Source: a virus. Taken from it: a stretch of DNA of 25,525 nt. The position numbers and the translations under genes were made by a program. Positions 1 through 25,525 of this stretch are shown here, one piece after another; position 1 is the first letter of the stretch; every line of letters starts with the position of its first letter. The notes under the pieces were generated by a model that saw nothing but the letters and a program-made list of their open reading frames with translations, did not search any database and had not been told where the DNA came from. The stretch is from IMG/VR virus record IMGVR_UViG_3300045999_003294, positions 1 through 25,525 of that record. One strand, written 5' to 3'.

Positions 1-1
1 C

Positions 2-1174
2 ACCGCGACCGACCCCGGCGCGTCCGGCGGTCAGGTGCTGCGGCGCGTCTCGTCCAGCTTGAACCTGGTGAAGGACAGCTATCAGTCCGAGGAGATCCGC
101 ACCGATCGGCAGATCGCGGACTTCCGTCACGGGCTGCGGCGCGTCGAGGGCTCGATCTCGGGCGAACTGTCGCCGGGTACGCAGTTTGAACTCCTCGTCG
201 CCGCGCACCGCGACTCGGCGGTGTCGGCGCTGTCGCTGTCGAATACGCAGTTCACCTCGGTGACAAGCGACAATTCAGCCTCGACGTTCACCTTCACGGC
301 GGGCGACCCGGTGACCTCGGGACTGCGCGTCGGTGACATCATCCGCTTCACGAACCTCGCGACGGCCGCGAACAACGACCGGAACTTCGTGATCCGCAGC
401 TTCGGCGGCACATCGAACCGCACCGTCACCGTCAGCCCCGCGCCGACGACCGATGCAGTGGCCGACACCAGCTTCAATGTGTCGCGTCCCGGCAAGACCA
501 CCATCGTCCCGGCCTCGGGCTTCACGGCGCGCAAGTTCGGCATCGAGGAATACCGCGAGGATCTGGACCTGTCGCGCCTCTTCACCGAATGTCGCGTGTC
601 GGGCTATTCGCTGTCGCTCCCGGCCACCGGCCTTTCGACCGTGGAAATCCCGGTGATGGGCCGAAACGCGGTGTCGCTCTCGGCGGGCAGCGCGCCCTAC
701 TTCACCGCGCCGACCGCCGCGACGACGACCTCGGCATGCGCCTCGGCCAACGGCCTGATCCTGTCTCCGGATGCTGGCTCGTCGCCGCTCGGCATCGTCA
801 CCGGCATCGACATCGCGCTCGATCTCGAGGCCGAGATGCAAGCGGTCATCAACCAGAACATCGCGCCCGAGATCTTTCTCGGTCGCGCAAATGTGACGGG
901 CACGGTGTCGGCGTTCGTGGAAGATTTCGCCCTCTTCAACGCCTTCTTGAACGAGAGCGAGCTACAGCTGATCGTGCGCGTCGATAGTGGTTCGGCGGCG
1001 AATGCCGATGCGATCTGCATCTACCTCCCGCGCGTCAAGCTCGGCGGCGCGGACATGCCGCTCAGCGGCGCGAACGGCCAGACCATCTCGCTGCCGTTCC
1101 AGGCGCTCCGCTACACCGGCAGCGCGGCGGGCCGCGACACAACCACCATTCGCATCCACGACACGGCGGCCTGA
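2..1174 (+). CDS. Major tail tube protein (5' partial)
   Basis: The frame is open from base 2, so the true start lies upstream of the window; the first start-like codon inside is GTG at 35. Visible length is about 390 residues. The protein is rich in Ser, Thr, Gly and Ala with beta-strand-like stretches and no signal peptide. Two similar halves can be read: an N-terminal part with an inserted Ig-like stretch (about residues 65-150) and a C-terminal part rich in hydrophobic strands. Its place directly before the frameshifting chaperone genes and the tape measure is the standard tail tube position in siphophages. It should polymerise into the tube around the tape measure. The assignment comes from sequence character and synteny and was not checked by a search. 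Confidence 0.75.
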   Translation, partial: TATDPGASGGQVLRRVSSSLNLVKDSYQSEEIRTDRQIADFRHGLRRVEGSISGELSPGTQFELLVAAHRDSAVSALSLSNTQFTSVTSDNSASTFTFTAGDPVTSGLRVGDIIRFTNLATAANNDRNFVIRSFGGTSNRTVTVSPAPTTDAVADTSFNVSRPGKTTIVPASGFTARKFGIEEYREDLDLSRLFTECRVSGYSLSLPATGLSTVEIPVMGRNAVSLSAGSAPYFTAPTAATTTSACASANGLILSPDAGSSPLGIVTGIDIALDLEAEMQAVINQNIAPEIFLGRANVTGTVSAFVEDFALFNAFLNESELQLIVRVDSGSAANADAICIYLPRVKLGGADMPLSGANGQTISLPFQALRYTGSAAGRDTTTIRIHDTAA

Positions 1175-1176
1175 GC

Positions 1177-1596
1177 ATGTCGCGTTTTGCCGGTCTCGGC
1201 GCGTCGGTGGACAAGCCGACGCGCTGCTATCTCTCGATCCCCGTCGCCGGTCGTCCGCCGCTGCTGTCGCGCGACGGCGATCCGGCGTACATCGACTGCC
1301 TGTCGCTCGACAGCCGCGAGGCTGGCGCGCAGCGTCGCGCATCCGCCATCGCGCGCCTCGACCGTCGCGCGGCGAAGCTGACCGCGGATGACATCGAGGC
1401 CGAACAGGTCGGAATGCTCGTCGCGCTCATCACCGGCTGGCGGCTCTACTCGCTGGCCGGCGACGCGCTCGACGTCGAGTGCGACGAGGCCGCGAAGCGC
1501 GAACTCATGAGCGATCCGACGTTCGCGTGGGTCCGGCGTCAGGTCGAGGAGCACATAGGCGACCTGGGAAACTGGCTGAGCGCGACGGCGAACTGA
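1177..1596 (+). CDS. Tail assembly chaperone, upstream frame (lambda G-like)
   Basis: 139 aa, starting with ATG two bases after the tail tube stop. The protein is soluble and helical. Its position between tail tube and tape measure, and the slippery heptamer near its 3' end in the correct phase, identify it as the zero-frame member of a G/GT-type chaperone pair. Such proteins coat the tape measure and recruit tail tube subunits during assembly and are absent from the virion. After the slippery site the zero frame reads only 8 more codons. The sequence alone is not a strong family match, so the call rests mainly on synteny and the frameshift. Confidence 0.75.
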   Translation: MSRFAGLGASVDKPTRCYLSIPVAGRPPLLSRDGDPAYIDCLSLDSREAGAQRRASAIARLDRRAAKLTADDIEAEQVGMLVALITGWRLYSLAGDALDVECDEAAKRELMSDPTFAWVRRQVEEHIGDLGNWLSATAN

Positions 1597-1934
1597 TCGC
1601 CTTCGCGCGTCACCGTTTCGACCTGGACTTGCCGCGCAAGGGTGGCCGAAAGCGCGACCACCTGGAGAGTGTAGCGCGGCAGCTAGGGCGCCGCCCTGCG
1701 GGCCTCGACGGGCCACCGTTGCCCGCATGGGGCGAGCACATCTGGTCGGCGTGGCTGGATCTGCACCAGGGTCGGCGCGTCGGCTTCAATGGCGCGGAGC
1801 CGCTGTCCTGGGCTGATCTCGACGCATGGTCTCGGTTGACCGGCGCGGAGATGCGGCCTGACGAAGTGGCGCTCATCATGCGAGTGGATCGCGAGTTCTT
1901 CGCCGTGCGCGGCGAGATCGAGGGGAAGAAATGA
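1177..1934 (+). CDS. Tail assembly chaperone frameshift fusion (lambda GT-like)
   Basis: A -1 shift at 1566-1572 joins the first 132 codons of the upstream frame to 120 codons read from 1572, giving about 252 aa. The T-like extension (about 1572-1931) has no convincing start codon of its own at a gene-like position; the open frame reaches back over the upstream gene only as a shadow. The extension is rich in Trp, Asp and Arg (for example GEHIWSAWLDLHQG), like T-domains that contact the tail tube protein. Its stop overlaps the tape measure ATG (ATGA at 1931). The low-level fusion is expected to bind the tape measure. Confidence rests on three agreeing facts: heptamer, phase and uninterrupted -1 frame. 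Confidence 0.82.
1566..1572 (+). promoter_or_regulatory. Programmed -1 ribosomal frameshift site GGGAAAC
   Basis: The heptamer is read G GGA AAC in the zero frame, the canonical X XXY YYZ phase. A one-base backward slip re-pairs on GGG AAA and continues as LAERDGEL in the downstream open frame. The zero frame stops at 1594-1596, while the -1 frame stays open to 1934. Confidence 0.88.
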
Positions 1935-3715
1935 TCAACGCGCCGAAGGAATCGATCCTCAAGGCTGGCCTCGACGCGAGCGATTACACGCGCGGCGCGC
2001 AGGAGATCGATCGGGCCAATACCGAGATCTCCGCGAGCAGCGGACTGGTCGAACAGTCGCAGGAGAAGATGACCCGCTCGCTGGTCTCGTCTTCGTCCAG
2101 CATGGATCGCCTCCAGGCATCGCTGGACAAGGGCTTCGCCTCGCAGCTGCGTTACGAGCAGATCGTGGACCGCGTCAACTCCGCGATGGAACGCGGGCGC
2201 ATCTCGCAGGAGCGCGGCGCGCAGATCATCAGCCTCGCGCAGCAGCGGTATATGTCCGCCGCGACTGCGACGGCGGCGATGGGAGCGGCGACTGCGGCGG
2301 CGGCGACATCGAGTAGACAGTTCGGTTTCGTCGCGCAGCAGTCCGGCTATCAGCTTGGCGACTTCGCCGTTCAGGTCGCGAGCGGTCAATCTGCGATGGT
2401 CGCGTTCATCCAGCAGGGATCACAGTTCCTCGGCATCTTCGGGGCATTCGGCGCAATCGCCGGCGCTGCGCTCGCCATCGGTGGCGGCATCTACATGATG
2501 TTCGACAAGATGGCCGAGAATGCGAAGACGGCGACAGACGAGATCTCTTCCTTGACGGAAGAGATCAAGCGCATGAACGAGGAGAGCGCGAGGCGCGGCG
2601 CGGGGCAGACTGGCATTCGCGCGAACGTAATGCTTGAAGACCTGATGGCAGAGCGCCGCCGTCTTGTCGGGATGCTGCCGACTGGTGGCGGCGGGGCAAT
2701 GGCGTCGAGCGAGATGTCAGGCATAGTCGAGGCTCAAGCCGCCTCCGAAGTCGCGCGCATTCAGTCGCAGATCGACGCCATCGACAAACTCATCCGCGAG
2801 TACGACCGGCTCGTCATTGAGCAAGAGCGCGCCGATGAAAGCACCGCGAACCTCAAGCGACGAGGCGAGGAGTTCGAGGAGCAGAAGAAGCGCGAGGCCG
2901 AGGCTATCCGCGACGCCGCTCGCGCGCAGGAAGAGGCCGAGCGTGCGCGCCAGCGCTTCCTCTCCGATGTCATGTCCCTCGAAAACACCCTCGACCCGCT
3001 GACCGCCGCAACGCGGCGCTGGGCCGATCAACAGGCGCTGCTGGCCCAGGCGCTCGACGCGGCGATCATCAGCCAGGAACGCTACAACGAACTGGTCGCG
3101 ATGTCGGACGAGGCGTTCCGCAAGGCGACCGAGAAGCAGACCGAATACCTGACCGGCATCGAGAAGCAGTCGCGCGAGAACGAGAACCTCGCACGCGATC
3201 TCGGGCTATCGTTCCAGTCCGCTTTCGAGGACGCGATTCTGCGCGGCGAGAAGCTGCGCGGTGTGCTGGCGGGGATTGCCCAGGACATCGCGCGCATCAT
3301 CCTGCGCCAGACGGTCACGACGCCGCTCGCCAATCTCGTCATGGGCGGGCTCTCCAGCGCCTTCGGCGGGCTGATCGGCGGCGGGCCAGGCGACATCAGA
3401 GGACCGGGTGGCTCGACCAGCATTCCATTCGGCGGGCCGCGCGCTCTCGGCGGGCCGGTCGAGGCGGGCAGCGCCTATCTGGTCGGCGAGCAGGGGCCGG
3501 AACTGTTCATGCCCGGTCAGTCGGGCCGGATCATCCCGAACGGCCAGACAGGCTCCACCGTGGTCAATCAGACGATCCAGATCAGCGTCGGCGTCGCCCA
3601 GACCGTGCGCGCCGAGATCGCCGCGCTCATGCCGACGATCAAGCGCCAGACCGTCGATGCAGTGGCTGACGCGCGGATGCGCGGCGGATCGTTCGCCGCC
3701 GCGATGGGAACCTGA
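1931..3715 (+). CDS. Tail length tape measure protein
   Basis: 594 aa. The start overlaps the chaperone stop. Layout: an N-terminal Gln/Ser/Ala-rich helical part (1-160), a hydrophobic Gly/Ala segment at about 166-192, a charged coiled coil (about 195-375) with many Glu, Arg and Lys, and a C-terminal lambda-H-like region. That last region contains FQSAFEDAILRG, a hydrophobic Gly-rich segment and the typical tape measure ending with GEQGPELFMPGQSGRIIPNG (about 518-537). Tape measure proteins span the tail lumen and set its length, then leave it during DNA entry. At the usual ratio of about 0.15 nm per residue the tail would be near 90 nm, shorter than lambda's. The hydrophobic segments fit a role in crossing the inner membrane. 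Confidence 0.92.
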   Translation: MINAPKESILKAGLDASDYTRGAQEIDRANTEISASSGLVEQSQEKMTRSLVSSSSSMDRLQASLDKGFASQLRYEQIVDRVNSAMERGRISQERGAQIISLAQQRYMSAATATAAMGAATAAAATSSRQFGFVAQQSGYQLGDFAVQVASGQSAMVAFIQQGSQFLGIFGAFGAIAGAALAIGGGIYMMFDKMAENAKTATDEISSLTEEIKRMNEESARRGAGQTGIRANVMLEDLMAERRRLVGMLPTGGGGAMASSEMSGIVEAQAASEVARIQSQIDAIDKLIREYDRLVIEQERADESTANLKRRGEEFEEQKKREAEAIRDAARAQEEAERARQRFLSDVMSLENTLDPLTAATRRWADQQALLAQALDAAIISQERYNELVAMSDEAFRKATEKQTEYLTGIEKQSRENENLARDLGLSFQSAFEDAILRGEKLRGVLAGIAQDIARIILRQTVTTPLANLVMGGLSSAFGGLIGGGPGDIRGPGGSTSIPFGGPRALGGPVEAGSAYLVGEQGPELFMPGQSGRIIPNGQTGSTVVNQTIQISVGVAQTVRAEIAALMPTIKRQTVDAVADARMRGGSFAAAMGT

Positions 3716-3717
3716 CC

Positions 3718-4320
3718 ATGACCATTTCCTATCCGATCTCCCTCCCGACATCCGGCGGCTACGCGCGCGTCGAGTTCCGCATGGGCAATGTCGTCGGCGT
3801 TTCGACCTCGCCGTTCACCCTCCAGCAGCAGCTGGTCCGCCATCAAGGCGCGCGGTGGGAAGCGGACGTCACCGTCGCCGAGATGGAGCGTCCCGCCGCC
3901 GAGGAATGGATCGCGGCGCTGGCCTCGCTGCGCGGGGCCTGGGGCACGTTCCGCCTGGCAGATCCCGGTGGCGCGACGCCGCGTGGAACATGGGCGGGCA
4001 CGCCGCTGGTCAAGGGCGCGGGCCAGACCGGCGAGACGCTGCTGGTCGATGGGTTCTCGGCGGGCGCGACGGTCAAGGCTGGCGATTATTTCCAGGTCGG
4101 TGATCGGCTCTACAAGGTGCTGCTGGACTCTACCGAAAGCAGCGGCGAGATCACGCTCGACATCTGGCCGCGCTTGCGTGAGAGCCCAGCCGACAACGCC
4201 GTCATCACGACATCGAGCGCCAAGGGCTTGTTCCGCCTCGCGTCGAACACGCAGGGCTGGGCGCTCCAGGGCTCGGGCTTGCGCTATACGCTCGCCTTCG
4301 GCGCGGTCGAGGCGATCTGA
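3718..4320 (+). CDS. Minor tail / distal tail protein
   Basis: 200 aa, starting two bases after the tape measure stop. It looks beta-rich, with a regular pattern of Trp, Gly and Thr, and ends with a strand-like LRYTLAFGAVEAI. It is the first gene of a four-gene tail-tip block (3718-8088). The order (small tail-end protein, hub-like protein, NlpC-fold protein, very large tip protein) matches the distal tail block of lambda-like phages and gene transfer agents, where the first gene encodes the ring at the end of the tube. A specific family name is not certain. The next gene begins at its stop (TGATG at 4318-4322). Confidence 0.65.
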   Translation: MTISYPISLPTSGGYARVEFRMGNVVGVSTSPFTLQQQLVRHQGARWEADVTVAEMERPAAEEWIAALASLRGAWGTFRLADPGGATPRGTWAGTPLVKGAGQTGETLLVDGFSAGATVKAGDYFQVGDRLYKVLLDSTESSGEITLDIWPRLRESPADNAVITTSSAKGLFRLASNTQGWALQGSGLRYTLAFGAVEAI

Positions 4321-4874
4321 TGTCCCGCGACCTCACCGCATCCGTCATCACGCAGCTACAGGCCGCGTCCGTCGAAATCGGCATTCTGTTCGAGGGCGAG
4401 TTCGCCTCGGGCTGGGTCCGGCTCTGGTCGGGCATCGGCAATCTGTCGTGGGACAGCAAGACTTGGAACGGCGTTGGCACGTTGCTCGGCATCTCGGCCA
4501 TTGACGAAACGAACGAGATCCGCGCCTCGGGCTTGACGGTATCGCTGTCCGGCGTGCCTTCCGATCTGCTCGCCGCCGCGCTCGGCGACGCGCGATCGGG
4601 TAAGACGGGCCGGGTCTATCTAGCCTTCTTCTCGGGCGGCTCGGTGGTCGCGGACCCGGTGCTACAGTTTGAGGGCCGTCTCGACGTCCCGGCGATCGAG
4701 GACGGCGAGGACACCGCGACAATCGCGATCTCCTACGAAAGCGAACTGATCGACCTGGAGCGCGCCCGCGAACGCCGCTACACGCCCGAGGATCAGGCAA
4801 TCGATTACCCCGGCGACCTCGGTTTCGCGTATGTTGCAAGCCTACAGGACGCGCAGATCACATGGGGCCGCTGA
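4320..4874 (+). CDS. Tail-tip / baseplate hub protein (DUF2163-like)
   Basis: 184 aa. The pattern W(S/D)SKTWNGVGTLLGIS near residues 40-56, then TNEIRASGLTVSLSGVPSDL, and the late DLERARERRYTPEDQ are typical of a widespread siphophage tail-tip family often placed next to DUF2163 or lambda L-like proteins. It is likely a structural protein between the distal tail ring and the tip protein. The gene ends with a Trp-Gly-Arg shortly after an acidic helix. The stop overlaps the start of the next gene (TGATG at 4872-4876). The family is recognised by eye; the precise Pfam name is uncertain. Confidence 0.7.
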   Translation: MSRDLTASVITQLQAASVEIGILFEGEFASGWVRLWSGIGNLSWDSKTWNGVGTLLGISAIDETNEIRASGLTVSLSGVPSDLLAAALGDARSGKTGRVYLAFFSGGSVVADPVLQFEGRLDVPAIEDGEDTATIAISYESELIDLERARERRYTPEDQAIDYPGDLGFAYVASLQDAQITWGR

Positions 4875-5293
4875 TGATCGTTCGTCGCGAAGATTGGGCA
4901 TCTAGGCTTGCCGCTGCGTTTGAGGATGCGCGCGACAAGCCTTTCGCGTGGGGCGTGCATGATTGCGGCCTGTTCGCGGGAGACTGCATCCGTGCGATGA
5001 CGGACACCGATCCGGTGGCGCTCTATCGCGGCCAATACACCGACGAGGAAGGCGCGCGCGCCACCATGCTCGCGCTGTCTGGCGGCGGGCTGCGTGCGGT
5101 GTGGACCAAGGCGTTAGGTCCGGCCATGAACAATACGTTGATGGCAAAGCGCGGCGACGTCGTGCTGGTCACGACGGACTACGGTGAGACCGAGGCCACC
5201 GGGATCGTCGCAGGATCGCGCGTGGCGTGCCTTTCGCAGTCGGGGCTACTGATGATGCCCTCGCGCTGCATCGTCGCTGCCTGGGGCGTCTGA
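4874..5293 (+). CDS. DUF6950-like (NlpC/P60-fold) tail protein
   Basis: 139 aa from the ATG at 4874, chosen because it overlaps the previous stop in a TGATG; an in-frame ATG at 4862 would extend into the upstream gene. The N-terminal part MIVRREDW...FAWGVHDCGLFAGDCIRAM carries the Asp-Cys motif that holds the nucleophile in NlpC/P60 peptidases, and the place between hub and J-type gene is where tail-associated NlpC peptidases occur. The C-terminal half (GDVVLVTTDYG...GIVAGSRVACLSQ) lacks the usual catalytic His after the glycine turn. It may therefore be a structural or non-hydrolytic relative. The stop overlaps the next ATG (TGATG). Confidence 0.72.
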   Translation: MIVRREDWASRLAAAFEDARDKPFAWGVHDCGLFAGDCIRAMTDTDPVALYRGQYTDEEGARATMLALSGGGLRAVWTKALGPAMNNTLMAKRGDVVLVTTDYGETEATGIVAGSRVACLSQSGLLMMPSRCIVAAWGV

Positions 5294-8088
5294 TGGGCTT
5301 TATCGTCGCCCCTATCGTCGCGCTCGTCACCGGGGCATCGGTCAGCGCGGCGCTGGTGTCGGCAGCCGTGGGCCTCGTGGCCTCGATCACGCTATCGGCC
5401 ATCGCTGGGTCGATCTTCCGTCCGAAGCAGCCGAAGTTCTCCGACCCTTTCGCCGGAGCGCAGCGCACGCAGACTGTGCGCGAGCCGATCACGCCGTGGC
5501 GCGTGATCTACGGCCAGGTCAGGACCGGGGGCGCAATCACGTTCCTCCACACGACCGACGGCAATTCTAAGCTCCATCTCGTCATCACGCTCGCCGGTCA
5601 TGAGTGCGAGGAGATCGGCGACATCTACTTCGACGACGAGATCGTCCCGCTCGATGGCTCGGGCGAGGCAACCGGCAAATACGCCGGATATGTGCGCGTC
5701 CAGAAGAAGCTCGGCACCGATACGCAGACGGCATTCGCCGACCTCATCACCGAGGCATCCGACAAGTGGACCGCCGACCACCGCCAGCGTGGCCGCGCGT
5801 GCATCTATGTGCGCTTGACGCACAACTCCGATCTTTTCGCGAGCGGCATCCCGAACATAACGGCGGTGGTAAAGGGCAAGAAGGTCTACGACCCGCGCAC
5901 ATCGACGACCGCGTGGAGCGCGAACGCGGCGCTCTGCCTGGCCGATTATCTGACCGACCCGATACGCGGCCTGGGCGTCGATTACGCCACGCGCATCGAT
6001 GAGGCAGACCTGATCGCCGCCGCGAATATCTGCGACGAGAACGTCACGCTGGCGGCGGGCGGCACCGAAGACCGCTACACGATGAACGGTACGTTCGACA
6101 CGTCTCAGAGGCCGAGAGACATCATCGCATCGATGACCGGCGCTATGGCGGGCCGCGCGTCGCTTGTCGGCGGCACATGGTCCATATTCGCTGGCGCGTA
6201 CACCGCGCCGACCATCACGCTGACCGAGGCCGATCTGCGCGGGCCAATCCGCGTGTCGTCGCGCCTGAGCCGCCGGGATCTGGCGAACGGCGTCAAGGGA
6301 ACCTTCGTCAGCCCCGACAACAAGTGGCAAGCCTCGGACTTCCCACCGGTCACGAATGCCACCTACGTCTCCGACGACGGCGGCGAGAAGCTCTGGCGCG
6401 ATATCGATCTCCCGTTCACCACCAGCGCGGCCACCGCGCAACGTATCGCGCGCATCGAGCTTCGCAAGGCGCGGCAGCAGATCAGCGTTCAGCTGGCGGC
6501 GAAGCTGACGGCGTATCGCCTCGTTCCTGGAGATGTGGTCGGCATCACGAACACGCGCATGGGGTGGACAGCGAAGCCATTTGAGGTCACAGGCCTCCGC
6601 TTTGTCGCGGACGGCGACGGTAGCCTCGGCGTCGATCTCGATCTCCGCGAGACTGCCTCGACCGTCTACGACTGGACCGCTGGCACCGACGAAGAAGAAG
6701 TCGATCCCGCGCCCGACACCGATCTGCCGAACCCGTTCAGCGTCAGCGCGCCGACGTCGCTTGTCCTGGCGAGCGGCGATGCCGAGATCCTCCAGCTTGC
6801 CGAAGGCTCGGTCATCAGCCGCATCAAGGCGACCTGGACTGCGCCGAGCGACGCCAGGGTCGCGAACTACGAGCTAGCCTGGAAGAAGTCCGCCGAGACC
6901 GACTGGGATAGCGTGTTGTCCTCGGCTTCCGTCTCGGTCGGGTACGTCGCGCCGGTCGAGGACGGCACGGCCTACGATGTGCGCGTGCGCTCGATCAGTG
7001 GCCTCGGCGTGGTGTCGGGGTGGGTGGCAGTCACTGGGCATGTGGTGGCCGGGAAATCGGCTGCGCCGCCGCGCCCTGACACCTTCCAGGTCGCCAGGAT
7101 TGCGGACGGAACACGGCGGTTCACATGGTCGCTTGCGAGCGTGCCGGCGGACGTTCGCAGCGGCGGCGGCTACCGGATCAGATACAAGACCAGCAGCACG
7201 ACCGACTGGTCGAGCATGACTGCGCTCCATGAAGGGCTGCTCATCTCGTCTCCCTACGAGACCGCCGATCTTGCCTCGGGGACATACTGGTTTGCGATCA
7301 AGACCGTGGATAGCAGCGGGAACGAAAGCACCGACGCGCGCTTCATCTCGTCCGCCGTGCTCGGCGATCCGCCGTTGCGCGATGTCCTGCTCCAGCGGAT
7401 TGAGCAGTCGCTGACATGGCCTGGAACAAAGACGTCGTGCTTCTTGGACACCGATAATGCGTTGCACGCGACGTCCTCGCAGAACTGGTCGAACCTCCCG
7501 AGCGCCTGGTCGAGTTTGCCCGCGACCTGGGACAACATTCTCACCAACAACAGCCCGCTTCGCTACGAGACGCCGGTACTCGATCTCGGGGCCGATGTGA
7601 CGTTCACGCCGCTGGTGACGGCGGTGGCGAATGGCACGGTGACGCTGGAGATGAAGACTGGCACCACCGCCGACGGCACCGTCACCGGCTCCTGGGTCGC
7701 GCTCGCGCTGTCCGAGGGCAAGCGCTACGTCCAGATCCGCGCGAGCGTCTCAGACACGACGCCGATCCTGTCGGGCCTGACGACCATCATTTCGTCGTCC
7801 TCGTATACGGACACCTACGAAGACGTCAACACGGCGACCGAGACGGCGTCGTGGTTCAGCAGCGTGGCGGCGGGTCATTTCAAGATCGGCGCGAGGGGCC
7901 AGCTGGCGGCGATTTCGACCGCCCGTATCGGAGCGCTTCAGAACGTCGGCGCGGGCTGGTCGTGGGAACTGATCAGCAAGACGCAGACAGTAAACAGCGA
8001 GCCAGCGGCTGAATTTAAAGTGTATAATTCCTCTGGTACATTGAGCAATGCTACAATCGATGTAGAACTACGAGGCCCGCAAGCATGA
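5293..8088 (+). CDS. Tail tip attachment / host specificity protein (J/TipJ-type)
   Basis: 931 aa from the ATG at 5293, which overlaps the previous stop; the same frame stays open upstream to 5227 but that part overlaps the preceding gene. Layout: hydrophobic Ala/Gly/Val helices (2-43), beta-rich hub domains (about 50-190), a phage-tail_3-like region (about 190-320) with WSANAALCLADYLTDPIRGLG, further hub strands (320-470), two fibronectin type III domains (about 480-590 and 591-693), and a C-terminal beta domain with repeated Trp (WSNLPSAWSSLPATW). In this family the protein forms the central tip and contacts the receptor. The AT-rich last 50 bases differ from the rest of the gene. The following fibre gene overlaps its stop by 4 bases. 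Confidence 0.9.
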   Translation: MGFIVAPIVALVTGASVSAALVSAAVGLVASITLSAIAGSIFRPKQPKFSDPFAGAQRTQTVREPITPWRVIYGQVRTGGAITFLHTTDGNSKLHLVITLAGHECEEIGDIYFDDEIVPLDGSGEATGKYAGYVRVQKKLGTDTQTAFADLITEASDKWTADHRQRGRACIYVRLTHNSDLFASGIPNITAVVKGKKVYDPRTSTTAWSANAALCLADYLTDPIRGLGVDYATRIDEADLIAAANICDENVTLAAGGTEDRYTMNGTFDTSQRPRDIIASMTGAMAGRASLVGGTWSIFAGAYTAPTITLTEADLRGPIRVSSRLSRRDLANGVKGTFVSPDNKWQASDFPPVTNATYVSDDGGEKLWRDIDLPFTTSAATAQRIARIELRKARQQISVQLAAKLTAYRLVPGDVVGITNTRMGWTAKPFEVTGLRFVADGDGSLGVDLDLRETASTVYDWTAGTDEEEVDPAPDTDLPNPFSVSAPTSLVLASGDAEILQLAEGSVISRIKATWTAPSDARVANYELAWKKSAETDWDSVLSSASVSVGYVAPVEDGTAYDVRVRSISGLGVVSGWVAVTGHVVAGKSAAPPRPDTFQVARIADGTRRFTWSLASVPADVRSGGGYRIRYKTSSTTDWSSMTALHEGLLISSPYETADLASGTYWFAIKTVDSSGNESTDARFISSAVLGDPPLRDVLLQRIEQSLTWPGTKTSCFLDTDNALHATSSQNWSNLPSAWSSLPATWDNILTNNSPLRYETPVLDLGADVTFTPLVTAVANGTVTLEMKTGTTADGTVTGSWVALALSEGKRYVQIRASVSDTTPILSGLTTIISSSSYTDTYEDVNTATETASWFSSVAAGHFKIGARGQLAAISTARIGALQNVGAGWSWELISKTQTVNSEPAAEFKVYNSSGTLSNATIDVELRGPQA

Positions 8089-8975
8089 CGCTCCCGACGA
8101 ACGCATCAAAAGCGAACCTCGACAGCGCGACGGACGACCCGAAGCTCGCGCGTCCTGACCTCGCGGACCTGGTGGACAAGTTCAACGATCTGTTGACCCA
8201 CCTCAATCTCAGCACGATCACCAGCGGGCCAGCGTCGATACCGCTCTCGGTCGCGAACGGCGGCACCGGAGCGGCGACAGCCGCAGCGGCGCGAACCAAC
8301 CTCGGCGTCGAGGACGCCACCGAAAGCGCCGCCGGTCGCATCGAGATCGCGACGCAGACCGAAAGCAACAACGGCACCGATGACACGCGCGCGCTGACTC
8401 CGCTGAAGCTGGCGAATATCGCGCCAGCGTCGGTGACCTACTCGACCAGCGATCAGATCCTCATTCTCGATGCGAGCGACAGCAACAAGCTCAAGCGCGC
8501 GACGGTGACAACGGGCAAGGTCGTCCAGCAAGTCTATTCGCCATCGACCACATATTCGACCGGCACGACAACCATCCCATTCGACAACACGATCCCCCAA
8601 AACACAGAGGGGACGGAGTTCATGACGGCGTCGATCACGCCGACAAACTCCAGCAACCTACTTATGATCGAAGTGCAAGCGGTCGTCTCAAGTTCGGCGA
8701 ACTGCCGCATGACGGCGGCGCTGTTTCAGGACAGCACGGCCAACGCTCTCGCTGCCACCGTTTGTACGATCTACGGAACGGTCTTGTTTGAAAGTTGCAC
8801 CCTGACGCTGCGCTATCGAATGACGGCTGGAACGACATCCTCCACGACATTCAAAATCAGGATTGGCGGCGACAACGCGACGACGGTCTACTTCAACGGA
8901 GACAACAACACCGCCGCGCGGGTCTTTGGCGGCGTATGCATTTCCTCGATCACCATCACCGAGATCGCAGCATGA
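8085..8975 (+). CDS. Tail fibre protein
   Basis: 296 aa, ATGA overlap with the tip gene. The segment VANGGTGAATAAAARTNLG (about residues 58-76) is the hallmark repeat of phage tail fibres. It is followed by SAAGRIEIATQTESNNGTDDTRALTPLKL, another common fibre linker. The C-terminal 150 residues (from about TTTIPFDNTIPQ) form a Ser/Thr/Asn-rich beta domain with a lower GC look than its surroundings, as expected for an exchangeable receptor-binding head. The N-terminus (DLADLVDKFNDLLTHLN) would attach to the tip complex. The role in host recognition is inferred from family and position. Confidence 0.85.
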   Translation: MTLPTNASKANLDSATDDPKLARPDLADLVDKFNDLLTHLNLSTITSGPASIPLSVANGGTGAATAAAARTNLGVEDATESAAGRIEIATQTESNNGTDDTRALTPLKLANIAPASVTYSTSDQILILDASDSNKLKRATVTTGKVVQQVYSPSTTYSTGTTTIPFDNTIPQNTEGTEFMTASITPTNSSNLLMIEVQAVVSSSANCRMTAALFQDSTANALAATVCTIYGTVLFESCTLTLRYRMTAGTTSSTTFKIRIGGDNATTVYFNGDNNTAARVFGGVCISSITITEIAA

Positions 8976-9190
8976 GCGACCACATAGACCCGCGCGATTT
9001 CGGACGCCTCGAGGCCGAGGTCGCCACGCTCACGAAGACCGTCGAAAGCATGGCGGCAGACCTCAAGGCCGTGCGAAGCGCGCTGGACGCAGCGGGCGGT
9101 GGCTGGCGGGTGCTGGTGGCGGTCGGCGCGGCCAGCGGCGCGGTGACGGCGCTCCTGGTCAAGCTCCTGCCATTCCTGCCGCTGCGCTGA
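8972..9190 (+). CDS. Small coiled-coil/TM protein, holin-like
   Basis: 72 aa from the ATG at 8972, overlapping the fibre stop (ATGA). An acidic-basic helix (about 8-42, RLEAEVATLTKTVESMAADLKAVRSAL, of coiled-coil type, shown here in part) is followed by one hydrophobic segment (about 47-68, VLVAVGAASGAVTALLVKLL). This plan is that of XhlA-type lysis accessory proteins and small phage holin-like proteins. It opens the lysis cassette. A true 3TM holin lies 1.4 kb downstream, so this one may be an accessory or a second holin. The stop overlaps the next start (TGATG). Confidence 0.6.
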   Translation: MSDHIDPRDFGRLEAEVATLTKTVESMAADLKAVRSALDAAGGGWRVLVAVGAASGAVTALLVKLLPFLPLR

Positions 9191-10407
9191 TGCCAACACC
9201 GCCAATCTCAAGGGCCGAGGCCCACCGTCGCATCGACGCCATCGAGCAAGCGCTGCGCGAGGGCGGCACCGCGATGGGTGTGATGTCGAGGCGCGGCGAG
9301 CGATCGGCAGTCCGCATGGCGTTCGACCGGCTGGGTCTGCGGCAGAGCGTAGATCGGCTGTCGGTCCAGAAGATCGAGCAAGCCGCCGGACGTCTGATCG
9401 ACTGGTCGCTTTCGCCGGATGCCAGGATCTCGCCAGACACCGCGCCAAAGCCGCGCTTTGATCCTCCGCAAATACCGGCAGACGATGTGCCGGTCGAGCA
9501 GCTGATCGAGCAGCTATCCGACAGGTTCGCGCGTCGCGCCGAGAACGCGGCGGCGAAGCGGTGGATGCGCTACGCGTTGCATGACGCCGGTCCGTATCTG
9601 CTGGCCTTCGTGGGCGATCCGCATCTCGATGACAACGGATGCAACTGGCCGCTGCTGCGGCGCGATGTGGACCTGATGCGGACGCCGCATGTGCATGGCG
9701 TGATGCTGGGCGACGTCACGAACAATTGGAGCGGGAAGCTCCAGCGGCTCTACGCGCATCAGGACGTAACGCGCGACCGCGCGTGGAAGCTGGCCGAGTG
9801 GTATTTCGCCACCGTGCCGTGGCTGCTGCTCCTGAAGGGCAATCACGATATCTGGAGCCAGTCGCACGGCCAGGGCGATCCGCTCGATTGGATGGCGCGC
9901 GGCGCTGCTGGCCTTGAGGACTGGTCGGCGCGCTTCGAGGTCGCGGCGGGCGAGCATGTCGTGCGGATCTGGGCCTCGCACGACTTCAAAGGCCAGTCGA
10001 TCTACAACCCGCTACACGGGCCGATGCGCGCGCATCGCTTCTCGGCGGGCGAGGCCGACATTCTGGCAGCGGGGCATCAGCACCACTGGGAAATCTTCAG
10101 CGGCGAGGATGCCGACAAGGGCAGCAAGCCCCACTGGCTCATCCGCGCGCGCGGCTACAAGTACCTCGACCCTCATGCCGATCGGCATCAATACCCGCAG
10201 CAGCAGCACGGCGCGACCATCGCCGTCGTCGTGGACCCGTCGCGCGACGGACCGGCGTCGATCCAGTGCTACGCTGACCTCGCGGAAGCGGTCGAGATCC
10301 TGACGTTCAAGCGCGCGCGGTGGGAGGCGGCAGCATGCCACGACGACGCAAAGCCGGATACGACGACCCCGAGTGGGCCGAAGCCGCGAGCCACACGGGC
10401 GAGATGA
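9190..10407 (+). CDS. Metallophosphoesterase with N-terminal HTH-like region
   Basis: 405 aa from the ATG at 9190 (TGATG with the previous stop). The N-terminal 75 residues are basic and helical with a helix-turn-helix look (MSRRGERSAVRMAFDRLGL, about 35-53). The C-terminal part holds the calcineurin-like phosphoesterase motifs in order: GDPHLDDNG (about 141-149), GDVTNN (about 174-179), LLKGNHDIW (about 214-222), a His in ASHDF, and GHQHH (295-299). It should be a di-metal phosphoesterase acting on nucleic acid or nucleotides; the substrate is unknown. Its place between two membrane genes of the lysis cassette is unexpected. The last 24 codons overlap the next ORF. Similar HTH-plus-phosphoesterase proteins are known from phages. 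Confidence 0.85.
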   Translation: MPTPPISRAEAHRRIDAIEQALREGGTAMGVMSRRGERSAVRMAFDRLGLRQSVDRLSVQKIEQAAGRLIDWSLSPDARISPDTAPKPRFDPPQIPADDVPVEQLIEQLSDRFARRAENAAAKRWMRYALHDAGPYLLAFVGDPHLDDNGCNWPLLRRDVDLMRTPHVHGVMLGDVTNNWSGKLQRLYAHQDVTRDRAWKLAEWYFATVPWLLLLKGNHDIWSQSHGQGDPLDWMARGAAGLEDWSARFEVAAGEHVVRIWASHDFKGQSIYNPLHGPMRAHRFSAGEADILAAGHQHHWEIFSGEDADKGSKPHWLIRARGYKYLDPHADRHQYPQQQHGATIAVVVDPSRDGPASIQCYADLAEAVEILTFKRARWEAAACHDDAKPDTTTPSGPKPRATRAR

Positions 10408-10559
10408 TGCAGGGCAGCATCCATGAGCTACGATCCTCAGATCCGCCAGGAAAGCCGTTTGAGCCGCAACGCGGGCCGCTCGGCTTCTGCATCGACCCAG
10501 CGGCGTATCGCAGCGGTCGCCGTCGTCGCGTGGCTGCGCGTCGGCGAACCGATCCCTGA
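10335..10559 (+). CDS. Small hypothetical protein overlapping the phosphoesterase 3' end
   Basis: 74 aa. The ATG at 10335 has an ideal Shine-Dalgarno GGGAGG at 10322-10327 with 7 bases between. The start lies inside the phosphoesterase gene, out of frame. The protein begins MPRRRKAGYDDPEWAEAA and has a natural-looking middle (GEMMQGSIHEL, LGFCIDPAAY), then an Arg-rich end. In-frame ATGs at 10404 and 10407, at the phosphoesterase stop, are alternative starts. No function is recognised. It overlaps the next ORF over most of its length, so one of the two may be spurious at least in part. Confidence 0.5.
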   Translation: MPRRRKAGYDDPEWAEAASHTGEMMQGSIHELRSSDPPGKPFEPQRGPLGFCIDPAAYRSGRRRRVAARRRTDP

Positions 10560-10635
10560 TGGCTGGCGCGTCGCCGCGCAACGCGCGACGCATCATCATC
10601 GACACGCAATCCTCATCGAACAGGTCCAGTCATGA
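10423..10635 (+). CDS. Small hypothetical protein in overlapping frame
   Basis: 70 aa from the ATG at 10423, overlapping 10335-10559 in another frame. Its C-terminal third (VGEPIPDGWRVAAQRATHHH...LIEQVQS) lies mostly beyond the end of the other ORF and looks protein-like. Its stop overlaps the holin ATG as ATGA (10632-10635), the pattern used by genuine genes here. There is no clear signal peptide or lipobox, so it is not an obvious spanin. A shorter form with an internal start is possible. Confidence 0.42.
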   Translation: MSYDPQIRQESRLSRNAGRSASASTQRRIAAVAVVAWLRVGEPIPDGWRVAAQRATHHHRHAILIEQVQS

Positions 10636-11021
10636 TCGCTGCCCTCCTCCCCGCACTCGTTCCCATTTTGGGCAAGGCGCTCGGCAATCTCATCCCCGAC
10701 GCCAACGCCCGCGCCCAGGCCGAGGCCGAGATCGCGAAGCAGCTGCTGGCGTCCAGCGCCGAGCTTGAACGCGCGGCGGGCGAGATTGTGCTGGCCGAAG
10801 CACGCAGCGAGCATTTCCTGGCCGCGTGCTGGAGGCCGATCTTGATGCTGACGTTCGGCGGGCTGATCGTGGCGCGGTGGCTCGGATACTCGGCACCGGG
10901 CATCAGCGAGGCCGAGGTGCTGAAGCTCTGGGACATCGTCCAGCTTGGCCTCGGCGGCTACGTCATCGGTCGCAGCGCCGAGAAGATCGCGCCGCAGATC
11001 GTGTCGGCGTTGAAGAAATGA
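10632..11021 (+). CDS. Holin, 3TM (gene-transfer-agent type)
   Basis: 129 aa. A hydrophobic N-terminus (MIAALLPALVPILGKALGNLI) is followed by a charged helix with AEAEIAKQLL and VLAEARSEHFLAACWRPILML. Then come a second hydrophobic segment (about 68-87) and a third near 99-116 (IVQLGLGGYVIGRSAEKI). The pattern of alternating Glu/Ala helix, then WRPILM, is typical of the 3TM holin family of gene transfer agents and alphaproteobacterial phages. It should open the inner membrane for the endolysin, whose ATG overlaps its stop (ATGA at 11018-11021). Confidence 0.88.
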   Translation: MIAALLPALVPILGKALGNLIPDANARAQAEAEIAKQLLASSAELERAAGEIVLAEARSEHFLAACWRPILMLTFGGLIVARWLGYSAPGISEAEVLKLWDIVQLGLGGYVIGRSAEKIAPQIVSALKK

Positions 11022-11398
11022 GCCTCACCGCTCGCGACCGAAAGCGTCTGGAGGGCGTCCATCCCGACCTCGTCCGCGTGGTCGAGCGCGCGTCGATGGG
11101 GACGGTGAGGTTCATCGTCACCGAGGGCGTCCGAACGATGGAACGCCAGGCGCAACTAGCGCGCGAAGGCCGCTCTCAGACAATGCGCTCGCGCCATCTG
11201 ACCGGCCACGCGGTCGATCTCGCGGTGCTGGACGACGACGGAAAAGCGCGCTGGGATGCGCCGGCATACCGCGCGCTCGCCGCCGAAATGAAGGCGGCGG
11301 CGGCGGTAGAAGGTGTTCCTATTGGTTGGGGTGGTGATTTTCGCGGCTTCTTTGACGGTCCGCATTTCCAACTGCCGTGGGATCGCTACCCCGCCTAG
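11018..11398 (+). CDS. Endolysin, M15-family zinc peptidase
   Basis: 126 aa from the ATG at 11018. The zinc motif S-x-H-x-x-G-x-A-x-D is present as SRHLTGHAVD (58-67, ligands His60 and Asp67). The third ligand is in DGPHFQLP (His116). This is the L-alanyl-D-glutamate / D-Ala-D-Ala peptidase fold of T5-like endolysins, which cut peptide bonds in peptidoglycan. There is no signal peptide, so release should depend on the holin gene just upstream. The length is normal for single-domain phage M15 enzymes. Its TAG stop overlaps the TAG stop of the opposing gene at CTAG. Confidence 0.92.
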   Translation: MSLTARDRKRLEGVHPDLVRVVERASMGTVRFIVTEGVRTMERQAQLAREGRSQTMRSRHLTGHAVDLAVLDDDGKARWDAPAYRALAAEMKAAAAVEGVPIGWGGDFRGFFDGPHFQLPWDRYPA

Positions 11399-11661
11399 CT
11401 GTATCCCGACTTGTCGCGCGCCTCGATCTCCATCGGATGCCGCCAGTATCCATACCGCGCCAGCCACCAGAGATACCGCGCCGCGAAGCCCCACGCGCCG
11501 TAACGCTGGACCTGCTCAAGGTGGACCTCTTCGTGGGCAACCAACCCGTGGTCGGGAGGCCACGCGGCGTAATACGCGACGCCCCAGGGCATCGTGATCG
11601 CCGCGTAGCCGGTGGCCTTGAGCCACCAGCGGATGACGAGCGGGGCGGGGCGGTGGGTCAC
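11395..11661 (-). CDS. Small HExxH zincin-like protein
   Basis: 88 aa from a GTG at 11661. GTG is preferred because GGGAGG (11669-11674 on the complement) sits 7 bases upstream and the GTGA overlaps the previous stop; an in-frame ATG at 11676 would use the Shine-Dalgarno as codons. A hydrophobic stretch (about 11-35) precedes VAHEEVHLEQVQRYG, which contains the HExxH zinc-peptidase motif. HPMEIEAR near the C-terminus could give the third ligand. Substrate is unknown; proteins of this shape are common in phages. The first 10 codons (MTHRPAPLVI) are duplicated 484 bp upstream in the operon. Confidence 0.68.
   Translation of the reverse strand: MTHRPAPLVIRWWLKATGYAAITMPWGVAYYAAWPPDHGLVAHEEVHLEQVQRYGAWGFAARYLWWLARYGYWRHPMEIEARDKSGYS
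11632..11660. repeat. 29-bp direct repeat, copy A
   Basis: Identical over 29 bases to 12116-12144. On the minus strand it begins with the TGA stop of the XF1762-family gene and continues as codons 1-10 of the HExxH protein. Together with copy B it brackets the XF1762 gene exactly. Confidence 0.93.
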
Positions 11662-12113
11662 GATGCTGCCTCCCATCTGATTTTCGCTTGTCCTACGGTC
11701 GATTGCCATTCGCGCCCTGGCCGGTTCTGCCATTGATCTGCCCGGTTCGCCGGAAGTTCCGCGACAATTTTCCATCCAGCACCGCGCAGACTTGCGCCGC
11801 TTTCGGTTTGCAATGTGTATGTGATGAGCTTGCGATATCCCAGCGCCTTTGCGGCTCTCCAACACGTCTGGTAAAGGGCCGAGCAAGACCCCTTTGGCGC
11901 TCCGTCGTTTACGCAAAGCCGCAGCACTTCCAGCGTCAGCCCGTCCTGCATCATCCGCGCGACTGGACGCCCGACGATTGCCACGCCGACGAGCCTCTCT
12001 CCGTCCGACGCTCCGACAGAAAACTTGTGGCCGACCGGCGGTTTGTTGTGTCGATGGAAGGCAGCGACGAAACTCTGCGCCTCTGCCAACGACATCGGGA
12101 CAATCGTGATCAT
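11658..12113 (-). CDS. XF1762-family protein (GNAT-like)
   Basis: 151 aa from the ATG at 12113. The sequence contains the family features FHRHNKPPVGHKFSVG (about 20-35), GVAIVGRPVARMM, TLEVLRLCVND, YQTCWRAAKALGYRKLITYTL and SGASLRGAGW. These describe a small acetyltransferase-like fold seen in many phages and prophages, and the substrate is not known. The gene lies between two copies of a 29-bp repeat and its stop TGA belongs to copy A. Base composition is less GC-rich than its neighbours (for example around 11750-11860). Both facts suggest it was inserted into the operon. Confidence 0.78.
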   Translation of the reverse strand: MITIVPMSLAEAQSFVAAFHRHNKPPVGHKFSVGASDGERLVGVAIVGRPVARMMQDGLTLEVLRLCVNDGAPKGSCSALYQTCWRAAKALGYRKLITYTLQTESGASLRGAGWKIVAELPANRADQWQNRPGREWQSTVGQAKIRWEAAS

Positions 12114-12145
12114 TAGATGACGAGCGGGGCGGGGCGGTGGGTCAT
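12113..12145 (-). pseudogene. 10-codon remnant of the HExxH gene start
   Basis: ATG at 12145 overlaps the previous stop (ATGA) and has GGAGG 7 bases upstream. It encodes MTHRPAPLVI and then TAA, which itself overlaps the XF1762 ATG (TAATG at 12111-12115). It matches the first ten residues of the downstream HExxH protein. It may still be translated as a short leader that couples translation into the XF1762 gene. Confidence 0.7.
12116..12144. repeat. 29-bp direct repeat, copy B
   Basis: Second copy of 11632-11660. On the minus strand it starts with the TGA stop of the upstream gene and encodes MTHRPAPLVI, then runs into a TAA instead of continuing into the HExxH protein. Confidence 0.93.
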
Positions 12146-12157
12146 GGCTTGGCCTCC
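12142..12157. repeat. 16-bp gene-junction repeat, copy 1
   Basis: Identical to 12342-12357, exactly 200 bp away. On the minus strand each copy holds a GGAGG Shine-Dalgarno, the codons for the last residues (AKP) of one gene, and the overlapping ATGA that starts the next. Confidence 0.88.
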
Positions 12158-12345
12158 AGCGCAGCGCGGGCGTAGGCTCCGGTTGCATTATAGCCGTTGT
12201 ATTCATCCTCGGCGTAACGGGTCAGAGCAGTTTCCATCACCGCCACGCGGGCGCGCAGCCGCTCGATCTCGGTAGCGGCCTCCTCCATATCGGACTCGGT
12301 CGGCTCCGCGTCCAATCGCAATCTCTTCACGATGTCCGCGCTCAT
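12142..12345 (-). CDS. Small coiled-coil hypothetical protein
   Basis: 67 aa. The central part (DMEEAATEIERLRARVAVMETAL) is a short coiled coil, a plan shared by many small phage early proteins whose function is unknown. The C-terminus AALEAKP ends in the same AKP-stop as the upstream neighbour, because the two genes share a 16-bp junction sequence. ATGA overlap with the gene before; strong GGAGG Shine-Dalgarno. Confidence 0.7.
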   Translation of the reverse strand: MSADIVKRLRLDAEPTESDMEEAATEIERLRARVAVMETALTRYAEDEYNGYNATGAYARAALEAKP

Positions 12346-12357
12346 GGCTTGGCCTCC
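12342..12357. repeat. 16-bp gene-junction repeat, copy 2
   Basis: Second copy of 12142-12157, at the junction of the Ala/Tyr-repeat gene and the 67-aa coiled-coil gene. Confidence 0.88.
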
Positions 12358-12842
12358 CTCATCTCGCGGCAGATGCGCCGCAATTCATCGGCTTGCGCGG
12401 CGCATTCGGCGAAACGACCTACATAAACCGACCTCTCAGCCGCATACGCCGTCGCATACGCCGCCGCATACGCCGTCGCATACGCCGTCGCAGCCGCAGC
12501 CCACGCTGTAGCCTCGCCCGACCGCGCCGCCTCCAACTCCTCGTCGCTCGCCTCGCCGCGAGCATGGCGCTCGGCGACATCGAGGGCGGCGATGGAGCGC
12601 GCGCCGACCATCAGATGCTGGACGCGTCGCGCGCACCAGACCGCATAAAGCCGGATCTCGCGGTCGCAGCCCTCGACGGCTCGCAGGCACCAGAGCGCGT
12701 TGCTCAGACTGTTGCAGTCGAGGATCTGGTCAATCCACAGCGGCTCATCGTCAGCCTGGGTCTTGCCCAGGCCACGCAGCAGCTTCTCCCAACCGTCGCG
12801 GCAGGGGCTGTGCTCGCGGATCTTGTTGAGGGTGGTTTTCAT
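12342..12842 (-). CDS. Phage protein with Ala/Tyr repeat (function unknown)
   Basis: 166 aa. The N-terminal half has a recognisable conserved core: LSNALWCLRAVEG, EIRLYAVWCARRVQHLM and SIAALDVAERHARGEASDEEL. This core occurs in many phage hypothetical proteins. The C-terminal half is a helical low-complexity stretch built on TAYATAYAAAYATAYA (about 119-134), followed by a charged helix. The repeat is encoded by a 12-bp tandem array. No enzyme motif is visible. It sits in the leftward operon with ATGA junctions on both sides. Confidence 0.72.
   Translation of the reverse strand: MKTTLNKIREHSPCRDGWEKLLRGLGKTQADDEPLWIDQILDCNSLSNALWCLRAVEGCDREIRLYAVWCARRVQHLMVGARSIAALDVAERHARGEASDEELEAARSGEATAWAAAATAYATAYAAAYATAYAAERSVYVGRFAECAAQADELRRICREMREAKP
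12441..12488. repeat. 12-bp tandem repeat, 4 copies, coding
   Basis: Four units of CGCATACGCCG(T/C) in a row. They encode the Ala/Tyr/Thr repeat of the overlapping minus-strand gene in frame, so unit number can change without frameshift. Confidence 0.9.
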
Positions 12843-13015
12843 CGCCCATCCTCCGCCTCAACGACCGCCAGCCCCGCGCGCCGCACGGTCTCCAGCGTGT
12901 CCTTCCAGCGCTCGATGGCGTGGCGCTGAAAATGCGGGGTCACCCGCGCCCAGAACTCCTCGCCCACATCCGCCCGCGCTAGGCGGGCGGCGAGGGTGGT
13001 AATGTCGGTGGTCAT
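12839..13015 (-). CDS. Small hypothetical protein
   Basis: 58 aa from the ATG at 13015, with GGGAGGG a few bases upstream inside the preceding gene. It reads MTTDITTLAARLARAD and then EEFWARVTPHFQRHAIERW, a helical acidic-basic protein with no known motif. ATGA overlaps on both sides fit a genuine operon member. Confidence 0.6.
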   Translation of the reverse strand: MTTDITTLAARLARADVGEEFWARVTPHFQRHAIERWKDTLETVRRAGLAVVEAEDGR

Positions 13016-13170
13016 CGAAACCCTCCCACCAGGACCACGGTCGCCACCACGCCCGCGAGCAGCATGGCGATGGCAATCCAATATCGCCGCGCTCCGCTGC
13101 GCGGGCGGGTCTCCTCGATCCAGCCAAAGGCGAGGCCGGAACGGGCGAGGTCGTCGTTGCGGTCGGTCAT
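13012..13170 (-). CDS. Small single-TM protein
   Basis: 52 aa, start ATG at 13170 and stop at 13012-13014, with ATGA overlaps on both sides. A charged N-terminus (MTDRNDDLARSG) is followed by a basic patch (RPRSGARR) and one clear membrane segment (about residues 30-50, YWIAIAMLLAGVVATVVLVG). Predicted orientation is N-terminus in the cytoplasm. No function is recognised; superinfection control or membrane modulation is possible but unsupported. Confidence 0.65.
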   Translation of the reverse strand: MTDRNDDLARSGLAFGWIEETRPRSGARRYWIAIAMLLAGVVATVVLVGGFR

Positions 13171-14021
13171 TGCACGGGCTCCAGGTTCAGATGGCGACGG
13201 ACGATGGCGCGATAGCGATCAATCGGCATGGCATCGCTCCAGCGGATCGTTTTCGCGGCGCTGTTGGCCGGATCGAACGCATACATGCTCCGAAAGAACC
13301 GCTGCACTTCCAAGCTACCGCCGCTGCTGGCGAGGCCAGGGTCGGTCAGTTGCCGATAGAGCGCCGCCGTCAACGTCGAGAAGGTCACGAAATCGGCGCG
13401 ACACATCGCGAGATACTGGCCCCGCATGAAGTCGGCGTGCTCAGGCCATTCAAGCATCGCCGCGCATATCGCTGCGCGCGCCGCGCCGGACGCCATTGCG
13501 CGTATGTGTCCGCGCGATGCCTCATTGATCTCAATCGCGACTTTGCATAGCGGCGATGTCGATATCCTCTCTCGATCTCTGATGCCTGGGACGGTTCGAT
13601 TGGTCGAGTCGCTCATGCGATATGCGGCGGTCAACGTAATCTTGACGCGATCGGGCAGCGGCGCGAACGCAAGGACGCCTCGAGGTATGCCGCTGTCGAT
13701 GGCGAGCTTGACGCGCGGATCTGCTCCGAGCATCACGATCATTTCGACCGTCTTGCCCGACTCGACCACCGCGTGCAGCCTATGCTGGCCGTCGATCAGA
13801 TCGCCGTCGCTGCACACCCTGACGGCGTCCCCAGTGAGCAGCCACTCTCCCGCCGTCATCATCTCCGCGTAACGGATGATCGCGTTGCGCCTGATGTTGC
13901 GATTGTTGCGGTTGCGGCTCAACAGCGTCTGAGCAACGCTTGGGGCGATCTCATACATTGCGATCTGAAGCGGGCGTCCTGCGCGCTCCCAGCGGTCGAT
14001 GGTCTCTGTCGTCAGCTTCAT
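13167..14021 (-). CDS. ParB/Srx-fold phage protein
   Basis: 284 aa from the ATG at 14021 (ATGA overlap with the previous gene). The region GEWLLTGDAVRVCSDGDLI followed by DGQHRLHAVVESG (77-89) is the ParB/sulfiredoxin-like core, where DGQHR matches the nucleotide-binding motif. A helical C-terminal part follows, with several conserved-looking Trp and Arg residues. Many phages encode such stand-alone ParB-fold proteins, with roles ranging from nuclease to CTP/ATP-dependent binding, and the role here is unknown. No ParA or centromere-like array is beside it, so plasmid-type partition is not indicated. Confidence 0.75.
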   Translation of the reverse strand: MKLTTETIDRWERAGRPLQIAMYEIAPSVAQTLLSRNRNNRNIRRNAIIRYAEMMTAGEWLLTGDAVRVCSDGDLIDGQHRLHAVVESGKTVEMIVMLGADPRVKLAIDSGIPRGVLAFAPLPDRVKITLTAAYRMSDSTNRTVPGIRDRERISTSPLCKVAIEINEASRGHIRAMASGAARAAICAAMLEWPEHADFMRGQYLAMCRADFVTFSTLTAALYRQLTDPGLASSGGSLEVQRFFRSMYAFDPANSAAKTIRWSDAMPIDRYRAIVRRHLNLEPVQ

Positions 14022-14254
14022 TTTGCGTCTCCCTTCTGCGCCGCGCGGCGCGCGGCCTGTTGACGCTCGCTCTGGCACTCTTGCCAGATGAGCCGAATAT
14101 GCGCCGGCAGCATCTGCCGGATGGTCGCCGCGTGCTGTAAGCACTCGGCGCGGGTCTCGGCGGGGATCTCGACGCCGCCGCAGTGGCGATCGACGTCGTG
14201 CTGGCCGGTGCAGATGACCCCCAACATGACCCACGGTGTCAGCCCAGCAGCCAT
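14018..14254 (-). CDS. Small His/Cys-containing hypothetical protein
   Basis: 78 aa from the ATG at 14254. It has an N-terminal hydrophobic run (MAAGLTPWVMLGVICTG), then HDVDRHCGGVEIP and CLQHAATIRQMLPAHIRLIWQECQ. The His and Cys pairs could bind a metal, but no known zinc-finger spacing is seen. The start overlaps the tiny membrane ORF upstream by 16 bases; the stop overlaps the ParB-fold start. Confidence 0.58.
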   Translation of the reverse strand: MAAGLTPWVMLGVICTGQHDVDRHCGGVEIPAETRAECLQHAATIRQMLPAHIRLIWQECQSERQQAARRAAQKGDAK

Positions 14255-14322
14255 AGCGCCACCGTGCCGATCGCCGCCCAGATGCCGCAAAACGCGGCGG
14301 CGAACTCAAGCGCGCGAGCCAT
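14239..14322 (-). CDS. Tiny membrane peptide (27 aa)
   Basis: The ATG at 14322 is preceded by a good GAGGAGG Shine-Dalgarno. The peptide MARALEFAAAFCGIWAAIGT and seven more residues is almost entirely one membrane helix. It overlaps the 3' end of the 80-aa gene upstream and the 5' end of the 78-aa gene downstream. Very short length limits confidence, but the ribosome site and the hydrophobicity are both convincing. Confidence 0.5.
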   Translation of the reverse strand: MARALEFAAAFCGIWAAIGTVALWLLG

Positions 14323-14548
14323 CGCGGACCTCCTCGATACGGGCCAGCTGCGCCGTGGTCTCCTCGGTGATGATCTCGCTGACGTCCGACATGATCCGTC
14401 GCATCAGCACCTCGGCGTCGATCAGCGGCGCGCCAGGCGTCTCGTCTGCCAGCCGCACGATCCGGCGGCAGAGCTTGAGGACCGCGACGCCGCACTCGGT
14501 GATCGCCTCGGCCTCGGCCAGTCGGACGTCGAACTCCTCAACGGACAT
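14306..14548 (-). CDS. Small acidic helical hypothetical protein
   Basis: 80 aa, ATG at 14548 with GGGAGG 6 bases upstream inside the previous gene. Sequence starts MSVEEFDVRLAEAEAITECG and is helical and acidic (DAEVLMRRIMSDVSEIITEE). No motif recognised. It overlaps the preceding gene by 11 bases. Confidence 0.6.
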   Translation of the reverse strand: MSVEEFDVRLAEAEAITECGVAVLKLCRRIVRLADETPGAPLIDAEVLMRRIMSDVSEIITEETTAQLARIEEVRDGSRA

Positions 14549-14792
14549 TGATCGCCTCCCGCGCGCGGGCGAGATCGGCGCGGCGCTGCGCCACCTCGGC
14601 GGTGATCAACGCCGCCAGGCGCTCGGCGTCGGCCATGTCGAGGTGCAGGGTGACCTTCGTTTCGGCGCAGACGACCATCATCGTCGTCTCGTAGTACGGT
14701 CGCGCGTCTGCCGCGACCGCCTCGCTCGCGGGCCAGATCCAGCGCGCGGTGAGCGTATCGTTTTGGTGCAGATGTATCCCGGTGCCGGGCAT
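14538..14792 (-). CDS. Small hypothetical protein
   Basis: 84 aa, ATG at 14792 with GGAGGA upstream. The N-terminal half looks like beta strands (TLTARWIW, TMMVVCAETKVTLHLDM), the C-terminal half is a helix (AERLAALITAEVAQRRADLA). No family recognised. An 81-bp gap with two hairpins separates it from the gene before, the largest gap inside the leftward operon. Confidence 0.58.
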   Translation of the reverse strand: MPGTGIHLHQNDTLTARWIWPASEAVAADARPYYETTMMVVCAETKVTLHLDMADAERLAALITAEVAQRRADLARAREAINVR

Positions 14793-14820
14793 GTTTGCTG
14801 TCCTCCTGTTGATCGTCGGC

Positions 14821-14865
14821 GCGCCACCCTGGCGCTCCCTGCTGCCGCCCGCGTGGAGCGGCAGC
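14821..14865. other. Two adjacent intergenic hairpins
   Basis: First: GCGCCA-CCC-TGGCGC at 14821-14835. Second: GCTGCCGC (14841-14848), 9-base loop, GCGGCAGC (14858-14865), extended by flanking TCCC/GGGA with one mismatch. There is no T-run on either side, so this is not a classical terminator; it may stabilise or process the leftward transcript. Confidence 0.55.
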
Positions 14866-14873
14866 CGGGAGGG

Positions 14874-15143
14874 TCAGGCGTGCATCGAGACATGACAGCT
14901 AAGAGGGTTGTGCCAGCCGCGACGTGCCGCACGCTCTGCCGCCTCGCGCGCCTCCAGCCACGTCTTCGCGAGCCCGGTCATTCCGACCTCGCAATCGAGG
15001 CGGTCAAATTGGCGGTGGTACTCGGCCTCGGCCTGGCGCGGCGTGCAGCGCGCTTCGGCGAACACCTTCATCGCGGCCTCCTCGGCGCGAAAATGATCTT
15101 CCGCGGTGTCAATGGCGCTGCCGTGGATCTGGATCGAGATCAT
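14874..15143 (-). CDS. Small hypothetical protein
   Basis: 89 aa from the ATG at 15143, chosen because GGAGGACCAGCAG stands just upstream; the open frame reaches further back only through the leader. It begins MISIQIHGSAIDTAEDHF and then has a long charged helix (AEARCTPRQAEAEYHRQFDRL shown in part). No motif recognised. Confidence 0.6.
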   Translation of the reverse strand: MISIQIHGSAIDTAEDHFRAEEAAMKVFAEARCTPRQAEAEYHRQFDRLDCEVGMTGLAKTWLEAREAAERAARRGWHNPLSCHVSMHA

Positions 15144-15156
15144 CTGCTGGTCCTCC
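15138..15156. repeat. 19-bp ribosome-site repeat, copy 1
   Basis: Identical to 15353-15371. On the minus strand it holds GGAGG, a 7-base spacer, and the first codons ATGATC of the 89-aa gene. Confidence 0.88.
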
Positions 15157-15169
15157 TCTGTCTGATCGA

Positions 15170-15358
15170 TCAGGCCGCGACCGCGCGGCGGATGTAGCAA
15201 ATCTGCGCGGCGGTCAGGGCGTGGCAGGTGGTGTAGTGGCCCGCGAGGTCGTCATAGACCCGCACGGTGCCATTGGCATCGACGCTCGCGCGGTAGCCGG
15301 TGCCGGGGGCGTCGCACGAAAACGCGCGACCGCTGCGGACGGTGATGTACTGGATCAT
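15170..15358 (-). CDS. Small hypothetical protein, first gene of the leftward operon
   Basis: 62 aa from the ATG at 15358, with the same GGAGGACCAGCAG leader as the next gene. It starts MIQYITVRSGRAF and has beta-like strands and a short C-terminal helix (TAAQICYIRRAVAA). Four Cys/His positions are present without a clear finger pattern. As the first gene after the divergent promoter it would be the earliest leftward product. Confidence 0.6.
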   Translation of the reverse strand: MIQYITVRSGRAFSCDAPGTGYRASVDANGTVRVYDDLAGHYTTCHALTAAQICYIRRAVAA

Positions 15359-15371
15359 CTGCTGGTCCTCC
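15353..15371. repeat. 19-bp ribosome-site repeat, copy 2
   Basis: Second copy of 15138-15156, at the start of the 62-aa gene. A looser third version (GGAGGACAGCAAACATG) precedes the gene starting at 14792. Confidence 0.88.
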
Positions 15372-15405
15372 GTTTTGGCCGGGTTGGCCGGTTGCGATGG
15401 AGCCA

Positions 15406-15433
15406 AATATAAACCTGCCGTGTAGTCGCGCAA
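15406..15433 (-). promoter_or_regulatory. Leftward early promoter
   Basis: On the minus strand: -35 TTGCGC (15428-15433), 16-base spacer, -10 TATATT (15406-15411). The spacer ends with the motif ACGGCAGGT (15413-15421), also found at the opposing promoter. The 48-base leader to the first ATG (15358) contains GGAGG. Confidence 0.6.
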
Positions 15434-15441
15434 CACAATCT

Positions 15442-15462
15442 GCCATGCAAGTTCCGCATGGC
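15442..15462. promoter_or_regulatory. Candidate operator, inverted repeat
   Basis: GCCATGC-AAGTTCC-GCATGGC, perfect 7-bp arms around a 7-base centre, lying between the -35 boxes of the divergent promoters. A further ATGCAA (15466-15471) repeats the one at 15445-15450 at 21 bp, two helical turns. Likely bound by the adjacent HTH protein. Confidence 0.58.
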
Positions 15463-15478
15463 GCTATGCAATCGGCGC

Positions 15479-15506
15479 TTGACGGGCTAAACGGCAGGTG
15501 TATCGT
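15479..15506 (+). promoter_or_regulatory. Rightward early promoter, probably leaderless
   Basis: -35 TTGACG (15479-15484), 16-base spacer, -10 TATCGT (15501-15506). Transcription would start near 15513, which is the A of the repressor ATG, and no Shine-Dalgarno is placed properly before that ATG. The spacer contains ACGGCAGGT (15491-15499) directly upstream of the -10. Confidence 0.52.
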
Positions 15507-15512
15507 AGGCCC

Positions 15513-15698
15513 ATGACGGTCCCTCAATTGATCTTCGCGCTCGGCGGCAACACCGCGCTCGCGCGCGTCCTCGGCATTTCGCCACAGGCGGTGTCGAACT
15601 GGTCCCGTCGCGGCGCGATCCCCGCACGTCGCCACTACCAGGTCGCGCGCCTCGCACGGGCGCTTGGCCTCCACATCGATCCCGAGGCGCTACGATGA
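15513..15698 (+). CDS. Cro/YdaS-like repressor
   Basis: 61 aa from the ATG at 15513; an in-frame GTG at 15498 would lie upstream of the predicted transcription start. The protein is one helix-turn-helix domain: GNTALARVLGISPQAVSNW (about 12-30) is a clear Cro-type motif, followed by RGAIPARRHYQVARLARAL, typical of YdaS/Cro proteins. It probably represses the divergent promoters just upstream, where inverted repeats lie. The next gene starts at its stop (ATGA). Confidence 0.82.
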   Translation: MTVPQLIFALGGNTALARVLGISPQAVSNWSRRGAIPARRHYQVARLARALGLHIDPEALR

Positions 15699-16312
15699 GC
15701 CTATCGAGAGATATCGCGGACGCCGTCCGTCGCGCCGGTCAGATGACCGTCAGCGAGATCCTCGCGGCGTTCCGCCATGAGGACGAACAGCGCCTGGCCT
15801 ACGCCGTCTCAAATGCCGCCTACAATGGGTGGATCATCGGCCCGAAATCGCGCGCCCTGATCCCGACCGTGGTCTACCGCGCCTCAACCGAGACCTCGTT
15901 TCGCGGTCCGGCTTGCGCCGAGGAGGTCGCGATCAGCTGGGCCACGATGGACGAGCGCTGGCGCTCTCAAGCGGGCGAGATCGAATATGAGGACCATCCG
16001 CGTAGTGTCGCCGCTCCTCGCATCCTCTGGCGCGGCTCGCCGCCTCCTGCGCAATCGGCATGCGGCTCAAGCGCGGCGCTGATGGTGGCAGCGTCACCGG
16101 GCATCTACGCCGCGACGCCCGCGCGTTTCGTCGGCGTCGTCAACGACGACGAGGTAAAGCGCCGAACGCTGCGCGGCGACAGCCAGACCAAAATCGCGCG
16201 CGACCTCAACATCAGCCGCGCCGCCGTCTGCTCGTCTCGGCGGCGGCTCAAGCGTCAGAACGAGGTGCCAGTCCCTGTCAAACTCGGCGGGCGGCGGCGC
16301 AAGTATGAGTGA
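15695..16312 (+). CDS. DNA-binding protein with C-terminal HTH
   Basis: 205 aa. The N-terminal 50 residues resemble a winged helix (MTVSEILAAFRHEDEQRLAY, about 17-36). The centre is of unclear fold. The C-terminal part has RRTLRGDSQTKIARDLNISR (about 156-175), a sigma-4/resolvase-like helix-turn-helix, and a basic tail. It is probably a second early regulator co-transcribed with the Cro-like repressor. It is not a recognised CII or RepO homologue, and no replication-initiator motif is visible. Confidence 0.6.
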   Translation: MSLSRDIADAVRRAGQMTVSEILAAFRHEDEQRLAYAVSNAAYNGWIIGPKSRALIPTVVYRASTETSFRGPACAEEVAISWATMDERWRSQAGEIEYEDHPRSVAAPRILWRGSPPPAQSACGSSAALMVAASPGIYAATPARFVGVVNDDEVKRRTLRGDSQTKIARDLNISRAAVCSSRRRLKRQNEVPVPVKLGGRRRKYE

Positions 16313-16481
16313 GGACGCGGAGCGCGACGAGCCTGGGCGAAAGTGGTTCGGTCGCCAGCGCATCGAGCCGCCGTCGCTTCAGTCCTCGCTCGATCTCGAC
16401 GCCGTCGCTGTTTCGTCTTTCCGTCGCACCGCTCTGGGCTGGGGCGGATATCAGGTTCAACCACTGAGGAGAGCCGAATGA
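16305..16481 (+). CDS. Short hypothetical protein (58 aa)
   Basis: ATG at 16305 overlaps the end of the HTH gene and the stop (16479-16481) overlaps the next ATG at 16478 as ATGA. It reads MSEDAERDEPGRKWFGRQRI and continues to QVQPLRRAE. Without it, a 165-base gap would break an otherwise tight operon, which supports it as a gene. No motif is seen. The alternative is a non-coding spacer; a GAGGAG Shine-Dalgarno for the next gene lies at its 3' end. Confidence 0.48.
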   Translation: MSEDAERDEPGRKWFGRQRIEPPSLQSSLDLDAVAVSSFRRTALGWGGYQVQPLRRAE

Positions 16482-16765
16482 AGCCACCGAGTATCCTGCG
16501 CGAAGCCGAAGAGATCATCTCAGCAGATCGCGAGCGAACGCATGGCAAGGCCGAGGAGAACCTCGCGAACATCGCGACCATGTGGGACACCTGGTGTCGC
16601 GTGTCACGCGACGCGCAGATGACGCCGCACGATGTCGCGATCATGATGGCGCTTTTGAAAATCGCCAGGACGCAGACCGGCACCTACAACCGAGACGACT
16701 ACGTCGATGCAGCGGGCTACATCGCGCTCGCGCATCGCCTCGCGGCGGCGGGCAACGAGGAATGA
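16478..16765 (+). CDS. DUF6378-like phage protein
   Basis: 95 aa from the ATG at 16478. It has the family pattern: ILREAEEIISADRERTHGKAEENLANIATMW near the start, then MTPHDVAIMMALLKIARTQTG and DDYVDAAGYIALA (partial strings quoted). The protein is helical and widespread in phages of Gram-negative bacteria; function is unknown, and the fold may be MazG-like. The next gene begins at its stop. Confidence 0.82.
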   Translation: MKPPSILREAEEIISADRERTHGKAEENLANIATMWDTWCRVSRDAQMTPHDVAIMMALLKIARTQTGTYNRDDYVDAAGYIALAHRLAAAGNEE

Positions 16766-17133
16766 TGCGATCCGTCCGCCTGATCCTGCACGGCGAGCCA
16801 GCGAGCAAATCGAACTCGCGCCGCCTCGTCACGATCCGAGGACAGGCGCGGCTGATCAAGAGCCAGAAGGCGCTCGACTACGTCGCCGCCGTGAAACGGA
16901 CCTATCCGCCGCTTGTGCCACTGCTGGAGGGCGATCTGCGGATGGTCGCCGATGTCTACTACGCCTCGCGGCGTCCTGATCTCGACGTCTCGCTGATACT
17001 GGACGCCCTCCAGGATATCGTCTACCGTAACGACCGCCAGGTGCGAGAGATGCATCTGTATCACCACCTCGATCGCGAGAACCCTCGCGCAGAGATAACC
17101 CTTGAGGAAATGCACCATGACGACAACGAATGA
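16765..17133 (+). CDS. RusA-like Holliday junction resolvase
   Basis: 122 aa from the ATG at 16765; an in-frame ATG directly before (16762) overlaps the previous stop as ATGA and cannot be excluded. The RusA core RRPDLDVSLILDALQDIVY and NDRQV (69-93) contains the catalytic aspartates (Asp72, Asp74, Asp80 or Asp90), and GEPASKSNSRR near the N-terminus is also typical. It should cut four-way junctions or branched DNA made during recombination and packaging. It complements the recombinase and nuclease genes of the leftward operon at 17.5-22.1 kb. Confidence 0.9.
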   Translation: MRSVRLILHGEPASKSNSRRLVTIRGQARLIKSQKALDYVAAVKRTYPPLVPLLEGDLRMVADVYYASRRPDLDVSLILDALQDIVYRNDRQVREMHLYHHLDRENPRAEITLEEMHHDDNE

Positions 17134-17371
17134 CGATCTGTCGCGCTACGCCGACCGCATCGAGCGGGCGATCCAGGCTGTCGAGGATGCGCGCGACGAC
17201 CTCGCGCAGCTCAAGGCCGAGGCGACCTCGGCGGGCTACGACGGCGGTGCGCTGGTCAAGGTGGTGGAGATGCGCCACTCCGAGAAGCGCCGACAGAAAG
17301 AGGAAGCACGCCTTGCGCTGGTCCGGCTCTACGCCGACCGGCTGGGCGTACAGCTGCGCCTCGACATCTGA
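17117..17371 (+). CDS. GapR/DUF2312-like DNA-binding protein
   Basis: 84 aa from the ATG at 17117, overlapping the RusA 3' end. The pattern RIERAIQAVEDARDDLAQLK followed by EATSAGYDGGALVKVVEMR and the Lys/Arg/Glu-rich KRRQKEEARLALVRLYADRLG matches DUF2312/UPF0335. In Caulobacter, GapR of this family binds overtwisted, AT-rich DNA ahead of replication forks. A phage copy could act on phage DNA topology or compete with the host protein. The match covers nearly the whole chain. It is the last gene of the rightward operon. Confidence 0.8.
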   Translation: MTTTNDDLSRYADRIERAIQAVEDARDDLAQLKAEATSAGYDGGALVKVVEMRHSEKRRQKEEARLALVRLYADRLGVQLRLDI

Positions 17372-17494
17372 GACGGGCCGAGGCTCCTCCCTGCGCGCGT
17401 CCGGCGGGGCGCGCCTCCCAAGCGGTCCAGCGTGCTTCGGCGCGTCAACGCCTCCCTCGGCTTACCATGCAAGGGCGATGGTCGCTCCCGCCAC
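17372..17494. other. Convergent intergenic region
   Basis: A 123-base gap between the stops of two convergent operons. A 6-bp GCGCGC stem (17393-17398 with 17409-17414) is present but no T-run follows, so I see no confident terminator. Confidence 0.4.
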
Positions 17495-17692
17495 CTAAAA
17501 CGGAATGTCGTCTTCGTGCTGCGAGCACGCTCCTGGATGTTCAGCAAAATCAGCAGGAGGTGCTGCCTCGTAGAATCGGCAGATGCCATCGAGGCTATAC
17601 TTCGCGCATGTCCAGCAGATCTTAGGCTGCGGCTCCTCGACGCGCTTGCGCCATGCTTTCAGAACTTCCGGCTCAGGCAGTCGCTTCGTCAC
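17495..17692 (-). CDS. Small Cys-rich (zinc-binding?) protein
   Basis: 65 aa from a GTG at 17692 with AGGAG 8 bases upstream; the start lies 20 bases inside the helicase gene. The chain contains CWTCAKYSLDGICRFYE and a late Cys-His (GACSQHEDD): a CxxC pair plus two more Cys, a plausible zinc site. It may assist the replication proteins encoded upstream. Similar short Cys-rich proteins are common near phage helicases. No function is established. Confidence 0.62.
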   Translation of the reverse strand: MTKRLPEPEVLKAWRKRVEEPQPKICWTCAKYSLDGICRFYEAAPPADFAEHPGACSQHEDDIPF

Positions 17693-19283
17693 GTTCCCAT
17701 CTCCTTTTGATCACCCGAAAGAACTTGCCGTCCTGGCGATACTCGATCTCGCGCGGAGGCGTTGCGTTCGACAGCATGGATGCCGTCTGCTCGATATCGA
17801 ATAACTCCTCATCGTTCCAATCGACGCCGGCACTCGCCGCCATTTTCACAAGCTGGCCTCGGCTCTTCTGCCCCGCATATCCGTCATGCATCACGGGCAG
17901 ATACTCAACCACGACGGACGCCGCGTAGTCGGCTGGATAGTACGAGACAGCCAGCATCTCCTTCCCGCTTGTCCGGCTGATATGCTTTCGCCACGACCAA
18001 TTCTTGACGGCCATCGTCTTGCCGTCCTGCCCCATGATGTCGTCGTCACGCAGCTCTAGCTTGACCGGCTGCATCTGCCATTCGTGCCCGCAGACCGGGC
18101 ACTTTCGCACGGACAACGCCACCACCTCGTCGCAGTTCGGACAGGTCTTGGTCGGTGCCTTCTTCTCCTCCGGTCCTTTTCCAGGCTTGCGCGGCGGCTG
18201 AACCGCGATGATCGGACCGTGTGTCGCCACGCATCCGGCGAAGTCGAGGACAAGGCAGTCCTTGGCCTTGCTCTTCAGCCGCATTCCGCGACCGACCATC
18301 TGGACGTAGAGGCCGGGTGAGCATGTAGGCCGCAGCAGGGCAATTAGGTCGATGTCTGGATAGTCGAAGCCGGTGGTCAGGACGTTGGCGTTGGTCAGCG
18401 CGCGAACCCGGCCAGCGCGGAAGTCAGAGATGATCCGATCGCGCTCGGCTGGCGGCGTATCGCCAAGCACACATTCAGCCGTGATCCCGCGCTTCCGCAA
18501 CTCGTCGCGCACGCGCTCGGCGTGACGAACGCCGGTGCAGAAAAACAGCCACGCTTTCCGCCCCTCGGATCGAGCGATGACCTCATCGACGGTCGAGGTG
18601 TTCAACGCGTCGGTATCAGCTGCGGCCTGTAGTTCGGCCTCGATGTACTCGCCGCCTCGCTTGTGGACGCCGCCGACATCGATCTTCGCCGCTGTCGCCT
18701 TTGATCGCAGTGGCGAAAGGAAGCCCTTATAGATCAACTCTTCTACGCTGACGGGCTCGATCAGATCCCAGAACAGCGCGGGCGCATCTGTGATCATGCC
18801 GTGCCCGAGGCGATACGGTGTCGCCGTGAGACCGACCACGCGCAGGGCCGGATTGACCTTCGCCAGATGATCGATCAGCACACGATAGCTGCCCTGCTGC
18901 TTGTGATTGACGAGGTGGCATTCATCTATGATGACCAGATCGACATGGCCTATCCTGTCGATCTGGCTGATGATCGATTGAATGCCGGCGAAGGTGATCG
19001 GCTCGTCAAGCTGGCGGCGACGCAAGCTGGCCGAGTAGATCCCGAGCGGCGCGCCAGGCCAGTGCTGGCGCATCTTCTCGGCGTTCTGCTGGATCAACTC
19101 CTTCACATGCGTGAGCATGAGAATGCGCGTCTCGGGCCAGTTCTGAACGGCGTCTTTGCATAACGCCGCGACGATGTGGCTCTTGCCCGAGCCTGTCGGC
19201 AGGACAAGGCACGGGTGACCGGCGTTCTTTTCGAGCCACGCATAGAGCATGTCGATGGCGCGGCGTTGATATTCACGCAGCAT
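17673..19283 (-). CDS. SF2 DEAD/DEAH-box helicase
   Basis: 536 aa from the ATG at 19283. Motifs in order: Q-like MLREYQRRAID, Walker A PTGSGKS (29-35), DECH (120-123), TATPYR (153-158), and the second RecA-like domain with LTTGFDYPDIDLI and QMVGRGMRL. A Cys4 zinc ribbon follows (CPNCDEVV...CPVCGHEW, around 410-430) and a C-terminal domain of about 100 residues. This is the RecG/UvsW-UvrB-like helicase type common in phage recombination modules. It should remodel branched DNA using ATP. The start overlaps the nuclease gene upstream, fitting co-translation. Confidence 0.92.
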   Translation of the reverse strand: MLREYQRRAIDMLYAWLEKNAGHPCLVLPTGSGKSHIVAALCKDAVQNWPETRILMLTHVKELIQQNAEKMRQHWPGAPLGIYSASLRRRQLDEPITFAGIQSIISQIDRIGHVDLVIIDECHLVNHKQQGSYRVLIDHLAKVNPALRVVGLTATPYRLGHGMITDAPALFWDLIEPVSVEELIYKGFLSPLRSKATAAKIDVGGVHKRGGEYIEAELQAAADTDALNTSTVDEVIARSEGRKAWLFFCTGVRHAERVRDELRKRGITAECVLGDTPPAERDRIISDFRAGRVRALTNANVLTTGFDYPDIDLIALLRPTCSPGLYVQMVGRGMRLKSKAKDCLVLDFAGCVATHGPIIAVQPPRKPGKGPEEKKAPTKTCPNCDEVVALSVRKCPVCGHEWQMQPVKLELRDDDIMGQDGKTMAVKNWSWRKHISRTSGKEMLAVSYYPADYAASVVVEYLPVMHDGYAGQKSRGQLVKMAASAGVDWNDEELFDIEQTASMLSNATPPREIEYRQDGKFFRVIKRRWERDEATA

Positions 19284-20253
19284 CGGTCTCTCCGAGGATC
19301 TCGCGGCTTGAATACACGTTCGCATCGGCCTCGCCGTTGGCGACCATCGCGCCGTCGATCTCCCATAGCGCCACCCATTCGATGCCGCTGTCGTGCAGCT
19401 TCCACGGCACCAGATCAGGGTGGAACACATGCGAAGGGCAAGCCGCGCGCTGCGCGTCTGACGGGATCACCTCGTCCTCCCATCGCGCGCATCGCCATTG
19501 CCCATCTCCGCCTGGCGTCGAGTGCGCGCATGTCCGGCAATTGATCTCCCTCGTCTTGCGTGAGCCGTGGCACATGTCGTGGGCCGGGCAGAACTTGCAC
19601 TCGTACCAGGACGGATCATCGCTGATGCCGGTCGGCATTCGCTCGGCCAGCGCGATCCTTGCGCCGCGCTCGATGTATTTCTCGGCGATGGCTTGATCGC
19701 GCTCGACGCGCTCGACGTGCAACCGGTCGTCATCTTTGCATACGGCGACATAAAGAGCGCGCTCTATCCCCATGCCGTGCATGTAGGCTTGCATCTGGAC
19801 ATGGTGCAGCGGCTTGGATTTCGCTACGCCGTTCGCCGCGAGGTCGTCGAACGACTTTCGCGCATGCGTCTTGAACTCGGCCACATGCCGCGCCTTCGGC
19901 GCTTCTGGAACGCCGCTGTCGATGATGGCGTCGAGCGATCCACCGACATGCGGCGCAAGCTCGACGCGATACTGGCGTCCGTCTGGCATCCGATCATGCA
20001 CCACGCATCCTATGGCACGCAGATCCGCGATGATCGACGCCTCCTCGTTATGGCCGCGCCGGAACAGCCGCCGGATGCGACCGGGGATCTGCTCGCGGAA
20101 TGCCCAGCGAAAGCTGAGCCACAGATATCGCTCGCACTTGTGCCCGAGCATCGATGCGCCAAGGTGGTCGCGATGTGGGTCGTCGGCTATCGCTTCGTGA
20201 TGCTTGTCAATGAGCGCCACGGTGCTATGATTGGCCTCGGGAACTGTCGCCAT
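19273..20253 (-). CDS. PD-(D/E)XK nuclease, RecB/Cas4-like with Fe-S cysteines
   Basis: 326 aa from the ATG at 20253, with GGAGGAGG upstream. Nuclease core: RGH (66-68), GGSLDAIID (Asp108), EFKTH (Glu126, Lys128) and QMQAYM (151-156). A lone Cys at 40 plus C219, C222 and C228 (CKFCPAHDMC) match the four-cysteine iron-sulphur staple of Cas4/AddB-type nucleases. A further Cys set follows (CRTCAHSTPGGDGQWRCARW), possibly a zinc site. Likely role: 5'-3' or 3'-5' exonuclease preparing ends for annealing by the Sak4-type ATPase encoded in the same operon. Confidence 0.88.
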   Translation of the reverse strand: MATVPEANHSTVALIDKHHEAIADDPHRDHLGASMLGHKCERYLWLSFRWAFREQIPGRIRRLFRRGHNEEASIIADLRAIGCVVHDRMPDGRQYRVELAPHVGGSLDAIIDSGVPEAPKARHVAEFKTHARKSFDDLAANGVAKSKPLHHVQMQAYMHGMGIERALYVAVCKDDDRLHVERVERDQAIAEKYIERGARIALAERMPTGISDDPSWYECKFCPAHDMCHGSRKTREINCRTCAHSTPGGDGQWRCARWEDEVIPSDAQRAACPSHVFHPDLVPWKLHDSGIEWVALWEIDGAMVANGEADANVYSSREILGETDAA

Positions 20254-20277
20254 GCAGTGTCCTCCTCCCTGTAGACT

Positions 20278-20309
20278 TGGGGCGGCAGCAATCCACCGCT
20301 GCCGCCCCA
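20278..20309. terminator. Strong hairpin in the nuclease leader
   Basis: A perfect 12-bp stem (TGGGGCGGCAGC with GCTGCCGCCCCA) around an 8-base loop lies between the DUF669-like gene stop and the nuclease start. TTTTCGTT follows it only on the plus strand. It is terminator-shaped for antisense transcription, and for the operon transcript could slow or process RNA upstream of the nuclease gene. Confidence 0.6.
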
Positions 20310-20316
20310 TTTTCGT

Positions 20317-20814
20317 TCAGACCTTGCGCGCCCACGGCGGAGCAGCGCGAGACGGCGCAGCAGCGGGCGCAGACATGGCGGGCTTGCTCGCCGCCATCGG
20401 CTGCGGCAACTGCCCCTTCGCGAGTGGCATCGTCGCCGCCACCTCGTTGCGCGGGCCGTATTCGTCGGACTGCTTCACCGCGACCTTGATCTCGGCTTCG
20501 CCGCCGATCAGCTGATCCGTGTCCTGCACCGCTGCGAGCCCGATCGCCCGCATGATCTCGCCAAGCTGGCGACGACCGATCTCCTCGGCCGCTGACGACT
20601 GATTGCGTATGTTCAAGTTTTGGAACACCACGCGCCCTTGGTGCGCGGGGCCGAGGATGTCCCACCGGACCTTGATGTATTCCCCGGTGCCGGACTTCGT
20701 GATTCCGACGCTGGCCTCGGTGATCTTGGCCTGATACTTCCCGGCCGGGATAGGATCGTAATTGCCCGAGGGCGGGAGGTCGTCAGCGCGGAACGATTGA
20801 TTGAGCAGAGCCAT
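20317..20814 (-). CDS. DUF669-type single-strand DNA-binding-like protein
   Basis: 165 aa. The N-terminal part (SGNYDPIPAGKYQAKITEAS, then GTGEYIKVRWDILGPAHQGR and RNQSSAAEEIGRRQLGEIMRAIG) is the DUF669 pattern, found beside RecA-like ATPases and helicases in phages and thought to bind single-stranded DNA. The C-terminal 35 residues are Ala/Pro-rich and end in PPWARKV; unlike a bacterial SSB tail, this end is basic. Co-located with recombinase, nuclease and helicase in one operon. Confidence 0.82.
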   Translation of the reverse strand: MALLNQSFRADDLPPSGNYDPIPAGKYQAKITEASVGITKSGTGEYIKVRWDILGPAHQGRVVFQNLNIRNQSSAAEEIGRRQLGEIMRAIGLAAVQDTDQLIGGEAEIKVAVKQSDEYGPRNEVAATMPLAKGQLPQPMAASKPAMSAPAAAPSRAAPPWARKV

Positions 20815-20820
20815 TCTAGG

Positions 20821-21231
20821 TCACTCCTTCCTGGTGATGGTGTAGCTGGGGCGAGACGGCGTCGTGGTGATCGCTGCGAGCAGTGGCGTGGTCACGTTGT
20901 CAGGCGCGGCCTTCCATGCCCTCGCATCGATCTCGGGCTTCCAACGGAAGATCGTGGCGAGATGCGCCTCGATGCCATGCTCGGCCGCGATCTCCTGGGC
21001 CTTGTCAGCATCGACTTTGCGGTTCATCCGACCGACGACCTTGATCGTAAAACCGTCCGGCGTCGCCGTCTCGGTGCCTTCGAGCGTCTCGGCGATACCG
21101 ATCAGACTCGACAGCCGGTCCTCGATCTGGCGGCGCTCTTCAACCGCCAGTCGCTCGGCTTCCTTCGCAGCGAGCCATCGCTCGCTAAGCGTCTGCATTT
21201 CCCCTCGATGCTTCTGTGCATCAGCCGACAT
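20821..21231 (-). CDS. Hypothetical phage replication-operon protein
   Basis: 136 aa from the ATG at 21231. N-terminal helix with coiled-coil character (QTLSERWLAAKEAERLAVEE), then a beta-rich part (GTETATPDGFTIKVVGRMNRKVD) and RWKPEIDARAWKAAPDN with an aromatic cluster. It resembles small proteins that sit beside DUF669/Sak4 genes in phages (DUF7173-like), with unknown function. Six bases separate its stop from the DUF669-like gene start. Confidence 0.65.
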   Translation of the reverse strand: MSADAQKHRGEMQTLSERWLAAKEAERLAVEERRQIEDRLSSLIGIAETLEGTETATPDGFTIKVVGRMNRKVDADKAQEIAAEHGIEAHLATIFRWKPEIDARAWKAAPDNVTTPLLAAITTTPSRPSYTITRKE

Positions 21232-21436
21232 TCTCCGTCTCCTCTCCATACGAGACTCCCGCAGCCGCACGTTTCACATCAGCTGCATCTAAACGATATC
21301 GTCCCAGCACTTTGCGTGCAGGAAGCCTCCCGTCCTTGATGGCCCGGCGAACTGTGTTTTGGATAACGCCTAGCTCGCTGGCCGCTTGCGCGACAGTCAA
21401 GCTTGCAGACTGATGTTTATTGTCTTTGCGTTTCAT
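21221..21436 (-). CDS. Excisionase-type HTH protein
   Basis: 71 aa from the ATG at 21436. After a basic start (MKRKDNKHQ) comes SLTVAQAASELGVIQNTVRRAIKDGRLPARKVLGRYRL (quoted here as the motif span, about residues 12-48), the winged helix of the MerR/Xis-like excisionase family. It sits between the recombinase and the helper genes, far from any integrase. It may be a transcription regulator rather than a true excisionase. Overlaps: ATGA with the ATPase stop, 11 bases with the next gene. Confidence 0.8.
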   Translation of the reverse strand: MKRKDNKHQSASLTVAQAASELGVIQNTVRRAIKDGRLPARKVLGRYRLDAADVKRAAAGVSYGEETENVG

Positions 21437-22113
21437 GCATTGTCTCCTTGGATCTTGCGAATGATTGCCCCAAGGTCTGGGGCTTCCCACGCGGCCAGCT
21501 TCCCGCTGCGGTCCTTTGCTTGCCAAAGCCCATCGCTGTCGCACATCAGTGCGCGTTGCGATGCGCCCTCGGGATCGCGCTCGACGCGCAACGCGAGAAC
21601 CTCGTCGAAGAAGTAAGGCAGGGCTTGGCCGGTCTTGTTTCCCGGCATCGATGGGGCATACAAGACGCGCCCCATCTCGTCCTGGGTCTTCTCGACTTTG
21701 GCGCTCATGTACACATGCCGCCCAGGCAGATCGCGAAAGGACCGAATGATGTCGGTCATCTGCTCCTGCATCGCGCCGTACGCTTGGCGCGGATCTTTGG
21801 TCGCCTTCTTCTCGGCGTTGAGGCACACCTCAGCAATCTCGCTGATGCTGTCGAGCGCCACCGATTTAAACTCGCTCGCCTCGGCGCTGCTCGCCAGCCA
21901 CGACCATGCTTCGCGCAGCGTGGTCATGTCGGAGACCTCGATATACGGGAGATCGGCGTCCTGAATGGACAGCAGACCTCCCTCGGCTGACAGCACGATC
22001 GGTGCGGGCAGCGTCTTGATGAGCGTCGTTTTACCTGCGCCAGCCTGTCCATACACCAACAGCTTGACGCCATTGGCGGACAGACCGCTGGTGCGGCTGA
22101 TCCTGATTGCCAT
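21433..22113 (-). CDS. Sak4-type RecA-like ATPase (phage recombinase)
   Basis: 226 aa from the ATG at 22113, preceded by AAGGAAG. Walker A is GQAGAGKTT (22-30), Walker B is in FKSVALDSIS (82-91), and the downstream part has KKATKDPRQAYGAMQEQM and HVYMSAKVEKTQDEMGR. This is the short RecA core of the Sak4/AAA_24 group that works with single-strand binding proteins to anneal DNA. The neighbours (DUF669-type, Cas4-like nuclease, helicase, RusA) form a full recombination set. First gene after the promoter at 22165-22194. Confidence 0.88.
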   Translation of the reverse strand: MAIRISRTSGLSANGVKLLVYGQAGAGKTTLIKTLPAPIVLSAEGGLLSIQDADLPYIEVSDMTTLREAWSWLASSAEASEFKSVALDSISEIAEVCLNAEKKATKDPRQAYGAMQEQMTDIIRSFRDLPGRHVYMSAKVEKTQDEMGRVLYAPSMPGNKTGQALPYFFDEVLALRVERDPEGASQRALMCDSDGLWQAKDRSGKLAAWEAPDLGAIIRKIQGDNA

Positions 22114-22163
22114 GATGGTTCTTCCTTTTCCCGCCAGTCGGACCATTCCGGTCGGCGTTCCAA

Positions 22164-22180
22164 CAATCTGCGCCAGATTG
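22164..22180. promoter_or_regulatory. Perfect palindrome covering the -10 of the recombination operon
   Basis: CAATCTG-CGC-CAGATTG, 7-bp arms with a 3-base centre. It overlaps the predicted -10 of the leftward promoter, so a dimer bound here would block transcription. It differs from the operator motifs at 15.4 kb. Confidence 0.65.
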
Positions 22181-22194
22181 CGAGCCGATGTCAA
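22165..22194 (-). promoter_or_regulatory. Promoter of the recombination operon
   Basis: On the minus strand, a consensus -35 TTGACA (22189-22194) with an 18-base spacer to CAGATT (22165-22170), or 17 bases to GCAGAT. The -10 is weak, the -35 is perfect. It lies about 55 bases before the ATPase ATG. Confidence 0.55.
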
Positions 22195-22264
22195 CGCCGC
22201 TTTTCTGGCGCGTTGCAAAGTTCCGGCGTCTGGTCCACGATGGCGCTCTACACAGGAGAACTAC

Positions 22265-24292
22265 ATGGCAGATCTCAGATCAATTCTCGGCGGCTCATGG
22301 TCGCCGCCCAAAGAGCGAACGCCGGAGCCGCCGGAGCAGCAGCTGCGCGACGCGATGGCGGCAGCGGGCATAGCGCCACCGGCAGCAATTCACCTCGATG
22401 GAACGCTTCATCGGTTCGTCAGCGGGGCGAAGGGGCGACCGGGCGCGGGCGATAAATCCGGCTGGTACATCGCGTTCGGCGACGGCATCCCCGCCGGTCG
22501 GTTCGGCTGTTGGCGCGCGGGCATCGAGCATTCATGGCGTGCCGACATCGGGCGCACGGTGACAGCGGTCGAGGAGATGGCTCACGCGCGCCGGATGGCC
22601 GAGGCCATTGCGGCTCGCGACGCGGATCGTCAACGGACGCGCGAGACAGCCGCCGACACTGTCGCGGCGATCTGGGAAGGATGCGGACCCGCCGCGCCAG
22701 CCCATCCGTATCTCGCTCGCAAGAGTGTCCAGCCACACGGCGCGCGGGTCACGGGCGACGGGCGTCTGGTGGTCCCGCTCTATCAGCCGGACGGCGATCT
22801 GGTCTCGCTCCAGTACATCGCGGCGGACGGCCAGAAGCTCTATCATCCCGGCGGTCAGGCCGGTGGATCGTGCTGGTGGATTGGCGATCTGGAGGCCGAT
22901 AGCGGGCCGATCTATCTGGCCGAGGGCTTCGCGACCGCTGCCACAATCTACGAGGTGGCCGACAGGCCGGTGGTCGTGGCCTACAGCGCATCGAACCTGG
23001 TCCCGGTCGCCGGGAGCCTTCGGGCGCGTTTCCCGGCTCGCGAGATGGTGATCGTGGCCGACCACGACGCCAGCGGCGTGGGGCAACGGTACGCCGAGCA
23101 AGCGGCGGCAAAGCACGGCGCTCGGGTGGTGGTTCCGCCGATACCCGGCGACGCCAACGATTACCGCGCGGCTGGTCACGACCTCGCGGCGCTCCTCAAC
23201 CCGCCGGCAGACGGCTGGCTCATCCCTGCGGACGAGTTCAGCGCGCAGCCATCCCCGATCCGATGGCTGGTGCGCGGGTGGCTCCAGGCCGAGAGCCTCC
23301 TCATGGTTCACGGGCCGTCCGGAGGTGGCAAAACGTTCGTCGTCCTCGACTGGTCGCTGACGCTCGCGGCAGGGCGGGAAATCTGGCGACAGGCGCGTGT
23401 GAAGCCTGGGCCGGTCGTCTATCTGGCTGGCGAGGGCCACGCGGGCCTACGGGCCAGAATAGCGGCGTGGAAACAGCATCACGGCGTCGAGCGTCTGGAC
23501 ATGTGGCTGTCCCGAGATGGCCTGGACCTCAACACGCCGGATGGGTATCGGCGGACCGCCGAGGCCATCCGCGCTCTGGACCGCCGGCCTGTCCTGATCG
23601 TCGTTGATACGCTGCACCGGTTCCTCGCGGGCGACGAGAACTCGGCGCAGGACGCCAAGTCCATGCTCGACGCATGTGCGCGGCTTATGACGGAGTTCGG
23701 ATGCTCGGTGCTCCTCGTCCATCACACCGGCGTCATGGAAGAGGCTCAGCACCGGGCGCGCGGGTCGAGCGCCTGGCGCGGGGCGCTGGACATCGAGATC
23801 TCCGTGGTGCCCGCCAAGGGGCAGGATCCGATCCAGATCGTCCAGCGCAAGAGCAAGGACGCCGAGCTAACTGTCCCGGCATACGCGCGGCTTGAGCAGG
23901 TGCCCATCGCCGGGTGGACTGATGAGGACGGCCAGCCGGTCGGCAGCGCGGTGGCCGTCGAGGCGGATGCGCCGGTCGAGCGGCCAAAGATCGATCATGC
24001 CCTGGCCGATAAACGTCAGACATTCGAGAATGCGTGGTGGGCGAGCGGGGCCGAAGAACGCGACGGAGCGCCATATCTGTCGCGGTCTGCATTGATCGAA
24101 TATCTGATGGCCAGCGAGGACATGTCAGAGGCAAGCGCGGAGCAAGTCGTTAAGCCGAAGGCGAAAGGACGGCTCATCTGTAAGTTGCTGGAGGCCTCAT
24201 TCATCAGGGCCGAGGAGCATGGATGGGCGGTCATGGATCCGGTCCATGCAACAGTAATGATGATTAAAAGACAGGACAAATCCAACAGGTAA
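22265..24292 (+). CDS. Toprim primase / RepA-like helicase fusion
   Basis: 675 aa from the ATG at 22265 with AGGAG 6 bases upstream; the frame is open further back but only over the opposing gene. An N-terminal part (about 1-200) with AHPYLARKSVQPHG and VPLYQPDGDLVSLQYI resembles phage P4-like primases. A Toprim domain follows: AEGFATAATI (about 217-228) and IVADHDASG (about 263-271). The C-terminal helicase has Walker A GPSGGGKT (about 349-356) and Walker B VLIVVDTLHRF (about 443). It should prime and unwind phage DNA. A weak promoter (TTGCAA at 22213-22218) may serve it. The stop TAA is already inside the GTAAC array. Confidence 0.9.
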   Translation: MADLRSILGGSWSPPKERTPEPPEQQLRDAMAAAGIAPPAAIHLDGTLHRFVSGAKGRPGAGDKSGWYIAFGDGIPAGRFGCWRAGIEHSWRADIGRTVTAVEEMAHARRMAEAIAARDADRQRTRETAADTVAAIWEGCGPAAPAHPYLARKSVQPHGARVTGDGRLVVPLYQPDGDLVSLQYIAADGQKLYHPGGQAGGSCWWIGDLEADSGPIYLAEGFATAATIYEVADRPVVVAYSASNLVPVAGSLRARFPAREMVIVADHDASGVGQRYAEQAAAKHGARVVVPPIPGDANDYRAAGHDLAALLNPPADGWLIPADEFSAQPSPIRWLVRGWLQAESLLMVHGPSGGGKTFVVLDWSLTLAAGREIWRQARVKPGPVVYLAGEGHAGLRARIAAWKQHHGVERLDMWLSRDGLDLNTPDGYRRTAEAIRALDRRPVLIVVDTLHRFLAGDENSAQDAKSMLDACARLMTEFGCSVLLVHHTGVMEEAQHRARGSSAWRGALDIEISVVPAKGQDPIQIVQRKSKDAELTVPAYARLEQVPIAGWTDEDGQPVGSAVAVEADAPVERPKIDHALADKRQTFENAWWASGAEERDGAPYLSRSALIEYLMASEDMSEASAEQVVKPKAKGRLICKLLEASFIRAEEHGWAVMDPVHATVMMIKRQDKSNR

Positions 24293-24396
24293 CAGGGTAA
24301 CGGTAACGTAACGGAGGGTAACCCGTTACGGGTGGCAAAGGCAGCAGTCGGGTAACGTAACGTAACGGGGTTCTTTAGAACCCGTTACGGCGTTAC
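24289..24396. repeat. GTAAC array, iteron-like (11 motifs)
   Basis: GTAAC occurs at 24289, 24297, 24303, 24308, 24318, 24352, 24357 and 24362, and its complement GTTAC at 24325, 24384 and 24392. Several copies are in 5-bp tandem, always followed by G or C. The block lies right after the primase/helicase gene. Candidate replication origin, regulator-binding site, or packaging-related site. Confidence 0.8.
24361..24389. other. Strong hairpin inside the GTAAC array
   Basis: CGTAAC-(G)-GGGTTC pairs with GAACCC-GTTACG around a TTTA loop: 12 bp with one bulged G. No T-run follows, so it is not a standard terminator for the primase gene, though it may slow transcription or extrude as a cruciform. 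Confidence 0.72.
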
Positions 24397-24463
24397 CCCT
24401 GATGCGCGACGAAACGCTAAAATACAATGCACTTATAAGTTGAGATCCGAGGAGATCGTGGAC

Positions 24464-25036
24464 ATGCCAAGTTCAGCCCGCTCACTCCGCACCAGTGGTC
24501 GGAAAAACCGCCCTGGCGTCGATCCTGCCGAGCCGGTCATCCCGCCGACACAGGAACGCGCGCGACACGCCGAGCACGGCATCGAGGTCGCCGAGCCCGA
24601 GCGGACCGAGCGAGGCGGTGGCAGGGCGTACACCGACGCTCAGGGGCGTGCGTCGAGGCCGTGGAGGGTCGTCGATACGCTGGCGGCGATGGAGAGGGCA
24701 GGCACGATAGACGGCGAGCAGCGGGCAGTTGGCGAAAGGTTTAGGGCGCTGTTTGAGATCTCGGGGCGGGCGGGGGCGAGCGCGACCAGGATCGAGCCTC
24801 GGTCGGGCGGCGGCGATCAGGCATCCGCCATCGAGCGGCGCGTGGCCGCAGGACGGGCGCTGGCCGAGGCGGCGCAGCTGCTCGGCGGGCCGGGGCCACT
24901 GCATAGCATCGTCGTGGAGGTCGTCGGGCTCGGCATGTCCTGCTCGGCCTGGGATCGGGTCCGCCGTTGCCGGGAGGGCCGAGCGTCGGCCATGCTGGCC
25001 CAGGCGCTCGGCATCCTGGCGGCGGAATGGCGATGA
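24464..25036 (+). CDS. DUF6456-like putative regulator
   Basis: 190 aa from the ATG at 24464, with GAGGAG upstream; an in-frame GTG at 24458 is closer to that site. The N-terminal 80 residues are disordered, rich in Arg, Pro and Glu. The C-terminal half (DTLAAMERAGTIDGEQRAVGERF shown in part, then AIERRVAAGRALAEAAQLLG and VVEVVGLGMSCSAWDRVRR) follows the DUF6456 pattern, with a possible HTH at the end. Small proteins of this type precede terminase genes in alphaproteobacterial prophages and may control late genes. AT-rich sequence before it (TAAAAT, TACAAT, TATAAG at 24418-24439) could hold a promoter. Confidence 0.62.
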   Translation: MPSSARSLRTSGRKNRPGVDPAEPVIPPTQERARHAEHGIEVAEPERTERGGGRAYTDAQGRASRPWRVVDTLAAMERAGTIDGEQRAVGERFRALFEISGRAGASATRIEPRSGGGDQASAIERRVAAGRALAEAAQLLGGPGPLHSIVVEVVGLGMSCSAWDRVRRCREGRASAMLAQALGILAAEWR

Positions 25037-25050
25037 CCAGGACGGCACGC

Positions 25051-25079
25051 TTGACGCTCGGGCGGCGACACCCTAGCCT
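25051..25079 (+). promoter_or_regulatory. Candidate promoter for the HNH gene
   Basis: -35 TTGACG (25051-25056), 17-base spacer, -10 TAGCCT (25074-25079). The -10 is weak. It would produce a transcript covering the mini-ORF at 25081-25110 and the HNH gene. Confidence 0.4.
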
Positions 25080-25106
25080 AATGGCTATGATGCGCGAGCC
25101 GCGCCG

Positions 25107-25442
25107 ATGAGGACCATCGGCCAACCCCTTCGGGGCCAGGCGCGCCGGACCCTGACGACGGTGGTCGAGGGTCGCGATACTTACTACGACAGCGTCGAGC
25201 ATCGGGCCTGGAGCCGAGAGGTGCTGCGCCGTGCAGCCGGGATGTGCGCGTCATGCGGCGCGCTGGATCGGCGACTGGTCGCGGACCACCGCGTCGAGAT
25301 CCGAGACGGTGGGTCGAGGACGGACCCGGCGAACGGACAGGCGCTCTGCTCGCCCTGCCACGGTCGAAAGACGGCGGCGGCGAGAACAAAGCGGCACTCA
25401 AGCGTTAACATCGGTGGAAAGAGACCCGAAACGGGCGTTTAA
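25107..25442 (+). CDS. HNH endonuclease
   Basis: 111 aa from the ATG at 25107. CASCGALDRRLVADHRVEI (about 48-66) and NGQALCSPCHGRKTAAAR form the HNH core: two CxxC zinc pairs, the catalytic His in ADHR, and the final His in CHGRK. HNH proteins next to terminase genes assist genome packaging in HK97-like phages, so terminase should follow just beyond the window. No good Shine-Dalgarno precedes the ATG. A 9-codon ORF (25081-25110) overlaps it as ATGA and may couple translation. Confidence 0.88.
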   Translation: MRTIGQPLRGQARRTLTTVVEGRDTYYDSVEHRAWSREVLRRAAGMCASCGALDRRLVADHRVEIRDGGSRTDPANGQALCSPCHGRKTAAARTKRHSSVNIGGKRPETGV

Positions 25443-25525
25443 CTGGCCCTTCCTGCCTATGGGGTAGGGGGTGTTAATGTTAAGGGCTTGGGGACGCGCA
25501 ATGCACAGGGGTCCTCCTTTTCCTT
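25443..25525. other. Non-coding end of window
   Basis: 83 bases after the HNH stop with short G- and T-runs and GTTAATGTTAAG. No gene is seen. A cos or pac site would be expected about here by analogy with related phages, but nothing diagnostic is visible. Confidence 0.35.

Follow-up and report, generated by a model that had tools for sequence, protein, structure and literature searches.

Identical repeats bracket an XF1762-family gene

The locus raises the question of how a single gene came to lie between two identical copies of the start of the gene that follows it. The window, i.e. the whole stretch of DNA analysed, is a virus record and spans 25,525 bases. Its minus strand carries a 166-aa gene, a 67-aa gene, a short leader containing repeat copy B, an XF1762-family gene, and a gene for a HExxH protein with repeat copy A at its start; beyond the latter, an M15 peptidase and a GTA-type holin are encoded on the opposite strand (Table 1). 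The XF1762 gene matches NCBIfam XF1762_fam (NF045478) with E = 3.7e-55 and 185.7 bits, above the cut-off of 50, and the PHROG of Mom-like DNA modification proteins with E 5.5e-35; its score against Pfam Mom (PF25680) is 20.7 bits, below the gathering cut-off of 27.1. The sole match of the HExxH protein is a PHROG of unknown function, and its predicted structure has a mean pLDDT of 68.5, with an N-terminus of low confidence.

Copies A and B are the same at 29 of 29 positions and are spaced 484 bp apart; no exact direct repeat in the window is longer. In 200 simulated first-order Markov sequences of the same composition, no repeat exceeded 18 bp, and the longest averaged 15.4 bp. Read along the minus strand, copy B is ATG ACC CAC CGC CCC GCC CCG CTC GTC ATC TAA, i.e. 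10 codons and a stop; this TAA shares its last base with the start of XF1762 (TAATG, ATG at 12113-12111). Copy A holds the HExxH start, now GTG (11661-11659), which overlaps the XF1762 stop TGA (11660-11658). A preliminary description of the locus had read copy B as the first ten HExxH residues followed by TAA, and copy A as the working HExxH start, and both readings agree with what we see. It had also stated that the identical copies flank the gene exactly. The identity holds; since copy A and the XF1762 stop overlap by 3 nt and a gap of 2 nt separates copy B from the XF1762 ATG, the bracketing is exact to within a codon. Two near-identical direct repeats flanking exactly one gene are also a feature of the Island3/Brujita type of insertion discussed below.

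Table 1. Coordinates of the insertion locus, its neighbouring array genes and the candidate recombination genes of the window
Feature	Position	Strand	Remarks
HExxH gene	11395..11661	(-)	88 aa, HEEVH; insertion site is its 5′ end
Repeat copy A	11632-11660	(-)	29 bp; codons 1-10 of HExxH gene minus first base
XF1762-family (Mom-like) gene, inserted	11658..12113	(-)	151 aa
XF1762 3′ tail	11662..11674	(-)	Shine-Dalgarno GGGAGG (11669-11674) for HExxH GTG; same in L038 homologue
Leader ORF MTHRPAPLVI* (old HExxH start)	12113..12145	(-)	10 codons; TAATG onto XF1762 start
Repeat copy B	12116-12144	(-)	29 bp; identical to copy A
67-aa array gene	12142..12345	(-)	shared EIERLRARV coil
Border GGAGGCCAAGCCATGA	12142..12157	(-)	end of 67-aa gene / start of leader
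166-aa array gene	12342..12842	(-)	phrog_18326, unknown function
Border GGAGGCCAAGCCATGA, second copy	12342..12357	(-)	end of 166-aa gene / start of 67-aa gene
Cas4-domain / RecE-like exonuclease	19273..20250	(-)	phrog_1990, E 8.7e-100
SSB-like protein (DUF669)	20317..20814	(-)	
Sak4-like single-strand annealing protein, candidate recombinase	21433..22116	(-)	phrog_124, E 5.3e-54; Pfam AAA_24

Most relatives carry an empty site

A search with the HExxH protein yielded 32 related IMG/VR contigs, all of them, like the window, metagenomic assemblies. An empty site, with one copy of the 5′-end and no XF1762 gene before HExxH, was found in 27 of the 32 (L033 was matched by the HExxH start segment alone, which is why 27 are counted as empty). 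In most relatives an upstream gene closing with GGAGGCCAAGCC, or with a near variant of it, leads via ATGA straight into HExxH (...GGAGGCCAAGCC|ATGACCCACCGCCCC), the empty junction being GGAGGCCAAGCCATGACCCACCGC...ATCCGCTGG; HExxH starts with ATG in these empty-site relatives and with GTG in the window. The preliminary description had placed the insertion of the unit at the start of the HExxH gene and had suggested looking for versions lacking the 484 bp. Such versions exist, and their single-copy sites support the insertion. It had further expected the 67-aa gene to run directly into HExxH: direct joins of an upstream gene to HExxH were observed, and the 67-aa gene need not have been the original neighbour because the gene now upstream was exchanged after insertion. 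Some of the empty sites might have arisen later, through deletion between the repeats, and would then not be ancestral.

The order leader, XF1762, HExxH was found in the window and, among the 32 contigs, only in L003, L004, L009 and L026; copy B of L026 differs by one base. Scanning IMG/VR for the leader-XF1762 join returned the same four contigs and revealed no gene other than XF1762 behind the leader. No relatives of HExxH were confirmed in 84,980 bacterial and archaeal genomes, and in GenBank phages the matches were confined to single genes, at 60-80%.

The same cassette sits on different backbones

Across all carriers the leader is 97-100% and XF1762 90-99% identical (L004 repeats L003 in this comparison), and between the window, L009 and L026 the XF1762 cassette is 98-99% identical. 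Upstream of the leader the sequence is unrelated in every pair of carriers (48-52%), and the rest of HExxH is just 78-91% identical. The three upstream types of the carriers are also joined directly to HExxH, in the empty-site contigs L002, L027 and L016. The carrier L026 and the empty L028 are 97.3% identical over 3497 bp, with the match beginning exactly where the repeat does, at L026:4002; since the L028 contig starts 62 bp upstream, this comparison is one-sided, the near-identity being seen on the right.

In a tree built from holin and M15, the carriers do not form one clade: the window and L009 are sisters (96%), L003 and L004 belong to another clade, and L026 has a different backbone, without the holin and M15 genes. 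The insertion scar is common to the window and four contigs on at least three backbones and is not private to one phage; the same XF1762 cassette sits in different phages and ends at the repeats.

Translation may pass through both joins

The computed anti-Shine-Dalgarno pairing with the 16S tail amounts to -9.3 kcal/mol for the leader, -1.5 for XF1762 and -10.2 for HExxH, with a background median of -3.9; by this measure the XF1762 start lacks its own Shine-Dalgarno. The old HExxH start had been proposed to survive as a 10-codon leader, and such a leader, ending in TAATG, can indeed be read in copy B. Stop-start overlaps, likewise noted before, are present at both joins (TAATG on the left, TGA/GTG on the right). 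The leader would keep the old HExxH start and ribosome site, ribosomes ending at TAA would restart at the XF1762 ATG, and the XF1762 tail (GGGAGG...GTG) would start HExxH, so that all joins would stay translated. As pairing is weak before XF1762 and strong before the leader, XF1762 expression probably relies on ribosomes re-initiating at TAATG after completing the leader. The site shows how an operon may take up a gene while translation on both sides stays intact.

A shared border marks junctions of the neighbouring gene array

The ATGA end of the 67-aa gene falls at the leader start, and the 16-bp border found there, GGAGGCCAAGCCATGA, recurs throughout the array. Among the 33 HExxH-selected loci we counted 92 copies on the array strand and 0 on the other, with one mismatch allowed and near-identical contigs included. 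Allowing up to two mismatches and taking distinct contexts, there are 72 distinct junctions, which have coil genes and members of 26 non-coil families on their flanks. The ends of homologous segments lie within 20 bp of the border in 44% (left) and 28% (right) of cases, compared with 11% expected and a maximum of 22% in 2,000 random placements. A shared sequence at junctions of unrelated genes and a concentration of breakpoints at that sequence, both features of boundary-sequence-mediated mosaicism, were found. These border counts rest on the HExxH-selected loci; an IMG/VR-wide pattern scan was set aside as biased towards the motif, with single copies that may be due to chance. A literature search on the border letters returned nothing relevant.

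An EIERLRARV coil segment is common to many array proteins; split at this coil, 25 distinct genes give 24 combinations of N- and C-parts, several parts being reused. Mosaic coil proteins were noted at 12142-12345 of the window and in array genes of L002, L005, L008-L011, L015, L016, L022 and L032.

The HExxH 5′-end is reused as well. It forms the start of a PAPS-reductase gene in L016 (MTHRPAPLPIRD...) and in L003 (MTNRPAPLPTRD...), and in L016 the PAPS-reductase gene is itself bracketed by two HExxH-type starts. A chimeric gene at L033:250 has the first 14 HExxH codons joined to an array-gene coil segment at the shared GGCTGCGCGCC. At fourfold sites, HExxH alleles diverge by 0.05 in codons 2-10, compared with 0.16 in codons 11-20 and 0.28-0.48 in the remainder; the low value in codons 2-10 could come from recombination or from constraint on the translation start. 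Tentatively, the array might be a working gene-shuffling system, a reading to which we give somewhat less than even weight. The shared border GGAGGCCAAGCCATGA, the start segment and the internal coil would let the phages' own annealing recombinase swap whole small genes or gene halves in frame, and XF1762 and the PAPS-reductase would be captured passengers.

Further repeated junctions were observed. A 19-bp repeat (GGAGGACCAGCAGATGATC, minus strand) stands at two neighbouring gene starts of the window, 15138-15156 and 15353-15371, and looks like a second border type; the border GGAGGATGGGCGATGA at 12839-12854 is another repeated junction class, present at several gene pairs in relatives. Among the matches listed, L122, L089, L174, L175, L147 and L160 carry GGAGGCCAAGCCATGA 3-9 times per contig, and in the stretches compared these six contigs show no clear relation to the structural genes of the window.

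How the joins were formed

The 29-bp repeats are very probably an insertion scar, left when XF1762 was joined into the HExxH start in an ancestral phage and later exchanged between phages. In that ancestor, XF1762 would have been joined after HExxH codon 10, with the left join at ATC|TAATG, and its own 3′ tail would have been linked to HExxH from the start codon's second base onwards, with the right join within the shared TGA. With joins at two points of HExxH, its first 29 bp are now present twice; two illegitimate joins at slightly different points could give this duplication with no special enzyme.

The nearest XF1762 homologue outside the carriers, in L038, is 73% identical at the amino acid level, and the original donor of XF1762 was not found. 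The 3′-ends of the two genes are GATGGGAGGCAACATCGTGATC in L038 and GATGGGAGGCAGCATCGTGACCC in the window, and the native XF1762 tail in L038 is GATGGGAGGCAACATCGTGA. Because the L038 homologue has the same tail, the Shine-Dalgarno and GTG of HExxH came with XF1762. The HExxH 5′-end was thus joined to the native XF1762 tail and not rebuilt base by base, and we abandon the earlier suggestion of a rebuilt 5′-end. In L009 a different standard border, GGAGGCCACCCCATGA, has taken the place of the right join.

The flanking copies match the conserved HExxH 5′-end of relatives, which suggests that XF1762 then passed between phages, with new upstream genes joined by short-homology recombination. As judged from gene content, the agent of these exchanges is most likely the phage's own candidate set of Sak4, SSB and exonuclease, which may act on the repeats. 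Together with its SSB, Sak4 anneals single strands and supports recombineering (PMC5928155).

Other origins of the repeats were considered. Copy B might be the remnant of a full tandem HExxH duplicate, most of whose first copy was later replaced by XF1762. Genes with the HExxH 5′-end do adjoin (PAPS reductase, leader and HExxH in L003), but two tandem HExxH genes occur in no contig and no carrier retains HExxH past codon 10 before XF1762, making this origin unlikely. Target-site duplication by a transposase or a homing-type nuclease would equally be expected to leave one gene between direct repeats and empty sites in relatives. We consider such an event highly improbable: the unit holds XF1762 alone, without a transposase or nuclease gene, and ends without terminal inverted repeats; XF1762 homologues elsewhere lack such repeats beside the gene; and no insertions with 29-bp duplications at unrelated targets were seen. 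A duplication of 29 bp is, moreover, long for a transposase. Insertion of a transposon or IS element was rejected, the unit having neither a transposase gene nor terminal inverted repeats.

The repeat could also be a conserved translation-start element, shared through selection and not through recombination, given that the gene start it holds adjoins a GGAGG ribosome site and that the border GGAGGCCAAGCCATGA combines a ribosome site with a stop-start overlap. However, the 7-nt spacer and codons 2-10 are unnecessary for initiation, and other genes of the window have other spacers, the border being present there in two copies. Nor would selection on starts account for the excess of left homology ends within 20 bp of borders (44% where 11% is expected and 22% is the maximum of 2000 trials), for an XF1762 that is 98% identical between phages with unrelated flanks, or for the transfer observed for the XF1762 cassette, whose breakpoints lie at the repeats. 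We regard this possibility as very unlikely, and retain insertion followed by exchange between phages as the preferred reading.

Relation to known systems

This kind of insertion is already known, and its closest precedent is the mycobacteriophage pair Island3 and Brujita, where 60-bp repeats bracket Island3 gene 68 and Brujita, a close relative, has a single recombinant copy without the gene (PMC3029335). Both cases share a single small gene between direct repeats and a relative with one copy and no gene. In Island3/Brujita the repeats lie at the 3′-ends of genes 67 and 68 in two near-identical genomes, whereas here they are the 5′-end of a gene, one copy now forms the 10-codon leader, and at least three backbones carry the same cassette.

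That border sequences serve as sites of homologous recombination is an old proposal (PMC3029335, PMC3974807). Like the short conserved phage boundary sequences cited there, the border described here is shared by junctions with different genes on either side; unlike them, one 16-bp border recurs often in one array in many phages, and homology breakpoints were measured at it. The SAS elements of Cluster K mycobacteriophages (consensus GGGATAGGAGCCC, 3-7 bp before the start; PMC3203893) are likewise repeated, non-palindromic, contain a ribosome site and stand in one orientation before small non-structural gene starts. In contrast to SAS, our border has another sequence, GGAGGCCAAGCC directly before ATGA and not GGGATAGGAGCCC, spans the upstream stop and the next start, and marks gene exchange. 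The PeSL of T4-like phages (Arbiol 2010, Comeau 2014), as far as the citing text of PMC4503421 describes it, is similarly a short repeated element proposed for small-gene shuffling, but consists of promoter-terminator motifs, whereas the junction here is a translational stop-start. The locus offers a traceable case, with one insertion, empty sites, later spread and breakpoints, and the array around it has dozens of shared borders, with genes for a candidate annealing system of the phage nearby.

Two further regions of the window were noted. The 166-aa gene contains 12-bp tandem repeats (GCATACGCCGYC) at 12439-12498, and the corresponding stretch in L003, L004 and L026 also looks repetitive. 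A tail-region protein at 8085-8975 matches a Pgp3 C-terminal domain (Pfam Chlam_vir, E 8e-7, above cut-off), and its identity among relatives varies strongly, from 58 to 99%.

Follow-up and report, generated by a model that had tools for sequence, protein, structure and literature searches.

In the phage/satellite P4, the alpha protein unites a primase of the Toprim type with a helicase, and its C-terminal winged helix, part of the same polypeptide, binds the repeats of the origin (PMC4234260). In the Rep-ori modules of SaPIs and PICIs, the C-terminal domain of the initiator helicase reads short iterons, two sets of which immediately follow the gene for that helicase, and SCCmec (Cch2) employs iterons of 5 nt (PMC7581432, PMC6092414). 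RSF1010 harbors iterons together with the hairpins ssiA and ssiB, where priming starts (PMC4234260). For the RepA_N-ori modules of PLEs and the ICP1 nuclease Odn, origin and DNA-binding domain vary in concert, with repeated swaps of the domain, and escape from this origin-targeting phage nuclease is documented (PMC8263062). In geminiviruses, the arrangement of the iterons near a stem-loop is conserved while their letters are virus-specific, and a short region of Rep changes in step with them (PMC10653810).

The window considered here, a 25.5 kb (25,525 nucleotides) virus record from IMG/VR, harbors a dense array of GTAAC motifs behind a gene for a primase-helicase. The reading proposed for this stretch (24289-24396), to which a probability of about 0.85 is given on the basis of sequence comparison, is that of an iteron-type replication origin to which the primase-helicase would bind with its own C-terminal domain, the domain and the array being exchanged together as a cassette. 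The relevant features are the following.

22265-24292, plus strand: primase-helicase gene, 675 aa, with Toprim_3 (residues 216-302), a RepA-like AAA_25 helicase (321-490), and a C-terminal winged helix, assigned with Pfam/PHROGs and AlphaFold
23987-24289, plus strand: C-terminal domain (residues about 575-675), a predicted winged helix (AF2) and the proposed reader of the array
24143-24145, plus strand: codon of Q627, in the predicted recognition helix (622-629)
24161-24166, plus strand: codons of A633 and K634, in the loop after the predicted recognition helix
24289-24396 (108 bases): GTAAC array with 11 GTAAC/GTTAC sites
24289-24329, plus strand: left iteron set, with direct GTAAC at 24289, 24297, 24303, 24308, and 24318 and an inverted copy at 24325
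24334-24345, plus strand: conserved spacer GGCAAAGGCAGC between the left and right iteron sets
24352-24366, plus strand: direct part of the right iteron set, three tandem GTAAC units with a 5-bp period
24362-24388, plus strand: hairpin with a TTTA loop, GTAACGGGGTTC-TTTA-GAACCCGTTAC, in the right iteron set
24384-24396, minus strand: inverted part of the right iteron set, two copies at 24384 and 24392
24464-25036, plus strand: 190-aa neighbor, phrog_21451 of unknown function, outside the proposed mechanism

As an origin, the array would work like those of P4 alpha or the SaPI Rep proteins and belongs to neither family. The P4 alpha-type architecture is present: one chain combines a Toprim-type primase and a helicase with a predicted C-terminal winged helix. 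In contrast to P4 alpha, the helicase is of the RepA-like AAA_25 type, the gene is immediately followed by the repeats, which surround a hairpin, and about 19 motif types occur; a Pfam scan of the primase-helicase finds AAA_25 instead of a D5/SF3-type domain. The position of the array and its two iteron sets are shared with the SaPI/PICI Rep-ori modules, and reading by the C-terminal domain is suggested here by covariation. However, the proteins of SaPI/PICI and SCCmec Cch2 are DUF927 or D5/Primase_Cterm helicases, none of which is found by the Pfam scan in the primase-helicase, whereas Toprim and AAA_25 are combined here in tailed phages. A GGCAAA spacer and a hairpin are found where the SaPI/PICI origins have an AT-rich middle.

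A RepA-type hexameric helicase, iterons, and hairpins are common to this locus and the RSF1010 RepA/RepB′/RepC system, and RSF1010 RepA (1g8y) is the nearest solved structure for the helicase domain (residues 324-504, E 7e-13). In RSF1010, three separate proteins share the work and RepC binds the iterons, whereas recognition, helicase, and primase are fused here; RepC is not found in a Pfam scan of the proteins submitted, and a plasmid search returns no full-length relative. PLEs differ in being satellites with iterons of ~30 bp and two origin types, as opposed to phages with 5-6 bp motifs of ~19 types. The geminivirus Rep is a rolling-circle endonuclease of ssDNA plant viruses and is an unrelated protein.

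An earlier, sequence-only reading of the window had reported eleven motifs within 108 bases, the primase stop codon within the first of them, and two tandem runs of 5-bp units. The recount agrees on each point. Eleven of the 17 GTAAC/GTTAC sites on both strands of the window lie inside 24289-24396, three of them inverted and eight direct; the first GTAAC includes the stop codon TAA (24290-24292); and the tandem runs occupy 24303-24312 (two units) and 24352-24366 (three units). Against the 17 sites of the window, shuffles of it contain a mean of 9.4. When the letters of the array are shuffled within it, GTAAC occurs 2.0 times on average and at most 7 times in 1000 trials, compared with the 11 observed. 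The further claim that this motif density is unmatched in the window holds for GTAAC but is not significant as a test of any 5-mer; in dinucleotide shuffles, the densest 5-mer reaches 12.5 copies within 108 bases on average. Density by itself is insufficient as proof in this GC-rich window, and it is the layout kept in relatives that is decisive for the reality of the array.

An Rfam search gives no match. Occurrences of GGTAACGTAACGTAACG in bacterial genomes, at 15 scattered places, all lack the array layout and are regarded as chance matches; the layout is also missing around the matches in the viral contigs L075, L076, and L081. A TIGR-Tas array, considered since the TIGR-Tas paper names the phage CGphi29, was rejected, and the box C/D spacer architecture is not seen.

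In viral contigs, 71 close relatives of the primase-helicase are found; a profile search extends the number to several hundred, with more than 500 loci matched. In most of the 71, an array with the same layout and different motif letters is located at the same place behind the stop codon, and the layout is also present in 98 labelled members. Conservation in related phages, suggested earlier as a check, is found in about 100 relatives, all with the layout behind the primase-helicase. The layout begins with a left set of copies; after a GGCAAA spacer come direct copies, two or three in number, then a small hairpin with an A/T loop and two inverted copies. Relative to the hairpin center, as located by an automatic search that mis-centered a few hairpins, the left set spans roughly −84 to −56, its inverted copy lying near −48, the direct copies are at about −22, −16, and −12, and the inverted copies are at +10 and +18. 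A GGCAAA-like spacer about 42 nt to the left of the center is present in most arrays and with several motif types. The left-set positions are common to different motif types, and the hairpin-centered offsets are alike in GGTAAC, CGTACC, CGGACC, CGGAAC, GGGAAC, and GGTACA arrays. With the commonest 6-mer of an array taken as its type, approximately 19 types are distinguished, including GGTAAC, CGTACC, CGGACC, CGGAAC, and GGGTCA. Cultured phages with an array are Salicola CGphi29 (GGGGACA), Idiomarinaceae 1N2-2 (CGGTACA), and Alteromonas XX1924 and PB15 (GGTTCA); the array is located at about 24.4 kb in XX1924 and about 7.2 kb in CGphi29.

The hairpin of the window had been described as a 12-bp stem with two motifs as its outer part. 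The outer motif pair does belong to the stem, but the latter comprises 11 pairs and one bulged G. Folded as single-stranded DNA, the right half of the array has an energy of −18.8 kcal/mol (z −4.9). Of 89 arrays, 54% contain a stem of at least 7 with a 3-4 nt A/T loop, compared with 0.4% of shuffles, and, as judged from these arrays, the hairpin structure is conserved while its letters change.

No array is found behind the primase-helicase gene in L149, L159, L161, L162, L164, L166, L167, L169, and L171-L175. This array-less clade (L149, L159, L171-L175, and others) has a different recognition region with no KPS-type loop, and those of its loci that were scanned harbor no strong 6-mer cluster; the origin must be elsewhere or of another kind. 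A separate case is L109 (on the same contig as L207), which has a Q627/VP-type domain, yet no array behind the stop. Its downstream sequence looks unrelated, possibly reflecting an assembly chimera or a rearranged genome.

A winged-helix fold is predicted for the C-terminal domain. Its AF2 model has a mean pLDDT of 85, and the same winged helix appears in the full-length model. The elements are a helix (578-593), a strand (602-606), and three helices (607-617, 622-629, and 637-643), followed by two strands (647-650 and 653-656) and a helix (659-673). Fold matches in the PDB are weak (best E 0.058), with winged-helix DNA binders making up most of the top hits, namely PcaR, the MCM C-terminus, STIV F93, PrfA, and CRP; profile searches of Pfam and the PDB with the domain alone give nothing convincing. 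The proteins encoded at 22265 and 24464 had both been named as possible binders, and the former is the better candidate by virtue of this domain, while the latter is not supported.

MW202867 (L266, MW202867.1, 1375-3267) encodes a Prim-Pol + PriCT_1 + AAA_25 protein in which Prim-Pol replaces Toprim. AAA_25 and the C-terminal domain are kept, and the gene is followed by a GGGACA array that has the same layout. This replacement of the primase indicates that the array is tied to the helicase and the C-terminal domain rather than to the Toprim part. A small Cro-like regulator gene directly precedes the primase-helicase gene in CGphi29, 1N2-2, XX1924, PB15, and MW202867; none is recognized in the window.

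It is proposed that the C-terminal winged helix of the primase-helicase encoded upstream binds the ~5-6 bp motifs, such that origin recognition, helicase, and primase would be united on one polypeptide. Two helicase hexamers could plausibly be seated at the two iteron sets, whose copy numbers in the window are six and five; the reasoning from about six motifs per set parallels the proposal for SaPI Rep. The hairpin in the right set would plausibly be extruded or exposed on opening of the duplex and, by analogy with the ssi hairpins of RSF1010, may serve as the first priming site. The cassette changes by recombination, with breakpoints around codon 575 and close to the array end, and by a few substitutions (627, 633, and 634) plus a matching change of the motif copies.

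The sequence-only reading had offered an origin or a site for a replication protein, which is now backed by the layout in about 100 relatives, by covariation with the C-terminal domain, and by DnaA boxes at part of the arrays; nothing here favors its other suggestion, a site for a late-control protein. Around the arrays of 24 members, within 4.4% of the length, fall 57 of the 78 copies of the consensus DnaA box TTATCCACA, at fixed offsets from the stop (e.g., +6, +18, and +196). Direct reading of the window's own array reveals no exact DnaA box; such boxes are a frequent but not a universal feature of iteron-type origins. In the window, CGphi29, and XX1924, the GC-skew minima are located about 2 kb away from the array, at the divergent gene junction, and are confounded by gene direction.

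Alternatively, the C-terminal domain could bind the array for autoregulation of the replication genes or for partition, with replication starting elsewhere. Covariation speaks for recognition and not for function, and arrays of sites can serve regulation. Such a role is nevertheless unlikely, given that the array lies behind the gene and not at its promoter, that no promoter-like or terminator-like site is found in 24100-24700, that DnaA boxes flank the arrays in the 24 members, and that the proposed binder is fused to a replicative helicase and primase.

Recognition of the array by the C-terminal domain is suggested by the manner in which the two vary together. When the primase-helicase is divided into a body (before about residue 560) and a C-terminal part (the last ~100 residues), pairs with bodies at least 98% identical have a mean C-terminal identity of 96% if they share a motif and 41% if they do not. 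In the latter, the last ~100 residues are usually just 34-47% identical (window/L011, L047/L049, and L111/L129). Among 80 representatives, same-motif pairs have a residual C-terminal identity of +0.109 after body identity is accounted for, a value that 0 of 2000 label permutations reach. Motif changes number 36 on the body tree and 25 on the C-terminal tree, compared with at least 54 for shuffled labels. The repeats covary with the DNA-binding domain of the candidate initiator.

The boundaries of the exchanged segment are visible in the DNA. Identity drops at about −300 nt from the stop and is back at about +60 to +100 (window/L011) or about +300 (L047/L049), which are the array ends. Both boundaries are seen in window/L011, window/L177, and L047/L049, and the left one also in L111/L129. 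This drop and recovery around the array indicate that domain and array were transferred as a unit, with both flanks left in place. The C-terminal domain and the array behave as an exchangeable specificity cassette.

The C-terminal domain adjoins the array, and linked exchange alone would give some covariation. It could be argued that domain and motif covary merely as recombining neighbors while something else binds the array, and the exchanges do run from near codon 575 to near the array end, as for a linked block. This possibility, which is quite improbable, can be weighed with the individual residues. Among domain pairs 70-98.5% identical (with a similar outcome for representatives only), residue 627 differs in 67% of the pairs that switch motif and in none (0/131) of those that keep it, although these domains differ by up to 30%. 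The corresponding values are 99% versus 18% for residue 634 and 82% versus 19% for residue 633, and the next-best column after these three has 73% versus 40%. At 633-634, SA occurs with CGTACC and YP with CGGACC in two backgrounds; the same word CGTACC is reached with different residues in L011/L012.

The recognition region of L108 (GGTAAC) differs from that of L118/L123/L125/L110 (CGGAAC) only by Q627V and a change of SP to AT, that is, at three residues between L108 and L123. In an alignment of held-out loci, Q627 accompanies GTAAC in 17/17 and V627 accompanies GGAAC in 15/15, so that prediction from Q or V at 627 succeeds in 32/32, while three members have other residues; these sequences are related to each other and the counts are not independent events. 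Well supported branches hold 1-4 independent switches per contrast, all concordant and not significant alone. Furthermore, the right flank, which is equally linked, is conserved in L011. Linked exchange leaves the concentration at three residues and the L108/L123 case unexplained.

A packaging (pac/cos) site or a transcription terminator is a still less probable identity for the array. An HNH endonuclease gene is close on the right, terminase genes lie downstream in CGphi29 and XX1924, and a hairpin is present. However, no T tract follows 3′ of the hairpin and there is no terminator-like match, and the array tracks a domain of the primase-helicase, which has no known packaging role.

Binding by the 190-aa neighbor, suggested earlier and attractive for its adjacency and its assignment to a family of unknown function, is hardly credible, as its identity to the window copy does not track the motif (96.9% in L011, across the 127 aa that are present, and 91% in L012, both with another motif, versus merely 87.8% in the same-motif L007) and as, among the loci fetched, it is found only in the window's immediate clade and is missing from other array-bearing clades. 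Elsewhere in the window, a 166-aa protein (12342-12842, minus strand) contains an Ala-Tyr-Ala-Thr repeat encoded by a 12-bp tandem repeat (12441-12492) and has no NCBIfam match. A 287-aa protein (13167-14030, minus strand) shows, by eye, a ParB-like DGQHRLHA motif and has no match in Pfam or NCBIfam.

The iteron-type reading places a probable origin in a large family of tailed phages, both cultured and uncultured, for which no origin study was found. The ~19 natural origin words with matching DNA-binding domains make a residue-to-base code of the winged helix directly testable. Tentatively, and with somewhat less than even odds, the family may represent a natural set of mutually incompatible phage origin types, in which the winged helix would read its 5-6 bp word by a simple code of residues 627, 633, and 634, and the type would be changed by a cassette swap or a few substitutions, under pressure from competitors, satellites, or nucleases directed at the origin word. 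It thereby becomes testable whether phages vary their origins to evade parasites or competitors, as is the case for PLE satellites and the phage nuclease Odn.
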